Part shown: positions 1-64,000 of the stretch, one piece after another
Layout of the letters: the number at the start of each line of letters is the position of its first letter
How positions within the stretch are numbered: the first letter of the stretch is position 1
NCBI GenBank assembly: GCA_030835125.1
Contig: JAUQWM010000037.1
Coordinates: 124,001 to 188,000 of the forward strand
Direction of reading: 5' to 3'
Origin: Gemmatimonadaceae bacterium
Lineage (GTDB): Bacteria; Gemmatimonadota; Gemmatimonadetes; Gemmatimonadales; Gemmatimonadaceae
DNA: 64,000 nt
The notes under the pieces: model-generated
Databases searched by the model: none
What the model saw: the letters and a program-made list of their open reading frames with translations, nothing else
What the model was told of the DNA's origin: nothing
Position numbers and translations under genes: made by a program

Positions 1-795
1 GTCACGGTCGTTGGTGACCCGGTGCGCCTGCACCAGGTCCTGGGCAACCTGCTGCATAACGCGTGGAAGTACACGCCAACCGGCGGGTCGGTGACGGTCT
101 CGCTGGAGGTCGAGGGCGGCGAGGCGGTCATCATCATCCAGGACACCGGGCTTGGGATCCCGGTGGAGAAGCTGGAGGCGATCTTCGAGTTGTTCACGCA
201 GGCCAACCCGACGCTCGCGCGCACCGAGGGGGGGCTGGGCATCGGCCTCGCGCTCGTCCGCAAGCTCGTCAACGAGCATGGTGGACACGTGGAGGCCGAG
301 AGCGACGGCCTCGGTTGCGGGTCGCGCTTTACCGTGCGCCTGCCCCTCGCGCCGGAATCGACCGTGGTCCGTCCGAACTCGGTCACGCCGTTGCCCCTGG
401 GCAGGCAACGCCTCCTCGTCATCGAGGACAACCACGATGGGCGGGAGATGCTCGCCAGCGTGCTCCGGTTGTCCGGGCATGAGGTCCACGCGGCCGCGAC
501 CGGTGCCGAGGGCATCGAGATCGCCATGCGCGAGCGCCCGGACATTGTGCTGCTCGATATCGGGCTCCCGGACCTCGACGGGTTCTATGTGGGTCGCGAG
601 CTGCGCCAGCGGTTAGGCGCGGCCGTGCGCCTCGTGGCCCTGACGGGCTATGGGCAGCCCCAGGAGCGCAAGCGCACCCGGGAAGCCGGCTTCGACGCCC
701 ACGTGGTCAAGCCGGTGGAGCCCGCCGCGCTCAACCAACTAATGCACCGGCTCGCGAAGCGGGGGACGACGCCCCCCGACCCCGCACAGGGCTGA
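1..795 (+). CDS. Hybrid histidine kinase, C-terminal part (HATPase + receiver), partial at 5' end
   Basis: The reading frame is open from base 1, so the gene begins outside the window and only its C-terminal 264 residues are seen. The first part is a GHKL ATPase domain: an N-box (LGNLLHNAWKYTP), a G1 box (DTGLGIP) and a G2 box (GGLGIGLALV). After a proline-rich linker comes a receiver domain from RQRLLVIEDN, with the phospho-acceptor aspartate in VLLDIGLPD (codon 556-558) and the conserved lysine in VVKPVEP. This is the standard arrangement of a hybrid sensor kinase whose C-terminal receiver passes phosphate on. The sensor and dimerisation parts are missing, so the stimulus is unknown. Confidence 0.93.
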   Translation, partial: VTVVGDPVRLHQVLGNLLHNAWKYTPTGGSVTVSLEVEGGEAVIIIQDTGLGIPVEKLEAIFELFTQANPTLARTEGGLGIGLALVRKLVNEHGGHVEAESDGLGCGSRFTVRLPLAPESTVVRPNSVTPLPLGRQRLLVIEDNHDGREMLASVLRLSGHEVHAAATGAEGIEIAMRERPDIVLLDIGLPDLDGFYVGRELRQRLGAAVRLVALTGYGQPQERKRTREAGFDAHVVKPVEPAALNQLMHRLAKRGTTPPDPAQG

Positions 796-866
796 CGCGA
801 GGGCGCGGCGGAGGTGGCACCAGCCCGTGGTCCCGCGCATCATTGCAGGACCACAACCGCCCCGAC

Positions 867-1811
867 ATGGACAAGCCGATCCGCAGCCTTCACCACGTCA
901 CCGCCACGGTGAGTGACGCCCAGGAAGACCTCGATTTCTACACCGGCCTGCTTGGACAGCGGCTCGTCAAGAAGACCGTGAACTTCGACAATACCGGCGT
1001 CTACCACTTCTACTATGGCGACGAACGGGGCACGCCGGGCACGATCATGACAACCTTTCCCTACGGGGCCTGGGGGGTCCGGCAAGGGCGTCATGGCGCA
1101 GGGCAGATCACGGCCACGTCCTTCTCGGCGCCCAGCGGCTCGTTGCCGTTCTGGCGGCAACGCCTCACGGAGATGGGGGTGCCGTTTGTCGACGAAGCGT
1201 CGGGATACGGAGAGGACGTACTGCGCTTCACCGACCCGTCGGGCCTGGTGATTCGCATTGTCGAGAGCAGGGTGGATGAGCGCGAGCCCTGGCGCGGCGC
1301 ACGGGTGAATAGTGATAGCGCCCTGCGGGGAATCCACGGCGTCACCCTCACGGTGCGCGATCCGAGGCAGACGCTGGGGTTCATGACCGAGCTGATGGAG
1401 ACCGCGATCGTCGGGGAGCACGAGGACGGCCTGCGCGTGGCGGTGAACGGCGACGCGCCCGGCCGGCTGGTGGAAATCGTTCGCGCGAGCGAGGGCACCG
1501 GCGCCGTGAACGGACTTGGCACGGTCCACCATGTCGCCTTCGCGGTGGACGATGCCGAGCAGCAACTCGAGATGCGGAAGGAACTGCTGCGACGCGGCGT
1601 GAACGTGACCGAGGTGATGGACCGGCAGTACTTCCGTTCGATCTACTTCCGCGAGCCGGGAGGCGTGCTGTTCGAAGTGGCGACGATTCCTCCCGGCTTC
1701 ACCGCCGACGAGGCAATCGGCGAACTGGGGACCTCGCTGAAGCTCCCACCGTGGGAGGAGCCGCACCGGGCGTCGATCGAGGCGGCGCTGCCGGCGATCA
1801 CGGTCCCATGA
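867..1811 (+). CDS. MhqO-type ring-cleaving dioxygenase (VOC superfamily)
   Basis: 314 residues, the usual length for this family. Two vicinal-oxygen-chelate modules are visible, beginning LHHVTATVSD and GIHGVTLTVRD. Candidate metal ligands are His9/His10, His221/His222 (GTVHHVAFAV) and Glu270 (GGVLFEVAT), as in type I extradiol enzymes acting on hydroquinones. I chose ATG 867 over the upstream TTG 843 because homologues begin just before the LHHVT motif. The stop overlaps the ATG of the esterase gene (ATGA), so the two are translationally coupled. Dioxygenase-plus-esterase pairs of this kind (Bacillus mhqE/mhqD) respond to quinones. Substrate is inferred, not shown. Confidence 0.88.
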   Translation: MDKPIRSLHHVTATVSDAQEDLDFYTGLLGQRLVKKTVNFDNTGVYHFYYGDERGTPGTIMTTFPYGAWGVRQGRHGAGQITATSFSAPSGSLPFWRQRLTEMGVPFVDEASGYGEDVLRFTDPSGLVIRIVESRVDEREPWRGARVNSDSALRGIHGVTLTVRDPRQTLGFMTELMETAIVGEHEDGLRVAVNGDAPGRLVEIVRASEGTGAVNGLGTVHHVAFAVDDAEQQLEMRKELLRRGVNVTEVMDRQYFRSIYFREPGGVLFEVATIPPGFTADEAIGELGTSLKLPPWEEPHRASIEAALPAITVP

Positions 1812-2458
1812 CGATTGCGCCAGCCGCCCCGCACGGGGGACAGCCGGTCGTGCGTGCGGGCGTGGACCTGGACCGTGCGCGCGCCGCCGTCATCATGGTG
1901 CACGGACGCGGCGCCGGACCGGCGAACATCCTCGATCTGGTGCCCGCGATCGGGCACCCGGGTCTTGCGTACCTGGCGCCGGCCGCCAGCGGGGGAACCT
2001 GGTACCCGAAAAGCTTCATGGCGCCGATCGCCGAGAATGAGCCGGGAATCTCGTCAGGCATCGCCGTCATCCATGACCTGGTCGGTGTCATCACCGCGGC
2101 GGGGATCCCCACGAGCCGGATCGTGTTCCTCGGGTTCTCGCAGGGCGCGTGCCTGGCGAGTACGGCGGCCCAGCGCCGGCCGGACGCCTACGGCGGCGTG
2201 ATCGCGTTCTCCGGGGGGCTGATCGGCCCGCCCGGGACCGTGTGGAGCGAGGCGGGGAGCTTCGCGTCTACCCCCGTGTTCCTGGGCTGCAGTGACGTCG
2301 ATGCGCACGTCCCGGAAGCGCGGGTGCGCGAGACTGCCGCGGTCTTCCAGCGCATGGGCGCCTCGGTCACCACCCGGATCTACCCGGGGATGGGACACCT
2401 GGTGAACGAGGACGAAGCCGCCTTCGCCCGCGACCTGCTGTCCCGCGTGGCGCAATGA
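1808..2458 (+). CDS. MhqD-type carboxylesterase/phospholipase (alpha/beta hydrolase)
   Basis: 216 residues, starting at the ATG that overlaps the dioxygenase stop. It is a small serine hydrolase: oxyanion-strand motif VIMVHGRGA, nucleophile elbow GFSQGACLA, an aspartate in GCSDVDAHVP and a histidine in YPGMGHLVN complete a typical catalytic triad. The family includes MhqD and YpfH-like esterases. Position between a ring-cleaving dioxygenase and a maleylacetate reductase suggests it hydrolyses a ring-cleavage product, such as an acyl chloride, ester or lactone intermediate. No signal peptide, so cytoplasmic. Confidence 0.88.
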   Translation: MTIAPAAPHGGQPVVRAGVDLDRARAAVIMVHGRGAGPANILDLVPAIGHPGLAYLAPAASGGTWYPKSFMAPIAENEPGISSGIAVIHDLVGVITAAGIPTSRIVFLGFSQGACLASTAAQRRPDAYGGVIAFSGGLIGPPGTVWSEAGSFASTPVFLGCSDVDAHVPEARVRETAAVFQRMGASVTTRIYPGMGHLVNEDEAAFARDLLSRVAQ

Positions 2459-3489
2459 TGTTCTCGTACGTTACGCATGAGGTGCGCGTCGTCTTCGGCG
2501 CCGGGACGGTGACGCGCCTCCCTGAGGAACTCGAGCGTGGCGGCTTCGACCGCGTCATGCTGCTGGCGACCGCGAGTCGGCCGGATGAGCGCGCCATGAT
2601 CGCCAGGTTGTCAGGTGATCGGCTGGCGGGCGAGTATGCCGGCGCGCGATTGCATGTGCCTGTCGAGGTCGTGGCAGATGCGCGAGAGACCCTGGCGCGC
2701 CTGCGACCGGCGTCGCTGCTCGCGGTTGGCGGCGGCTCGGCCATCGGACTGGGAAAGGCACTTGCCTTCGAGTCCGGGCTGCCGCTCGCAGTGGTCGCCA
2801 CGACCTACTCGGGTTCCGAGATGACGGCGATCTGGGGGAGCAGCGATGGAAAGGCCAAGCGCACGTTCCGCAACACGGAGGTGGCGCCCCGCCTCGTGAT
2901 CTACGACCCGGAATTGACGTACGGCCTTCCTCCCGCCGTGAGCGCCGCGAGTGGCATGAACGCGATCGCGCATTGTGTGGAGGCGGACTATGCACCCGAG
3001 GCGAACCCGGTGGTGTCGTTCCTTGCGATGGAAGGGTTGCGGCACCTCGCGCGTCACCTCCCCACGGTGGTCGCATCACCGGGGGATGTCGATGGGCGAT
3101 CCGGTGCGCTGCTCGGCGCCCACTTCGCGGGTCGCGCCCTCGACATGACGTCGATGGGGCTGGAGCACAAGCTGGCGCACATCCTCGGCGGCAGCTTCGG
3201 GCTCAACCACGCCGAGGCGCACGCGGCCCTCGTGCCGTGGGTGACTGCCTGGAACGCGCCCGCCGCGCCAGCGACCGTCGCGCGCATTGCCGGCGCGTTA
3301 GGGGTGGCGGACGGTGCCCAGGGACTGGTCGACCTGTCGCGACGCCTGGGGATTCGGACACTCGGCGAACTCGGGTTCGCGCCGGAACGGATCCCTCACG
3401 CGGTTGAGCTTGCCCTCGGGCTCAGCTTCCCGAACCCGCGACCGGTTGACGCCGAAGGGGTACGGTGGATCCTGGAGCAGGCGATGTAG
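2455..3489 (+). CDS. Maleylacetate reductase (iron-containing alcohol dehydrogenase family)
   Basis: 344 residues, matching the family. It opens with the FGAGTVTRLPEEL segment typical of maleylacetate reductases, has the NAD(P)-binding GGGSAIGLGKA loop, the ATTYSGSEMTAIWG segment, and the metal-region motifs SGMNAIAHCVEADY and GLEHKLAHILGGSFGLNHAEAHA. The enzyme reduces maleylacetate to 3-oxoadipate at the end of hydroquinone or chlorohydroquinone degradation. It overlaps the esterase stop (ATGATG, two possible starts at 2455 and 2458), so three successive genes form one coupled unit. Confidence 0.9.
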   Translation: MMFSYVTHEVRVVFGAGTVTRLPEELERGGFDRVMLLATASRPDERAMIARLSGDRLAGEYAGARLHVPVEVVADARETLARLRPASLLAVGGGSAIGLGKALAFESGLPLAVVATTYSGSEMTAIWGSSDGKAKRTFRNTEVAPRLVIYDPELTYGLPPAVSAASGMNAIAHCVEADYAPEANPVVSFLAMEGLRHLARHLPTVVASPGDVDGRSGALLGAHFAGRALDMTSMGLEHKLAHILGGSFGLNHAEAHAALVPWVTAWNAPAAPATVARIAGALGVADGAQGLVDLSRRLGIRTLGELGFAPERIPHAVELALGLSFPNPRPVDAEGVRWILEQAM

Positions 3490-3547
3490 TCGAGGAACCG
3501 CGCACGGTCCTCGACGAGACGATGAAAGTGACACCCCATTGCGGAGG

Positions 3548-4279
3548 ATGAAATTGCGCTACCTCGCGATGATCCCTGTTGTCCTTGTGGTTGGCTGCGA
3601 GGGGCCGGCCGAAGAAGCGGTGCGGCCAGGCGACACCACCGCGACCGCGGCCGAGCCTGCGCCCTCCATGATGGTCGCCCGCGGACATGAACCCGGATGG
3701 ATGGTCACGCTCACCGGCGACTCCATCGTGTACATCGGCCGTTACGGCCAGGACACGGTGAGGGCGCGCATTGGCGGTGTCGTCACGCAGGACGGAAGGA
3801 CGACGTGGACTACGTCGCCGGACGCCGGGCTCACGGTCACTGCGACGCGCGAGGGTTGCACCGATGGTGCGACGGGAATGCCGCATCCATTCGCTGTCCG
3901 TGTTGCCAGGGACACCGCGACCGTTCAGGGCTGCGGCGGCGACCCGGCGTCCCTCCTCACGGGCGGACCGTGGACTGTCCGCGTCATCAGCGGCGACACC
4001 GTGACGGCCACGGCGCCGACGATGCAGTTCGATGAAACGGGCCGGGTCTCCGGCACCACGTCGTGCAATCAGTATTCGGGTCCTTACACGCTGACCGGCG
4101 AGGGACTGGCCTTCGGTCCCGTTATTGCGACCAAGCGCGCCTGCGAAGCGCCGCTCATGCAGCAGGAGCAACGCTTCCTCCAGGTGCTGGCGATGGTTGC
4201 CCGTTTCGAGTTGCCGGCGCCCGGGGAGCTACGGCTGCTCACGAATGACGGCGGCTCCATCGTCGCGCGCCGGAACTGA
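3548..4279 (+). CDS. Lipoprotein with C-terminal META (HslJ-like) domain
   Basis: 243 residues if the ATG at 3548 is used. A GGAGG at 3543-3547 abuts that ATG but sits six bases before an in-frame TTG at 3554, which may be the true start (MRYLAMIPVVL). A signal peptide ends in a lipobox (VLVVGC), so the protein is probably lipid-anchored in the envelope. Residues about 35-140 resemble the COG3650-type domain (HEPGWMVTL...), and the C-terminal ~100 residues are a META domain (SGTTSCNQYSGPYTL, CEAPLMQQEQRFLQVL) linked elsewhere to heat or antibiotic stress. Its stop is 10 bases from the convergent S41 gene. Confidence 0.82.
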   Translation: MKLRYLAMIPVVLVVGCEGPAEEAVRPGDTTATAAEPAPSMMVARGHEPGWMVTLTGDSIVYIGRYGQDTVRARIGGVVTQDGRTTWTTSPDAGLTVTATREGCTDGATGMPHPFAVRVARDTATVQGCGGDPASLLTGGPWTVRVISGDTVTATAPTMQFDETGRVSGTTSCNQYSGPYTLTGEGLAFGPVIATKRACEAPLMQQEQRFLQVLAMVARFELPAPGELRLLTNDGGSIVARRN

Positions 4280-4289
4280 AGCGAAAGGC

Positions 4290-5636
4290 TCACCGCCTGC
4301 CGAGTGCCGCGGCAATGGCGTCCATCGCGGGGTCACGTCCCGCGAGCAACGCCTCGATGGTGAGGGGCGCCTCGAGGTCCGGCGCAAGCGAACTGACGCT
4401 GATCGAGTGCCGGACGATGGAGCCGTGGCAATCGGTGTAGCGACGGCACGCGTCGCGATAGTCATGCCGTTCGGTGGCGAACGACATCGCTGCGCCGGAG
4501 TACGAGAGCCGCGCCAGCCGCCCCTCCGCCCAGAACTCCAGCCGGTCGCCGACCGGTTCCCCGACGATGGTCACGCGGTCCTGGCCGGCCTGCTCGAGGT
4601 AGCCCGCCGTCGAGATGGCGGCGGAGAAGGTCCACGGGCTGGTGAGGACGAAGATCCGGCCGGGGATCAGCGACGGGAGCCTCTGCACGAAGTCCCGCGT
4701 GTTGTTGAGGTCCCCGCCGCCATTCGTGCGCAGGTCGAGGACGAGGTGTGTCGGGCGGGCACGCCGGATCTCGTCGGTCGCAAGCGCCAGGAAACCGGCG
4801 ATGGCCTGGCCGGGAACGTCATGGTTGGCGCGAAGCTGGACCACCAGCGCCTCCAGCTCCGGCGCGGCCCGCATTCGATAGAACTGGCTCGCGTCCTGGA
4901 AGGCCCACGGTGCGCGTTCGCGCGGCACGGCGAACCGCCACGTCCCGCGATCGGTATCGAGGGGCTCGGGAATCAGCCACCGCGACGTCGCGAACGCCTC
5001 CCGGCGAGCATCGGGGGGATCGGCGACCACGTGCCGGTCGACGGTGCGCCCGTCAGGCAGCTGGAACCGGTAGGTCGCCGCGTCGGGGCGGGACGTCACG
5101 CCGGCCTCCAGCATCTGGTCGGGTGACTCGAGGAAGAACGGGACGTGCCGGTCCCGCCAGGCAGGGGTGCCGCCCCACAGGGTGTGCGCCGTGGCGCGGA
5201 CCTCGCGGATCGCCCTGCCGTCGATGGCCACCAGGCGCGCGCCGAGCAGGTCGGCGTGGGCGGTGTCGGCGCGGAGAACGTAGAACTGCTCACCCAGCGG
5301 GACGAGGCGGAGCGGGACGCGTGCATAACGACGCGATCGGAGGGACGCGGGCGACCCGGTGTGGCCGTTGTCGGCGAGGGCGACGATGCGCGCCAGCTCG
5401 AGCTCGAAATGGGCGGAAGTCACCGTGGTGATGTCCTCCTCGAGCTGTCGCAGTCGCCTGGTTGCCTCGGCCCTCGCGCCGGCGGAGTACGAGTGGTCAA
5501 CGCCGAAGAATTCGCGGCGGAAGGTGGCGAGGTCGCCCCGGCGGCCTTCCGCCACGGCCGTCGCCTGGCCCTGGATGTCCGGGGCAATGCCGGCGAGCAC
5601 AAGCGTCGCCGCGAGGATACAGAGTTCATTCCGCAT
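4290..5636 (-). CDS. Secreted S41-like peptidase family protein
   Basis: 448 residues with an N-terminal signal peptide (MRNELCILAATLVLAGIAP). The C-terminal half has the S41/tail-specific protease core: VLDLRTNGGGDLNNT followed by LTSPWTFSAAISTAGYLEQ, where the serine in TFSAA is the expected nucleophile, and later VGEPVGDRLEFWAEG. A PDZ domain is not obvious; the middle resembles the PDZ-like region only loosely. A GGAGG (minus strand, 5643-5647) supports the ATG at 5636. The promoter region carries a palindrome at 5656-5676. Substrate unknown. Confidence 0.8.
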   Translation of the reverse strand: MRNELCILAATLVLAGIAPDIQGQATAVAEGRRGDLATFRREFFGVDHSYSAGARAEATRRLRQLEEDITTVTSAHFELELARIVALADNGHTGSPASLRSRRYARVPLRLVPLGEQFYVLRADTAHADLLGARLVAIDGRAIREVRATAHTLWGGTPAWRDRHVPFFLESPDQMLEAGVTSRPDAATYRFQLPDGRTVDRHVVADPPDARREAFATSRWLIPEPLDTDRGTWRFAVPRERAPWAFQDASQFYRMRAAPELEALVVQLRANHDVPGQAIAGFLALATDEIRRARPTHLVLDLRTNGGGDLNNTRDFVQRLPSLIPGRIFVLTSPWTFSAAISTAGYLEQAGQDRVTIVGEPVGDRLEFWAEGRLARLSYSGAAMSFATERHDYRDACRRYTDCHGSIVRHSISVSSLAPDLEAPLTIEALLAGRDPAMDAIAAALGRR

Positions 5637-5655
5637 TCGCGCACCTCCGTGGTTC

Positions 5656-5676
5656 TCCTATCGGAAGTCTATAGGA
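5656..5676. promoter_or_regulatory. Palindrome upstream of the S41-like gene
   Basis: Perfect inverted repeat TCCTAT-N9-ATAGGA, centred about 30 bases before the start codon of the S41-like gene. On the minus strand the right arm contains TATAGA, a plausible -10 element, so a bound regulator would block the promoter. The short divergent gap (5637-5759) also serves the hydrolase on the plus strand. No regulator is named by the sequence. Confidence 0.45.
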
Positions 5677-5747
5677 CATCGACGCCGGTCAGGGAGCCGG
5701 ACGTGACGGACGGCGTGCACGCCCTCGTGAGCCGGAGCCTGGCGGGA

Positions 5748-5753
5748 TAAGTT
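5748..5753 (+). promoter_or_regulatory. Possible -10 element (TAAGTT) for a leaderless start of the hydrolase gene
   Basis: TAAGTT ends six bases before the ATG at 5760 and no Shine-Dalgarno sequence lies between them. This is the TANNNT spacing seen at leaderless genes; the arginine decarboxylase and aminotransferase genes of this window show the same arrangement. Confidence 0.35.
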
Positions 5754-5759
5754 CCCGGG

Positions 5760-6821
5760 ATGAAACCACTCCTCGCCACCACGGTCCTCGCGCTCCTGGC
5801 CGCGACCCCGCTCTGCGGACAGGGAATCCAGGGAGATGCCACCTTCGCCCGGCATACCTTCAGGTCAGGGGAAGCGATGGAGGGAGTGCGGATTCACTAC
5901 ACCACGCTCGGCCGACCGCGGCGCGATGCCGCGGGCGTGGTTCGCAACGCGGTGATGATCCTCCACGGCACCGGGGGGACCGGGCGCGGCTTCCTGTCCG
6001 CCACCTACGGGGGAGTGCTGTTCGGGCCGGGCCAGCTCCTCGACACGGCCAGCTACTATGTCATCCTCCCCGACAACATCGGGCACGGCGGGTCGAGCAA
6101 GCCCAGTGACGGGATGAAGATGCGGTTCCCGCACTACAACTACGACGACATGGTCGCGCTCCAGCACAGGCTCCTGACGGAGCACCTCGGGATCAACCAC
6201 CTGCGGTTGATCATGGGGACGTCCATGGGGTGCATGCACGCCTGGGTGTGGGGATACACGTATCCCGCGTTCGCCGACGGGTTGGCGCCGATGGCCTGCG
6301 TGCCCGCGCCGATCGTGGGGCGTAATCGCATGATGCGCCGGATGATCATGGACTACGTCCGGAACGATCCCGAATGGAAGGGCGGGGACTACACCGCGCC
6401 GCCCCCGGGGCTGCGCGCATCATTGGGCATGCTCTTCATGATGACCAGCGCCCCGCTGGTGCAGCATCGCCAGGCGCCGACTCGTGAGGCAGCCGACTCG
6501 GCGATCATCCGCTACGTGGAAGCACGAGTTCCCACCACCGACGCGAACGACCTCCTGTACTACTTCGACGCCTCGCGCGACTACGATCCATCGCCGCACC
6601 TGGAGCGCGTGACCACGCCGGTGCTGGCGGTCAACTCGGCCGACGACCTCGTGAATCCGCCCGAGCTGGGGCTGATGGAACGGTTGATCCCGCGCGTTCC
6701 GAACGCCCGGTTCGTGCTGATCCCGATCAGCGACGCGACGCGCGGGCATGGCACGCACTCGCTGCCGGCGGTCTGGGGCGCCCAGCTCCGGGAGTTCCTG
6801 TCGCGCCTGCCCGAGCGGTGA
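5760..6821 (+). CDS. Secreted alpha/beta hydrolase, homoserine acetyltransferase-like fold
   Basis: 353 residues with a signal peptide (MKPLLATTVLALLAATPLCGQ). The fold resembles MetX-type acyltransferases: MILHGTGGTGRGF, nucleophile elbow MGTSMGCMHAWVWG, aspartate in AVNSADDLVNP and histidine in RGHGTHSLP. MetX enzymes are cytoplasmic, and this protein is exported, so I call it a hydrolase of unknown substrate and not a methionine-pathway enzyme. It is divergent from the S41 gene and convergent with the permease that follows. Confidence 0.83.
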   Translation: MKPLLATTVLALLAATPLCGQGIQGDATFARHTFRSGEAMEGVRIHYTTLGRPRRDAAGVVRNAVMILHGTGGTGRGFLSATYGGVLFGPGQLLDTASYYVILPDNIGHGGSSKPSDGMKMRFPHYNYDDMVALQHRLLTEHLGINHLRLIMGTSMGCMHAWVWGYTYPAFADGLAPMACVPAPIVGRNRMMRRMIMDYVRNDPEWKGGDYTAPPPGLRASLGMLFMMTSAPLVQHRQAPTREAADSAIIRYVEARVPTTDANDLLYYFDASRDYDPSPHLERVTTPVLAVNSADDLVNPPELGLMERLIPRVPNARFVLIPISDATRGHGTHSLPAVWGAQLREFLSRLPER

Positions 6822-6827
6822 GGCCCC

Positions 6828-9473
6828 TCAGTCGAGTCGCATCGCGATCACCGGGCTGACGCGGGTGGCGCGCCGCGCAGGGAGCCAGGCGGCCAGGATG
6901 CTCACGAGCACGAAGGCCAGCGCGGTCCCGGCGAAGCTGACGGGGTCGGTCGCGCTGAGGCCCGTCACCAGGAAGACGGACAGCGGCCGCGTGGCGAGGG
7001 CCGCGATGAGCAGGCCAAGGCCAACCCCGATCCCCACCAGCATGGTCACGTCGCGGATCACGAGGCGCAGGATGCCGCGGTTCGTCGCCCCGAGGGCGAC
7101 GCGAATCGCGATCTCGCTGATCCGGCGGCTCACGGTATATGAGACGATGGCGAAGAGCCCGAACATCGCCAGGACGAGCCCGAGGATGCCCAGGCTCCCC
7201 AGCACCGCGGCACCGACCTGGCTGGGCAGGAATGCGAGGGCCAGGGCGGCCCGCATCGGTTTCACGTCCACGGCCATGGTCCGGTCGATTTCCCCCAGGG
7301 CGGCGCGGACCGCCGGCAGCATCGCCGCGGGGTCTCCCTGCGTCCGGACGATGACGTAGCCGAGCTTCAACCCTTCCGGCTCCTGGCGAAGCGGCCGGTA
7401 GATCGCCGCCCGCTGCTCCTCGCCTAACGTGCGGTGCTTCCCGTTGGCGACCACGCCCACGATGGTGAAGTCCATCGGATGGTCCCGGCTGAGCACCTGC
7501 ACGCGGCTGCCGACGGCGTTTCCGCCCCCGATGTACCGCCGGACGAACTCCGCGTTGACCACGCCGACCGCGGGCGCCCCGGCGCGGTCGGCGTCGAGGA
7601 ACTCGCGCCCCTGCAGGATCCGCGTGCCTGACGTAACGAAGTATCCCGGCCCGGGAAGGGTGAGGGCGAACTCGATGTGCTGCGGATCGCCGCCGTCGAT
7701 GCGCGCGTTGAGTCCGCTCGTCGACCCGCCATGCATCGTGAGCGGGACGGCGTTCGCGTATGCCGCCGCGGTGATGCCGGGATGCCCCCGCATCTTCTCG
7801 ACCGCTGCGTCGAGGACGGCCAGCGGGTCCGGTGCTGCCGGCGTTCCCTCGAGGAACCCGAGTTCCGCGACGAGGGAGCGCTTGACGTCGAACCCGGGAT
7901 CGGTGAACTGCGTTCGCGCGAGGTTCCGCACGAAGAGGAACGCGGTCACCAGGAGCACGGTGGACACCGTCACCTGCCCGGCCAGCAGGGCGCTGCGGGC
8001 ACTGAACCGCCGGGTCGCGTACTGTGGCTCCTCGCGCTTGAGCGACGGGGTGAGCACGAGGCGGGTCGCGCCCAGGGCCGGCAGGAGGGAGCTCAGCACC
8101 ATGCTGAGGAGGACCAGCGCAAGCGCGCCCAGCATGATGGTCGCGTCAGGCGCGAGCTGCAGGTCGAACGGCACCGGGATCGGAAGGGTGATCCCGTTGA
8201 CCACCTTCATGAACGCGAAGCTGAGCAACAGGCCGCCCGTGGTGCCAAGGAGCGCCAGCCAGAATCCCTCGACGAGGAACTGCTGCAGCAACCGGGCGCG
8301 CGTCCCGCCGAGCGCAAGGCGGATGGCGATCTCGCGGCGCCGGGCGGTGCCGCGGGCGATCAACAGGCCGGCCACGTTGGCGCACGCGATCAACAGCACG
8401 AACAGCGACACGAGCCCGAGCAGCGCGAAGAAGCCGCCGATCATCGTCCCCTTGCCGGTCAGCGCGCCGAGCGGCGCGAACTCCTGGACGCCCGCGTACA
8501 AGGTGTCGCGCTCGAGGCGACCGAGCCGGCGATCCACCGCGTTGAGCTGGGAGCGCCCCTGGGCGAGCGCCTGTCCCGGCTTCAGGCGTCCCACGAGCTG
8601 GACGATGCGGTCGCCTGGCGTGAACATTTCCGGTATCAGGGACCGATTGATCGGCACGTACACGCCGGGGGCGATGGCGAAGCCAGCCACGCTGCGCAGG
8701 CGCGCGGGCAACACTCCCATGATCGTGTAGCTCTCGCCGTTGAGCACCAGCCCGCGCCCGACGACGGCGGGATCGGCCCGCAAGGGGCCCTGCCAGAATC
8801 CGTGGCTGACGATCGCCACCCGGGGATCGGCCTCGGCGCGCGCCTCGGCGGCGGTGAATGCGCGTCCCTGCGCCACGGGCACGCCGGTGACGTCGAAGAA
8901 GTTCGCGGTCACCAGCATGGGCGTGATGGAGACCGCGGCGTCGCCGTCGAGCCAGTTGACCTGCTTCTCCAGCGAATAACCGGCGATGCCCGCCAAGGCG
9001 TCACTGGCATCGAGGTCGAGCCACCGCTGGTACGTGGCGTGGCTCCCGTGGCTGACGCGCATCTGCACCAGCTCCCCGGGGCGCCGCGCGTCGGGCCTGG
9101 CGAACACGAACTCCTTGGCGAGGCTGAGCACGGCGATGTTGCCGCCCGCTCCCAGCGCGATGGACGTCGTCGCGGCGAGGAGGAGGATCGGTTCGCGCAA
9201 CAACCCTCGCAGGGTGTAGCGGAGGTCGCGCATGAGGTTGTCGAGGCCCGACCATCCGCGGGCATCCCGGGCTGCTTCCGTCACGTTGTCCATTCCTCCG
9301 AAGGTGCGCATGGCCTCGCGCCAGGCCTCGTCAGGCGGCACGCCGCGCGCGACATGCTCGGCCGCCTGCTGTTCGATGTGGGCCCGCAGCTCGCGCTGGA
9401 GTTCCTGGTCCACCCGCTCCCGGTGGAGGAGGGAGCGCAGGCGGAGCCGGGCGATGTCGGTCCAGCGAGGCAT
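6828..9473 (-). CDS. MacB/FtsX-type orphan ABC permease (ADOP family) with N-terminal prefix domain
   Basis: 881 residues from ATG 9473. The first ~70 residues form the helical permease-prefix domain (RERVDQELQRELRAHIEQQ). Then come two repeats of a periplasmic MacB-type core followed by an FtsX membrane domain: LLLAATTSIALGAGGNIAVL, FALLGLVSLFVLLIACANVAGLL, and C-terminally LFAIVSYTVSRRISEIAIRVALGA. Proteins of this type are common in Acidobacteriota and Gemmatimonadota, lack a cognate ATPase nearby, and often sit beside a PadR regulator, as here: the padR stop is 11 bases upstream. Role presumably efflux or envelope stress; not demonstrated. Confidence 0.88.
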   Translation of the reverse strand: MPRWTDIARLRLRSLLHRERVDQELQRELRAHIEQQAAEHVARGVPPDEAWREAMRTFGGMDNVTEAARDARGWSGLDNLMRDLRYTLRGLLREPILLLAATTSIALGAGGNIAVLSLAKEFVFARPDARRPGELVQMRVSHGSHATYQRWLDLDASDALAGIAGYSLEKQVNWLDGDAAVSITPMLVTANFFDVTGVPVAQGRAFTAAEARAEADPRVAIVSHGFWQGPLRADPAVVGRGLVLNGESYTIMGVLPARLRSVAGFAIAPGVYVPINRSLIPEMFTPGDRIVQLVGRLKPGQALAQGRSQLNAVDRRLGRLERDTLYAGVQEFAPLGALTGKGTMIGGFFALLGLVSLFVLLIACANVAGLLIARGTARRREIAIRLALGGTRARLLQQFLVEGFWLALLGTTGGLLLSFAFMKVVNGITLPIPVPFDLQLAPDATIMLGALALVLLSMVLSSLLPALGATRLVLTPSLKREEPQYATRRFSARSALLAGQVTVSTVLLVTAFLFVRNLARTQFTDPGFDVKRSLVAELGFLEGTPAAPDPLAVLDAAVEKMRGHPGITAAAYANAVPLTMHGGSTSGLNARIDGGDPQHIEFALTLPGPGYFVTSGTRILQGREFLDADRAGAPAVGVVNAEFVRRYIGGGNAVGSRVQVLSRDHPMDFTIVGVVANGKHRTLGEEQRAAIYRPLRQEPEGLKLGYVIVRTQGDPAAMLPAVRAALGEIDRTMAVDVKPMRAALALAFLPSQVGAAVLGSLGILGLVLAMFGLFAIVSYTVSRRISEIAIRVALGATNRGILRLVIRDVTMLVGIGVGLGLLIAALATRPLSVFLVTGLSATDPVSFAGTALAFVLVSILAAWLPARRATRVSPVIAMRLD

Positions 9474-9484
9474 GGGCGCGGTCG

Positions 9485-9811
9485 TCAGGCGTTGCGGAGC
9501 ACGAGCCCGATGGCTCCCGAGAGGCGCACCCACTGCGAGAGCTCCTCGCTGAGCTGGGCGCGCCCGGCCCGGGTGAGCGAGTAGACCTTCGCCTCGCGTC
9601 CCGTGTCGGTGCGCTGCCATTCGGCGCTGAGCCAGCCCTGCTGCTCGAGCCGGTGCAACGCGGGGTAGAGCGATCCCTGCTTGATCTGCAGCACGTCGTC
9701 CGACACGACCTGGATACGCTTGGCGATCGCCCAGCCGTGGCGGGGGCCGGCGGCGAGCGACTTGAGGATCAGCACGTCGAGCGTGCCCTGGATCAGGTCC
9801 GACGGTTTCAC
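9485..9811 (-). CDS. PadR family transcriptional regulator
   Basis: 108 residues from GTG 9811. It is a compact PadR winged-helix protein: LIQGTLDVLILKSLAAGPRHGWAIAKRI, then LQIKQGSLYPALHRLEQQGWL and VYSLTRAGRAQL. Members are repressors released by small ligands. It is cotranscribed with the orphan permease just downstream and is preceded by two tandem 21-bp repeats that probably include its own operator. Confidence 0.93.
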   Translation of the reverse strand: MKPSDLIQGTLDVLILKSLAAGPRHGWAIAKRIQVVSDDVLQIKQGSLYPALHRLEQQGWLSAEWQRTDTGREAKVYSLTRAGRAQLSEELSQWVRLSGAIGLVLRNA

Positions 9812-9818
9812 GAAAGCC

Positions 9819-9859
9819 CCATGCCAAGATGATCTACAACCATGCCTCGATTATCTACA
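9819..9859 (-). promoter_or_regulatory. Two tandem 21-bp direct repeats upstream of padR (candidate operator)
   Basis: Read on the minus strand, 9859-9840 is TGTAGATAATCGAGGCATGG and 9838-9819 is TGTAGATCATCTTGGCATGG. They match at 17 of 20 positions with a period of exactly 21 bases, about two helical turns, and end 8 bases before the padR start. They are AT-rich for this genome. Likely PadR binding sites and/or promoter elements for the padR-permease operon. Confidence 0.6.
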
Positions 9860-9998
9860 CAAGACAACGGGGAGGCTCCAGCAGAGGTTTCAGGCGCCCG
9901 GGACGTCGGGTTTCATCCCGTCCCCCGGTCGGGGATATCCCATTGCTGGCGGCAGCCAGGGGCGGCGATGTTATGTCGATCCCCTGCGACAGGTGCTC

Positions 9999-10760
9999 AT
10001 GCGTACTTCCATCCTCCTCCGCACCGCCGGCGCGTCGACGCTCCTGCTCGCCGTCGCGGCGTGTCGGGATTCCACGGCGCCGGACACCGGTGCCAGCCTC
10101 GATGACGCGCTGGTCCAGATGGCCTCCGCCGACGCCCTGGCCGGACCTGGTGTGGCCCTGATGGGCGGGATCGCGGCGCCGGCCTCGACCGGCCCGAACG
10201 CGTGCGCCTTCAGCGTCTCCAGCCGGCGCTTCGAATGCCCTGAGCACTCGAACGGCGGCTTCACGATCGATCGGTACTACGAGTTGCTCGACGCGTCCGG
10301 TGCGCCCCTGTCCGGGTGGAGCAGCGCGGTGGTGGCCATCCGCAACGTGGCCGACGTATCCGCCAACCTGACGCGCGACACGCCGCTCCTGGGACCGGTT
10401 TCGCTGGTGCTGTCGGCGCACGACGAGTCGACGCTGAGCGGACTGCAATCCCCGACGCAGGTCCTCACCGGGACGAGCACCTCGAACACCACCACGAGCA
10501 GCAGCCTCGGGACCCAGGTCGTGAACGGCACGCGGTCGATGAACCTCGCGATGCCGCCGCGCGGTTCGTCCTCCATGTACCCCTCGGGCACCATCACCAT
10601 GAACAGCGTGGTGACCGGGCACCCGGGTGCCACCACGATGACGATGACCTACAACGGCACGCCTGTCGTGACGATGTCCATGGCGATGGCGGGCGGTCCG
10701 GCGATCACCTGCACGCTGGACCTGTCCCGGCCGGGCGTCCCGCCCGTGTGTGACCCGTAG
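9999..10760 (+). CDS. Putative lipoprotein of unknown function
   Basis: 253 residues from ATG 9999 (the frame is open further upstream, but the signal peptide begins here). The N-terminus is a lipoprotein signal ending LLLAVAACRDS. The mature part is rich in Ser, Thr and Met, with a low-complexity stretch around residue 155-180 (TGTSTSNTTTSSS) and methionine-rich repeats (TMTMTYNG, VTMSMAMAGG). A cysteine pair (CAFSVSSRRFEC) and two near the C-terminus may form disulfides. I recognise no domain. Convergent with the second permease, two bases apart. Confidence 0.72.
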   Translation: MRTSILLRTAGASTLLLAVAACRDSTAPDTGASLDDALVQMASADALAGPGVALMGGIAAPASTGPNACAFSVSSRRFECPEHSNGGFTIDRYYELLDASGAPLSGWSSAVVAIRNVADVSANLTRDTPLLGPVSLVLSAHDESTLSGLQSPTQVLTGTSTSNTTTSSSLGTQVVNGTRSMNLAMPPRGSSSMYPSGTITMNSVVTGHPGATTMTMTYNGTPVVTMSMAMAGGPAITCTLDLSRPGVPPVCDP

Positions 10761-10762
10761 CC

Positions 10763-13249
10763 CTACTCCTCGCGCAGGGCCACGGTCGGGTGCACCCGTG
10801 CCGCGCTGCGCGCGGGGACAAAGGCGGCCAGCACGGCGACAACGCCTAACGCCAGCACGGCCAGCAGGAACGGGCCCGCCTGGCCGTCGAGGTGCGCCGG
10901 CACGCTGCCAGGCAGGCGGGATGCGAGGGTCCGCGCGATGCCCACGGCGAGCACCGTGCCCACCATGGCCCCGGCGCCGGCGTAGACCGCCGCGTACCGC
11001 ATGAAGTGCCGGACGATGCGCCCCGGCGACGCACCCAGCGCCATGCGGATCCCGATCTCGGCGCGCTGCTGCGTCACCGCGTACCCGATCACCGCGTAGA
11101 GGCCTAACGTCGCGAGAACCAGTGCCGCGAGGCCCAGCACGGTCAGCACCGTGCTGGCCACCCGGATCGGCAGGAAGGGAACCGCACTGTAATCGTCGAG
11201 CGTGGCGGGACTGGACGCGGTGAGTCGTGCATCCACGCCCTCGACCGTGCGCCGCAACAGCGGTACCAGGGCCAGGGGAGATCCCGTGGTCCGGGCATGG
11301 AGGACGATCGTGAAGCTCGCCCACTGGCCGAAGGGCAGGTAGACGAACGGGGGCGACGGTTCTTCCAGCGGCGCCAGGAACTCGTACTTCCCGTTCGCCG
11401 CCACGCCGACCACGGTCACTTCCCGGTCATCCACACGGAGGCGACGACCGATCGCGGTCCTGTCCCCCCAGAAGCGTTTCGCGAACGCCTCGTTGACCAC
11501 CACGACCGGGGCCGACTCGGCGCGATCCGATGCGTCGAGGGCGCGGCCCTCGACGATCGGGATGCCCATCGTGTCGAAGTAGCCGGCGGTGACCGCGTTG
11601 GTCAGGAACGTCATCGACTCGCCCGGCCGCGGCGCATAGCCGTCCACGGCGGTGTTCGCGAGGGAGTAGCCGAGGAACCCGAGCGGGACGAAGGAGGCGG
11701 CGGCGGCGCGCTGGACGCCCGGCAGCGCCGATACGCGTTCGACCAGCCGCTCGGCCAGGGCCTGGCGCGTGGCGTCGTCGCTGACGCCGGCAAGGTCGAA
11801 GTCCACCGTCGCGAGCAGGACCTGTTCCGGCGCGCGGAAGCCGCGATCGACCAGTTGCAACTCGTTGAGTCGCTGGATGAACAGCCCGGCCGTCGCCAGG
11901 ACGGCCAGCGACAGCGCGAACTGGGCACTGACGAGCGTTCCGCGGACCCGACCGCCCTGCGCTGTCCCCCCGCGCGTTCCGCCGCCGGTGAGCGAGGCGC
12001 GGACTTCGACCCGGGTCGCCTTGAGCGCCGGGGCGAGCCCGAATGCAAAAATGGTTGCGACGCCGATGGCGGCAATCACGAGGATTACCGTGCCGTCGAA
12101 CGGCGTCTCCACGACCAGGGGCAACGGGGAAGGCGGTGCCAGCGAGTTGAGCATGTTCCGGGACCAGGCGGCGAATCCGGTGGCGAGGACCACGCCGCCC
12201 AGGGCAAGCAGGAAGGACTCGGTCATCAGCTGCCTGACGACGCGGGCCGCGCGCGCGCCGAGCGCCAGTCGCACGGCGATCTCGTGCTCGCGCGAGGCGC
12301 TGCGCAGCAGCAGCAGGTTGGCCACGTTCGAGCAGACGATGAGCACCACGAGGAACGACAGGCCGAGCATGACCTTGAAGATCGGTGCCATCCGTTCGAC
12401 CGGTCCGACGTCCAGCGTCCTGGCGAACATGCCGACATCGCGGAGGGCGGTGTGGGCGGCCGACAGTTCCGCGCCGAGGGATGTCGCGGCGGCACTGGCC
12501 GACTCGAGGGTGATCCCGGGCGCGAGCCGCGCGAAGACGTCGAGCCATCGGATGTCGCGGTCCTCCAGGAGCGCGGGGTTGCCCAGGTCGTGCTGGAGCG
12601 CGAGCGGGACCCACATCTCGAGCCCGAGCCGGGAGATCGTGCCGGTGAAGCGCGGCGGCGCGACGCCGACGATGGTCACCGCGCGGTCGCTGACCCAGAG
12701 CCGCTGCCCGATGATGTCGCGCGCGCCATGGAACCGCCGCAGCCAGAAGCCATGACTGATGACCGCCACGGCAGCATTCCCACCGACCCGTCCCTCGTCA
12801 GGCAGGAACGTGCGGCCGAGGATCGGGCGCACGCCGAGCACCTCGAAGTAGTCGGCGCTGGTCATCGCACCCCACACCGGCTCGGCGTGGCGCAACTCGG
12901 CCGTGGTCGATGTGCGCACCGCGAACCGGCGGATGCCATGGGCACCAAAGGCGGTGAAGGCGTCGCGGCGCGCCTCACCCGTGTCGCGGGCGATGTCGAG
13001 CCAGGTGGGGTGCGCGATGAGTTCCTCGCCCCGCAGCGTCCCGGTGCGGAGCGAGACCAGGCCGGCCGGGTCGGTCACCCCCGGCACCGGATTGGAGACG
13101 ATGCTTCGCGTCCACACGAAAACCGCGCCGGTTGCCCCGATGCTGAAGCCCAGGCAGAGGATGATGGTGGCCGACGCGAGCGCCGACTTCCGCAGGGCGC
13201 GAAACGCGAATCGGAAGTCTGCCGAGAGGCCGTCCAGGATGGTTGTCAT
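10763..13249 (-). CDS. MacB/FtsX-type orphan ABC permease (ADOP family), short form
   Basis: 828 residues from ATG 13249. Same two-fold MacB-core/FtsX architecture as the permease at 6828-9473 (LSFLVVLIVCSNVANLLLLR, AVIGYAVTQQRAEIGIRMALGA, ending VALREE), but it lacks the N-terminal prefix domain and no PadR gene is adjacent. Sequence divergence between the two is large, so this is not a recent duplication. No ATPase lies next to it. Role inferred only from family: transport or mechanotransmission across the envelope. Confidence 0.86.
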   Translation of the reverse strand: MTTILDGLSADFRFAFRALRKSALASATIILCLGFSIGATGAVFVWTRSIVSNPVPGVTDPAGLVSLRTGTLRGEELIAHPTWLDIARDTGEARRDAFTAFGAHGIRRFAVRTSTTAELRHAEPVWGAMTSADYFEVLGVRPILGRTFLPDEGRVGGNAAVAVISHGFWLRRFHGARDIIGQRLWVSDRAVTIVGVAPPRFTGTISRLGLEMWVPLALQHDLGNPALLEDRDIRWLDVFARLAPGITLESASAAATSLGAELSAAHTALRDVGMFARTLDVGPVERMAPIFKVMLGLSFLVVLIVCSNVANLLLLRSASREHEIAVRLALGARAARVVRQLMTESFLLALGGVVLATGFAAWSRNMLNSLAPPSPLPLVVETPFDGTVILVIAAIGVATIFAFGLAPALKATRVEVRASLTGGGTRGGTAQGGRVRGTLVSAQFALSLAVLATAGLFIQRLNELQLVDRGFRAPEQVLLATVDFDLAGVSDDATRQALAERLVERVSALPGVQRAAAASFVPLGFLGYSLANTAVDGYAPRPGESMTFLTNAVTAGYFDTMGIPIVEGRALDASDRAESAPVVVVNEAFAKRFWGDRTAIGRRLRVDDREVTVVGVAANGKYEFLAPLEEPSPPFVYLPFGQWASFTIVLHARTTGSPLALVPLLRRTVEGVDARLTASSPATLDDYSAVPFLPIRVASTVLTVLGLAALVLATLGLYAVIGYAVTQQRAEIGIRMALGASPGRIVRHFMRYAAVYAGAGAMVGTVLAVGIARTLASRLPGSVPAHLDGQAGPFLLAVLALGVVAVLAAFVPARSAARVHPTVALREE

Positions 13250-13509
13250 CCCACCCAACCTGATGGATCACCTTCAGGACAACCAGAGCCCGGTGTCGAT
13301 GGCGCCCCACCACGCCGCGTTCTGCGGACGTGCCGGTCTGGCGCGCGCCATTGACCCTAGGAGTGATGGCGTGGGTCGGTGGGGGCAGTATCTTCTCTCA
13401 AGGATCCGTTCCCTTCCCGGCGCGCGGGCTCGCGGCCTGTCGTGATCGGTCGAAGGCGAGGCCGCAACTGGGGGTGGCGTCGACCAGCCCCGCTTCAAGG
13501 AGATTGCTT
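13250..13509. other. Intergenic region, 260 bases
   Basis: Divergent gap between the short permease (minus) and the PA2779-like gene (plus). A TATCTT at 13389-13394 could be a -10 element for the plus-strand gene, leaving a leader of about 110 bases. AAGGAGAT at 13498-13505 is its ribosome binding site. I see no conserved RNA structure or small gene. Confidence 0.4.
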
Positions 13510-13884
13510 GTGCTGAAACTCATCGCAGGAACGGCAGTCGTGATGTTGGCCTCGGTGGGGACGTCGACACGGGTCGCCGCCCAGGCTGGCAGCGCCGTCA
13601 CCAGCGCCGAACTGGAGGCCGCTGTCCTCGCAGCGCCCTCCACGAACAGGGAGACCGTCCAGCGTTTCCTCCGTGACAGCCTTGTGAACGAGGTGGCCAC
13701 GAAGATGGGGATTCGGACGGCGGAGCTCGCTGCCCTCGCCAGCACCCTGGATGAGGCGACGCTGGCGAAGGTTGCGGACCGCACCCGCGCGGCGGACCGC
13801 GACCTGGCCGGCGGTGACCAGGTGGTGATCAGCACGACGGCCATCATCATCGTGCTCCTGATCCTCATCCTGCTGACGCGGTAA
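13510..13884 (+). CDS. PA2779-like small membrane-anchored protein
   Basis: 124 residues from GTG 13510, chosen because AAGGAGAT lies five bases upstream and the signal peptide (LKLIAGTAVVMLASVGTSTRVAAQ) begins here. The body (SAELEAAVLAAPSTNRETVQRFLRD...GIRTAELAALASTLDEATLAKVADR) follows the PA2779 pattern of a helical domain, then a glycine hinge (LAGGDQ) and a C-terminal membrane helix (VVISTTAIIIVLLILILLTR). PA2779 proteins are encoded beside PA2778-type C39 peptidases, and that is what follows, 13 bases downstream. Function of the family is unknown. Confidence 0.8.
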   Translation: MLKLIAGTAVVMLASVGTSTRVAAQAGSAVTSAELEAAVLAAPSTNRETVQRFLRDSLVNEVATKMGIRTAELAALASTLDEATLAKVADRTRAADRDLAGGDQVVISTTAIIIVLLILILLTR

Positions 13885-13897
13885 TACCGCGGCCCCT

Positions 13898-15982
13898 GTG
13901 CGGCGGATCGCCCGGACGCTCGCAGCGTTAGGCGGTCTGGGCGCGTCGCTGGGCGGTGCGTCGGCGACCGCCCAATCGCCGGCCGCGGAACCGGGTCGGG
14001 GGGCGCCGCCCGCCCTGGACGTCCCGTACCTCCCGCAGTCGGAATTGCTCTGCGGCGGTGCGGCCGTCGCGATGGTCGAGCGCTGGTGGGGGAAACGCGG
14101 GGTCTACGCCGAGGACTTCGCCGCCCTGGTCCGGCCGGAGCTGCAGGGGATCCGCACCACCGACCTCGCGGCTGCGGCGCGCTCCCGCGGATGGGACACG
14201 CGGACCTTCGATGGGACGCCGGACGCGGTTCGCCAGATCCTCGCCGGGGGAATCCCGGTGGTCGCGCTCATCGAGGTCGCGCCCCGCCGCTTCCACTATG
14301 TGGTCCTGCTCGGCTGGGCGGAGGGCAGGGTCACGTACCACGACCCGGCGATTGCACCCAGCCGGCTCGTGGCCGAGGCCCGGTTCCTGAAGGAGTGGAG
14401 CGGGGGCGAACGATGGGCGATGGTGCTGAGACCGGGAACGCGTTCCCCGGGGGAACCGGTCACGGACTCGGTGCGGCCGATGCCGGTCGCGTCAATGCCC
14501 TGTGGCCCGTGGATCGACCAGGCGCTGGAGGCCGTCGCCGCCGGACGGCTCGAGGACGCCGTCGTGTTGTTAGGCGAGGCCGGGCGCGCGTGCCCCGAGG
14601 AGCCGGTGATACTGCGCGAGCTTGCCGGGGTCCGGTTCAAGCAGCGCCGGCTGTCCGAGGCCATTCGCCTGTCGATGCAGTACGTGGGGCGGGTCCCTGG
14701 TGATGCCCATGCCTGGAATCTGCTGGCGACGAGCCGATATCTCGCGGGCGATCGGGACGGTGCGCTCCGGGCCTGGAATATGGTCGGCCTTCCCATCGTG
14801 GACCTGACGCGCATCGACGGGGTCCGCGGGATCCGGTTCCGGACCATCGCCGACGCTGTGGGAGCGCCTCACGGGACCGTCCTGACTCCCTCCGCCCTCG
14901 CGCTGGCCCGTCGCCGCCTCGGCGACCTCGGTGCCATACGTCGGGCCGCGGTGGACTTCCAACCGGTCACGGATGGCCGTGCGGAGGTGCGGGCCGTGGT
15001 GGTCGAGCGTCCGGTGTTGAACGCGGCACCGCGGCTGCTGGTTGCCAACGGTCTGCGCGCGATCACGCAGCGCGCAATCGGCGTGAGCGTTGCCACCCCG
15101 ACGGGTGCGGGTGAACTGTGGACCGCTGATTGGCGATGGGAACACGCCCATCCGCGACTTGCCCTTGGGGTCGACGTCCCCATCCGGCTTGGGGTGACCG
15201 GCACGATGACGCTCACCCGTGTCCGCAAGCGATTCCGATTCGCCGTCGATTCGGCGGCATCGGGCGCCTTCGAGGAGAGTCGGAGCGCCGGCAGCGTGTC
15301 CTTCGGTGGATGGATCACGCCCGACTTGCGTCCCCACGTCGGGATTGGATTCCAGCGCTGGTCCGGGGGCAGGGAGTACCTGGACCTCAGCGCTGGCGCG
15401 GAGTTCCGCTTCGCCGGTGACCGGCTCGTCATCGCCACGAATGGACAGTTTGCCCAGGCCCTCGCCGCCAATGCCTCGTGGCTCCGCGGGGAGGTCCGGG
15501 GGCTCTGGTCGTCGGCCGCTGACCTGGGGCGCCGCGGCTGGTCGGCACGCCTGGGGCTGGACCTGACGAGTCGCGACGCACCGCTCGGCGTCAGGCCGGT
15601 CGCGAGCGGCGATGATCCATGGGTCATTCCCCTTCGGGCGCATCCCCGGACGCGCGGCGGCCTGCTCCCGGGCGCGACCACCGGTCAGGGCATGATCCAT
15701 GGCGGCCTGTCCGGTGACCAACCCGTCCATCGGGCAGGACTGTTCACGGTGGCCATCGGCGTCTTCGTCGACGGCGCCCGGATCATGGATCCCGCGGACG
15801 GCTCCGGGCGCGATCGGCTCCATGTCGATGCGGGTGGCGGCATCCGGATTGGCATCCTCGATGGGCAACTCGGCGTCGTGCGCGTCGACCTGGCCCGGGG
15901 GCTCATGAGTCATCGTTCTGCGCTGTCCGTGGGACTGCACCAGCGCTGGCCACCATTCCGGGACGGCATTCGTCCGCCGTGA
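13898..15982 (+). CDS. C39-family cysteine peptidase fused to TPR, POTRA-like and outer-membrane beta-barrel regions
   Basis: 694 residues from GTG 13898, with a signal peptide (to about residue 26). Residues 40-160 are a C39 papain-like peptidase of the PA2778 type: Gln47 and Cys52 in PQSELLCGGAA, His133 in RRFHYVVLLGW, Asp149 in TYHDPA. Residues about 205-300 are TPR-like helices (GRLEDAVVLLGEAGRACPEEP, WNLLATSRYLAGDRDGALRAW). About 300-375 looks like one POTRA domain (LTRIDGVRGIRFRTIADAVG...VRAVVVERP). From about 380 to the end amphipathic beta strands resemble an Omp85/surface-antigen barrel, with GGGIRIGI...LGVVRVDLARGL near the C-terminus. Normal PA2778 proteins stop after the TPRs. The frame is continuous. 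Peptidase and TPR calls are firm; the barrel is inferred from strand pattern. Confidence 0.78.
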   Translation: MRRIARTLAALGGLGASLGGASATAQSPAAEPGRGAPPALDVPYLPQSELLCGGAAVAMVERWWGKRGVYAEDFAALVRPELQGIRTTDLAAAARSRGWDTRTFDGTPDAVRQILAGGIPVVALIEVAPRRFHYVVLLGWAEGRVTYHDPAIAPSRLVAEARFLKEWSGGERWAMVLRPGTRSPGEPVTDSVRPMPVASMPCGPWIDQALEAVAAGRLEDAVVLLGEAGRACPEEPVILRELAGVRFKQRRLSEAIRLSMQYVGRVPGDAHAWNLLATSRYLAGDRDGALRAWNMVGLPIVDLTRIDGVRGIRFRTIADAVGAPHGTVLTPSALALARRRLGDLGAIRRAAVDFQPVTDGRAEVRAVVVERPVLNAAPRLLVANGLRAITQRAIGVSVATPTGAGELWTADWRWEHAHPRLALGVDVPIRLGVTGTMTLTRVRKRFRFAVDSAASGAFEESRSAGSVSFGGWITPDLRPHVGIGFQRWSGGREYLDLSAGAEFRFAGDRLVIATNGQFAQALAANASWLRGEVRGLWSSAADLGRRGWSARLGLDLTSRDAPLGVRPVASGDDPWVIPLRAHPRTRGGLLPGATTGQGMIHGGLSGDQPVHRAGLFTVAIGVFVDGARIMDPADGSGRDRLHVDAGGGIRIGILDGQLGVVRVDLARGLMSHRSALSVGLHQRWPPFRDGIRPP

Positions 15983-16043
15983 ACGATTCAGGGGTCGGGT
16001 AACAGCTTACCGCGCGGCGCGGGGCCCCCGGTCATCATTCACC

Positions 16044-16592
16044 ATGCGCTTCTCGCCGCCGGCCGGACTCCGCAAGCGAATGACGATCTGGAGCGTCCTC
16101 CTCGCCGCGCTCTGGATCTTCATCCTGGTCAAGCTCGCCCCTCACCTGGGCGCGATCGTGGGCGTGCGCAGCGGTGGGGATATCGCACCCGCGTTCTCCG
16201 TCACGACCCTCGATGGCGCGGAGCTGTCCTCGTCCGACCTGCGCGGGAGGGTGGTGCTGGTGAACTTCTGGGCGACCTGGTGCCTGCCGTGTCGCGCGGA
16301 AATGCCATTGCTGGAAAGCATGTGGAAACGACACGCGGCCGAGGGCTTCGTCCTCGTCGGCTTCTCGACGGATCGCGGCGGGGTGGATGGCGTGCGCCGG
16401 TTCCTGTCGGAGCGAAGCATCACGTATCCGGTGGCGATCGTTGCCCAGGACGTCGAGGCGGCGTTCGGGGGAGTGCGCGGCATCCCGACGTCCTTCCTGC
16501 TCGATCGACAGGGACGCATCGTGCACCGTGTCGTCGGGCCGCTCGCGCCCGCGACGCTCGAGCTGGCGGTCCGGCGCCGCCTTGCCCGATAG
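16044..16592 (+). CDS. TlpA/ResA-like membrane-anchored thioredoxin
   Basis: 182 residues with an N-terminal membrane anchor (MTIWSVLLAALWIFILVKLAP) and a periplasmic thioredoxin domain of the TlpA/ResA type. The active site is WATWCLPCRAEMP and the cis-proline loop is GIPTSFLLD. Such proteins reduce periplasmic disulfides, for example during cytochrome c or copper-site maturation. It follows the C39-barrel gene by 61 bases and may be cotranscribed; the partner is unknown. Confidence 0.88.
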   Translation: MRFSPPAGLRKRMTIWSVLLAALWIFILVKLAPHLGAIVGVRSGGDIAPAFSVTTLDGAELSSSDLRGRVVLVNFWATWCLPCRAEMPLLESMWKRHAAEGFVLVGFSTDRGGVDGVRRFLSERSITYPVAIVAQDVEAAFGGVRGIPTSFLLDRQGRIVHRVVGPLAPATLELAVRRRLAR

Positions 16593-16639
16593 TTGGCTCC
16601 CGTGTGCGCCGACGCGCCGTGCGGAGCGCGGCGGCCCGG

Positions 16640-17692
16640 TCAGCGCTTCCGGGCGGGGCGCCTGGCGTCCCCGAACGACTCGAGGAGGCGAAGAAGGGAG
16701 CGCTCACAATGCCGGAGCCGGCCGCGTGACGCGGCAAGTTCGCCGACCGCCGCCACCGGCTTCCTCACCACGCGGCCGCCCTCGAAGGCCCGGATGATGG
16801 CCGGGGAGATGTAGGACGCGCGACACACCGCCGGTGTATTTCCCAGCGTTTCCGCGGTTTCCCGCACCGCGATCGCCACCCGGCGTCGGAGGGCGCTTGG
16901 AGAGTCGGCAGGATCGAAGCCGATGCGGGCAAGGGCACAGGCGCAGGTCATCGTACCGGCCCACGTCCGGAAGTCCTTGGCGCTGAACGCGTCCCCCATG
17001 GCGTCCTTGATGTAGGCGTTGATGTGCTGACGGCGGACTTCCTTCCAGGTCCCGGATGCGTCCTGGAACGTGAAGACGCGGCGCCCGCCAGCCTTGAGCA
17101 GGGCGCGGACCGTCGCCGCGACGCGCCGATCGGCGAAGTCATAGACGTGTCCCTTGCCGCTCTTGCCGTTGAAGCGCAGCCGGACCGAGTGGCGGCCCAC
17201 CTCGACGTGCCTCGGACGCAGCGTGGCGATGCCGTAGCTGCCGTTCTCGCTGGCGTACTCCTCACTCCCGGGCCGAAGAAAGCAGATCGAGAGGATCCGG
17301 AGGATGCAGGCGACCACGCGTTCCTGGCCGTAGTCGTTCCGCGACAGGTCACGGGATACGCGAGCCCGCAGCGCAGGAAGTCCCCGGGTAAACGCGATGA
17401 GCCGCCGGTGCTTCCGGCGTTCGCGTCGCGCCACCGCCCGCTCGTGATACAGGTACTGCCAGCGCCCCGCCTTGTCCTTGCCGACGGCCTGGATCCACGC
17501 CGACGCGGAGGGATCGATGGCGACCGAGCGCCAGGCCGGCGGGATGCGCATGCCCTCGATGCGCGCCAGTTGCCGCAGGCCCGGCGGGCTGCGCAAGGGC
17601 CTGCCGTTCCGCGCAAGACGATATCGAAAGCCGGACCTGATCCCGCCCAGTCGCAGGATGCCGTCCGACTGCAGGTCGCTGACAACGGTCAC
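16640..17692 (-). CDS. DNA topoisomerase IB (bacterial, poxvirus-like)
   Basis: 350 residues from GTG 17692, the normal size for bacterial topoisomerase IB. The N-terminal domain (RLGGIRSGFRYRLARNGRPL, RIPPAWRSVAIDPSASAWIQAVGKDKAGRWQYLYH) binds DNA. The catalytic domain has RFNGKSGKGHVYDF, FSAKDFRTWAGTM and the nucleophile Tyr294 in CRASYISPAI. It relaxes supercoils by a 3'-phosphotyrosyl intermediate. It is 127 bases downstream of the amidohydrolase gene on the same strand. Confidence 0.93.
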   Translation of the reverse strand: MTVVSDLQSDGILRLGGIRSGFRYRLARNGRPLRSPPGLRQLARIEGMRIPPAWRSVAIDPSASAWIQAVGKDKAGRWQYLYHERAVARRERRKHRRLIAFTRGLPALRARVSRDLSRNDYGQERVVACILRILSICFLRPGSEEYASENGSYGIATLRPRHVEVGRHSVRLRFNGKSGKGHVYDFADRRVAATVRALLKAGGRRVFTFQDASGTWKEVRRQHINAYIKDAMGDAFSAKDFRTWAGTMTCACALARIGFDPADSPSALRRRVAIAVRETAETLGNTPAVCRASYISPAIIRAFEGGRVVRKPVAAVGELAASRGRLRHCERSLLRLLESFGDARRPARKR

Positions 17693-17819
17693 CGGACGTC
17701 CTACCGGTCACCCCGGGTGGGGTTCCCGCCGGTCCAGCACGCCTAACGTACGGAGACGAACCGCCGGGATCGGCAGCGCGACGGCCCGCGCCGCCGCCGC
17801 GCGGGTCGCGGTGCCGCGC

Positions 17820-20800
17820 TCAGGGCTGGAATCCGGCCGAGATCAGCTGGGCGCGCGTGAAGTACCTGCCATTGGCGATCACGCCGGTGACGCGATAGGT
17901 CGCGGAGATATCCTGGAGCGGGTTCCCCTCGACGATGGCCAGGTCGGCGATCCGTCCGGCCTCGATCGTGCCGACGTTCAGCCCCAGGGCCTGCGCCGAG
18001 TTGACCGTGGCGGTCTTCAGCGCCTGGTAGGGCGTCATCCCCGCGGCGACGTAGGCGAGGATCTCGGCCTGGACGTTGGCCGCGTTGGGCGTGTCCGTTC
18101 CCGCCACCACGCGGGCGCCGGCGTTCTGGGCGTTCACGATCATCGCGTCGATGCCTCCCTGCGTCGCCGCGCCTCCGCCCCGCCCACCGCGCCCGCCGGC
18201 GGCTCCGCCGCGCCCGGCCCCTCGCGCGCCGCCGCGGCCCCCGCCGGTCACGCTGGCGCTCAGCCACGCGGGATACAACCCGAACCGCTCGTCGGCGCGG
18301 AGGGCCGTGTCGGCCGCCAGCATCCGGGCCATGGTCGCGCCGCCTAACGCCATCGTCGGGCTGAAGGTCATTCCCGACTTTCCCCAGAGCTGGGCGACGT
18401 CGTCGTAGCTCCGGTTGAGCGTCGCCACCTTGGGGGAGAAGCCGCGCCGGCTCGTCCCGGTCGTGTGCTCCGTCCCGTCGAGCCCCGACAGGGCCGCCGG
18501 GTAGACTTCATGCGACGAGGTGCGCATCCCGTTCGCGCGCCCGAACTCGGCGATGCGCTTCGCCTGCAGGTCGGGCATCCGCACGTACGCCTTCAGGACA
18601 TCGTGCCCCAGCGCCTTCGCCCGCGCGAGTTCCAGCTCGAGGTGGGCCGAATCGTGGATGGCGACCGCCATCTTGTAGTAGACGCGCTGCCATTCCATGA
18701 GGTAGCCGGCGGCGACGATGCGGGGACCGATGCGCACCCCGGCCTCGACGGCCTCCTTGTCCTCGATGCCCTCGTACGGCGTGCTGCCCGGGCTCCGGAC
18801 CGTCGTGATGCCGAATGCCAGCGCGGCGCGCTCGTGCGCCTCGCCGAGATCCTTCTGCATGTGCGAGTGGTACTCGATGAGCCCGGGCATCACGGTGCGA
18901 TTCCCGGCATCCACGACGCGCCCATTGGCGTGCGCAGCGTCCGAGTGCGGGGCAACCGACGTGATCCGGTTGCCCTGGATGACCAGGTCGACATTCTCCC
19001 GCAGCGCTTCGCTCTTCATGTCCACCAGTCGCCCGGCGTGCACCACGTAGTCCCCGGCGGGCACGGCCGGCGTGTAGGAAAGGTCGAGCGCGACATCGCG
19101 CGAGCGGCCCGTGGCCACGTCGACCAGGCGAAACCGGTCCATGGCCTGGTACAGGATGGACTTCCCGTCGGCCGTCCACGTGGGCATGTAGGCGATGTCA
19201 CTCGTCAGGCGGCGCGGCGCAGCGGTCGGGGCGCCACTGGCGGCCGTCGGGAGGAGCGACAGCCTGCCTTCGTAGACGAGCGCCATGCTGGCCCCGTCGG
19301 GCGAGATGACCGGGCCGTTGCCGACCCGCGAATCGATGGACTGGTGCGGGAGCGGCGTGAACCAGGTGGAGTCTCCGCCGGCGACGGAGAGGGAGAGGAT
19401 CTGGTTGGTGCCCTCGCGGAAGCGGCCTGAATACGCCGTGATGGCGGCAATGAGGATGCGCTGCCCGTCCTTCGACCACGTCGGGTTCCCCGGGCCGAAC
19501 AAGGGGGCATGTACCTGCCGGACTTCGCCGGTCGCCACCTCGACCACGTTCACGCTGGCCCGGCGCCAGACGCCATCGACGTTCAGGAAGGCGATGCGCC
19601 GCCCATCGGGCGACCAGGCGGCACCCATGGCGGATCCCACGGTGCTCGTCAGGCGGCGTGCCTGGCCGGTGGACAGGTCCCGGATCCACAGGTCGAGCAG
19701 TTGCCCGCCGCGATCGGTCGACCAGGCGAGATAGCGACCATCCGGCGACCAGGCCGGCTCGGTGTCGAGGAAGCGATCGTTCGTGACGTTCACGGGCTTG
19801 CCACCCATCGGCATGATCCAGAGGTCACCGATCGCGGCAAAGGCCACCGAACGGCCATCGGGCGAGATGGCCGGGCTCATGATGCCCTTCACCGGCCGGG
19901 GACTGCGTGCCTCGGGCCTCGAGCCGGTGGGCGGGGCGCCGTTGGTGGGCGCGCGTGCGGCCATCACCGGGAGCGTGGCCGAGAACTCGATGGTTCGACT
20001 GGGACCTCCGGCGATCGAACGCCGGCGGATCCTGCCGTCGGAGACGTAGACGATCTCGTTCGCCGATGCCCAGGCGGCGCGGAACGGAAACGCATTCTCG
20101 TCACCGGTGAGGCCGCGGCCCTCGATCTCGAGCTGGCTCCCGATGCCGCCGGTGGAGTGATAGACGACCTGTCCCCCGGGACCCCAGGAGGGAGCGTCAG
20201 CGCGAACGCCCTCCGCGGAAACACGCCGCTCGGTGCCGGTCGCCAGGGTGACCGCCCAGAGCGACTGGCCGCCGGCGCGCGTGGAGATGAAGGCGATTTC
20301 GCGGTCGTCCGGCGACCACGTGGGCATGAAGTCGTCCGCGCCGTCCGCGGTGACCCGGGTCAGTGCGCCCGACCGCAGGTCGAGGACCCACACATTGTAG
20401 TTGCCAACGCCGGCCCGGGGCTGGCCAGCGCTGATCGACTCGCCGCGGTCGGACGAGAATGCGACCCTTGTGCCGTCGTGCGACCAGGCCGGCTCGCGGT
20501 CGTCGAACGGGCCGCGCGTCAGTTGTCGCTGGTTCCGGCCATCAGGGGACACCGCCCAGATGTCGTAGCCACCATCGCGATATCCCTGGAACGCGATGGT
20601 GCGCCCATCGGGAGAGAAGGTGGGGTGTCGGGCGTCGTTGTACGCATCGGTGACCTGCCGTGCCGCGCCTCCCGTGGCGGGCAGCGTCCACACGGAACCC
20701 TGCAGGTCGATCGCGAGCGTGCGGCCGTCGGGTGAGATCGACACCGACATCGAGGTGCCTTCGTGCACGACGACCGAGGCGGTCTGGGATTGGCGACTGC

Positions 20801-20852
20801 CCATCGCCAGGACGGCGATGAACGCGGATGCGCGGGCGACTACCGTGATCAT
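17820..20852 (-). CDS. Secreted amidohydrolase with N-terminal TolB/PD40 beta-propeller
   Basis: 1010 residues from ATG 20852, preceded by GGAGAA on the minus strand. After a signal peptide, about 600 residues form a PD40 propeller (repeats of ISPDGRTLA, FSPDGRTIAFQ, WSPDDREIAF). The C-terminal third is an amidohydrolase: metal motif EYHSHM, candidate carboxylated lysine in DVLKAYVRMP, histidines in SSHEVYP and GTEHTTG, aspartate in VAGTDTPNAAN. A low-complexity Gly/Arg/Ala insert (about residues 865-895, GGGRGGARGAGRGGAAGG) interrupts the barrel. Such fusions are frequent in this group and are thought to be exported peptidases or amidases; substrate unknown. Confidence 0.88.
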   Translation of the reverse strand: MITVVARASAFIAVLAMGSRQSQTASVVVHEGTSMSVSISPDGRTLAIDLQGSVWTLPATGGAARQVTDAYNDARHPTFSPDGRTIAFQGYRDGGYDIWAVSPDGRNQRQLTRGPFDDREPAWSHDGTRVAFSSDRGESISAGQPRAGVGNYNVWVLDLRSGALTRVTADGADDFMPTWSPDDREIAFISTRAGGQSLWAVTLATGTERRVSAEGVRADAPSWGPGGQVVYHSTGGIGSQLEIEGRGLTGDENAFPFRAAWASANEIVYVSDGRIRRRSIAGGPSRTIEFSATLPVMAARAPTNGAPPTGSRPEARSPRPVKGIMSPAISPDGRSVAFAAIGDLWIMPMGGKPVNVTNDRFLDTEPAWSPDGRYLAWSTDRGGQLLDLWIRDLSTGQARRLTSTVGSAMGAAWSPDGRRIAFLNVDGVWRRASVNVVEVATGEVRQVHAPLFGPGNPTWSKDGQRILIAAITAYSGRFREGTNQILSLSVAGGDSTWFTPLPHQSIDSRVGNGPVISPDGASMALVYEGRLSLLPTAASGAPTAAPRRLTSDIAYMPTWTADGKSILYQAMDRFRLVDVATGRSRDVALDLSYTPAVPAGDYVVHAGRLVDMKSEALRENVDLVIQGNRITSVAPHSDAAHANGRVVDAGNRTVMPGLIEYHSHMQKDLGEAHERAALAFGITTVRSPGSTPYEGIEDKEAVEAGVRIGPRIVAAGYLMEWQRVYYKMAVAIHDSAHLELELARAKALGHDVLKAYVRMPDLQAKRIAEFGRANGMRTSSHEVYPAALSGLDGTEHTTGTSRRGFSPKVATLNRSYDDVAQLWGKSGMTFSPTMALGGATMARMLAADTALRADERFGLYPAWLSASVTGGGRGGARGAGRGGAAGGRGGRGGGAATQGGIDAMIVNAQNAGARVVAGTDTPNAANVQAEILAYVAAGMTPYQALKTATVNSAQALGLNVGTIEAGRIADLAIVEGNPLQDISATYRVTGVIANGRYFTRAQLISAGFQP

Positions 20853-20959
20853 GGGTTTCTCCGTGTGCGGGCGACCGGCCCACGCAAAGATGCGTCATGG
20901 TACGAGGTGACGCACGAGGGCACTGCCATCCGCCGCTGCCCCGATAGATGCTTCAGGCC

Positions 20960-22078
20960 ATGCTGAAACGAGCCCTGATCGCGGCCGTCGTCGTCGCCTC
21001 CTGCGCGGATCCCTCGGGGCCGTCGACGCATACGCATCCGCAGCGGCTCCTCATCGCCGGGACCGAGGACGGCGCAGTGGTGGTGGACCTCGACTGGCGC
21101 GGCATCATCCGGCGGACCGGCCCGCGATTCACCTCGCATGGGCCATCGGTCCTGGATTCGCGTGGCGACTTGATCACGGTCGGTCAGCTGGAAGGCGACG
21201 CGACGATCATGGCGGGCCTGGACGTCGAGTCCGGGCTGGAGCTCTGGCGGACCCAGATCAGCCAGGGGAATGCGGGGACGGTGGTGGACGGGGTCGAGCT
21301 CGGGGCCGCCATGATCACGGCCAACCCGTCGCGGCGGGAAGTCTTCCTGTGGCGCGCCGTGCAGGGTGGAGAGATCGGGGTGGCGGGATACGACATCGAC
21401 CGTCGGCGCATCACGCGCTGGTTCGGGCCGGTCGGCAACCGGTTCCGGGCGATGGCGGCTACGCCTGCCACCGCGACGCACCCCAACGGCTGCCTGGTCC
21501 TGGCGCTCGACGGCGGGCCGTTCAACTTCCCGCGCGCGTTCCTCCACGTGGCCTGCGGGACGGCGTACGAGGATCGGGATTCCATCTCCATCGACCTGCC
21601 GTCCCGCGTGGTGCTGCAGATGGAACTGGCCGGCGACGGCAGGGACCTGCTGGTGATGACGGACATCGAGCTGCTCCTGTACGACGCGGCCACCCTCCAG
21701 GTGAAGACCCGCGCGTTGCGACCCCTGTCGGCGCCGTTCTTTGCGTCGCGCGCCACCGGCCGGCTGATCATCCCGGACGTGGGGTCGTCGGTCGTGGCCA
21801 GTTCCGGCATCATCTACCTGCTCGACGCCGGGCTCGAGCTGTCCTCGATCATCGACCTCCGCATCCTCCCGTTCGGCCAGCGACCGCTGGGGATCCTGGG
21901 GGCGGAGGAGAGTGCCGACGGGAGGTGGCTCTATGTCGTCGGGGGCGTCCCCCGCGATGGGCCGCTGTATGGGCCCGAGAAGACGCATGTCCTGGTCATC
22001 GACCAGGCGACCGGCCAGGTGGCCGACGTGGTCACGCTCGATACCTACGGCGGCGGTCGCCCGATCCTGGTCCCGTAG
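20960..22078 (+). CDS. Putative lipoprotein with beta-propeller repeats
   Basis: 372 residues from ATG 20960; an in-frame ATG at 20948 would add four residues. The N-terminus MLKRALIAAVVVASCADPSG is a lipoprotein signal. The rest alternates short beta segments in a PQQ/YVTN-like propeller pattern (LLIAGTEDGAVVVDLDW, HVLVIDQATGQVADVVTLDT) without catalytic signatures. Divergent from the amidohydrolase gene with about 107 bases between starts. Function unknown. Confidence 0.75.
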   Translation: MLKRALIAAVVVASCADPSGPSTHTHPQRLLIAGTEDGAVVVDLDWRGIIRRTGPRFTSHGPSVLDSRGDLITVGQLEGDATIMAGLDVESGLELWRTQISQGNAGTVVDGVELGAAMITANPSRREVFLWRAVQGGEIGVAGYDIDRRRITRWFGPVGNRFRAMAATPATATHPNGCLVLALDGGPFNFPRAFLHVACGTAYEDRDSISIDLPSRVVLQMELAGDGRDLLVMTDIELLLYDAATLQVKTRALRPLSAPFFASRATGRLIIPDVGSSVVASSGIIYLLDAGLELSSIIDLRILPFGQRPLGILGAEESADGRWLYVVGGVPRDGPLYGPEKTHVLVIDQATGQVADVVTLDTYGGGRPILVP

Positions 22079-22192
22079 CTTGACCGGGTGCGGGCCGAAC
22101 GGGAAGTTCGCTCCCTGCGTATCCAGACAGGTCCCAGGTCCAGGCCCGGCCCATCGAGGCCCCCGGCCGCAACCCACCAACCCGGATCCCCC

Positions 22193-25174
22193 ATGCCCAA
22201 CCGAGTCACACGTTTCACGTGGCGCTCGCTCGCGGTGTTCGCCATTCCCCTGGCGGCTCCACTGGCGGGGGCGCAAGGCGGCCAGGCCGCCGCGGCGCCC
22301 ATGCTCAACCAGTCGACCGATCCGCTCCTCCGTTCGTTCCGGTTCCGGAGCATCGGGCCGGCGAGTATGGGGGGGCGCATCGACGACATCGAGGTGTCGG
22401 CGAGCAACCCCAACATCATCTACCTCGGCTACGCCGTCGGGGGCGTGTGGAAGTCGGAGAACAACGGGACGACGTTCGCGCCGGTCTTTGACTCGTATGA
22501 AGTCGCGTCGGTCGGCGACATCGCGATCCATCCCACGAATCCCGACATCGTGTATGTCGGCACCGGCGAGGCCAACAACCGCCAGAGCTCGTCGTTCGGC
22601 GGCGGCATGTACAAGACGACCGACGGTGGCAAGACCTGGAGCCTGATCGGGCTGCGCGAGACGCAGACGATCGCGCGGGTGGTGCTCGATCCCCGCAACC
22701 CGGAGACGGTGTACGTGGCGGCGACGGGCCACCTCTTCGGCCCTAACGAGGACCGCGGGATCTACAAGAGCACCAACGGCGGTCGCACCTGGGCGAAGGT
22801 GAAGTACGTCGACGAGAATACCGGGTTCACCGACCTTGCGATCGATCCGTCGAACCCGTCTGTCCTGTACGCGGCGAGCTACCAGCGTCGCCGCACGACC
22901 TGCTGCTTCAACGGCGGCGGTCCCGGCAGCGCCCTCTGGAAGTCGACCAACGGCGGCAGTACCTGGACGAAGCTGACGGGCAATGGCCTTCCGCCCGGCA
23001 CCTATGGTCGCATTGCACTCGACGTGTCGCGTTCCAACCCCAACATCGTCATGGTCCAGATCGAGGCCGGGGAAGTCGGCCAGGTGGTCCAGCCGGGCCA
23101 GGGGCGCGGCGGTGGTGGAGGCGGCTTCGGGGGCGGCGGCGGATACAACTGGTGCAACAACGCCGGCCCGGGTCGGGGATTTGGCGGTGGCCGCGGCGCC
23201 CAGCAGCCGGCGCAGCCCCAGACCGCGCCGGCATTGAACCCGGCGCAGGGCGGGATCTTCAAGTCGACGAACTCCGGCGGTTCCTGGCAGCATGTGAGCA
23301 ACTGCAACGCCCGGCCGATGTACTTCAGCCAGTTGCGGATCGACCCGCAGAACCCGAACAACGTCTATGTCGCCGGGCTCCCGATCGCCAAGTCGCTCGA
23401 CGGTGGCCGGACGTTCGCGACGCTGGACGAGGCCGGCGGGAACAGCGACCCCGGCCACGTGGACGTGCACGCGATCTGGATCAACCCGAGGAACTCGAAC
23501 CACGTCATGAACGGCAACGACGGCGGCCTGGACATCAGCTACGACCAGGGTCGCACGTGGCAGTCGGTCAAGACGATGTCGACGGCCCTGCCGTATGACG
23601 TGTCGTTCGACATGCGGCGTCCGTACTGGGTGTGCGCCGGCCTGCAGGACAACGGCAGCTGGTGCGGTCCGAGCTCGGTGCGGAACAACAACGGCATCCT
23701 CAACTCGCACTGGTTCAACATCGGCGGCGGGGACGGCTTCTTCACGCAGCAGGACCCGAACGACTACAACAGCGTGTACGCCGAGTCGCAGCACGGGAAC
23801 ACCAACCGCCTGGACCGGCGGACCGGGCGGGGCGGGAGCATCCGGCCCAGCGCGCCGCCCGCGCCGCCGCCGGTCGACGTGCCGTCGGCCGCCGGACGCG
23901 GGGGTGCGGGTGGTGGTGGCGGTGGTGGCCGGGGCGGGACGCCTAACGTGGTGAACGGGCGGGCCGGCGACCAGTATCGCTTCAACTGGAACACGCCCTA
24001 CCAGCTCTCGAAGCACAACGCGTCGGTCGTCTACCTCGGCGGCAGCCGCGTCTTCAAGTCGTACGACCGCGGCGACACCTGGATCGCCAGCCCGGACCTG
24101 ACGAAGCAGTACGACCGGAACACTGCTGACCTCATGGGCCAGCGCGGCAACGTGACGATGCTGTCGAAGAACGACGGGCTCACGAACTACAGCACCGTCA
24201 TCAGCGTCTCGGAGTCGCCCATCAAGCCCGGCTTGCTCTGGGCAGGCACCGACGACGGGAACGTCCAGGTGACGCGCGACGACCTGGCGACCTGGACGGA
24301 CGTCAGCCGGAACCTGCCGGGCCTTCCCGCCGGCCACATGTACTGGGTCTCGCGCGTCGTTGCCTCGGCGCACGACACCTCGCGCGCCTACGTGGCCGTG
24401 GACGGGCATCGCAGCGACGACCTGAAGCCCTACGTCTACGTGACGAACGACTTCGGGCGCACGTTCACGAGCATCTCGTCCAACCTGCCGGCCTACGGGA
24501 ACGTGCAGGTGATCAAGGAGGACCCGAAGAACCCGGACCTGCTGTACGTGGGCACGGAGTTTGGCCTGTACATCTCGACCAACCGCGGTCAGTCGTGGCA
24601 GAAGTTCATGAACAACTACCCGACGGTCCGGACCGACGACATCGAGGTGCACACGCGCGACGGGGACCTCGTGATCGGGTCGCACGGCCGCGGCGTCTGG
24701 ATCCTCGACGACATCACCCCGCTGCAACAGCTGACGCCGGCGGTGCTGGCGGCCGATGCGCACCTGTTCGACATCCGCCCGGCCGTGGCCTGGCTCAACG
24801 ACCGGAAGCTTGGCCAGCAGGTCACCGGCCAGCAGGTCTTCCAGGGCGAGAACGCGCCGCGCGGCGCGGCGATCAATTACTACCTCAAGTCGGCGGCGTC
24901 GGGCCCGGTGCGGATCTCGATCTCGGACGTATCGGGACGGGTCCTCCGGGATATCGAGGGCACGGCGATGCAGGGGATCAACCGGGTCCAGTGGAACCTG
25001 GCACCGAACGCCCCGCAGGGCGCCCAGGGCGGGCGTGGCGGCGGTGGTGGTGGCGGATTCGGCGGCGCAGCCGCCGTCCCCCCTGGCACCTACAAGGTCA
25101 CGCTGACGGTGGGATCCCAGAGCCTGACCAAGACGGTCGAAGTCCTCGAGGATCGCTGGATGGAGGAACGGTAG
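22193..25174 (+). CDS. Sortilin/VPS10-type BNR beta-propeller exported protein
   Basis: 993 residues from ATG 22193, chosen because the signal peptide (RSLAVFAIPLAAPLAGAQ) begins here. The body is a ten-bladed propeller of the sortilin/glycoside-hydrolase BNR type with many Asp-box repeats (TTDGGKTWSLI, STNGGRTWAKV, YDQGRTWQSV, YDRGDTWIASP, TNRGQSWQKF). Three glycine-rich stretches (about residues 303-340, 565-585 and 945-960) lie in loops. Asn/Cys-rich YNWCNNAGPG sits in the first. A beta-sandwich C-terminal part follows. It probably binds or trims extracellular ligands; no catalytic site is assignable. A strong terminator follows. Confidence 0.85.
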   Translation: MPNRVTRFTWRSLAVFAIPLAAPLAGAQGGQAAAAPMLNQSTDPLLRSFRFRSIGPASMGGRIDDIEVSASNPNIIYLGYAVGGVWKSENNGTTFAPVFDSYEVASVGDIAIHPTNPDIVYVGTGEANNRQSSSFGGGMYKTTDGGKTWSLIGLRETQTIARVVLDPRNPETVYVAATGHLFGPNEDRGIYKSTNGGRTWAKVKYVDENTGFTDLAIDPSNPSVLYAASYQRRRTTCCFNGGGPGSALWKSTNGGSTWTKLTGNGLPPGTYGRIALDVSRSNPNIVMVQIEAGEVGQVVQPGQGRGGGGGGFGGGGGYNWCNNAGPGRGFGGGRGAQQPAQPQTAPALNPAQGGIFKSTNSGGSWQHVSNCNARPMYFSQLRIDPQNPNNVYVAGLPIAKSLDGGRTFATLDEAGGNSDPGHVDVHAIWINPRNSNHVMNGNDGGLDISYDQGRTWQSVKTMSTALPYDVSFDMRRPYWVCAGLQDNGSWCGPSSVRNNNGILNSHWFNIGGGDGFFTQQDPNDYNSVYAESQHGNTNRLDRRTGRGGSIRPSAPPAPPPVDVPSAAGRGGAGGGGGGGRGGTPNVVNGRAGDQYRFNWNTPYQLSKHNASVVYLGGSRVFKSYDRGDTWIASPDLTKQYDRNTADLMGQRGNVTMLSKNDGLTNYSTVISVSESPIKPGLLWAGTDDGNVQVTRDDLATWTDVSRNLPGLPAGHMYWVSRVVASAHDTSRAYVAVDGHRSDDLKPYVYVTNDFGRTFTSISSNLPAYGNVQVIKEDPKNPDLLYVGTEFGLYISTNRGQSWQKFMNNYPTVRTDDIEVHTRDGDLVIGSHGRGVWILDDITPLQQLTPAVLAADAHLFDIRPAVAWLNDRKLGQQVTGQQVFQGENAPRGAAINYYLKSAASGPVRISISDVSGRVLRDIEGTAMQGINRVQWNLAPNAPQGAQGGRGGGGGGGFGGAAAVPPGTYKVTLTVGSQSLTKTVEVLEDRWMEER

Positions 25175-25189
25175 GAGGATGAAAAGGAA

Positions 25190-25213
25190 AAGCCCCGCGG
25201 AAACGCGGGGCTT
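25190..25213 (+). terminator. Rho-independent terminator
   Basis: Perfect stem AAGCCCCGCG / CGCGGGGCTT with a GAAA tetraloop, followed by TTTCTTT. It begins 15 bases after the sortilin-type gene and is the clearest intrinsic terminator in the window. The stem also has A residues on the other side, so it may act on the opposing HhH transcript too. Confidence 0.93.
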
Positions 25214-25246
25214 TTTCTTTCACCTCGGACTGCCGGACTCGCCTGG

Positions 25247-25888
25247 TTACGGCTTGATGGTCACGTACCGTTCGAGCCGCGCGACTTCCTTCTCGTTCCA
25301 GTACTTCCCCATCTCGCGGCGGAACTGCTCGATGTTGGCATAGGGCCGGTATTCCTTGAACTCACGAAGCACGCGAGGACCGGCACCCGGAATGGAGAGG
25401 ATCGCCGAGTCCGGCGCCGTGTTCAACTCGATCGGGATGAACGTGTACTGCTCGAGGTGCGCTACCTCCTGCTCGTTCACGTACTTGCCGATCTCGCGCC
25501 GGAATTGCGCGTACCCGCCGGTGTAGGGCTTGTACTCGTCGAACTCGCGGGCCATCCGAGGTCCGGCGCGCGGGATGAGCAGGATCTCGGCGCGTGGCGC
25601 GAGGTTCAGGTTCACGTGGATGAACATCTTCAGGTAGGACTCGCCAAGCTGCTGTGGCGTGAGTCCCTGCGTCAGGAGCCAGGTGTTGAGCTCCACGATG
25701 TTCATGAACGGGCGCTTCGCCATGAGTTCCTTGACGATGGCCGCGGTCATGTGCGGCACGGCCAGGAGCTCCACCTCTTTCGCGACATTGGGATCGACCA
25801 GGCCCATCTGGCGGCCGAGCTGCGCCGAACCGGCCGATGGGGCGAGCAACGCCGCGGACAGGGCGATCAGGAAAGTCGTACGCTTCAT
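25247..25888 (-). CDS. Exported helix-hairpin-helix protein with internal duplication (ComEA-like)
   Basis: 213 residues from ATG 25888, with AGGAG upstream (25896-25901, minus strand) and a signal peptide (MKRTTFLIALSAALLAPSAG). The C-terminal 120 residues are two near-identical repeats: LNLAPRAEILLIPRAGPRMAREFDEY...FRREIGKYVNEQEVAHLEQY and LNTAPDSAILSIPGAGPRVLREFKEY...FRREMGKYWNEKEVARLERY. Each has a helix-hairpin-helix motif (IPGAGPR) as in ComEA-type DNA receptors; a weaker copy (VPHMTAAIVKELM) lies before them. Periplasmic DNA or protein binding is possible. It is four bases downstream of a membrane-protein gene. Confidence 0.8.
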   Translation of the reverse strand: MKRTTFLIALSAALLAPSAGSAQLGRQMGLVDPNVAKEVELLAVPHMTAAIVKELMAKRPFMNIVELNTWLLTQGLTPQQLGESYLKMFIHVNLNLAPRAEILLIPRAGPRMAREFDEYKPYTGGYAQFRREIGKYVNEQEVAHLEQYTFIPIELNTAPDSAILSIPGAGPRVLREFKEYRPYANIEQFRREMGKYWNEKEVARLERYVTIKP

Positions 25889-25892
25889 CAGG

Positions 25893-26432
25893 TCACTCCT
25901 CGATGGGTTGGGATTTCGTGGTCGGCGTGAAGGCCGGGTGGCGGAAGGTCCACGCCAGGCCCACAAGCCCGATCTGCACCATGGCACCGGGCGCCAGGGC
26001 GGGAGTGGCTCCCATCATGGCGTCCTTGAACAGCTTGAATCCGCTGAGGTCCGGATACATCTCCAGCTCGAACTCGACATTGCCCTTGTAGTGCAACAGG
26101 AGGCCGATCGCCCCACTGACCACGCACAAGACCATCACCGTCCGCAGAACATTAAGGCTCTTCGGCCCACGTTCCAGCGCATACCCGGCGAGGGCGAGCA
26201 GCGCGGCGCCGAGGAGCCCGATCGGCGCCCACTGCCAGGCATCCTCGAAGTGCTCGAGAAGCAGGAGTTCCGCCAGCGTACCGACGAGGCTCACCAGGAG
26301 GGTGAAGAGGAGGAGTTGACGGAGGGTTGAAGGCAGGGGAGGGTCCAGGGTCGAGGGTCGAGGGTCGAGTGAAACGTACCGAGCGCGACGGGGTATCGCC
26401 GCCCCGGCAGCGAACCCTGCGCTTCCTCGCAT
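25893..26432 (-). CDS. Four-helix integral membrane protein, unknown function
   Basis: 179 residues if ATG 26432 is used. Four hydrophobic segments are clear: LLLFTLLVSLVGTLAELLLL, WAPIGLLGAALLALAGYAL, VLRTVMVLCVVSGAIGLLL and GAMVQIGLVGLAWTF. The first ~35 residues are proline/arginine-rich and are encoded partly by a GGGTCGA heptamer repeat, so the true start may be further in, for example near the GTG before SLVGTLAE. The stop is four bases before the HhH gene, so they form an operon. No family recognised. Confidence 0.68.
   Translation of the reverse strand: MRGSAGFAAGAAIPRRARYVSLDPRPSTLDPPLPSTLRQLLLFTLLVSLVGTLAELLLLEHFEDAWQWAPIGLLGAALLALAGYALERGPKSLNVLRTVMVLCVVSGAIGLLLHYKGNVEFELEMYPDLSGFKLFKDAMMGATPALAPGAMVQIGLVGLAWTFRHPAFTPTTKSQPIEE
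26341..26368. repeat. Heptamer tandem repeat GGGTCGA
   Basis: Four units: GGGTCCA then three exact GGGTCGA. They lie at the 5' end of the minus-strand membrane protein frame and could be translated as Pro-Ser-Thr-Leu-Asp repeats or lie in its leader. Same unit length as the GGCATCA and GGCCACG arrays elsewhere in the window. Confidence 0.75.
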
Positions 26433-26440
26433 CCAGGTCC

Positions 26441-26767
26441 ATGACCGTACCTGCTCGTCTTTCGCGCGCGTTCGTTGTTCGGGGCGTCGTCCTCTGGCTG
26501 GTCGCGCGCCTGGCCGTGATGGCGATGTACCTGGCCATCGCGGTGACCGCCGGGGGGCCGATCGCGACGACAGGCCTGGACGTTCGGGGTCCCATGGTAC
26601 CGCCCTGGGTCCTCGTTGTCACAGGCACCCTGTTGTTCGTCGACCTCCATCGCCGCAAGGAACTGGTCCTCTTCCACAACCTCGGGGTGCCAACCGGGAC
26701 GGCGGTCGCGCTGGGATTCCTGCCCGCCGTCCTGCTGGAAGTGGTGCTCGTGACCATCCTTCCCTGA
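26441..26767 (+). CDS. Small three-helix membrane protein, paralogue A, next to an ABC ATPase
   Basis: 108 residues from ATG 26441. Three hydrophobic segments (VVLWLVARLAVMAMYLAIAV, WVLVVTGTLLFVDL, AVALGFLPAVLLEVVLVTIL) with the motif VDLHRRKELVLFHNLGVPTG between helices 2 and 3. The same motif occurs in the next gene, so they are tandem paralogues. Basic and polar residues in the motif suggest a cytoplasmic loop that could contact the ABC ATPase encoded after the second copy. I do not recognise the family. Confidence 0.7.
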   Translation: MTVPARLSRAFVVRGVVLWLVARLAVMAMYLAIAVTAGGPIATTGLDVRGPMVPPWVLVVTGTLLFVDLHRRKELVLFHNLGVPTGTAVALGFLPAVLLEVVLVTILP

Positions 26768-26873
26768 GACCGACCCTGGAGGTCCGGAGTCTGCGGTTGG
26801 AAATGGCGCGGAACCAATGCATTGGGTGGGGTGGAACCGGACGAGGCCGGCTGAGTACGAAGCGCCCGTGCCG

Positions 26874-27170
26874 ATGCCACCGCGGTTGCGGCGAACCCTC
26901 CTTCAGCGCGGTCTCACCCTCTGGATCCTTGCCCGAGTGATCGCGATGGGAATGGTCGCGGTGGCCTCATCGGGTTCCGGTCGCGCATCAACGCTGCTGG
27001 TGCCGCTGTGGAGCATGACGATGTGCTGCGCGTTGTTGCTCGTCGATTTCCATCGACGCAAGGAACTCGTGTTGCTCCATAACCTCGGCGTCACGACCGG
27101 ACGCGCCCTGTCGATCGGTGTGCTCCCGTCGCTGGTCCTCGAGACACTGCTCTTCGTGGCGTTCGCGTGA
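26874..27170 (+). CDS. Small three-helix membrane protein, paralogue B
   Basis: 98 residues from ATG 26874 (a longer frame from 26817 has no signal or conservation with paralogue A). It repeats the layout of the gene before it: LTLWILARVIAMGMVAVAS, STLLVPLWSMTMCCALLLV, then VDFHRRKELVLLHNLGVTTG and a last helix SIGVLPSLVLETLLFVAFA. Its stop overlaps the GTG start of the ABC ATPase (GTGA), giving tight coupling. Likely membrane part of that ABC system. Confidence 0.7.
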   Translation: MPPRLRRTLLQRGLTLWILARVIAMGMVAVASSGSGRASTLLVPLWSMTMCCALLLVDFHRRKELVLLHNLGVTTGRALSIGVLPSLVLETLLFVAFA

Positions 27171-27874
27171 ACGAGGTGCTCGTCGCCGACTGTGTCGGCA
27201 AGAAGTATGGCGAGCGCTGGGTCATTCACTCGGCCAGCCTGCGGGCGACGGCTGGGCAACTGCGAGCGCTGCTCGGCCGGAACGGGGCGGGGAAGTCGAC
27301 CCTCCTCAAGATCGGCGCGGGCGTGGTGGAGCCCGACACGGGCAACGTCCGCTTCAACGGAAAGACTGCCGAACGGATGCGACTCTCGAACATGTCGCTG
27401 GGGGGACTCTGCTACGTCCCCGATCACGACTTCCTGTCCAACGCGTTCACGGTGCGGGAACACCTGGGCTTCGCCGCCACCCTCAATCCCGGACTCTCCG
27501 TCGACGCCGTTGCGGGCCAACTCGGCCTCGACACGCTCCTCGGCGCGCGGCCGCACGAACTGTCGAGCGGGGAGCGTCGCCGTGCCGAGATTGCGTTTGC
27601 CTGTGCCAGGCGCCCGACCTGCCTGCTGGTGGACGAGCCGCTGCGCAACCTGGCGCCGATCGACGCCGAGGCTCTCCTCTCCGTCCTGCGCGCACTGGCG
27701 GAGGGTGGGTGCGCGGTGGTGGTGACGGGTCACGAAGTGCCTGCGCTGCTCGCCGCGGTGCATCACGTGACCTGGTGCACGGCGGGGACGACGTATGAAA
27801 TGGGCCCGCCGTTCATGGCGCGCACGGACGAGCGCTTCATGCGCGATTACCTCGGCACCGCCGCGTCCGCGTAA
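27167..27874 (+). CDS. ABC transporter ATP-binding protein
   Basis: 235 residues from GTG 27167. Walker A is GRNGAGKST (residues 37-45), the signature is LSSGERRR, Walker B CLLVDEP, and the switch histidine is in VVTGHEV. The D-loop region reads LRNLAPID, where SALD or similar is usual. No conventional permease is nearby; the only candidates are the two three-helix paralogues upstream, with which it is coupled. Substrate unknown. Confidence 0.9.
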   Translation: MNEVLVADCVGKKYGERWVIHSASLRATAGQLRALLGRNGAGKSTLLKIGAGVVEPDTGNVRFNGKTAERMRLSNMSLGGLCYVPDHDFLSNAFTVREHLGFAATLNPGLSVDAVAGQLGLDTLLGARPHELSSGERRRAEIAFACARRPTCLLVDEPLRNLAPIDAEALLSVLRALAEGGCAVVVTGHEVPALLAAVHHVTWCTAGTTYEMGPPFMARTDERFMRDYLGTAASA

Positions 27875-27890
27875 GGCGCCCTCGGTCTCG

Positions 27891-28184
27891 TCAGGGCGGG
27901 CGCGCGTCGATGAGGTCGTCGTATTCGTGATGGCGGCGCAGCCAGGCCGTCACGAACGGACACCGCACGACGACACGCGTGCCGGAGCGTCGCGCCTCGT
28001 CCATCGCGTGCCTGACGAGGAGGTCCGCCAGCCCCTCGCCGCGCAGCGACTCGGGCACCTCGGTGTGGACCAGCAAGATCTGCCCGTCCTTCCGCCGGTA
28101 CTCCAGGACCGCGACCTGGTCGCCGACGACGATGTCATAGCGACCGAGTTCCGGGCGATCGAAGACGACCGGGGACGGATCCAT
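27891..28184 (-). CDS. NATD1-like GNAT N-acetyltransferase
   Basis: 97 residues, the size of the small Gcn5-related family represented by YjdJ/NATD1. Recognisable parts are YRRKDGQILLVHTEVPESLRGEGLADLLVRHAMDEAR (acetyl-CoA loop RGEGLA) and the C-terminal VVVRCPFVTAWLRRHHEYDDL. It begins four bases after the stop of the pirin remnant and is probably cotranscribed with it. Confidence 0.88.
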   Translation of the reverse strand: MDPSPVVFDRPELGRYDIVVGDQVAVLEYRRKDGQILLVHTEVPESLRGEGLADLLVRHAMDEARRSGTRVVVRCPFVTAWLRRHHEYDDLIDARPP

Positions 28185-28188
28185 GCGC

Positions 28189-28494
28189 TCAGCTCATCGC
28201 GCCGGGCCGGGCGATCCGGGCGAGTTCCGGGGCTGCGAGGCGGCCGCCCTGGTACGACGCCACGTCGCCAAAGGGTCGTCGCGCCTCCCAGTCCTCTCGA
28301 AACTGTGCGATTTCCTGGAGGGCCCCGAAGCGATCGAGGAAGCACCAGGGTCCCACCATCCGCCGGTCCCGGATCGGCAACGCGCGCGTTACCGTGAGCG
28401 CGCCGAGGCTGACATCGCGGTTCGGGTATGCCTCGAGCGTGCCGTGGGTAGCGCCCAGCGCGGTGCACTCTTCGGCGGCGACAGAAACCGACAT
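28189..28494 (-). pseudogene. Pirin with in-frame internal deletion (N- and C-terminal ends joined)
   Basis: 101 residues from ATG 28494. Residues 1-47 match the start of pirins (LGALTVTRALPIRDRRMVGPWCFLDRFG) and the rest matches the end of pirins (EIAQFREDWEARRPFGDVASYQGGRLAAPEL). The roughly 200 residues between, holding both cupin cores and the His/His/Glu metal site, are absent while the frame stays open. A functional pirin is about 290-320 residues. I therefore read it as a remnant kept in frame, though a mini-protein cannot be excluded. The following GNAT gene often accompanies intact pirins. Confidence 0.72.
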
Positions 28495-28621
28495 GGGGAC
28501 TGGCAGCAGGAAACGGGAACAGGACCGGGGATCAAGATACGTTCGCGATGAGGGCAGGGGCATCTCCTCCCGCGTGGAGCGCGCGGTAGCTTAGGTTGGT
28601 TCCGGACGTCCACGGCGGGAG

Positions 28622-29893
28622 ATGCATGAGCCGACCAATCCGCACTTCGTGACATTCCGATCGCGTCCCACGCTGCAGGTGGCGCTGGCGCTGGTGATCG
28701 GGTTCCTCGCGGGCATCCTCCTGCGCGACACTCCGGTCCCGCGCCTGCTCGAGCCGGTCGGGACGTTGTGGATCAACGCGATCCGGATGCCGGTGCTCCC
28801 GCTGATCGTGACGATGCTCATCGCGTCGATCGCGGGCTCCCGGGATACGAGGCAGGTCGGGACGCTCGGCGCCCGGACGCTTGGCGTCATGCTCGCCCTG
28901 CTGTCGCTGTTCGCGCTCATCATGACGCCGCTGGCGAGCTTCCTGCTCGGCGACCTGACGTTCGACCCGGCCAGCACGGCGTCCCTGCGCGAGGCGGCGC
29001 GGTTCGATCCGGCGTTGCTGCAGGCGGTGTCGCTGCGGGAGTGGCTGCTCGGCCTGGTGCCGAACAACCCCATCCGGGCCGCCGCCGATGGCGCGTTGCT
29101 CCCGCTGGTGGTCTTCAGCCTGGCCTACGGGATGGCGCTCTCCCGCGTCCCGGACGCGCTGCGGGAGACCCACGTCCGGTTCTGCCAGGGCGTGGCCGAC
29201 GCGATGACCATGATCATCCGCTGGGTCGTGATCGTCGCGCCGCTCGGCGTGTTCGCGCTGTCGCTGTCGGTGGGCGCGCACCTGGGGGCGGCCGCGGCAG
29301 GCGCCATCATCATCTACCTCCTGGCGTGCGTCATCTGCCTGACGATCGCCATCGCGCTCCTCTACGGGATCACGGCGCGGGCCGGCGGAGTCCCGCTCCG
29401 CGTGCTGGCGCCGGCGCTCCTGCCGGCGCAGACGATTGCGTTCACCTCACGCTCGTCGCTGGCGGCGCTGCCGGTCCTCCTCACGGACGCACGGGCGAAG
29501 CTCGGGTTGCCGGAGTCGGTGGCGGGATTCGTCCTGCCGCTGTGCGCGTCGATCTTCAAGCTGAACTCGCCGATCACCTGGCCCCTGGGCGCGGTCCTGG
29601 TCTCGCAATTGTACGGGGTGGAGTTCGGGGGGACGAGCCTGGTCGTGTTCGCCATCGGCAGCGTGATCCTGTCGCTCACGGTGCCGGGGATCCCGAGCGG
29701 CGGGTTCTTCGTGCAGGCCCCGCTGTACCTGGCGGTCGGGCTGCCACCCGAGGGACTGGGGATCCTGATCGCCGTGGACTTCATCCCGGACCTGTTCAAG
29801 ACGCTGCTCAACCTGACGAGCTACGCCAGCACGGCCCTGCTGGTGTCGCGCGCCGAACGCGCCCGGACCGGCGCGCTGCCCCGGGCAGCCTGA
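28622..29893 (+). CDS. DAACS family dicarboxylate/amino acid:cation symporter
   Basis: 423 residues with eight hydrophobic spans. Family signatures visible are VPNNPIRAAADG, the serine-rich re-entrant loop (AFTSRSSLAALPVLL) and the final LFKTLLNLTSYASTALLVSR. Members couple Na+ or H+ to uptake of glutamate, aspartate or C4-dicarboxylates. The usual NMDGT motif is replaced by LNSPITWPLGA, so the substrate may differ. GGGAGA precedes the ATG at 28622. It heads a closely spaced run of four genes. Confidence 0.87.
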   Translation: MHEPTNPHFVTFRSRPTLQVALALVIGFLAGILLRDTPVPRLLEPVGTLWINAIRMPVLPLIVTMLIASIAGSRDTRQVGTLGARTLGVMLALLSLFALIMTPLASFLLGDLTFDPASTASLREAARFDPALLQAVSLREWLLGLVPNNPIRAAADGALLPLVVFSLAYGMALSRVPDALRETHVRFCQGVADAMTMIIRWVVIVAPLGVFALSLSVGAHLGAAAAGAIIIYLLACVICLTIAIALLYGITARAGGVPLRVLAPALLPAQTIAFTSRSSLAALPVLLTDARAKLGLPESVAGFVLPLCASIFKLNSPITWPLGAVLVSQLYGVEFGGTSLVVFAIGSVILSLTVPGIPSGGFFVQAPLYLAVGLPPEGLGILIAVDFIPDLFKTLLNLTSYASTALLVSRAERARTGALPRAA

Positions 29894-29899
29894 CGAGTC

Positions 29900-30862
29900 A
29901 TGGACAACATCTGCCATACGCTGGTGGGCGCCGCCCTGGCCGAGTCCGGACTGAAGCGCCGCACGGCCCTGGGCACGGCGACGCTGATGATCGCGGCGAA
30001 TTTCCCGGACATCGACGTCATCGCCGTGCCGCTCGGCCACAGCCTCGGCTTCCGCCGCGGGATGACCCATGGACTCCCGGCCCTGGTGATCCTGCCGTTC
30101 GTCCTCACGGGCCTCATGCTGCTGTGGCACCGGCTGCGCGGCCGCGGGGTGCCCGACCCGGCGCCGCGCGCGCTGCTGTTCCTCTCGGCGATCGGCATCC
30201 TCACGCACCCGATCCTCGACTGGATGAACACGTACGGCATGCGCTGGCTCATGCCCCTCGACCCGTCGTGGTCGTACGCCGACACGCTGTTCATCGTCGA
30301 CCCGTGGATCCTGCTCGCGCTCGGCTGGGGCGTGTGGTTGTCGCGACGCCGCCAGCGCCACGGCCTGCAGGTGTTCAGCATGCTGCCGGCGCGCGTCGCC
30401 ATCATCCTGGTCGTGCTCTACGTCGCCGCGATGGGGATCATCACGGTGCACGCGCGGACGGTGGCGGTCGCGTCGCTGCGCCAGCGGGGCATCACGCCGG
30501 ACGCGCTGGTGTTGGATCCCGTCTTTGCAGACGGCACGCGCCGGCGCGTGATCTACCGGTGGAACGACGCGTATCACGTGGCGTGGATGCGGGTGCTGCC
30601 CGTGGCGGCCATGGGCGAACCGACGGTGGCGATTCCGCTCAACCAGGGCCACCCGGCCGTCGCGCCTGCCGCGGCGACGGCCGCCGGGCGCGAGTACCTC
30701 TCGTGGTCGAGGCTCCCGTACTACGTCATCGAGGAAGCACCCGGGACGACCTGGGTGTCGATGGGCGATGCCCGCTACACCCTCAATGCCCGCAGCTCCT
30801 GGGCGGCCGTTCGTATCCCGGTCGCCCGTCCCGCCACCACGGCCCGGACCGGGCCGCCCTGA
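29900..30862 (+). CDS. YdjM/YbcI-like membrane-bound metal-dependent hydrolase
   Basis: 320 residues starting six bases after the symporter stop. The N-terminal membrane domain carries the family's metal-site residues: MDNICHTLVG, NFPDIDVIAVPLGH, RGMTHGLPAL and LTHPILDWMNTYG. Four or more membrane helices follow, then a soluble C-terminal part of about 110 residues. Family members (DUF457) are predicted hydrolases, one being LexA-regulated in E. coli. The biological substrate is not known. Confidence 0.85.
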   Translation: MDNICHTLVGAALAESGLKRRTALGTATLMIAANFPDIDVIAVPLGHSLGFRRGMTHGLPALVILPFVLTGLMLLWHRLRGRGVPDPAPRALLFLSAIGILTHPILDWMNTYGMRWLMPLDPSWSYADTLFIVDPWILLALGWGVWLSRRRQRHGLQVFSMLPARVAIILVVLYVAAMGIITVHARTVAVASLRQRGITPDALVLDPVFADGTRRRVIYRWNDAYHVAWMRVLPVAAMGEPTVAIPLNQGHPAVAPAAATAAGREYLSWSRLPYYVIEEAPGTTWVSMGDARYTLNARSSWAAVRIPVARPATTARTGPP

Positions 30863-30876
30863 CCGGAGAGTCCGCC

Positions 30877-32031
30877 ATGCGCCTCCTTGCCTTGACGTTA
30901 GGCTGCTGCCTGGCAGGCACGGCCACCGCCCAGTCGACCGGGCGGCCCCGGGCGCGTGACCTTGGCATCGTCCCCGGGGTGTTCCCGGCGGGGCCGCTCA
31001 ACGCGATCACCGACGTGGCCGGCGTGCGTGTGGGCCAGGTCACCATCGTGGAGGGCGACTCGGTGCGGACGGGCGTGACGGCGATCCTGCCCCACGACCG
31101 GAACCCGTTCTTCGAGCGCGTGCCGGCGGCCCTGCATGTCGGCAACGGATTCGGGAAGCTGTTAGGCGTGACGCAACTCACCGAACTGGGCGAGCTCGAA
31201 ACGCCGATCCTGCTCACGTGTACGTTGTGCGTCTGGCGGGCCGCGGACGCGATGGTCGACTGGATGCTCGGCCAGCCCGGGATGCAGTCCGTCCAGTCGA
31301 TCAATCCCGTGGTGGGCGAGACGAACGATGGCGCGCTGAACGCGATCCGTTCGCGGCCGGTTGGTGCCGGGCACGTCCGCCAGGCGCTGGAACGCGCGTC
31401 GTCAGGCGCGGTCGAGGAAGGTGCGGTCGGGGCCGGGACCGGCACGGTCGCGTTCGGCTTCAAGGGCGGGATCGGCACGTCGTCGCGCCTCCTTCCGGCG
31501 ACGCTGGGCGGGTACACGATCGGCGTGCTGGTGCAATCGAACTTCGGCGGCGTCCTGCAGGTGCTGGGGGCGCCGGTGGGGAAGGAGCTGGACCGGTATG
31601 CGTTCCGCAACACGAGGGACCATGATGGAGGCGATGGGTCGATCATGATGGTCGTGGCCACCGATGCGCCGCTGTCCGACCGCAACCTGCGGCGCCTGGC
31701 GGCGCGGGCCATCATGGGACTGGCGCGGACGGGGTCGTCGGCGTCGAACGGGAGCGGCGATTACGTGCTTGCGTTCTCGACGGCGGCCGGCGTCAGGCGG
31801 CGGGTGGCCCCCCCGGGAGCCCCGGCCGTGCCGCCGGGCCGGCAGGTGGAGGATCTCGGGAACGACGCGATGTCGGCGCTGTTCCAGGGCGTCGTGGAGG
31901 CGACGGAGGAAGCGGTCTACAACTCGCTGCTCAAGGCGACCACGGTCACCAGCCGCGGCCGCACGATCGAGGCGCTGCCGCTGGACCGGCTGCGCGAGAT
32001 CCTGGCGAAGTACCACGTGACGAATCGATGA
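30877..32031 (+). CDS. Secreted P1-family aminopeptidase (DmpA/BapA-like)
   Basis: 384 residues from ATG 30877 with GGAGAG upstream and a signal peptide (MRLLALTLGCCLAGTATAQ). It is an N-terminal-nucleophile hydrolase that cleaves itself before a serine: GGDGSIMMVVATDAPL places the nucleophile at Ser255, close to Ser250 of DmpA. Other family motifs are NAITDVAGVRVGQVT and GVVEATEEAVYNSL. Members release N-terminal D- or beta-amino acids from peptides. Located between a membrane hydrolase and a small outer-membrane protein, 14 and 8 bases apart. Confidence 0.92.
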   Translation: MRLLALTLGCCLAGTATAQSTGRPRARDLGIVPGVFPAGPLNAITDVAGVRVGQVTIVEGDSVRTGVTAILPHDRNPFFERVPAALHVGNGFGKLLGVTQLTELGELETPILLTCTLCVWRAADAMVDWMLGQPGMQSVQSINPVVGETNDGALNAIRSRPVGAGHVRQALERASSGAVEEGAVGAGTGTVAFGFKGGIGTSSRLLPATLGGYTIGVLVQSNFGGVLQVLGAPVGKELDRYAFRNTRDHDGGDGSIMMVVATDAPLSDRNLRRLAARAIMGLARTGSSASNGSGDYVLAFSTAAGVRRRVAPPGAPAVPPGRQVEDLGNDAMSALFQGVVEATEEAVYNSLLKATTVTSRGRTIEALPLDRLREILAKYHVTNR

Positions 32032-32039
32032 GGTGACTC

Positions 32040-32510
32040 ATGCAACGAATACGGGCCCTGGCACACGGGTTGTGCCTGACGAGTGCACTGGCGTTTGCGG
32101 CCAGCGAAGCGCAAGCGCAGACCGGGTTGAGCCTCTGGGCGGGGATCGGTGGGTCGGCCGAGGAGGGCGTGTCGACGTTCGCGAAGGACGCCAAGCAGCT
32201 CGGCGCGCAGTTGACGATCCCGCTCATCCCGCTCGGCGTGCGCGCCGAGGCGCTGATGCTGGGCAGCAAGATCGACGCCGACAACATCTCGTACAACGTG
32301 AACGCGGTGGCGGTGATCCAGCTGCCCCTGGTGCAGCCCTACGGCATCGTGGGCCGCGGCCGGTATGCGATCGCGCCGGACCTCAAGGACTCGGGCTGGA
32401 ACGCCGGGGCGGGCGTGCGGGTCGGGGTGGCGCGGTTAGGCGCGTTCGTCGAGATGCGACGGCACTATCCGTTGCACCGGACGATCACGACGATCGGGGT
32501 GACGTTCTAA
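32040..32510 (+). CDS. Small outer-membrane beta-barrel protein
   Basis: 156 residues from ATG 32040, with GAGGTG overlapping the previous stop as ribosome binding site. A signal peptide ends AAQSEAQAQ-like (ASEAQAQ). The mature part alternates in amphipathic strands (IPLGVRAEALMLGSK, GIVGRGRYAIAP, WNAGAGVRVGVARLGAFVEMR) and ends with the terminal aromatic ITTIGVTF expected of a BAM substrate. Too short for a porin with large pore; more like an eight-stranded barrel. Last gene of the symporter-hydrolase-peptidase run. Confidence 0.72.
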   Translation: MQRIRALAHGLCLTSALAFAASEAQAQTGLSLWAGIGGSAEEGVSTFAKDAKQLGAQLTIPLIPLGVRAEALMLGSKIDADNISYNVNAVAVIQLPLVQPYGIVGRGRYAIAPDLKDSGWNAGAGVRVGVARLGAFVEMRRHYPLHRTITTIGVTF

Positions 32511-32513
32511 CGA

Positions 32514-32541
32514 GGCATCAGGCATCAGGCATCAGGCATCA
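32514..32541 (+). repeat. GGCATCA heptamer array (left arm of long hairpin)
   Basis: Four exact GGCATCA units beginning three bases after the stop of the small outer-membrane gene. They are the inverted complement of the TGATGCC array at 32615-32670 and could pair with it over 28 bases. Confidence 0.9.
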
Positions 32542-32572
32542 GGAGTCGATAGGGTGAAGCGAAGGAGAATTC

Positions 32573-32604
32573 GAGGGCCTCGACGCGTCAGCGGCGAGGC
32601 CCTC
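32573..32604. terminator. Inner hairpin between the heptamer arms
   Basis: Perfect 10-bp stem GAGGGCCTCG / CGAGGCCCTC with a 12-base loop, lying between the two heptamer arrays in the gap of two convergent genes. It has no T-tract, so a bidirectional terminator is only a likely role. Confidence 0.5.
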
Positions 32605-32614
32605 AGTCCATCCC

Positions 32615-32670
32615 TGATGCCTGATGCCTGATGCCTGATGCCTGATGCCCGATGCCCGATGCCCGATGCC
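32615..32670 (-). repeat. TGATGCC/CGATGCC heptamer array (right arm of long hairpin)
   Basis: Five TGATGCC units then three CGATGCC units without interruption; one more TGATGCC lies out of phase at 32682-32688, four bases before the stop of the S9 peptidase gene. Inverted relative to the array at 32514-32541. Confidence 0.9.
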
Positions 32671-32691
32671 TGTCCCTCTCCTGATGCCGAC

Positions 32692-35403
32692 CTATTTGTT
32701 GACCTCGAGGACAGCCTTCCGCTCGAGCCACGTCATGCCATCCGTCATCCACTTCGGGGCCGGGTCGCCCTTGAGGTAGTGCCCGAACCACTCGAGGATG
32801 CGGCGGTGGTAGTCGACCTGGTTCTCTTTCTTGCGCAGGCCGTGATCCTCGCCGGGGTATACCAGCAGCACAAAGTCCTTCCGGCCGGCGCGGCGCGCGA
32901 AGTTGTAGAACTCGATGCCCTGGTGCCAGTCCACCGTGCCGTCGGCATCGCCCACTTCCATCAGGATCGGCGTGCGCAGCTCGTGGACCTTGGCTGCCGG
33001 TGAGTTGCGCAGGTACGCGTCCATGTCCTCCCAGAACGGGACGTCCATGCGCGCCTGGCCGGTCTCCCAGTGGTCGAACTCGGCGATCCCCGGTGTCCAG
33101 TGGATCGCGCCCGCAAAGCTGAGGAAGTTGGTGATGGGCGCCCCGGCGACCGTCGCCGCGAAGATGTGCGTCCTGGTCGGCAGGAAGGTGGCCTCGTACC
33201 CGCCCCACGAGTGTCCCACGTGCCCGACCCGCGCCGAGTCCACCAGGCCGCGGGCGATGATCGCCTTCACCGCGGGCACCACCGCGTCGAGGACCGAGAG
33301 GCCCGGGTCGCGTCCCCGGAAGACGATGTCCGGCTGGAGCACGAAGTACCCGTTCGCATTCCACACGGCCGTGTTGTAGTAGTTGCGCTCCGACGGCACC
33401 GGGTACTGGTGGACGTTCTGCGAGAGCCGCTCGTACGTGTACACGATCATCGGGTACTTGCGTGAGGGGTCGTAGTTCGCCGGGTAGTAGAGGGCCGCCT
33501 GGAGTGGCTGTTCGGAAGCGCTGGTGAATTCCACGAGTTCCGACCGGCCCCACGAATAGTTCGACTGGAAGCTGTTGAAGGCCGTGACCTGTCGTGGGTC
33601 GCGCAACTGCGGGCCGCCGATGAACCAGTCGGGCGCGTCGTTGTAGCGTTCTCGCGTGAAGGCGAAGACGTCGGTGCTGTCGGCGCGCATGAGGCGCGCG
33701 ATCCGGGCGTCGTCGAAGGCGAGGCGTTCCACCGGCTTGCCGGCGATGAGGCGCGCATATCCCGACTTCTTCGTCAGGCGGCCCGCGAGGGTGAGGTAGA
33801 CGGGCTTCGTGAGGTCCACGCCCTCGTCGGCCGGGCCGAGGCGGATGATGCGGTGTGCGATTCCCTCTGCCGCGCCTGACGTGAGGCGCTGCGCGGCCTT
33901 GCCGTCGGCCGGGAGGCTCCAGAGGTCATGCGTGTCGTAGGCGAGGAACGCGCGCTCGTCCTTCGTCCAGCCGGCGTTCCCCTCGGGGGGCGTCAGGTCG
34001 CCCGGATAGTCCCAGTCCGCGTCGCCGAACGACACCTTGGCCGACGCGCTCAGGTTCACCCTGGTCCCGGTGGCGACGTCCTGGCTCCAGTAGCTCGTGC
34101 CGTCGTACCATGCCAGCTTCTTCCCGCTCGGGCTCGCGCCGTAGAAATAGCGGATCTTCTCGAGCACCTTCGTCCGCTGCCCGGTCTTCACGTCCACCAG
34201 CCAGACGTCTTGGTACGGCCTCCCGAACATCGTGCCAAACGCATACGCCGAGCGATCGGTCTCGGTGGCGTGGCGGCCGTCTCCGAGGAGGCGCGTCGTC
34301 TCCAGCGGGTTGTGGCTGACCTGGACGACGCGAGCGTCCGCCACGTGCCAGGCCGCGAGGAGCGTCCGCTGCAGGTCCTGCGACTCCTGCACCTTCTGCA
34401 TGGGCATGATGCGGACGTCCTGCGAGTGCCAGACCTGCACATCGGAGACCCTGGGTGGCGTTCCGGCGCCGCGTTCGCGCGAGGCCGAGTCCGCCGGCGT
34501 GCGCGACCGAAGCCCGATGAAGACCACGGACCCATCCCTGGCCCACTCGGGTCGGCGCGCGTCGGCGATCCGCATTCCGGGCGGGAAACCGCCGGCGCGC
34601 GACGGGTCGAGTTCCTTCCGGGCCGCCCCCGGCGCGGACGCACCGGTCCACGCCAGCACCACGTGGGTGGTGTCGCGGAAGCCCGGGTCGGCGACCGTCC
34701 GTAGCACGGCCAGGTCCTCGGACTTCTCGCGCCAGGCCAGCCCGCGATAGCTGGAGGACGACGACTCGAGGACCCGCACGACCTGGGCGACCGCGTCGTA
34801 GACCTGGACGGCGTTCCCGGTGCCCCCCTCGGTCTCGATCGTGAGCGCGAGCAGCGGGCGCCGGTCGCTCCAGGCAAACTCTCCGACGTTGCCGAAATTC
34901 ATGCGGGCGCCGGTGGCCAGGCTCTGCACGATCACGTCGGCGACGCGCTTGCCCTCGGCGGGATAGCGCCGCATCAGGACGAACCGGCCGTCGGCGCTGA
35001 ACCGGAACGACTGGATCTCCGGGATGCTGTCGGTGCGCCCGGTCGCCAGTTCGCGGATGCCGAGGGCGTTCCGGACCGGCTTGCGCTCGCGCTCCAGGCG
35101 CTCGCGCGTGGCCGGGGACACGCCGATCAGGTAGGCGACCCATCGCGAGTCGACGCTGAAGGCGGCCCCGCTGCCGTTAGGCATGACGAAGGCGGTGTCG
35201 CGGTCCATGGGACGGACGCGCAGCTCATTCTCCTCGTTGACGCGGGTGACCCCGTAGGCAAGCCAGCGCCCGTTGGGCGACAGGCTCGCCGGCCCGGGAG
35301 ATTCCCACTTGCCGTAGTCGGCCGGGACGATGGGGGACTGGGCAGCGACGTTCGTGGCCAGGGCGATGATCGCGAGCAGCGAGAGCGAGAATTGCCGGGT
35401 CAT
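32692..35403 (-). CDS. Secreted S9-family prolyl oligopeptidase-like peptidase
   Basis: 903 residues from ATG 35403; the frame runs on upstream but the signal peptide (QFSLSLLAIIALATNVAAQ) starts here. A beta-propeller with PD40-like repeats (LSPNGRWLAYGV, FSADGRFVLMR) fills the first ~640 residues. The C-terminal catalytic domain has the nucleophile in VGHSWGGYEA, the aspartate in VGDADGTVDWHQG and the histidine in PGEDHGLRKK. It cleaves oligopeptides in the periplasm. Its 3' end faces the heptamer hairpin. Confidence 0.92.
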   Translation of the reverse strand: MTRQFSLSLLAIIALATNVAAQSPIVPADYGKWESPGPASLSPNGRWLAYGVTRVNEENELRVRPMDRDTAFVMPNGSGAAFSVDSRWVAYLIGVSPATRERLERERKPVRNALGIRELATGRTDSIPEIQSFRFSADGRFVLMRRYPAEGKRVADVIVQSLATGARMNFGNVGEFAWSDRRPLLALTIETEGGTGNAVQVYDAVAQVVRVLESSSSSYRGLAWREKSEDLAVLRTVADPGFRDTTHVVLAWTGASAPGAARKELDPSRAGGFPPGMRIADARRPEWARDGSVVFIGLRSRTPADSASRERGAGTPPRVSDVQVWHSQDVRIMPMQKVQESQDLQRTLLAAWHVADARVVQVSHNPLETTRLLGDGRHATETDRSAYAFGTMFGRPYQDVWLVDVKTGQRTKVLEKIRYFYGASPSGKKLAWYDGTSYWSQDVATGTRVNLSASAKVSFGDADWDYPGDLTPPEGNAGWTKDERAFLAYDTHDLWSLPADGKAAQRLTSGAAEGIAHRIIRLGPADEGVDLTKPVYLTLAGRLTKKSGYARLIAGKPVERLAFDDARIARLMRADSTDVFAFTRERYNDAPDWFIGGPQLRDPRQVTAFNSFQSNYSWGRSELVEFTSASEQPLQAALYYPANYDPSRKYPMIVYTYERLSQNVHQYPVPSERNYYNTAVWNANGYFVLQPDIVFRGRDPGLSVLDAVVPAVKAIIARGLVDSARVGHVGHSWGGYEATFLPTRTHIFAATVAGAPITNFLSFAGAIHWTPGIAEFDHWETGQARMDVPFWEDMDAYLRNSPAAKVHELRTPILMEVGDADGTVDWHQGIEFYNFARRAGRKDFVLLVYPGEDHGLRKKENQVDYHRRILEWFGHYLKGDPAPKWMTDGMTWLERKAVLEVNK

Positions 35404-35426
35404 GAGGGCAACCTGAATGGGGGCGA

Positions 35427-35454
35427 GGCCACGGGCCACGGGCCGCAGGCCAAA
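35427..35454. repeat. Heptamer repeat GGCCACG (short, degenerate)
   Basis: Two exact GGCCACG units followed by GGCCGCA and GGCCAAA in the same seven-base phase, in the divergent gap (35404-35580) between the S9 and M28 peptidase genes. The rest of this gap holds a TATCTT at 35547-35552, a possible -10 for the M28 gene. Confidence 0.55.
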
Positions 35455-35580
35455 GGGCGAACCCGGACAAGTTCGCGAAACTGCACCCGCCTCGAAAGTT
35501 GCCCGGGACGGAAGGTTCGGACGAGTGGAGTCGTCCCGTCCGGGGGCATATCTTTCCGCGTCCTCCAACCGCCAAACCGA

Positions 35581-36948
35581 ATGACTTGCCGCTTCCAGGT
35601 CCTGCTGTGGACCGTGCTTGCCGTGGCTCCCGCCACCTCCGCCTCCGCCCAGGCGCTGGCGGACCGCTACCGGGACGCGGCGTCCCGGATCATCGCCCGC
35701 GCGACGAAGGACAGCGCGGCATGGAACCGGATCGCGACGCTCACGGAGACGTTCGGCAGCCGCTTCTCGGGCTCGGAGGCGCTGGAACGCGCGATCGACT
35801 GGTCGCTGGCGGAGATGCGAAAGGACGGGCTCGACAACGTCCGCGGCGAGCCGGCGATGGTGCCGCGCTGGGTGCGCGGTGCCGAGTCGGCGGAACTGGT
35901 CGCGCCGCGGCGCCAGGCGCTGCCGATGCTGGGCCTTGGCGGGAGCATAGCGACGCCGCCGGCCGGCATCACCGCCGACGTGATGGTCGTGACGAGCTAT
36001 GCCGACCTCACGGCGCGGGCCACGCAGGCGCGGGGAAAGATCGTGCTCTTCAATGTCCCCTTCACGAACTACGGGCAGACGGTTGCCTACCGGTCGGGGG
36101 GCGCGGTGGCGGCCGCGCGGGCCGGCGCGGTGGCCTCCCTGATCCGGTCGGTGACGCCGTACTCCATGCGCACGCCACATACCGGCGGGATGGCCTACAA
36201 CGACAGCGTCCCGAAGATCCCGCACGCGGCGATCACGCCCGAGGACGCGGACATGATCGCGCGCATGGTCGCCCGCGGCGAGCGCGTGTCGGTCCGGCTG
36301 GTGATGTCGGCCCGGACCCTGCCTGACGCGCCGTCCCGCAACCTCGTGGGCGAACTCCGCGGCACGACGGCGCCCGACGAGGTGGTCGTGATGGGCGGGC
36401 ACATCGACTCGTGGGATGTGGGGCGCGGGGCGATGGACGACGCGGGCGGCGTGGTGGTGGCGTGGGAGGCAATCCGGCTGCTCAAGGAACTCGGCCTGCG
36501 TCCGCGGCGGACGATCCGCGTGGTGGGATGGACGAACGAGGAGAACGGGCTCCGCGGGGGGAACGCCTACCGGGACACCCACCAGGCGACGCTCGAGCGG
36601 CATGTCGCGGCCATCGAGAGCGACGCCGGTGTCTTCAAGCCGCTCGGCTTCGGGTTCTCCGGCTCCGACTCGGCGTTCGCGCTCGTCAGGCAGATCGGCT
36701 CGTTGCTGGCCGGGATCGGGTCCGGCGACATCGCGCGTGGCGGGGGCGGCGCGGACATCGGGCCGATCATGGCGCTCGGCGTGCCCGGCCTCGGGCTGAA
36801 CGTCGATGGCACGAAGTACTTCTGGTACCACCACACCGACGCCGACACGGTGGACAAGCTGGATCCGCACGACGTCGCGCTCTGCGTGGCGACCATGGCG
36901 GTCATGGCGTACGTGCTGGCGGACATGCCCGAGCGGTTGCCGCGATGA
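35581..36948 (+). CDS. Secreted M28 metallopeptidase with PA domain (carboxypeptidase Q-like)
   Basis: 455 residues from ATG 35581, where the signal peptide (FQVLLWTVLAVAPATSASAQ) begins. A PA insert (ARATQARGKIVLFNVPFTNYGQTVAYRSGGAVAAARAGAVA) precedes the two-zinc catalytic domain: His in VMGGHIDSWD, Asp in GAMDDAGG, Glu-Glu in WTNEENGLRG, Asp in AIESDAGV, His in WYHHTDADTV. This matches plasma glutamate carboxypeptidase/carboxypeptidase Q, which trims dipeptides. Divergent from the S9 peptidase gene, suggesting shared peptide nutrition. Confidence 0.92.
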   Translation: MTCRFQVLLWTVLAVAPATSASAQALADRYRDAASRIIARATKDSAAWNRIATLTETFGSRFSGSEALERAIDWSLAEMRKDGLDNVRGEPAMVPRWVRGAESAELVAPRRQALPMLGLGGSIATPPAGITADVMVVTSYADLTARATQARGKIVLFNVPFTNYGQTVAYRSGGAVAAARAGAVASLIRSVTPYSMRTPHTGGMAYNDSVPKIPHAAITPEDADMIARMVARGERVSVRLVMSARTLPDAPSRNLVGELRGTTAPDEVVVMGGHIDSWDVGRGAMDDAGGVVVAWEAIRLLKELGLRPRRTIRVVGWTNEENGLRGGNAYRDTHQATLERHVAAIESDAGVFKPLGFGFSGSDSAFALVRQIGSLLAGIGSGDIARGGGGADIGPIMALGVPGLGLNVDGTKYFWYHHTDADTVDKLDPHDVALCVATMAVMAYVLADMPERLPR

Positions 36949-36988
36949 GCCAGGGCGCAGGGCGAGGGACGCCCGCCGCAGGGGCCGC

Positions 36989-38191
36989 TTGACCCGGAGC
37001 CTCCCGGGAACGCCGTTCCACCCACGCACCGCCCCGCTCGTCGAGGGGCAGACGTGGCGACGGTGGGCGGGCTTCGTGGTCGCCAGTTCCTATGAGCTGC
37101 ACCATGACCGCGAGTATCACGCCATCCGCACCTCGGCGGCGCTGTTCGACGTGTCACCGCTCTTCAAGTACCACGTCCGGGGGCCGGATGCGGTGCGCCT
37201 TGTGGATCGCGTCGTCACGCGTGATGTCGCGGGCGCGCGCGTGGGGCAGGTGCTCTACACGCCGTGGTGCGATGCGGCGGGCAAGGTCCTCGACGACGGC
37301 ACCGTATCGATCCTCGCGCCCGACTTCCTGCGCGTCACCGCCGCCGACCCGAACTACCGGTGGTTGTGCGAGAACGCGCGGGGGCTCCGGGTGACCGTCG
37401 ACGACGCCAGCGAGTCCGTCGCCGCGCTGGCGTTGCAGGGGCCTAACGCGCGGACGATCCTGGAGCATGCGACCGGCACCGACCTCGCAGGCCTCCGCTT
37501 CTTCCGCCTCCAGAACGCGCTCCTCCGCGGCGTCCCGGTCACCATCACGCGCACCGGCTACACCGGCGACCTGGGCTACGAGATCTGGATGGATGCGTCA
37601 CAGGCCCTGCCGGCCTGGGACGCCCTCATCGCCGCGGGGACGCCTTTCGGATTGACCCCGGCGGGAATCCTGGCGCTGGACGTGGCGCGGATCGAGGCCG
37701 GGCTGCTCCTCCTCGACGTCGACTATGTGTCGGCGCGGAAGGCACTCATCGAGCCACAGAAATCCTCGCCGCTGGAACTGGGGCTCGAGTGGACCGTGGG
37801 CTTCGACAAGCCCGCGTTCGTGGGACGCGAAGCACTCGTGGCCGAGCGGGAGCGCCCCGCCGAATGGCGCTTCACCGGGGTCGAGGTGGCCTGGGAACCA
37901 CTCGAGGCGCTGTACACCGACCTGGGACTCGCGCCGCGACTCCCCACCACGGCGTGGCGCACGAGTGTGCCGCTGTACGCCCCGGGATCGGAACACCAGG
38001 TCGGCTACGCCACGAGCGGGTGCTGGTCGCCGCTGCTCAAGCGCTACCTGACGCTCGCGCACCTCGAGGCGCCGTACGCCGAGCCCGGACGGGAACTCGA
38101 CATGGAGGTCACCGTCGAGCACCGGCGGAAGCGCGCGCGGGCCAACGTGTGTGCGCTCCCCTTCTTCAACCCTGGACGGAAGCGCGCATGA
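36989..38191 (+). CDS. GcvT-like aminomethyltransferase family protein
   Basis: 400 residues from TTG 36989, selected because AGGGG lies just upstream and the family sequence (TPFHPRTAPLVEGQTWRRWAGFVVASSYE) begins here. Folate-binding fold motifs include ALFDVSPLFKYHVRGPDA, RVTAADPNYRW, RTGYTGDLGYEIW and ALDVARIEAGLLLLDVDY. It resembles the glycine-cleavage T-protein but has no glycine cleavage partners nearby, so it may be a demethylase or other C1-transfer enzyme. The stop overlaps the ATG of the first flavoprotein gene (ATGA). Confidence 0.85.
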   Translation: MTRSLPGTPFHPRTAPLVEGQTWRRWAGFVVASSYELHHDREYHAIRTSAALFDVSPLFKYHVRGPDAVRLVDRVVTRDVAGARVGQVLYTPWCDAAGKVLDDGTVSILAPDFLRVTAADPNYRWLCENARGLRVTVDDASESVAALALQGPNARTILEHATGTDLAGLRFFRLQNALLRGVPVTITRTGYTGDLGYEIWMDASQALPAWDALIAAGTPFGLTPAGILALDVARIEAGLLLLDVDYVSARKALIEPQKSSPLELGLEWTVGFDKPAFVGREALVAERERPAEWRFTGVEVAWEPLEALYTDLGLAPRLPTTAWRTSVPLYAPGSEHQVGYATSGCWSPLLKRYLTLAHLEAPYAEPGRELDMEVTVEHRRKRARANVCALPFFNPGRKRA

Positions 38192-39789
38192 CGGCCATCC
38201 GGGGCACCGGCGGCGGCCGCTACGATGCCATCGTCATCGGCGGCGGGCACAATGGCCTGGTCACGGCGGCGTACCTCGCGCGCGCGGGCAAGCGGGTCGT
38301 GGTGCTCGAGCGCCGTCACCTGGTGGGTGGCGCAGCCGTTACCGAGGAGGTCATTCCCGGCTTCCGGTTCTCGGTCTTCTCCTATGTCGTCAGCCTGCTG
38401 CGACCGGAGATCATCCGCGACCTGTCGCTGCCGGCGCACGGGTTGGAGATCCTGCCGCTCGAAAGCACGGTCACGCCCATGTTCGACGGCGATTACCTCG
38501 CCGCCTGGCCCGACGCCGACCAGACGCGACGGGAAGTGGCGCGGCATTCGTTGCGCGATGCCGAGGCGTACGAGGAATACAGCCGGTTGATGGGACTGAT
38601 GGCGATGGCGGTCAAGCCGATCATCGGCATGATCCCGCCGGACCCGACGTCGCTGTCGCCACGCGACCTGCGCGGGCTCCTCCGGGTGGGACGGCACTTC
38701 CAGTCGCTGAGCGCGAAGCACTTCCACCTGCTGTACAAGCTCATGACCATGAGCTCGGCCGACTTCCTCGACGAGTGGTTCGAGACTGACGTGCTCAAGG
38801 CGACAAAGTCGGCGAGCGGCATCATCGGCACCTTCATGGGCCCGCGCACGCCGGGATCGGCCTACGTGCTGCTGCACCACTACATGGGGGAGATCGACGG
38901 CGCGTTCCGGGCCTGGGGCTTCGCGCGGGGCGGCACCGGGGCGATCTCGGAGTCGATCGGCCGCGCGGCGCGTGCCTTCGGCACCGAGGTGCGACTCGAC
39001 GCCGAGGTCACGAAGGTGCGGACCCAGGGCGGGAAGGCGACGGGCGTGGTGCTCGCCAACGGCGACGAACTGCAGGCGCCGGTCGTGGTGTCCTCCCTCG
39101 ACCCGAAGCGCACCTTCCTCCGGCTGGTGGACGAGGCCGACCTGCCCGCCGACTTCGTGGCGGATATCCGGCGGTTCAGGATCCGTGGCTCGTCAGGCAA
39201 GGTGAACCTCGCGCTGTCCGGGCTGCCGGACTTCACCTGCCTGCCCGGGGTCGGGCCGCACCTCCGGGGAGCGATCTCCATCTCCCCGTCGCTGGAGTAC
39301 GTCGAGCGCGCCTACGACGACGCGAAGTACGGGGCGTTCTCGCGCCGGCCGTACATGGACATCATCCTGCCGTCGATGATCGACCCGGGGATGGCGCCGC
39401 CGGGGAAGCACGTGATGTCGGTCTTCGTGCAGTACGCGCCGTCGACGATCACCGGCGGCTGGGACGATTCCCGGCGCGACGCATTCGGCAACGCGGTCCT
39501 CGACGCGATCGCGCAGTTCGCGCCGAACATCCGCGACGTCATCATCGACAAGCAGGTGCTCACCCCCGCCGACATCGAGCGGATCACCGGCCTCACCGAG
39601 GGAAACATCTTCCAGGGTGAGCTGGCGCTCCACCAGCTGTTCTTCCTGCGTCCCTCGCCGGGATGGGCGCAGTACCGCACGCCGGTGCGCGGCCTGTGGC
39701 AGTGTGGCTCGGGAACGCATCCGGGCGGCGGCATCATGGGGGCCGGCGGTCGTCTCGCGGCACTCGAAATCCTCGGGACGGGCGCATGA
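38188..39789 (+). CDS. PYROXD2/COG1233-type FAD-dependent oxidoreductase, copy 1
   Basis: 533 residues. The N-terminal dinucleotide fold is IVIGGGHNGLVTAAYLARAGKRVVVLERR and the C-terminus has the FAD-closing QCGSGTHPGGGIMGAGG. The sequence is closest in pattern to phytoene-desaturase-like PYROXD2 proteins (GTFMGPRTPGSAYVLLHH, FARGGTGAISESI). No carotenoid genes are nearby, so a carotenoid role is not supported. Coupled by ATGA overlaps to the genes on both sides. Confidence 0.88.
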   Translation: MTAIRGTGGGRYDAIVIGGGHNGLVTAAYLARAGKRVVVLERRHLVGGAAVTEEVIPGFRFSVFSYVVSLLRPEIIRDLSLPAHGLEILPLESTVTPMFDGDYLAAWPDADQTRREVARHSLRDAEAYEEYSRLMGLMAMAVKPIIGMIPPDPTSLSPRDLRGLLRVGRHFQSLSAKHFHLLYKLMTMSSADFLDEWFETDVLKATKSASGIIGTFMGPRTPGSAYVLLHHYMGEIDGAFRAWGFARGGTGAISESIGRAARAFGTEVRLDAEVTKVRTQGGKATGVVLANGDELQAPVVVSSLDPKRTFLRLVDEADLPADFVADIRRFRIRGSSGKVNLALSGLPDFTCLPGVGPHLRGAISISPSLEYVERAYDDAKYGAFSRRPYMDIILPSMIDPGMAPPGKHVMSVFVQYAPSTITGGWDDSRRDAFGNAVLDAIAQFAPNIRDVIIDKQVLTPADIERITGLTEGNIFQGELALHQLFFLRPSPGWAQYRTPVRGLWQCGSGTHPGGGIMGAGGRLAALEILGTGA

Positions 39790-41363
39790 ACCGGTACGAC
39801 GTCATCGTGATCGGTGCCGGCGCGAACGGACTGGCCGCGGCCGCGCTGCTCGCGAAGCGCGGCAAGCGGGTCCTCGTACTCGAGCGGCGGGATGTCGCCG
39901 GCGGGACGAACGCCACGGAGGAATTCCATCCCGGGTTCCGCGTCAGTGCCGCCCGTGATGACGCCGGCTGGGTGCCCGACGCGCTGGCCGCCGAGTTGCA
40001 CCTCGAACGCAACGGACTGTCGTGGGCGCCGGTGACGGCCGGCCTCGTCGCCGTGTCGGGCGACGCCCCGGCGATCCCGACCTATCCCGACGTGCGCCGC
40101 ACGGTCGAGGAACTCCGGGCGGTGTCTGCGCCTGACGCGGCCAGGTGGGCGGCATTCGCCGGCTTCATCCACCGGGCCGCGTCGTTCCTCCAGGCGGCGT
40201 ACTCCACGCGTGCGCCGAGGGTGCAGTCCCGCGCGCTGGGGGACCTCCTGGCGCTGGCCGGCCTGGGGCGGCGGCTCCGGACGCTCGGCAAGCGGGAGAT
40301 GATGGAGGTCCTGCGCGTCGTGCCCATGCCGGTCGCCGACCTCGCCGAGGAGTGGTTCAGCCACGAGCCGTTGCGCGCGCTGCTGGCGGTCGCCGGAACC
40401 CGGGACGTCCTGCACGGACCCATGTCGGGGGGTACGGCGCTGGTATTCCTGCACCACCAGGTTGGCCAGGCCATGGGAGCAATCGGTGTGCGTCGTGCGC
40501 CGCGTGGCGGCACGGGCGCCCTCACCTCCGCGCTGGCGATTGCGGCTCGTGAGGCAGGCGTCGAAGTGCGCCTCGGCGCTGACGTGAGCCAGGTCAGGGT
40601 CGAGGCGGCGCAGGCGCGCGGTGTGGTGCTGGCGACCGGAGAGGAGATCGGGGCGGCCCAGGTGGTGTCGAGCGCCGATCCGCGCCGGTCGTTCTCGTGG
40701 GTGGATCCGTCCTGGCTCGATCCGGCACTGCTGCGCGAGGTGGACAACGTCCGGATGCGCGGCGCGACCGCGCGTGTCCATTTCGCCCTCGACGCGCTGC
40801 CGCGCTTCCACTCCGGCGGTCGGGAGATCCCGCGCGACGCGCTGGGCGGGACCCTCGTGCTCGCGCCGTCGATCGCGGGCGTGGAGCGGGCGTACGACGC
40901 CGCCAAGTTCGGCGCCGTGTCGGAGGCGCCGGCGCTGACGATCACGATCCCGACCCTCGCCGACCCGTCCCTGGCCCCGGACCGGCGCCACGTGCTGTCG
41001 GTGACCGCGCAGCACGTCCCGTGGGCACGGCGGGGCGGCTGGGACGCGGCCGCGGCGGATGCGTTAGGCGATCAGGTGACGCGGATGGTCGCGGCCATTG
41101 CCCCGGACCTGCCCGAGCGCGTGGTGCAGCGGTGGGTGGTCACCCCCGCCGACCTCGAGGCCCGCTACGGGTGCGCGGAGGGGAGCCTGACGCACGGCGA
41201 GCTGGCGCTCGACCAGGCCCTCTTCATGCGGCCGGTGCCGTCGTGCAGCCGGCACGCGACGCCGCTGGCCGGGTTCTGGCTCTGCGGCACAGGGACGCAC
41301 CCGGCGATCCCCGGCGGCGCCGCCGGCTGGCTGGCCGCGGCGGAAGTCGCCGCCGCCCGCTGA
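39786..41363 (+). CDS. PYROXD2/COG1233-type FAD-dependent oxidoreductase, copy 2
   Basis: 525 residues from the ATG overlapping the stop of copy 1. Same architecture: IVIGAGANGLAAAALLAKRGKRVLVLERR, RAPRGGTGALTSAL, and the closing LCGTGTHPAIPGGAAGW. It is a diverged paralogue and may pair with copy 1 as a heteromer or act on a successive step. With the GcvT-like protein, the three genes form a coupled operon of redox plus one-carbon chemistry; substrate unknown. Confidence 0.88.
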   Translation: MNRYDVIVIGAGANGLAAAALLAKRGKRVLVLERRDVAGGTNATEEFHPGFRVSAARDDAGWVPDALAAELHLERNGLSWAPVTAGLVAVSGDAPAIPTYPDVRRTVEELRAVSAPDAARWAAFAGFIHRAASFLQAAYSTRAPRVQSRALGDLLALAGLGRRLRTLGKREMMEVLRVVPMPVADLAEEWFSHEPLRALLAVAGTRDVLHGPMSGGTALVFLHHQVGQAMGAIGVRRAPRGGTGALTSALAIAAREAGVEVRLGADVSQVRVEAAQARGVVLATGEEIGAAQVVSSADPRRSFSWVDPSWLDPALLREVDNVRMRGATARVHFALDALPRFHSGGREIPRDALGGTLVLAPSIAGVERAYDAAKFGAVSEAPALTITIPTLADPSLAPDRRHVLSVTAQHVPWARRGGWDAAAADALGDQVTRMVAAIAPDLPERVVQRWVVTPADLEARYGCAEGSLTHGELALDQALFMRPVPSCSRHATPLAGFWLCGTGTHPAIPGGAAGWLAAAEVAAAR

Positions 41364-41371
41364 CGCGCGGG

Positions 41372-41992
41372 TCAGGCGTCGTGCCCGGGGCCGGGTGCCG
41401 ACCGTCCTTCCCAGTCCCCCTCGTACTCCATGTAGCGCGCCGTTTCCCGCGCGACCTCCACGCCTAACAAGCGCGCCACGACGTGGAGCGAGAGGTCGAT
41501 CCCGGCGCTCACGCCGGCCGACATCACCAATTGGCCGTCGCCGACGATCCGCTGCCCCTCGCGCACGTGGGCCCGGGGCGCGACCGCCCGCAACTCGTCG
41601 AACGCCAGGAAGTGCGTAGTGGCCTCGTGGCCATCGAGCAGTCCCGCGGCCCCCAGCACCAGCGCGCCCGTGCACACGCTCAGGACCAGCGTACACGCTG
41701 GTGCGACGTGCGCGATCCACTCGAGCATCATCGGGTTCTTCATCTCGCGGCGCGTCCCGAACCCGCCGGGCACGACGAGGATCTCGGGTGGCGGGCAGTC
41801 GGCGAACGCATAACGCGGGTTCACGCTCAGGCCGTTGCGCGCCGTGACCGGCGCCAGGCGCTCGGCCACCGTGTAGACGTCGAATGGCTCGAGCTTTCGC
41901 CGCCGGCCCGTCACCGAAAAGACCTCGAATGGACCCGCGAAGTCGAGGACCTCGACGTCGTCGAAGAGCAGGATCGCGGTGCGATAGGCCAT
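41372..41992 (-). CDS. DJ-1/PfpI family protein
   Basis: 206 residues, a single glutaminase-like domain. The nucleophile cysteine is in LSVCTGALVLGAAGLLDG and the oxyanion glycine loop is LVVPGGFGTRRE. It resembles isonitrile hydratase and the sensor half of GATase1-like AraC regulators, but the DNA-binding half is absent. Downstream of the TlpA-like gene by 64 bases on the same strand. Probable small-molecule hydratase or chaperone-like function; not resolved. Confidence 0.86.
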   Translation of the reverse strand: MAYRTAILLFDDVEVLDFAGPFEVFSVTGRRRKLEPFDVYTVAERLAPVTARNGLSVNPRYAFADCPPPEILVVPGGFGTRREMKNPMMLEWIAHVAPACTLVLSVCTGALVLGAAGLLDGHEATTHFLAFDELRAVAPRAHVREGQRIVGDGQLVMSAGVSAGIDLSLHVVARLLGVEVARETARYMEYEGDWEGRSAPGPGHDA

Positions 41993-42056
41993 GCGGCGGC
42001 GACGGGGAACGGGACGGGGAAGGGGGCAGCGCCTCGATGCGCCGGCCCCCGGCGCG

Positions 42057-42572
42057 TCAGGGCCGGAGGACCGCCTCGAGCGCCGCGGGGAATCCCGACG
42101 TCGTGGCGCGTAACGTGCCGAGGTGCTTCCAGCGCAGGATGCCGTTCCGGTCGATGAGGTAGGTCGACGGAACGCCGATGGCCAGGAACCGCGAGTTCAC
42201 GCGCTCGTCCGGGTCTCGCCAGATCGGGTAGGTCATCCGGAAGTCCCGGGCGAACTGCTCGATCTTCGACTCGTCGCCGCGCGCGTCGACGCTCACGCCA
42301 ACGATCTGCAATCCCTCCGCGGCGTGCTTCCCGTGCAGGGACTCGAGGAACGGGATCTCCTCCTTGCAGGGCAGGCACCAGGTTGCCCACACGTTCAGCA
42401 GCACCGGCTTGCCGCGCAGCAGCGCCAGCGAGACGCTGTCTCCACTCAGCGTTCGGGCCGCGTAGGGCGGCGCCTCGAGCCCGACTTCCACGCGGGCCGG
42501 AGGCCCGCCGTCCCGCGCGCACGCCGGCACGAACAGGAAGAAGGCGCCCAGCCACAAGCCCCTCGATGACAT
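42057..42572 (-). CDS. TlpA/ResA-like thioredoxin lipoprotein
   Basis: 171 residues from ATG 42572, where a lipoprotein signal begins (LWLGAFFLFVPAC). The thioredoxin domain has the active site NVWATWCLPCKEEIPFLESL and cis-proline loop GVPSTYLIDRNG. It starts four bases after the stop of the CxCC BNR gene, so they are cotranscribed and this protein may keep that partner's cysteines reduced. Confidence 0.88.
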   Translation of the reverse strand: MSSRGLWLGAFFLFVPACARDGGPPARVEVGLEAPPYAARTLSGDSVSLALLRGKPVLLNVWATWCLPCKEEIPFLESLHGKHAAEGLQIVGVSVDARGDESKIEQFARDFRMTYPIWRDPDERVNSRFLAIGVPSTYLIDRNGILRWKHLGTLRATTSGFPAALEAVLRP

Positions 42573-42576
42573 CGGG

Positions 42577-43833
42577 CTATCGCCCCGCGGCCAGCCGGCC
42601 AGTCGCGATCCGGATCCCGCCCGAGTCGCCGGGCTGCGTCCACGCGAGGACGAGGTCACGACCGGTCCGGACCATGCGCGGAAAACCACTGGCGCGCGCG
42701 GCCGCTGAGCTGGCGATGACCATTGCCTTCGACATCACGCCGCCCTGGGCCACGGCCCGCATGCGCACTTCGGCGACCTCGCCTCCGGCGCGCTCGAGCC
42801 AGGTCACGATCGCGCGACCGTCGCCGTCGAGCTCGACGTCCACGCGGCCGACCGGGTTGCCATCGTCCACGCGGATCGGTGCCGCGAACGTCGCCCCGGC
42901 GTCCGTGGAAAACGCCACGTTGACCTTCGCCGTGTCCCGGGCGCCGGTGAACCACGCCACGGCGACCAGGTTGCTGTCGGCGGCAATGGAGGGGCCGTTC
43001 ACCGGGCATCCCTCGATATGCCAGTCGTCGGCATGCACGCGCGCGGGCATCGTCCACGTCCCGTTGAGACGCCGCAGGATCGAGATGTCGCGGATCTCCT
43101 CGGTCGAACGGTCCCGGTACACGACCGCCGGTCCCTGCGCAGTCATGGCCGCCGACGTCTGGCAGCAGTCGCAGATGCGCCCGTCGATCATCTGGTTCGG
43201 GGAGACGCCGCCGTCGGGTCCGATGCGGCTGTTGGCCAGTTGCATCGACCCGCCATGACTGCCCTCATGCTCGCCACCGCCGGTTGCGCGACCGTCCAGC
43301 CAGACCGCCTCGATGGAGTCCGTGCCGGCGTCGAAGAACGAGACGAAGCCGTGTTCGGCCGCCACCCCGTCGTCATGCAGCAGTCGCGGCTCGGACCAGG
43401 CACGGCCGTCGTCGCTCTGCTTGATCATGACGTCGTACGAGTACCGGCCCCCCGGGCGGCGCTGCAGCCAGTGCACGATCACCCTACCGGAGCGCCCCAC
43501 GTACACGGACGGGAAGTCGGCCCAGTTCACGAACAGGTCGTTGCGCGCGAGCAGGTTCTGGGTGGGCCACCAGCCCGTACTGTCCCGCACGGCGAGGCGC
43601 AGGGCAACGTTGGAGTCGGGAGCCGGCTCGAGCCATGACAGGTACACACGCCCCTCGCCATCCACGGCGAGGTTCGGCTCCCCGCTGGCGATTCCGGCCG
43701 GCGATTCGATCGTGGCAAGCGCCACGATCGGTGGCGCGTCGGCGGCCACCGGCTTCTCATCCGAGCCGCCACGAGCACAGGCCGCGAGCGCGGCCACGGT
43801 GAGGGCGGCCGCGACACGATGCGGAAAAGTCAT
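42577..43833 (-). CDS. Sialidase-like BNR lipoprotein with a CxCC motif
   Basis: 418 residues from ATG 43833 with a lipoprotein signal (LTVAALAACARGG). The fold is a sialidase-type propeller (STDAGATFAAPIRVDD, LAVDGEGRVYLSWLE) but sialidase catalytic residues are not evident. Two cysteine sites stand out: DGRICDCCQTSAA (CxCC) and WHIEGCPVNGPS, with a nearby cluster EHEGSHGGS. This could be a metal or heme site. The TlpA-like gene four bases downstream supports a thiol-dependent role. Function unknown. Confidence 0.78.
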   Translation of the reverse strand: MTFPHRVAAALTVAALAACARGGSDEKPVAADAPPIVALATIESPAGIASGEPNLAVDGEGRVYLSWLEPAPDSNVALRLAVRDSTGWWPTQNLLARNDLFVNWADFPSVYVGRSGRVIVHWLQRRPGGRYSYDVMIKQSDDGRAWSEPRLLHDDGVAAEHGFVSFFDAGTDSIEAVWLDGRATGGGEHEGSHGGSMQLANSRIGPDGGVSPNQMIDGRICDCCQTSAAMTAQGPAVVYRDRSTEEIRDISILRRLNGTWTMPARVHADDWHIEGCPVNGPSIAADSNLVAVAWFTGARDTAKVNVAFSTDAGATFAAPIRVDDGNPVGRVDVELDGDGRAIVTWLERAGGEVAEVRMRAVAQGGVMSKAMVIASSAAARASGFPRMVRTGRDLVLAWTQPGDSGGIRIATGRLAAGR

Positions 43834-43884
43834 GCCGGAAAGTGTGGCGCGCGAGGCCGGACAGTCAACGCCCGCGGCCGTGCC

Positions 43885-44058
43885 CTAGAATTCCCGCTTC
43901 TTCATCTCCTTGAAGATCCGGTTCGCGTCGCTGTCGTCGCGATCCTGCGGCCGTGTCGCGTCGAGCGTGTCGTCGTACGACCGCTGCGACGCCGGCTTCA
44001 CCTTGGCGGCCTTGGCGGCATTCCGCTTGGCCAGCGCCCTGATCTGCTTCTCGTTCAT
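43885..44058 (-). CDS. 57-residue charged protein, last gene of a coupled operon
   Basis: Translates as a lysine/arginine-rich, probably helical protein: [20 protein letters not shown], then [20 protein letters not shown], ending [12 protein letters not shown]. Its ATG overlaps the TGA of the amidohydrolase gene, and GAGGTGAGGGG lies inside the end of that gene as a ribosome binding site. It has no membrane segment or known motif. Strong translation signals make a real gene likely despite the small size. Confidence 0.65.
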
Positions 44059-45368
44059 CTGCGCCCCTCACCTCGCTGTGGTTCCTGCGTGACGATTGCT
44101 TTCCCACCCTTCATGACGAACCGCACCTGCCGGACGGCAGAAATCGAAGTCGTCGGGTCCCCCTCGACCGCAATCAGGTCGGCCAGCAGGCCCGCCTTGA
44201 CCTGCCCGATCCGATCGCCCTGCCGGAGTACCCTGGCCGTCACCGAGGTTGCCATCCGCAGGACGTCCAGGGGGGACATCCCGTAGTCGACAAGGATCTC
44301 CAGTTCCCGGGCATTGTCGCCGTGAGCAAAGACACCAACGTCGCTGCCGTTGCAGATCGTGACACCGGCCGCGAGGGCCGCCTTGAGGCTGGCCCGCTTC
44401 TGCGCGAAGCGCGCCGGCTCGGGGTCGACGCCCTTCCTCCACCCGGCGTACTGGGCGGTGGCATCGCCGGCCGCGACGGTCGGGCAGAGGGCGACGCCGC
44501 GCTCCGCCATGAGCCTGAAGACCTCCGGGGTGCCGTTGTCGCCGTGGTCGATCGTCGCGACCCCGGCCACGACCGCGCGGCGCATGCCCTCGGCGGTGGA
44601 GGCGTGCGCGACCACCGGACGGCCGCTGCTGGACGCGATGTCGACCACGCGTCGCAGTTCCTCCTCGGTGAACGCCGGCCGCGCCTCGCCGTTCGGACCC
44701 CACCGGTAGTCCGCGTAGACCTTGATCCAGTCGGCGCCGTGGCGGATCTGGTCGCGCACGACGCGGGAGAGGTCCTCGAGCCCCGCGGCCTCCTCGGCGC
44801 CCTGGGGGATGTCCCACTCGGTGGCGAAGCCGCGCGGGGCGTAACTGCCCTTCATCACGATCGCGCGCGTCGTGACGATGAGGCGCGGGCCGGGGATGAT
44901 CCCCTGGTCCACCGCGTCCCGGAGGCCGACGTCGGCGTACCCGGCGCCCTCGGTCCCCAGGTCGCGCAGTGTGGTGAACCCCGCGCGGAGCGTCCGCGCG
45001 AGGTGCACCGTGGCGCGCGCCACGCGCAGGCCTAACGACTCACGGAGGACCTGGTCCTCCCACGAAGTCTCGTTGTACGGATGCAGCAGGACGTGCGAGT
45101 GGGCGTCGATGAGGCCGGGCAGGAGCGTCAGCCCGGGCAGGTCCACCACGTCGGCGTCGCGCGGGACGGCCACGTCGGCCGCCGGTCCCACGGCCTCGAT
45201 CCGCTCGCCGCGCACGAGCACGACGTACCCCGCGTGCATCGCGGGCCCGACGCCGTCGAACACGCGCGCCGGCCGCAGGAGCACGGGGCGGGGTGGAGGG
45301 GCGGCGGCGCGCTGTGCGCCGGCATCGCCTGCCGCCGCGAGCAGGAGCAGCAGCCAGGCGGTCCGCAT
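44055..45368 (-). CDS. Secreted metal-dependent amidohydrolase (imidazolonepropionase-like/prolidase-like)
   Basis: 437 residues from ATG 45368 with a signal peptide ([19 protein letters not shown]). Metal and catalytic residues expected of the subfamily are present: [12 protein letters not shown], candidate carboxylated lysine in DWIKVYADY, His in [10 protein letters not shown], His in TIDHGDNG, Asp in [12 protein letters not shown]. Exported relatives hydrolyse Xaa-Pro or other acyl-amino acid bonds. Its start overlaps the stop of the DUF502 gene (ATGA). Confidence 0.9.
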
Positions 45369-45963
45369 CAGTCGCCGGTCACCGCGGCGGCGGCCGGCTC
45401 CGGGACGGCGTCGGGGCGCGGGATTTCGGTCACGCCGCCCGACACGATGAAGGCCATCACCGCCGCGCTCGAGGCATCCAGGCGCTTCACCACGGAGGCG
45501 GGGAACACGTACACCTGGCCGGCCCAGTGATACGACTGGGGCACGTACACCGAGACCAGGGACGCCTCCCCGAGTTGGGCGAGGGATTCCTGGGTGATGA
45601 ATCCCAGCACGTAGGCGTTTCCGCTGGTCAGCAACTGGACCAGGACCGGCTTGTCGAACTTCCGCTTCTCGCCCACGAATGCCTTCACCAGGTCGCGAGT
45701 CGATCCGTAGACGAGGTTCACGAACGGCAGCCGGTTCAGCAGGCTGTCGAAGATCGACATCGCGCCACGGCCGAGCAGGTTGGAGCCGAGGAACCCGACG
45801 AGGGTGATCAGGACCAGCGTGGCGATGAAGCCGGCGCCGGGGATCGGCAGGTGAAGCCAGCCGTCGACGGCCTGGAACAGCGCGACGCAGACGTAGATCG
45901 TGACGGCGACGGGCGCGAGGAGGACGAGCCCCCTGAAGAAATAGGCAACGAGCCGCCGGCCCA

Positions 45964-45964
<1 letters not shown>
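45368..45964 (-). CDS. DUF502 family membrane protein
   Basis: 198 residues from ATG 45964 with two N-terminal membrane helices ([45 protein letters not shown]) and a soluble domain with family motifs [20 protein letters not shown] and [17 protein letters not shown]. The function of DUF502 is unknown. Both ends overlap neighbours by ATGA, linking it to the MBL-rhodanese and amidohydrolase genes. Confidence 0.88.
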
Positions 45965-47415
<1,451 letters not shown>

Positions 47416-47421
47416 GACAGG

Positions 47422-47427
47422 TCCTCC
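47422..47427 (-). promoter_or_regulatory. Ribosome binding site deciding the GTG start of the MBL-rhodanese gene
   Basis: GGAGGA on the minus strand, six bases before GTG 47415. It settles the start against a frame that stays open for another 39 codons. Confidence 0.75.
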
Positions 47428-47530
47428 GGTGACGACAACAAAGCGGTAAGCATGGGCGGCAACGTAAGCTAGTCCGTCTTGCCGTGGTGCGGCCACTCCG
47501 CGCCGCGCGTCCGGGCGGCGCCCCGCCAAC

Positions 47531-47567
47531 ACAAAGCGCCCCCGTCCGGAAGTCCGGGCAGGGGCGC
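47531..47567 (-). terminator. Probable rho-independent terminator after the cytochrome c gene
   Basis: Minus-strand hairpin GCGCCCC ... GGGGCGC (outer arms 47561-47567 and 47536-47542) with a further GC-rich inner stem, then TTTGTG. It lies 15 bases beyond the cytochrome stop and before the MBL-rhodanese promoter region, so it separates the two transcripts. Confidence 0.65.
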
Positions 47568-47581
47568 CGAGGTGAGGCTGG

Positions 47582-48481
47582 CTACCGGCCTCCGGCAGCC
47601 TTCGGCGGAACCGTCTTGAGGTAGAGGTAGAGCGCCCTGGTCTCGAGGTCGGTCATGAGGCGGGTCATGGGGATCGGCATCGACAGGGTGTCGATGGCGA
47701 TGCCGTTGGGACGCATACCCTCACGCAGCGCCTTGAAGAAGTCGGCCTCGGTCCACGACCCGATGCCTTCGGGCGTGATGTTCGCGGCGGGCTTCATGTC
47801 GGGCGGAGCACCCGGGATCGGGCCGCCGGAGAGCGTGGCGCCGTGGCAGGAAGTGCAGCCGCCGATCTCGGCGAGGTACCGGCCGTAGTCGGCGGTCGTG
47901 TCCGCGGCGGGTGGGGCGCTGCGCCGCGCCACGTGATCCATCGCCTTCGCCTCGAACATGTCATCGAGGTCGCCCTTCAGGAGGAGTACCCGTCCCACCA
48001 GCCCCCAGGACTGTGCCGGCAACTCGCGATTGACCGGCGGGACCTTCCGGAGGTAGGCAACCAGCGCGCCGACGTCGTCGTCGCCCATGTGCCAGTAGGC
48101 CCGGGAGGGCATGATGGCGAGCGCGCGTCCGGTCGGCGCGATGCCGTGGCGGATGGCGCGCAGGAAATCGTCGTCGGTGCGGGCGGCGCCAATGCCGCCC
48201 TCACCCGAGGTGAGGTTCGGCGCGATGACGCGGGCCATCGGGAGCCCGTCGATCATCACCTGGCCCCCGAGGTCGGCGCCATGGCAGTCGACACACTTGG
48301 CGATGGCCGTCGCGAGGTGCCTCCCCTTCTCGATCGACGCGGAATCGCTCGGGATTGGTGGCGATGCGTCGCTGTACTCGATGCGGCTGTTGAGCTTCTG
48401 CGTCGAGAAGACGAAGATCGACGCCAGGATCATCAGGCAGACCAGGACGATTCCGCCAAGTATCTTTCCGAGGGTTTTCAT
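47582..48481 (-). CDS. Membrane-anchored diheme cytochrome c
   Basis: 299 residues from ATG 48481. An N-terminal helix (ILGGIVLVCLMILASIFVFS) anchors it. Two class I heme sites are visible, CVDCH and CTSCH, with distal methionines likely in the PSRAYWHMGDDDVGALVAYLR region and TLSMPIPMTRLMTDLETRALYLYL. The two halves are tandem cytochrome domains facing the periplasm, likely passing electrons to an oxidase or from a dehydrogenase not encoded here. Confidence 0.9.
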   Translation of the reverse strand: MKTLGKILGGIVLVCLMILASIFVFSTQKLNSRIEYSDASPPIPSDSASIEKGRHLATAIAKCVDCHGADLGGQVMIDGLPMARVIAPNLTSGEGGIGAARTDDDFLRAIRHGIAPTGRALAIMPSRAYWHMGDDDVGALVAYLRKVPPVNRELPAQSWGLVGRVLLLKGDLDDMFEAKAMDHVARRSAPPAADTTADYGRYLAEIGGCTSCHGATLSGGPIPGAPPDMKPAANITPEGIGSWTEADFFKALREGMRPNGIAIDTLSMPIPMTRLMTDLETRALYLYLKTVPPKAAGGR

Positions 48482-48619
48482 GCGCTGAATGCGGGAAGGG
48501 GTGAACGCCGGCCTGGACCGAGAGCGGTCGCGACAATGATCTGCTGCATGGCACGCACAATCGCAAGTCACAAATCGCGCCGGCGGGCCTTCCGTCGCGG
48601 GTCCGCCTGACGCGGTCCG

Positions 48620-48640
48620 GGTATCCCCGCGCAGGATACC
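48620..48640. promoter_or_regulatory. Inverted repeat upstream of the arginine decarboxylase gene
   Basis: Perfect GGTATCC-N7-GGATACC, ending 19 bases before the TATAGT element of speA. Position at about -35 to -50 of the predicted start fits an operator or activator site. A second short inverted repeat (GGGGT/ACCCC, 48644-48658) follows. Confidence 0.45.
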
Positions 48641-48659
48641 GTCGGGGTCCGGAACCCCA

Positions 48660-48665
48660 TATAGT
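48660..48665 (+). promoter_or_regulatory. speA: -10 element (TATAGT) of a likely leaderless speA promoter
   Basis: TATAGT ends exactly seven bases before the ATG at 48673 and no ribosome binding site intervenes, so transcription would begin at or next to the start codon. Confidence 0.5.
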
Positions 48666-48672
48666 TCGCGCC

Positions 48673-50649
48673 ATGACGAGCACCCGGGCCCCACAGACGC
48701 CGGCATCGCCGGCGCCCGCCGCGCTGGCCACGCCGGAGTGGTCGGTAGAGGACGCGAAATCCCTGTACAACGTTGACGGCTGGGGAGCCGGGTTCTTCGA
48801 CATCAATGCCGGCGGCAACGTCGTCGTGCGCCCGGACCCCTCGCGCGCCGATCGCACGCTGGACCTGCACGACCTCGCCATGGACCTGGAGGAGCAGGGC
48901 GTCGCCCTTCCCGTGCTCCTGCGCTTCTCCGACATCCTGCAGAGCCGGATCGAGCTCCTCAGCGAGCGGTTCGAGTCGGCCATCCGCGAGTTCGAGTACA
49001 CCGGCGGCTACACGACCGTCTACCCCATCAAGGTCAACCAGCAGCGCCACGTCGTCGAGGAGATCTTCGAATTCGGGCGCAAGCACCAGGTGGGCCTCGA
49101 ATGCGGCTCGAAGCCGGAACTCCAGGCGGTCCTGGGCCTGACCGAATCCACCGAGCACCTGATCGTCTGCAACGGCTACAAGGACGAGGAGTTCATGCGC
49201 CTGGCGTTGATGGGCCAGCGCCTCGGCCACCGCGTCTTCATCGTGCTGGAGCAGTTGAGTGAGCTCGACGTGCTGCTGGACGCCGCCACCGACCTTGGCG
49301 TGGTGCCGATGGCCGGCGTGCGGATCAAGCTGGCGACCGAGGGATCCGGGCGCTGGGCGCAGAGCGGCGGCGAGAAGTCGAAGTTCGGGCTCGGTGCCGC
49401 GGAGCTGGTGCGGCTGGTGGACCGGCTCCGCGAACGTGGCCAGCTCGACATCCTCAAGCTGATCCACTTCCACCTCGGCAGCCAGATCACCGACATCCGG
49501 TACATCAAGACCGCGCTGGGCGAGATCACGCGGTTCTACCTGGAGCTGCGCGCGATGGGCGTCGACGTCACGCACGTCGACGTCGGGGGCGGGCTCGGGG
49601 TCGACTATGACGGGACCAGCTCCACCAGCAACGCGAGCGTGAACTACACGCTGCAGGAATACGCGAACGACGTCATCTACACGATCGCCGAGGTCTGCCG
49701 CGACCAGAACCTCCCGATGCCGCATGTCATCAGCGAGTCGGGGCGCGCGCTGACGGCGCACCACGCGCTCCTGCTCCTGAAGGTGATCGACGTCGAGTCA
49801 CAGGCCGAGCACGCCGTGCCCGAATTGCCGGCGGATGCGCCGCCGCTCCTGCACGAGATGGTGGAGGACTACAAGACCCTCGGCAAGAAGCGCCTGCCCA
49901 AGCGGAAGGTGATCGAGATCTTCCACGACGCGTCCTTCGACAAGGAGCGCGGCCAGCAGCTGTTCACCGCCGGCGTCGTGAGCCTCCGCGATCGCGCCAC
50001 GGCGGAGACGATCTACTTCGCCACCGTCAATCGGGTGGCGCAACTGGTGGAGGAGTCGCCGAACGGCTACGACGACATCCTCAAGGACCTCCGGTCAGTG
50101 CTGGTCGACCGGTACTTCTGCAACTTCTCGCTCTTCCAGTCGCTGCCGGACTCGTGGGCGATCGACCAGCTCTTCCCCATCATGCCGATCCACCGGCACC
50201 TCGAGCGCCCGTCACGTCGCGGGACGCTGCAGGACATCACCTGCGACTCGGATGGGAAGATCGAGCGGTTCATCGGCGGGAAGGCGGGCGGGGAGCCCAG
50301 CCTGCCGTTGCATGAGTTCCATGACGCCGACCAGTACCTGCTCGGGGTGTTCCTGACCGGCGCCTACCAGGAGATCCTCGGCGACCTGCACAACCTGTTC
50401 GGCGACACGAACGCCGTGCATATCCGCCTGTCCGATTCAGGGTACGAAATCACGGACCTGGTGCACGGTGACACGGTCACGGAGGTGCTGAACTACGTGC
50501 AGTTCCGCGCGAGCGACCTGCTGGCGACGTTCCGCCGGAAGGTGACGGCGGCGACCGGCCTGACGCGGCCCGAATCGAACACGTTCATCGCCGAGTATGT
50601 CGCGGGCCTCGAAGGGTACACGTACCTGGAGGGTGAGGCGGCGCGGTGA
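48673..50649 (+). CDS. speA: Biosynthetic arginine decarboxylase
   Basis: 658 residues, the same length as E. coli SpeA. PLP binds Lys120 in TVYPIKVNQQ; other family motifs are LECGSKPEL, IHFHLGSQITDIRYIK, VDVGGGLGVDYDG and ISESGRALTAHHA in the alanine-racemase-like barrel, followed by the DRYFCNFSLFQSLPDSWAIDQLFPIMPIHR segment with the second active-site residues. It converts arginine to agmatine for polyamine synthesis. Divergent from the cytochrome gene with 191 bases between starts; no polyamine partner genes nearby. Confidence 0.97.
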   Translation: MTSTRAPQTPASPAPAALATPEWSVEDAKSLYNVDGWGAGFFDINAGGNVVVRPDPSRADRTLDLHDLAMDLEEQGVALPVLLRFSDILQSRIELLSERFESAIREFEYTGGYTTVYPIKVNQQRHVVEEIFEFGRKHQVGLECGSKPELQAVLGLTESTEHLIVCNGYKDEEFMRLALMGQRLGHRVFIVLEQLSELDVLLDAATDLGVVPMAGVRIKLATEGSGRWAQSGGEKSKFGLGAAELVRLVDRLRERGQLDILKLIHFHLGSQITDIRYIKTALGEITRFYLELRAMGVDVTHVDVGGGLGVDYDGTSSTSNASVNYTLQEYANDVIYTIAEVCRDQNLPMPHVISESGRALTAHHALLLLKVIDVESQAEHAVPELPADAPPLLHEMVEDYKTLGKKRLPKRKVIEIFHDASFDKERGQQLFTAGVVSLRDRATAETIYFATVNRVAQLVEESPNGYDDILKDLRSVLVDRYFCNFSLFQSLPDSWAIDQLFPIMPIHRHLERPSRRGTLQDITCDSDGKIERFIGGKAGGEPSLPLHEFHDADQYLLGVFLTGAYQEILGDLHNLFGDTNAVHIRLSDSGYEITDLVHGDTVTEVLNYVQFRASDLLATFRRKVTAATGLTRPESNTFIAEYVAGLEGYTYLEGEAAR

Positions 50650-50654
50650 GTTGA

Positions 50655-50682
50655 GGCATCAGGCATCGGGCATCAGGCATCA
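50655..50682 (+). repeat. GGCATCA heptamer array (left arm of second long hairpin)
   Basis: Four units (GGCATCA, GGCATCG, GGCATCA, GGCATCA) starting five bases after the speA stop. Inverted complement of the array at 50703-50751. Confidence 0.9.
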
Positions 50683-50702
50683 GGGTCGGAGATGCGCGAC
50701 CC
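50683..50702. terminator. Inner hairpin of the second heptamer element
   Basis: GGGTCG / CGACCC with an eight-base loop, sitting directly between the two heptamer arms so that the whole element can fold as one stem of about 34 bp with a single mismatch. Probably ends both convergent transcripts; there is no T-tract. Confidence 0.5.
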
Positions 50703-50751
50703 CGATGCCTGATGCCTGATGCCTGATGCCTGATGCCTGATGCCTGATGCC
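50703..50751 (-). repeat. TGATGCC heptamer array (right arm of second long hairpin)
   Basis: One CGATGCC then six exact TGATGCC units, ending nine bases before the stop of the superoxide dismutase gene on the other strand. Confidence 0.9.
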
Positions 50752-50760
50752 TGGCAGGGC

Positions 50761-51372
50761 CTACCCCCCGAACCGCTCTGCCACCGCCTTCCAGTTGACC
50801 ACGTTCCACCACGCGCCGATGTAGTCCGGCCGGCGGTTCTGGTACTTCAGGTAATACGCGTGTTCCCACACGTCCAGGCCCAGCAGGATGTCGCGGGCGG
50901 CGATCCCGTCCATCAGGGGGTTGTCCTGGTTCGGCGTCGATGAGATCGACAAGGTGCTTCCCTTGCGGGTGAGCCACGCCCATCCGGAGCCGAATCGTCC
51001 CGTGCCGGCGGCGGCGAACTGTTCCTTGAACGTGGCGAAGCTGCCGAAGGACGTCGAGATCGCGGTCCCCAGCGCCCCGGTCGGCTCACCGCCACCAGAC
51101 GGCGCCATCAGGGTCCAGAACAGCGAGTGATTCCAGTGCCCGCCGCCGTTGTTCCGGACCGCCGTCCGCACGTCGTCCGGCACGCCCGCCAGGTTCGACA
51201 GCAGGCCCTCGAGGGATTGCTCGTGGAGCGCCGAGTGCTTGTCGAGTGCGGCGTTCAGGTTGTTGACGTACGCCTGGTGATGCTTGCCATGGTGAATCTG
51301 CATCGTCGCCGCGTCGATGTGCGGCTCGAGGGCATCGAAGGCGTACGGCAGCGCGGGCAGGGTGTGCGGCAT
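50761..51372 (-). CDS. Superoxide dismutase, Fe/Mn family
   Basis: 203 residues from ATG 51372 (GGAGAG upstream). Metal ligands are in [22 protein letters not shown] and [28 protein letters not shown]. The GGG after APS and other positions fit the Mn-type or cambialistic forms better than strict Fe enzymes, but metal cannot be settled from sequence alone. No signal peptide, so cytoplasmic. Confidence 0.95.
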
Positions 51373-51421
51373 TGCGTGCTCTCCGGGATGAAGTCGGCCT
51401 CGGAGCGCAGCCATGCCGCGA

Positions 51422-52048
51422 TCACGGCTTCCGGTTGCGCTCCCTCCACCACCCGATGATGCCGGGCAGGATCGACAGGAAGATCACCACGATGATAACG
51501 ACTTCGATGTACCTGTCGATCCCCGGAACGTAGCGACCGAGGAAGTACCCCGTGAAGAGCATGGACCAGATCCACACGGTCCCGCCGAGCACGTTGTAGA
51601 GGGCGAACGTGCGGTAGTCCATCCTGGCAACCCCGGCCACAAGCGGGGCGAACGTCCGGATGATCGGCATGAACCGCGCGAGGAAGATCGTCTTGGCGCC
51701 ATGGCGCTCGTAGAACGCGTGCGCGCGTTCCACGTGCTTCTTCTTGAAGAAGAACGACTCGTCGCGCACGAAGATCCTCGGCCCGGTGACGCGGCCCACC
51801 CAGAAGTTCAGGGCGTCCCCCGCGATGGCGGCCACGTTCAGCAGGGCGCCGAGCAGGTAGACGTTCATGTCGAGGCCCGTCGCGATCAGCAGGCCGGCCG
51901 TCACCAGCAGCGAGTCCCCCGGCAGGAAGAACCCGAAGAAGAAGCCCGTCTCGACGAAGATGATCGCGATGAGGCCGATGTACCCGGCCCATTGCACCAG
52001 CGCGTTCAGGTCGCGCAGTCGCTCGAACAACTCCATGAAGCCGGGCAT
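51422..52048 (-). CDS. DedA family membrane protein
   Basis: 208 residues from ATG 52048 (ATG 52036 also possible). Family features are clear: [22 protein letters not shown] near the N-terminus, [17 protein letters not shown], and [28 protein letters not shown]. DedA proteins flip undecaprenyl phosphate or other lipids and support proton-motive-force homeostasis. Located 49 bases upstream of the superoxide dismutase gene on the same strand. Confidence 0.93.
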
Positions 52049-52144
52049 GCGGGAATGACGGAGGGGTGGTGGAATCGGCGGGGGCGATCGGCAGGGAACG
52101 GTTCCCTGACTTGCCCGGCCGCGACCGCGAACGCAGACTGCATT

Positions 52145-54817
52145 ATGACGATCCGGCAGGCGGAAGAGCACCTCGACGTGCGGGTCGTCGTCCACACGCA
52201 CTGGGATCGCGAGTGGTACCGGCCCGCGGCCCAGTTCCAGCCACGGCTGGTCGCCCTCATCGATGAAGTCCTCGATGGCGCCGCCGGGGAGCCATTCCTC
52301 CTGGATGGGCAGGCGGTGATCCTCGAGGACTACCTGCAACATCGCCCCGAGCGCGCTGCCGACCTGTCGGCCGCCCTGCGAGCCGGGGCCGTGGAAGCGG
52401 GTCCCTGGTACGTGCTGGCGGACGGCCTCATTCCTTCCGGGGAAGGCCTGGTGCGGAACCTGCTCGCGGGCCGCCGGGCGCTGCAGGCCTTGCGGGCGGC
52501 TGCGCCGGACGTCCTCTACTGCCCCGACTCGTTCGGCCACCCGGCGATGTTGCCAGCCATCGCGGCGGGGTTCGGCCTTCCGGTGGTCGTCCTCTGGCGC
52601 GGCTACGGCGGGCGTTCCCACCCGCCTGGCGACACCAGTCGGTGGATCGCGCCTGACGAGTCGTCGGTGGTGCTCTGCCACCTGCCGCCCGAAGGCTACG
52701 AGTTCGGGTCGCACCTCCCACTGGACGCGGAGGCAGCGCGGGAGCGTTGGCAGGCGATCGAACGGGTGCTCGCGCCTCGCGCGGTGACCGGGCTCGCGCT
52801 GCTGCCGGCGGGCGCCGACCATCACGCGCCGCAGGCCAACCTCGCCGAGGCGATCGGCGAACTGGCACGGGCGGCGGCGCCGCACCGGCTGGCGCGTTCG
52901 TCGCTGGGGACCTTCGGCAGCCTGGTCGCCGCGCGCGCGGAGGGGACCATCCTGCCGACGGTCGCCGGCGAGCTGCGCGACTCCTACGGCTACACCTGGA
53001 CGCTGCAGGGAACGCTCGGCGCCCGCGCTGCGCTCAAGCGCGACTATGCCCGCGTCGAGCGGTTGCTGGTGCGGGACGCCGAGCCATGGGTCGCGCTGGC
53101 GAGACTGAAGGATGGCGCCGACCGTCGGCATGTCCTGCGCGCGGCGTGGCGTCCGGTCCTCCTCTGCCAGCCGCACGACACGTTATGCGGGTGCAGCGTG
53201 GATGAGGTCGCGGGCGCCATGGCATCGCGGCTCGCGGAGGCCGTCGCCGCCGGCACCGAGGCGCGGGACACGGCACTGATGGCCCTCGTTGGCCACGACG
53301 GGGAGGCGGCCCGGCGCCGGCCCGACGCGTGGAGCGCCGTGGTGGTGGTGCGCAACCCCGCCGCGCGGACCCGGAGCGGCGTCGCCGAACTCGAGGTGGA
53401 CCTCGTCATGGACGACGCGCCGGTCGGGCCGGCCTCCGCGGGCATCGAGCCGCGGACGCGTCGCACCGGACCGCTCGCGATCGGGGCGCCGCCGGTCCCG
53501 CTGCAGGAACTGTCGCGCGAGCGGACGTTCGCGCGCGAGGAGTCGGCCAGGCACTACCCATGGAATCGCCTCGTCGAACGCCGCCGCGTGCTGGCGTGGA
53601 TCGAGGACGTGCCGGCCCTGGGCCTCTGCACCCTCCCCGTCGAGGAACGACGGCGGCGGGCGCCGACGCCGCCGGCACCGGTATCCGCTGAGCGATCCGC
53701 GATCATGGGTCACGGGATCCGCATCGATGTCACGGAAGGAGGCCTCCGCTTCACCGGAGCCGATGGCACGGTCATCGACGACTGGGTCATGCTCGACGCG
53801 GAAGGGGAACGAGGCGACCTCTACACGCACGCGCCGGTACCCGGAACCCGCGTCCGTGGCGCGCTGGTCCGCACCCGCGTCACGGCGCGAGGTCCGCTGC
53901 GTGTCGAGTTGGCGTGCGACTTCCGCCTGGCGATCCCCGAGCGCCGGCTCACGACCGCGGCCGGTGAGGCGCTGGTGCAGCCACTGGTCCGTCAGGACGT
54001 GCGCGTCACCGTGCAACTGGACGCCGGCTCGCCGTTCGTGCGACTCGTCACGCGTGGGGACAACGTCGGCACCGACGTGCGGCTCCGCCTGGCGATTCGT
54101 TCCGGGATCCCGTCGGCGGTCGTGGTCGCCGATGCGGCCTTCGGTCCGGTCGTGCGCGAGCCGATCGTGGTGGACGGGGCGGCGCGCGCGATGGAGATCC
54201 CCCCGGCCACGGCGCCCCTGCATCGGCACGTGTCCGTCTTCTCCGGGGACCGCGGCGCGACCGTCCTGTCGGATGGCCTCGCCGAGTACGAGGTCGATGC
54301 CGAGGGCACCGTGCTGGTGACCCTGCTGCGCGCGGTGGGTGAGCTGTCGCGGCACGACCTGCCCGAGCGTCCGGGACACGCGGGCTATCCCGTGGCGACG
54401 CCGGCGGCGCAGGTTCCCGGGCCATTCGAGGCGCGCCTGGCCTTCGCGGCGCACGGGCCGCGGTCGGACGTCGTCACGACGCGCATCGAGGAAATGGCGG
54501 ACGACTTCCTGGTGCCGCTGGTCGGGACGACCTGGCGCACGGCGATGGCGCCGCCCGGGCGGGTGAAGGGCCCGATGCTGGTCGGCGAGGGGCTCGCCCT
54601 GTCCGCGCTCAAGGAAAGCGAGGACGGCGCGTGGATCGTCCTGCGCGCCGTGAACCGGCTCGACCACGCCGTGGCGGGCAAGTGGAGCGTGCCAGGCGTG
54701 CGGGAGGCGATGCTGGGCCGGCTGGACGAGACCCCGGTCCGCGCCCTCGACGTGCGCGATGGCGTGATCGAGTTCCGGGCCGGGCCGCGGGCGGTGGTGA
54801 CGATCCTTGCCCGTTAG
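52145..54817 (+). CDS. GH38 family alpha-mannosidase
   Basis: 890 residues from ATG 52145. Zinc and active-site residues of GH38 are present: HTHWDREWYRPA (His19, Asp21), nucleophile Asp128 in YCPDSFGHPAML, and His in LLCQPHDTLCGCSVDEV. The large C-terminal part is the beta-sandwich module of the family. No signal peptide, so it acts on imported mannosides. Its stop lies on the last codon of the convergent ABC permease gene: TAG and TAA share 54814-54817. Confidence 0.92.
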   Translation: MTIRQAEEHLDVRVVVHTHWDREWYRPAAQFQPRLVALIDEVLDGAAGEPFLLDGQAVILEDYLQHRPERAADLSAALRAGAVEAGPWYVLADGLIPSGEGLVRNLLAGRRALQALRAAAPDVLYCPDSFGHPAMLPAIAAGFGLPVVVLWRGYGGRSHPPGDTSRWIAPDESSVVLCHLPPEGYEFGSHLPLDAEAARERWQAIERVLAPRAVTGLALLPAGADHHAPQANLAEAIGELARAAAPHRLARSSLGTFGSLVAARAEGTILPTVAGELRDSYGYTWTLQGTLGARAALKRDYARVERLLVRDAEPWVALARLKDGADRRHVLRAAWRPVLLCQPHDTLCGCSVDEVAGAMASRLAEAVAAGTEARDTALMALVGHDGEAARRRPDAWSAVVVVRNPAARTRSGVAELEVDLVMDDAPVGPASAGIEPRTRRTGPLAIGAPPVPLQELSRERTFAREESARHYPWNRLVERRRVLAWIEDVPALGLCTLPVEERRRRAPTPPAPVSAERSAIMGHGIRIDVTEGGLRFTGADGTVIDDWVMLDAEGERGDLYTHAPVPGTRVRGALVRTRVTARGPLRVELACDFRLAIPERRLTTAAGEALVQPLVRQDVRVTVQLDAGSPFVRLVTRGDNVGTDVRLRLAIRSGIPSAVVVADAAFGPVVREPIVVDGAARAMEIPPATAPLHRHVSVFSGDRGATVLSDGLAEYEVDAEGTVLVTLLRAVGELSRHDLPERPGHAGYPVATPAAQVPGPFEARLAFAAHGPRSDVVTTRIEEMADDFLVPLVGTTWRTAMAPPGRVKGPMLVGEGLALSALKESEDGAWIVLRAVNRLDHAVAGKWSVPGVREAMLGRLDETPVRALDVRDGVIEFRAGPRAVVTILAR

Positions 54818-55659
54818 GCGCGGTCGGCGAGGGTGGTCGGCCCCTCGCCCGCCAGCCGGTCCCGCCAGGCGTCCCCGAGGAGGGTGCACCCCAGGACGGT
54901 GAGGACCAGCGCCAGGCCGGGCGCGATCGCCACCCACGGCGCGGTCACGATCAGGTCCCGGCCGCCGGCGATCATGTTCCCCCAGCTGGGGTGGGGCGGC
55001 TGCACCCCGAGGCCGAGGAAGGCGAGCCCGCTCTCCAGCAGGATGGCGTTCCCCACACCGAGCGTCGTGGCCACCAGCGCCGGTCCGACGGCGTTAGGCA
55101 GGACGTGGCGGACGAGGAGCCGGAGGGGCGGGGTGCCCACCGCGCGCGCCGCGTCCGCCCAGGGGCGCTCGCGCGCGCCCAGGACTTCGGCGCGCACCAG
55201 CCGCGCCACGCCCATCCACCCCGTCGCCGCCAGCACCACCATGACGGTGACCGTACCCGGCCGCCAGAGCGCGGCGCAGAGGAGCAGCAGGATCAGCCGC
55301 GGGATCGCGAGCATCGCGTCCGACACCGCCATCGCGACCCGGTCGAACGCACCGCGCCACCAGCCGGCGATCGCGCCCACCGCGACCCCGAGCACCCCGG
55401 CGACCGCCGATCCCACCAGGCCGATGGCCAGCGACAGCCGGCCCGCGAGCATCATGCGCACGAACAGGTCGCGGCCGAAGCGATCCGTCCCGAGCAGGTG
55501 AAACTGGCCGGCCTCGTCGGTGGAGAAGGGACCCACCAGCCGCGACCGCAAAACGTCGTCGATCGCCAGCGGATCCTTCCGCGCCACCAGGGGCACGAGG
55601 ATGGTGCCGAGCACGAGGACCGCGAGCAACCCGCCCGCCCATCGCTCCGTGCGGGTCAT
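54814..55659 (-). CDS. DppC-type ABC transporter permease
   Basis: 281 residues from ATG 55659; a longer open frame upstream belongs to the neighbouring gene's complement. An N-terminal helix and five further helices carry HLLGTDRFGRDLFVRMMLAGRLSLAIG and the inner-membrane EAA loop ARAVGTPPLRLLVRHVLPNAVGP, as in peptide/nickel permeases. Its start overlaps the stop of the DppB-type gene (ATGA). The cognate ATPases are not encoded nearby. Confidence 0.9.
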   Translation of the reverse strand: MTRTERWAGGLLAVLVLGTILVPLVARKDPLAIDDVLRSRLVGPFSTDEAGQFHLLGTDRFGRDLFVRMMLAGRLSLAIGLVGSAVAGVLGVAVGAIAGWWRGAFDRVAMAVSDAMLAIPRLILLLLCAALWRPGTVTVMVVLAATGWMGVARLVRAEVLGARERPWADAARAVGTPPLRLLVRHVLPNAVGPALVATTLGVGNAILLESGLAFLGLGVQPPHPSWGNMIAGGRDLIVTAPWVAIAPGLALVLTVLGCTLLGDAWRDRLAGEGPTTLADRA

Positions 55660-56633
55660 CGGCGCCGCGGGTCGACGACGTGGAGGAGCACATCCGAGGC
55701 CGCGTTGGCGAGGACCACGATGCCCGCGTAGGCCACGGTGGCGCCCATCACCACCGGATAGTCCCTCGCCCCGATGGCCTCGAGCATCACCCGCCCCATG
55801 CCGGGCCAGGCGAAGATGGATTCCACGAACACGGAACCGGCCACCACCCCGGGCAGCGCCAGCATGAGCAGCACGACCAGCGGGGGCAACGCGTTGGCGA
55901 GCAGGTGCCGGAACATCACGCGCCGCGGGCCCAATCCCTTCGCGCGCGCCGTGCGGACCCACTCGCTCCGGCGCAGGTCGAGCAGCGCCGTCCGTGCATA
56001 ACGCGCGATGCCCGCGGCGCCGACGGCCGCCATGACCACGATCGGCAGCACGGAATGGCGGAGCAGGTCCGGCAGGATCGCCAGGCCGGTCGCCTCCGAG
56101 GCCGGGCTCGTGAGGCCGAACGCCGGCAGCCGCAGCCAGGCCGGCGCGCCAAGCCGCGAGGTGCCGTACGTGAACAGGGCCACGGCGCTCAACGCGAGCC
56201 AGTAACTCGGCGCCGCATAGATCGCGGTGGTGAGACCGGTGAGCAGCCGGTCCGTGGGCCGGTCCTTCCGCGACGCCTGCAGGGCGCCCACGGCGACCCC
56301 GACGATGAACGTCAGTGCCAGCGACGTCACGCCCAGCCAGAGGCTCACCGGCAGCGCCTCGGCGAGCACGCGCGTGACCGGCTCGCGGCGGCGGAAGCTC
56401 TCCCCGAGGTCGCCCCGCAGCAGGTTCGACAGCCACCGTCCATATTGCTGCGCCAGCGACTCGTCCAACCCGAGTTCGCGGCGAAGCTGGAGTGCAGCGT
56501 CCGGGGGCGCGTCCGGCGCGACCAGCAGGTCGGCGGCGTCACCCGGCGCCGCATGGAGGAGGGCGAAGGTGAGCGTCAGGACCAGCCAGAGCAGTCCCAG
56601 CGCGGCGACACCGCGACGAGCGAGGAAGGTCAC
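55656..56633 (-). CDS. DppB-type ABC transporter permease
   Basis: 325 residues from GTG 56633. Family features: LLHAAPGDAADLL, LGLDESLAQQYGRWLSNLLRGDLGESFRRREPV and the EAA loop RTARAKGLGPRRVMFRHLLANALPPLV. Partner of the DppC-type protein. Divergent from the solute-binding gene with only nine bases between the two start codons. Confidence 0.9.
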   Translation of the reverse strand: MTFLARRGVAALGLLWLVLTLTFALLHAAPGDAADLLVAPDAPPDAALQLRRELGLDESLAQQYGRWLSNLLRGDLGESFRRREPVTRVLAEALPVSLWLGVTSLALTFIVGVAVGALQASRKDRPTDRLLTGLTTAIYAAPSYWLALSAVALFTYGTSRLGAPAWLRLPAFGLTSPASEATGLAILPDLLRHSVLPIVVMAAVGAAGIARYARTALLDLRRSEWVRTARAKGLGPRRVMFRHLLANALPPLVVLLMLALPGVVAGSVFVESIFAWPGMGRVMLEAIGARDYPVVMGATVAYAGIVVLANAASDVLLHVVDPRRR

Positions 56634-56642
56634 GGGGTGATA

Positions 56643-58259
56643 ATGGCGTGGCGACGGGGCCCAACACAGGGGGAACGATCGGCGGGCAGGCCGGGCGGCG
56701 GCGTGCTGGTCGCGGTGGCGGTCGCCCTGGTCCTCGCCTGCGCGCCGTCCCGTGGCGACGACACCGTGGTCTTCGCGTCAGGCGCGGACCTCGAGTCGGC
56801 CAACCCGCTGGTGACGATCCACCCGCTGGCGCGACAGGTCCAGCGCCACGCGCTGTTCGTCACGCTGACGCGGCTCGACTCGACGCTGGCCCAGCGACCA
56901 TACCTCGCCCGGCGGTGGGAGTGGTCCGGGGACCGCCGCCGCCTGACGATGCACCTCTATCCGGGACTGCGCTGGCACGACGGGCAGCCGCTCACGACGC
57001 GCGACGTGGAGTTCACCCTCGAGGCGGCCCGCAACACGGCCACCGGGTTCCCGCGCGCGCCGGACCTGGCGGCATTCGATTCGGTCCTGGCGGTCGATGA
57101 CTCGACGCTCATCGTCACGTTCCACGGAGCGCCGCCGGCGTTGCCGCCGATCCTGGCCGAGCTGCCGATTGTGCCGTCGCACCTCCTGCGCGGCGTTCCG
57201 CCCGGGGAGTTCCGGCGACACGCGTTCGCGACGGCGCCGGTCGGCAGCGGACCGTTCCGCTTCGTGCGACGCGACCCCGGGCGCCGCTGGGTATTCGAGC
57301 GCGTCGCCGACTTCCCGGATTCGCTGGGAGGCCCGCCGCGGATTCGCCGGCTCGTCATCGCGGTCGTGGACGAGGCCACGACGAAGTTCGCCGGGCTCGC
57401 CAGCGGGGACCTGCACGTCGCGGGGATCTCACCGACCATGGCCACCCTGGTCGCCCGGGACCCGGCATTGCGGGTCGTGGACTACCCGGTGGCCTTCGCC
57501 ACCGCGGTGGTGTTCAACGCATCGCGCCCGCCGTTCGACGACGTCCGGGTGCGGCGGGCGGTAGACGCGCTCATCAACCGGCAGCGCGTGATCGACGTCG
57601 CGCTGGCCGGCTTCGGGGTCGCGGCCGACGGCGCGGTGAGCGCGGCGCACCCGTGGCACGAGCCCACCGTGCGCCCCACCGCCGCGGAGGCAGATGCCCT
57701 GCTCGACGCCGCCGGCTGGCGCTCGTCAGGCAGCGAGCCGCGCCAGCGCGGGACCGGGCGACTGGCCTTCACGCTGCTCTCGGTGGGAAGCGGCGACAAT
57801 GCCATCGAGCAACTGATCCAGTCGGACCTCCGCGAGCACGGGATCGCGGTCGAGATCCGTCAGATGGAACTGGGCGCGTTCCTCGGCGTCGCACGACAGT
57901 CGCCGCGGCAGTTCGATGCGCTGCTCACCGGCATCGGTGGCGACCTGTCACTGTCGCAGCTGGTGTCCATGTTCGATGGCCGGCTGGCAGGTGGCGCGCT
58001 GGACTATGCCGGCTACCATACGCCGGGCCTCGACCGCCTGTTCGCCGCGATTCCTCGCGCCGCGACCGACTCGGCCCTGGCCGGCACGTGGCGCGAGATC
58101 CAGCGCGTCCTGGCGCGCGACGTGCCCGTCTCGTGGGTCTACCACTCGCGTGGCGTGCAGGGCGTGTCGCGCCGGCTCGAGGGGGTGCAGATGGACCTGC
58201 GCGGTGAGATGGCGACGCTGGTACAGTGGCGCCTCACGGGCGGCGCGGCGGGCCGGTGA
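56643..58259 (+). CDS. Family 5 solute-binding lipoprotein of an ABC importer
   Basis: 538 residues from ATG 56643 with a lipoprotein signal (VLVAVAVALVLACAPS). The SBP_bac_5 fold is clear from RRWEWSGDRRRLTMHLYPGLRWHDGQPLTTRDVEFTLE, VGSGPFRFVRRDPGRRWVFER and FDDVRVRRAVDALINRQRVID. Relatives bind peptides, nickel chelates or oligosaccharides; the neighbouring mannosidase and polysaccharide lyase favour oligosaccharides. Stop overlaps the GTG of the lyase gene (GTGA). Confidence 0.9.
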   Translation: MAWRRGPTQGERSAGRPGGGVLVAVAVALVLACAPSRGDDTVVFASGADLESANPLVTIHPLARQVQRHALFVTLTRLDSTLAQRPYLARRWEWSGDRRRLTMHLYPGLRWHDGQPLTTRDVEFTLEAARNTATGFPRAPDLAAFDSVLAVDDSTLIVTFHGAPPALPPILAELPIVPSHLLRGVPPGEFRRHAFATAPVGSGPFRFVRRDPGRRWVFERVADFPDSLGGPPRIRRLVIAVVDEATTKFAGLASGDLHVAGISPTMATLVARDPALRVVDYPVAFATAVVFNASRPPFDDVRVRRAVDALINRQRVIDVALAGFGVAADGAVSAAHPWHEPTVRPTAAEADALLDAAGWRSSGSEPRQRGTGRLAFTLLSVGSGDNAIEQLIQSDLREHGIAVEIRQMELGAFLGVARQSPRQFDALLTGIGGDLSLSQLVSMFDGRLAGGALDYAGYHTPGLDRLFAAIPRAATDSALAGTWREIQRVLARDVPVSWVYHSRGVQGVSRRLEGVQMDLRGEMATLVQWRLTGGAAGR

Positions 58260-61003
58260 TACTCCTCCCGGGTCCCGGAGCGCTGCTGGATCGCGCGCGG
58301 TTCGCAGAAGGTCCGCTCGCCGCGCTGGCGGGCTCGCTCACCGCCGACCTTGACCGACTCCTGCCTGACGAGGACGTCTTCATCCCGCGCGAGAAGGCGA
58401 AGCTCACCCGCCATGGTGGGCGCTGCGCGCGCGACGGGGTGCTCCTCGAGTTCGATCCGCGGCAGCCGCGCCGGCACCGCTGTCCGTCGTGCGGTGCTGT
58501 CTACGACGACGAGGCCCATTACCTCTGGTGGGTCATGGGATACCAGCTCTGGCTGGCGGAACGCGCCGTGCACGCTGCCGTGCTCTGGCGCCTGCGTGGC
58601 GACGCGCGCCACGAGCGCCTGTCCTGGGCCATCCTGCAGGGCCTGGCGGAGCGCTACCCGGCGTATCCCAACCAGGACAACGTGCTCGGTCCCACGCGGG
58701 TGTTCTTCAGCACCTACCTGGAGTCCATCTGGCTGCTCCAGCTGTCGATCGCGCTCTCCGCGCTCGAGGAGGGAAGGCCGACCGCCGGCGGCGACCGGAT
58801 CCGCGACATCATCATCGAGCCATCGAGCCGGATCATCGCCGCGTTCAATGAAGGCGGGTCGAACCGGCAGGTGTGGAACAGCGCCGCCGTGCTGGCCGCG
58901 TCGATCCTCCTGAAGGACCCTGGACGTGCCGACCGTGCGCTGCACGGGCCGGGCGGCCTCACGCAGCACCTGCGCGAGGGACTGCTCGAGGATGGGACGT
59001 GGTTCGAGGGCGAGAACTACCACCTGTTCGCGCACCGGGGACTGTGGTACCTGGTGTCGCTCGCCGAGTGGGCCGGCTTCCCGGTTGCCGGTGAGGACGC
59101 GGCACGGTTCGAGCGCGGCTTCGTCGCGCCGCTGCGTTCCGCGCTTCCCGACTTCACGTTCCCGTCACGACGCGACTCGCAGTATCGCGCCTCGCTCCGG
59201 CAGTGGCGCGTTGCCGAGTCGCTGGAGCTGGGCCTGGCGCGATCGCCGGGATCGGCCGACCTCGCGCGCGGCCTGGCCGCGGTCTACGGCGATGCCCCGG
59301 TCGGCGACGCGGCACGCTGGCGCTCGACGGCCGAGGCCGAGCGGAACGTCCCCGGGGTGCGCCTGACGAGGGCGGACCTGGGCTGGAAGTCGCTCCTGTT
59401 CGCGGTGCCGCGCCTGCCGGATGCCGAGGTCCCGCCGCCCGCCTCGGTGCTGCTGGAGCGCCAGGGATTCGGGATCCTCCGCCGCAATTCCGGTCGCACC
59501 TACGTCGCGCTCGACTACGGCGAGTCGGGCGGCAGCCACGGGCATCCCGACCGGCTGAACCTCTGGCTGGTGCATGGTGAGCAGCGCGTCTTCGAGGATG
59601 TCGGGACCGGCTCGTACGTCGAGCGGTCGCTGCACTGGTACCGGAGCACGCTGGCGCACAACGCGCCGCTGGTGGACGGCCGGTCGCAAGGTCCGGTCCC
59701 CGGGCGACTGCGCGCGTGGGATGAGCGCGTCGACTGTGGCTGGATCGATGCCGACGTCCACCTCGCGCGTGGCGTACTCGTCAGGCGGTCGGTCGTCGCG
59801 TGCCGCGATCACCTCGTGGACCGCGTGGAATGGAGCGCACCGGGGGACGTCACGCTCGACCTGCCGATGCACGTCGATGGCGACCTCGCAGAGGCGGCGT
59901 GGACGGAGGCGGGCCTGGCCGGCGGCGACGGCCTGGAGGATGGCTTCCCATTCGTCGTCCGGGCGGAAACCGCGGGACCACGCGCGACGGCATCTATTGT
60001 CGCGGAGGGCGTTCATGGCGTCACGCACGTGACCGGTCCACACGGCTGGTGGCGCGCCGTAGCCCCCGGCCCGCCCGGTGCGGGTCCCCGCCGCTTCCTC
60101 CTGCTGCGTTCGCGCGGCGCGTCCGGGCGCATCACGTCGGTGTGGTCCTGGCAGGGACCCGTTGCCGTCACCTTCCGTGACGAAGGGACGCTGACGGTCA
60201 CGTCGGAACGCACGTGGACGCACGTTCCACGGGATCGTGGCTGGGTCGTGGAGGGTGCGGGGACCTCCATCGCGCTGTCCGGGGCGCGGGCGCTGACGGC
60301 GGATGCCGCTCCCGCCCGCCCGGCGCCAACCGAGGGCGCCGAACCGCTCACCATCCCTGCGGTGACGGCTTCCTCGGAGGTGGGACACCTGATCGCACAC
60401 TCGTCAGGCGCACTGCGCTTCCGGCTCGACGAACGACACTACCGGCGCACGGAGGCGCCGTGGTCCGGCGCGGGTTCGCCGACGGCGGTCGTCGCCCTGG
60501 CCGCCGACGCCGCTGCCCTGTACCTAGAGGTCGCGGTGACGAAGAAGGAGGTCTTCTTCGCGCCCCCGGGCGACGACAACCCGCTCGACAACGAGCATCC
60601 CGACACGAACAGCGACGGGGTGCAGGTGCACCTCGCGTGGGGGGAGGATCCCGGACGCACCGCTACGTGGCTGATGGTGCCGGACCCGGGGTCGTCAGGC
60701 GTTCGCGTTTCCTCGCGCGAGGCGCCCGGGGCGGTTTCCGCCACCTGGCGCCGCCGCGACGATGGCTGGCAACTCCTCGCAAGGATGGACCGGGCCGTGC
60801 TGGGGCTGGGCACGCGGTTCCGCCTCGGCGTCATCGTGAACGAGATGCCGCCCTGGCGCGAGCGCCGACGTGGGCAACTCGTCCTGGGCGGCGCCCGCGA
60901 CGAATGGGCTTACCTTCGTGGAGACCGGCACGACGCCCAACTCATCCCGATGATCTTCACTCCCGAGACCGCCGACCGACCGCGCACCGCGGGGCCGCAG
61001 TAG
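58256..61003 (+). CDS. Heparinase II/III family polysaccharide lyase with C-terminal CBM9-like domain
   Basis: 915 residues from GTG 58256. An alpha-helical toroid (residues about 80-370) contains NEGGSNRQVWNSAAVLAASIL and LLEDGTWFEGENYHLFAHRGLWYL with the expected Asn/Tyr/His catalytic set. The beta-sandwich domain follows (ALDYGESGGSHGHPDRLNLWLV, SLHWYRSTLAHNAPLVDG). From about 725 a carbohydrate-binding module of the CBM9/DOMON type appears (LYLEVAVTKKEVFFAPPGDD, HPDTNSDGVQVHLAW). No signal peptide is visible from this start, so it may be cytoplasmic. Substrate could be a uronic-acid polymer. Confidence 0.85.
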   Translation: MILLPGPGALLDRARFAEGPLAALAGSLTADLDRLLPDEDVFIPREKAKLTRHGGRCARDGVLLEFDPRQPRRHRCPSCGAVYDDEAHYLWWVMGYQLWLAERAVHAAVLWRLRGDARHERLSWAILQGLAERYPAYPNQDNVLGPTRVFFSTYLESIWLLQLSIALSALEEGRPTAGGDRIRDIIIEPSSRIIAAFNEGGSNRQVWNSAAVLAASILLKDPGRADRALHGPGGLTQHLREGLLEDGTWFEGENYHLFAHRGLWYLVSLAEWAGFPVAGEDAARFERGFVAPLRSALPDFTFPSRRDSQYRASLRQWRVAESLELGLARSPGSADLARGLAAVYGDAPVGDAARWRSTAEAERNVPGVRLTRADLGWKSLLFAVPRLPDAEVPPPASVLLERQGFGILRRNSGRTYVALDYGESGGSHGHPDRLNLWLVHGEQRVFEDVGTGSYVERSLHWYRSTLAHNAPLVDGRSQGPVPGRLRAWDERVDCGWIDADVHLARGVLVRRSVVACRDHLVDRVEWSAPGDVTLDLPMHVDGDLAEAAWTEAGLAGGDGLEDGFPFVVRAETAGPRATASIVAEGVHGVTHVTGPHGWWRAVAPGPPGAGPRRFLLLRSRGASGRITSVWSWQGPVAVTFRDEGTLTVTSERTWTHVPRDRGWVVEGAGTSIALSGARALTADAAPARPAPTEGAEPLTIPAVTASSEVGHLIAHSSGALRFRLDERHYRRTEAPWSGAGSPTAVVALAADAAALYLEVAVTKKEVFFAPPGDDNPLDNEHPDTNSDGVQVHLAWGEDPGRTATWLMVPDPGSSGVRVSSREAPGAVSATWRRRDDGWQLLARMDRAVLGLGTRFRLGVIVNEMPPWRERRRGQLVLGGARDEWAYLRGDRHDAQLIPMIFTPETADRPRTAGPQ

Positions 61004-61795
61004 ATGTCCGGCTCACGACTCGACGCCATCCGCGTCGTCCTGTTCGAGACGCAGGACCTGGTGAACGTGGCCGCCGTCATCCGCGCCATGAAGAACATGG
61101 GGGTCAACGACCTCCGCCTCGTGAACGCCGTCCCGCTCGATGCGTGGCGGATCCAGGGCATCGCGCATGACACCGGCGATGTCATCGAGAAGGCGCGAGA
61201 GCACGCGACGCTCGACGAGGCCGTCGCCGATTGTGTGCTCGTGGCCGCCTTCACCGCACGCCACCGGGCCGCGCGGTGGTCCGTCGCGACGCCGCGGGAG
61301 GTGGTCGACCGCCTGCTTGACGCCACGGCGGATGGACCGGTCGCCCTGCTCTTTGGACGCGAGGACCGGGGCCTCCCGAACGAGGCGCTTGATCGCGCGA
61401 ACGTGCATGTGTCGATCCCGACGACGCGCTATGCGTCGCTCAACCTGGCGCAGGCCGTGATGGTCGCCTTGTACGAGGTGCACGTCGCCGCGGGCGACGC
61501 CACTCGTGCCCGGAAGCCCCCGCGAAAGGACGCGCCTCCCCCGGAGGCCGCCGAACTCGAACGGTTCCACGCCGATGCCGAAGCGGCACTGCGGGCGATC
61601 GACTTCTTCAAGACGCGGTACCCGGAGCATGTCCTGCGGGCGATCCGCTCGCTCGTCACGCGCGCCGACCCGAACGCCCGCGAACTGTCCCTGATGCGGG
61701 CGATGGCGATCGAGGTGGTGAAGAACCTGGAACGGGTCAGGATGCGCCTGGGCGGAAGCGAGCCCGGGTCACCGAGCACGGAACCGCCGAAGTAG
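61004..61795 (+). CDS. TrmJ-like SpoU family RNA 2'-O-methyltransferase
   Basis: 263 residues, starting immediately after the lyase stop. SPOUT motifs are LFETQDLVNVAAVIRAMKNMGV, ALLFGREDRGLPNEALDRANVHVSIPT and YASLNLAQAVMVALYEV, matching TrmJ (tRNA Cm32/Um32) more than TrmH. The C-terminal extension about residues 190-260 (FFKTRYPEHVLRAIRSLVTRADPNARELSLMRAM) is typical of TrmJ. Probably cotranscribed with the glycan genes only by position. Confidence 0.88.
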   Translation: MSGSRLDAIRVVLFETQDLVNVAAVIRAMKNMGVNDLRLVNAVPLDAWRIQGIAHDTGDVIEKAREHATLDEAVADCVLVAAFTARHRAARWSVATPREVVDRLLDATADGPVALLFGREDRGLPNEALDRANVHVSIPTTRYASLNLAQAVMVALYEVHVAAGDATRARKPPRKDAPPPEAAELERFHADAEAALRAIDFFKTRYPEHVLRAIRSLVTRADPNARELSLMRAMAIEVVKNLERVRMRLGGSEPGSPSTEPPK

Positions 61796-61831
61796 GTCAA
61801 TCCTCCCATCTCCCATCCGGGATCCTTCTCC

Positions 61832-61837
61832 TATCTT
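61832..61837 (+). promoter_or_regulatory. -10 element (TATCTT) of a likely leaderless aminotransferase promoter
   Basis: TATCTT ends seven bases before ATG 61845, with no ribosome binding site between, as at speA. Confidence 0.45.
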
Positions 61838-61844
61838 TGAGCCC

Positions 61845-63194
61845 ATGCCCTTCGGACGACTCTTTCGCGGCCGCACTCCCGATCCATCGCCCGACCGGGA
61901 ACCGGAACCGCCGGTGCCTGACGAGGACGCGGCCGACAATGCCGAGGCGGAACCGGACGTCCCGCCGGAATGGGACGCGACGGGAGAAGACCTCGAACGC
62001 TCATGGCGCGCGCGGGCCCGCGATGTCATCCCGGGCGGTTCGTCCACGGGGAGCAAGCGGCCCGAGGCGTTGTATGGTGATGGCAACGAGGGCGGCCCCT
62101 CGCACTACACGCGCGCCCAGGGGTGCCACCTCACGACCGCAGGCGAACAGACCCTGATCGACTGCACCATGGCCCTCGGCGCGGTGTCGATCGGGTATGG
62201 CGATGAGCGGGTGGTGCGCGCGGCGATCGCCGCGGCAGCCAACGGAAACGTCGCCGGGTTGGCGCACACCGCCGAGGTGGAACTCGCCGAGCGGCTCTGC
62301 GACCTGATCCCGTGCGGCGAGCAGGTGCGGTTCATGAAGAGCGGCGCCGAAGCCGTCTCGGCGGCGGTGCGGATCGCCAGGACCGCAACCGGCCGTTCCC
62401 GGATCGTCGCCTCCGGTTACTTCGGATGGCACGATTGGAGCAGCGCGAGCGCCGGTGTCCCGCAGGGGGCGAAGCACGACGTCACGATGGTGCCGTTCGA
62501 CGATGTCGCGGCCCTCGAGGCGGCGTGCCGCTCGGCGGGGCGTGACCTCGCGGCCGTGGTGCTCGAGCCCGTCGTGGAACGCCTGCCGTCCGACGGGTGG
62601 ATCGCGTCGGCGCGCAGGCTCTGCGATGAACTCGGTGCCGTGCTCGTCTTCGACGAAATGAAGACCGGCTTCCGGTTGGCGCGTGGCGGGTTTCAGGAGC
62701 TGTCGGGCGTGACGCCGGACCTCGGCGTCTTCGGGAAGGCGCTCGCGAACGGGTTTCCGCTGTCGGCGGTGCTCGGCAAGCGCGAGGTCATGGAGGCCGC
62801 CGGGCGGACGTGGATCTCCAGCACGCTCGCCGGTGAATCGATGGCGCTCGCCGCCGCGGGAGCCGTCCTGGACATCTACGAGGGAGAGGTCGATGTCTGC
62901 GCCGAGCTGGCCCGCATCGGGGCCGGCATCCGTTCGGCCGTGACCGCGGCGGTGGAAGCCAGCGGCGTCGCAGGGGTGACCGTCCTCGGTCTCGACCCGA
63001 TGTGGCTCGTCCGGTTCGAGGATGCGGGGGTCGAGCGGAGTTTCCTGGAGGAGTCCGTGCGCGAGGGCGTGCTCTTCAAGCGAGGCGCGTACAACTACGC
63101 GTGCCTTGCGCACGACGACGAGGAGACGATCATCGACATCGAGCGCGCGGCAAGTTCCGCCCTCGTGGCGGTGGTCCGCGGGCACGAGGCGTGA
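61845..63194 (+). CDS. Class III PLP aminotransferase / glutamate-1-semialdehyde aminomutase-like
   Basis: 449 residues. The PLP lysine is Lys298 in LGVFGKALANGFPLSA; VLVFDEMKTGFRLA and FMKSGAEAVSAAVRIARTATGR are typical of the glutamate-1-semialdehyde aminomutase subgroup. An acidic, proline-rich N-terminal extension of about 50 residues is unusual. No heme genes are nearby, and similar aminomutase-like proteins serve in other pathways, so hemL is not assigned. Its stop overlaps the GTG of the amidohydrolase gene. Confidence 0.85.
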   Translation: MPFGRLFRGRTPDPSPDREPEPPVPDEDAADNAEAEPDVPPEWDATGEDLERSWRARARDVIPGGSSTGSKRPEALYGDGNEGGPSHYTRAQGCHLTTAGEQTLIDCTMALGAVSIGYGDERVVRAAIAAAANGNVAGLAHTAEVELAERLCDLIPCGEQVRFMKSGAEAVSAAVRIARTATGRSRIVASGYFGWHDWSSASAGVPQGAKHDVTMVPFDDVAALEAACRSAGRDLAAVVLEPVVERLPSDGWIASARRLCDELGAVLVFDEMKTGFRLARGGFQELSGVTPDLGVFGKALANGFPLSAVLGKREVMEAAGRTWISSTLAGESMALAAAGAVLDIYEGEVDVCAELARIGAGIRSAVTAAVEASGVAGVTVLGLDPMWLVRFEDAGVERSFLEESVREGVLFKRGAYNYACLAHDDEETIIDIERAASSALVAVVRGHEA

Positions 63195-64000
63195 GCGAGC
63201 CGCTCGGTGGGGACGGTCCCCTCATCGACATTCATGCCCATTTCTACCAGGAGGGGGCAGGGCGGCTCCAGTGGCGTTCGCTGAACGCATCGCGATTGGC
63301 GGCAGGCGATCGCATCGGCGTGACCTGGCACGTCGGGTCGGTGCTCGGGAGCTGGGGCGCGACGTCGCCGACCTACTTCCAGTCGCCTGACGACACGGTC
63401 GCCGGCAACGACGTCATGCTGGCGATGCAGGCGGCCGAGCCGGGGCGCGTCCGCGCGTGGGCCGCGGTCAACCCGAACGACGCGTCCTTTGCGCTGGCGG
63501 AACTCGATCGCTGCCGGCAGCGCGGGGCGATCGGGCTGAAGCTGGCCGCGGCGCGGCGCGCCGACGACCCGTTGCTGGCCCCGCTCCTGGAATTCGCTGA
63601 GGCACACCACTGGCCGGTGCTGCACCATGCGTGGCAACGGCGTCCGGCGTGGGTGCCGGGGCAGGACCCGTCGGACGCGCTCGACCTCTGCGCGCTGGCG
63701 GGCCGGCACCCGCGCGTGGGGATCGTGCTCGCGCACATCGGCGGCGGGGGCGACTGGAGCCACACGCTGTCGGCGGTGCGCGACGTGCCTAACGTCTACC
63801 TCGACCTGTCGGGAAGCGGCGTCGACCGGGGCATGGTGGACCAGGCGCTGGCGGCGGTCGGCGCCGCGCGACTGGTGTGGGGCGCCGACCTGACCCTGGA
63901 CACCGGCCTCGCCAAGCTCTGGGCGCTCGACGTGGTCGGGCTGCCCGCGGCCGATCGCGACGCCATCCGATGGCGGAATGCCGCGCGCCTCTTTCCGCCC
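63191..64000 (+). CDS. Amidohydrolase (COG2159-type), partial at window end
   Basis: The frame opens at GTG 63191, overlapping the aminotransferase stop (GTGA), and runs to the end of the window without a stop, giving 270 residues so far. Metal motifs of the ACMSD/amidohydrolase-2 family are present: LIDIHAHFYQEG, GLKLAAAR, HHAWQRRPAW, LAHIGGGGDW and LVWGADLTLD, with the typical C-terminal WRNAARLF. It is near its natural end. Likely cotranscribed with the aminotransferase; substrate unknown. Confidence 0.85.
   Translation, partial: MSEPLGGDGPLIDIHAHFYQEGAGRLQWRSLNASRLAAGDRIGVTWHVGSVLGSWGATSPTYFQSPDDTVAGNDVMLAMQAAEPGRVRAWAAVNPNDASFALAELDRCRQRGAIGLKLAAARRADDPLLAPLLEFAEAHHWPVLHHAWQRRPAWVPGQDPSDALDLCALAGRHPRVGIVLAHIGGGGDWSHTLSAVRDVPNVYLDLSGSGVDRGMVDQALAAVGAARLVWGADLTLDTGLAKLWALDVVGLPAADRDAIRWRNAARLFPP

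Follow-up and report, generated by a model that had tools for sequence, protein, structure and literature searches.

Fusion of a C39 peptidase to an Omp85-type barrel and an invariant Gly-Gly in its partner protein suggest a two-part protein-processing system in several bacterial phyla

Introduction

The closest described relatives of the proteins studied here are found in the PA2778/PA2779 pair, which is named after Pseudomonas aeruginosa genes and represented by the NCBI models NF033920 (PA2778_fam) and NF033919 (PA2779_fam). In the openly accessible journal literature searched, we found no paper on the function of PA2778/PA2779 or on a C39-Omp85 fusion. Peptidases of the C39 type usually cut at a GG motif, with (l/v)-x-GG as the canonical site, and for the periplasmic C39 peptidase FapD the active cysteine is needed for outer-membrane secretion (PMC5557850). 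Among the Omp85 proteins, the enzyme domain of PlpD has been shown to be periplasmic (PMC11116518), and a 2014 survey of the superfamily names neither a TPR nor a peptidase of the present kind (PMC4104836).

Here, we describe a gene pair located in a 64,000-nucleotide stretch of DNA from a Gemmatimonadaceae bacterium, the whole of which is termed the window in the following. The fusion protein and its Gly-Gly-bearing partner suggest an undescribed two-part protein-processing system that extends over several bacterial phyla. The fusion to an Omp85 barrel is new with respect to the known PA2778/PA2779 pair, and the Gly-Gly site in the partner is a new observation.

Results

The larger gene of the pair (13898-15982, + strand) starts with GTG and spans 694 codons without a stop, confirming the single uninterrupted frame claimed in the first-pass annotation; from stop to stop the frame comprises 701 codons, i.e., seven more upstream. 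Reading of the frame, Pfam, AlphaFold2, profile comparison and Foldseek assign to the 694-residue product a signal peptide, a C39 peptidase, a TPR domain, a POTRA domain and an Omp85 barrel. The signal peptide (13898-13972) was read from the sequence by eye and is probably cut near Ala-Thr-Ala. The C39 domain (residues 40-180, 14015-14437) is matched by PF13529 (E 5.9e-8) and PF03412 (E 2.1e-7), both above cut-off, and is also apparent from an alignment of 30 fusions (the one in the window and 29 others) and from the fusions' C39 profile, which matches the peptidases of ComA and PCAT1. Cys52 (14051-14053), His133 and Asp149, previously proposed as an intact catalytic set, are unchanged in 30 of 30 fusions, and so is Gln47, which we take to be the expected oxyanion-hole glutamine. 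According to Pfam, this N-terminal domain is a C39 peptidase and not a patatin-like lipase, and ABC transmembrane or ATPase domains are absent from the protein.

The TPR domain (residues 203-294, 14504-14779) emerges from Pfam (PF14559, E 3.7e-5, slightly below cut-off), alignment, profile and AlphaFold2, which predicts six helices for the region, in keeping with the TPR-like helices noted earlier. Cys202, just ahead of the domain, and Cys232 within it are near-invariant across the 30 fusions, suggesting a disulfide that would fit a periplasmic location. NF033920 matches all 30 fusions at E <= 0.001. With the window protein it yields E 1e-16 and 61.1 bits, which is below the curated cut-off of 150, and model positions 4-246 of 255 align to residues 41-292, covering both C39 and TPR.

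Within residues 297-694, Pfam detected no POTRA or barrel family when the window protein was searched alone. PF01103 did not match this protein and reached E <= 1 in 7/30 relatives (best 0.009); together with PF07244 it gave weak matches in several fusion members, and in one unfused relative the two families scored E 1.4e-4 and 4.8e-4. A profile of residues 297-694 from the 30 fusions matched TamA (E 2.3e-4, barrel end) and BamA (E 2.7e-4, POTRA and barrel end). A profile search of residues 300-694, proposed in the first-pass annotation, was thus successful with the family profile, with Pfam silent on the window protein. AlphaFold2, run with the 30-row alignment, returned a model with a mean pLDDT of 88.9 and a pTM of 0.85, in which the C39 domain and the TPR-region helices are followed by one POTRA domain (about residues 300-370) and a barrel at residues 393-681, i.e., by the membrane barrel predicted to lie beyond residue 380. 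The top PDB matches of this model in Foldseek are BamA and TamA (E ~1e-13, probability 1.0). We accordingly place the POTRA domain at residues 299-372 (14792-15013), with model, profile and Foldseek agreeing on a single such domain ahead of the barrel, and the barrel at 15074-15940. DSSP assigns 15 strands of at least seven residues from position 393 on, plus one short strand, and the model likely contains the 16 strands expected for an Omp85 barrel. Its modelled fold puts the barrel in the Omp85 superfamily, and the earlier assignment of a POTRA-like segment and an Omp85-family barrel therefore holds. Arg580 (15635-15637), invariant in the 30 fusions, lies in the sequence LRAHP, where Omp85 proteins have the loop-6 RG(F/Y) motif; by position, the two may be equivalent. 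Since separate Omp85 proteins are also encoded in the genome, the fusion is neither its sole Omp85 protein nor its BamA.

The partner gene (13510-13884, + strand) is preceded by AAGGAG (13497-13502), a likely ribosome-binding site seven bases before the GTG start at 13510, and ends 13 bases before the fusion gene, as had been stated. It encodes 124 residues comprising a signal peptide, a helical domain, Gly-Gly and a C-terminal transmembrane helix (13822-13878), the latter with the hydrophobic run IIIVLLILILL. NF033919 matches the protein with E 6.9e-8 and 32.7 bits, below the curated cut-off of 40; several relatives score 40-47.5 bits, and 37 of 38 partners are matched at E <= 0.001. These features bear out its original description as a PA2779-like, membrane-anchored protein. 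AlphaFold2 predicts, with moderate confidence, helices at residues 32-100 and 105-123, and Gly101-Gly102 (13810-13815), the proposed C39 cleavage site, falls where the helical domain gives way to the last helix. No relatives of the partner were found in the PDB.

A PA2779-like gene resides directly upstream of nearly every fusion, and no other neighbour family comes close. The 38 aligned partners are 25-48% identical to that of the window, and the only invariant residues are Met1 and Gly101-Gly102. In all 38, Gly-Gly immediately precedes the C-terminal transmembrane helix. Between it and the end of the protein lie 22-27 residues, first a few polar ones and then the hydrophobic helix; position -4 is hydrophobic in 36/38, a feature shared with substrates of C39 peptidases, and position -3 is almost always Ala or Val. 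A lysine scan along the NCBIfam PA2779 model revealed a mild preference for the two glycines (2.1 and 1.5 bits), which is weakly supportive. A search of 11 genomes for further substrates with a partner-type tail gave nothing convincing beyond the partner; the tail profile used would miss sites of the FAAG type described below. Taken together, the sequence features indicate that the PA2779-like protein is probably the substrate of the C39 peptidase.

Downstream of the fusion, at the reported distance of 61 bases, lies a gene for a TlpA/ResA-like thioredoxin of 182 residues. It had been regarded as part of the unit, and we reject it as a third component because it has no counterpart in related loci. 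Other conserved neighbours are lineage-local: some Acidobacteriota have a gene for either a divergent methyltransferase or a T2SSE/PilT-like ATPase upstream. Elsewhere in the window, the minus strand encodes two MacB/FtsX-type permeases without fused ATPase (6828-9827, adjoining a PadR-like frame at 9485-9811, and 10763-13258), which presumably resemble the duplicated orphan permeases known from Acidobacteria, a bacterial DNA topoisomerase IB (16640-17692; PF01028, PF21338) and a PD40 beta-propeller fused to an amidohydrolase (17820-20852, 1010 residues).

The proposed search for the same fusion in other Gemmatimonadota genomes was successful and led beyond this phylum. Gemmatimonadota, Acidobacteriota and Eisenbacteria provide 29 near-full-length fusions besides that of the window, all sharing its catalytic set. 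GTDB genome contigs, when scanned, yielded 34 loci, which belong to these phyla and to unclassified bins. In a sample of 395 genomes from the phylum of the window, 11 contain the fusion and 10 further genomes contain a version without C39. One locus (L033) lies on a 3.5-kb contig filed as Polyangiaceae (Myxococcota); its protein is 52% identical to that of the window, one of the two closest, and falls within the Gemmatimonadota group of the tree, which points to a contig that is probably misbinned. PA2779_fam gave no match in any of 38 genomes around this locus, so that this comparison is uninformative. Another fusion (L054:2462-5452, + strand) comprises 997 residues, about 300 more than the others, and Pfam found no family in it besides C39. 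When plasmids were searched with C39-TPR by tblastn, the single match type at E <= 1e-3 was an ABC exporter, and E <= 10 led to an annotated pair in Azoarcus; phage records gave no match.

This pair is encoded on a plasmid of Azoarcus sp. KH32C. The protein annotated there as PA2779 scores 99 bits, which exceeds the cut-off, and ends in SMPAGGNLTTTEWILIVLIAILVAIAL; the frame of the adjoining PA2778 peptidase, when extended upstream, begins with the lipobox LAAC and continues with C39 and TPR, with no barrel. In Eleftheria terrae, the PA2779 protein carries PAGGD before the transmembrane helix and the peptidase has the lipobox LTGC. Both Pseudomonadota PA2779 proteins thus have Gly-Gly before the transmembrane helix and stand beside a lipobox peptidase, and both peptidases lack Asp at the expected triad position. 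The view that known PA2778 proteins comprise no more than peptidase and TPR holds for these annotated proteins, which are built as lipobox-C39-TPR. It follows that Gly-Gly is shared across phyla and that the peptidase anchor differs, being a lipid there and an Omp85 barrel here.

In several Acidobacteriota, C39 and TPR-(POTRA)-barrel are encoded by adjacent, overlapping genes, which means that the fusion unites components that belong together even when unfused. At the site of Gly-Gly, the partners in these organisms read FAAG, or x-AG in dispersed paralogues. The genomes G490, G788, G516 and G764 (L190-L204) combine several dispersed PA2779-like paralogues (three or four copies in the first three) with one C39 and TPR-barrel pair elsewhere; the tails of the paralogues read AGG, AGD, AGH or AGL, and one peptidase perhaps serves several substrates. 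Considered more widely, the site thus consists of a small residue plus Gly a few residues before the transmembrane helix, and position -4 is often hydrophobic; among the sequences compared, strict Gly-Gly is restricted to the fused proteins' partners and the two Pseudomonadota examples. Of all components, TPR and partner alone recur throughout the arrangements, and the TPR is therefore the likely docking site.

One Gemmatimonadota family possesses TPR-POTRA-barrel proteins without C39 (L012-L021, L030, L077, L082, L087), and the partner is still encoded upstream. Gly-Gly is retained in 5 of the 14 partners encoded next to a protein observed to have no C39, compared with 38/38 where C39 is present, and C39-bearing genomes of the same family retain LAGG. 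Fisher tests of this association were set aside as stand-alone evidence because the rows are related. The tree of the TPR-POTRA-barrel part shows a single loss of C39, and each of the four changes of Gly-Gly falls inside the resulting clade; as the clade makes up 27% of the tree length, the chance of all four falling there is about 0.005, in a comparison that represents a single loss event. Since barrel and partner persist where C39 has been lost, cleavage cannot be the whole function, and in this clade the unit functions without proteolysis.

Discussion

We propose, with moderate confidence, that the two genes encode a dedicated envelope protease and its substrate, the C39 domain cutting the inner-membrane-anchored partner after Gly-Gly and freeing its helical domain. 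The barrel would reside in the outer membrane and hold POTRA, TPR and peptidase in the periplasm, as expected from the analogy with studied Omp85 proteins. Given its signal peptide and C-terminal helix, the partner is expected to be anchored in the inner membrane by that helix, with the helical domain in the periplasm. The TPR would dock the partner and C39 would part the helical domain from its anchor, a reaction in which the outer-membrane enzyme and the inner-membrane substrate would have to meet. The barrel would be first of all an anchor, a job done by the lipid anchor in PA2778 of Pseudomonadota. Anchoring alone would account for the barrel, and export through it is a possible but speculative role.

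Cleavage after Gly-Gly is supported by the invariance of the C39 triad and Gln and the profile match to the double-glycine peptidases ComA and PCAT1, by the retention of Gly-Gly in 38/38 partners compared that are accompanied by C39, against 5/14 where the neighbour lacks it, by its recurrence in the two Pseudomonadota pairs, by the position of the partner gene directly upstream in nearly all loci, and by the hydrophobic -4 residue and the 22-27 residues that follow the site. An enzyme-substrate relationship also gains from the Omp85 fold of the barrel and from the adjacency of separate C39 and barrel genes in Acidobacteriota. FapD sets a precedent, as a periplasmic C39 peptidase whose catalysis is required by an outer-membrane export system (PMC5557850). 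The model is weakened by the FAAG and x-AG sites of the split-gene Acidobacteriota, the missing triad Asp of both Pseudomonadota peptidases and the mildness of the preference in the lysine scan; moreover, Gly-Gly could be a helix-breaking hinge, and the test by C39 loss amounts to one loss.

The hinge is central to a different explanation, in which the partner serves as a tether between inner membrane and barrel, attached to TPR/POTRA, and C39 acts on other proteins or on itself. TamB, which works with TamA, offers a parallel. The persistence of barrel and partner where C39 is gone, and TPR and partner being the only parts common to all arrangements, speak for such a role; a hinge, however, leaves unexplained why Gly-Gly is constant beside C39 and erodes once C39 is gone, and why the residue at -4 is hydrophobic. 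We regard the tether as rather unlikely, though worth weighing.

Still less probable, in our judgement, is that the freed helical domain or another substrate reaches the surface through the barrel, in the manner of two-partner secretion. Some Omp85 proteins (TpsB) do translocate co-encoded substrates. FapD with FapF constitutes a secretion system of a C39 peptidase plus a pore (PMC5557850). Against export stand the missing second export signal in the partner, the Pseudomonadota, which manage without a barrel, and PlpD, the enzyme-bearing protein that offers the best analogy, which keeps its enzyme domain in the periplasm (PMC11116518). The surface-processing role initially suggested for the peptidase is likewise unsupported, as POTRA domains and the N-terminal enzyme domain of PlpD are periplasmic (PMC11116518). 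We are equally doubtful of a trans-envelope release, in which the Omp85-borne C39 would recognize the partner via TPR/POTRA, cut at Gly-Gly where the membranes are bridged and pass the domain to or through the barrel; if true, it would differ from two-partner secretion, TAM and type Vd as an Omp85 route coupled to proteolysis. That two genes were joined by chance read-through or misassembly, as the split neighbouring C39 and barrel genes of some Acidobacteriota might suggest, can be dismissed in view of the 29 further near-full-length fusions from independent assemblies and the confident, continuous AlphaFold2 model.

Returning to the protease-substrate model, the fusion in other phyla would place a PA2778-type peptidase at the outer membrane. 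With the invariant Gly-Gly comes a concrete substrate and cleavage-site hypothesis for PA2778/PA2779 that is testable by co-expression. The fusion would also extend the short list of enzyme-bearing Omp85 proteins by a protease domain.

By architecture and context, the window proteins are clearly relatives of PA2778/PA2779, and by NCBI cut-offs they fall outside the models. Both pairs combine a C39 and TPR peptidase with an adjoining small protein that has a signal peptide and a C-terminal transmembrane helix, and (A/G)G precedes that helix in the two annotated pairs examined; the known pair, however, has a lipobox and neither POTRA nor barrel. PlpD and FplA, patatin-like Omp85 proteins of type Vd, likewise unite an exported enzyme domain, one POTRA and an Omp85 barrel in one chain (PMC11116518), but their enzyme is a patatin lipase, whereas the fusion has a C39 peptidase, an inserted TPR and a co-encoded partner. 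TamA and BamA share the POTRA and barrel fold, from which the fusion departs by its single POTRA and its fused peptidase and TPR. In Pseudomonas Fap amyloid export, FapD is also a periplasmic C39 peptidase that serves an outer-membrane protein (PMC5557850); FapD and FapF, in contrast, are not joined in one chain, FapF forms a trimeric barrel of 12 strands and is no Omp85 protein, and the substrates are amyloids. The peptidase-containing ABC transporters PCAT1 and ComA have the same peptidase fold and probably the same hydrophobic-x-GG specificity, but their peptidases are cytosolic and fused to ABC transporters, while the fusion carries a signal peptide and a barrel. Finally, GlyGly-CTERM proteins resemble the partner in having Gly-Gly just before a C-terminal transmembrane helix, with removal of the anchor proposed (PMC13393428); there, a rhomboid protease, rhombosortase, acts on many tagged proteins, whereas here a C39 peptidase would face one dedicated partner.
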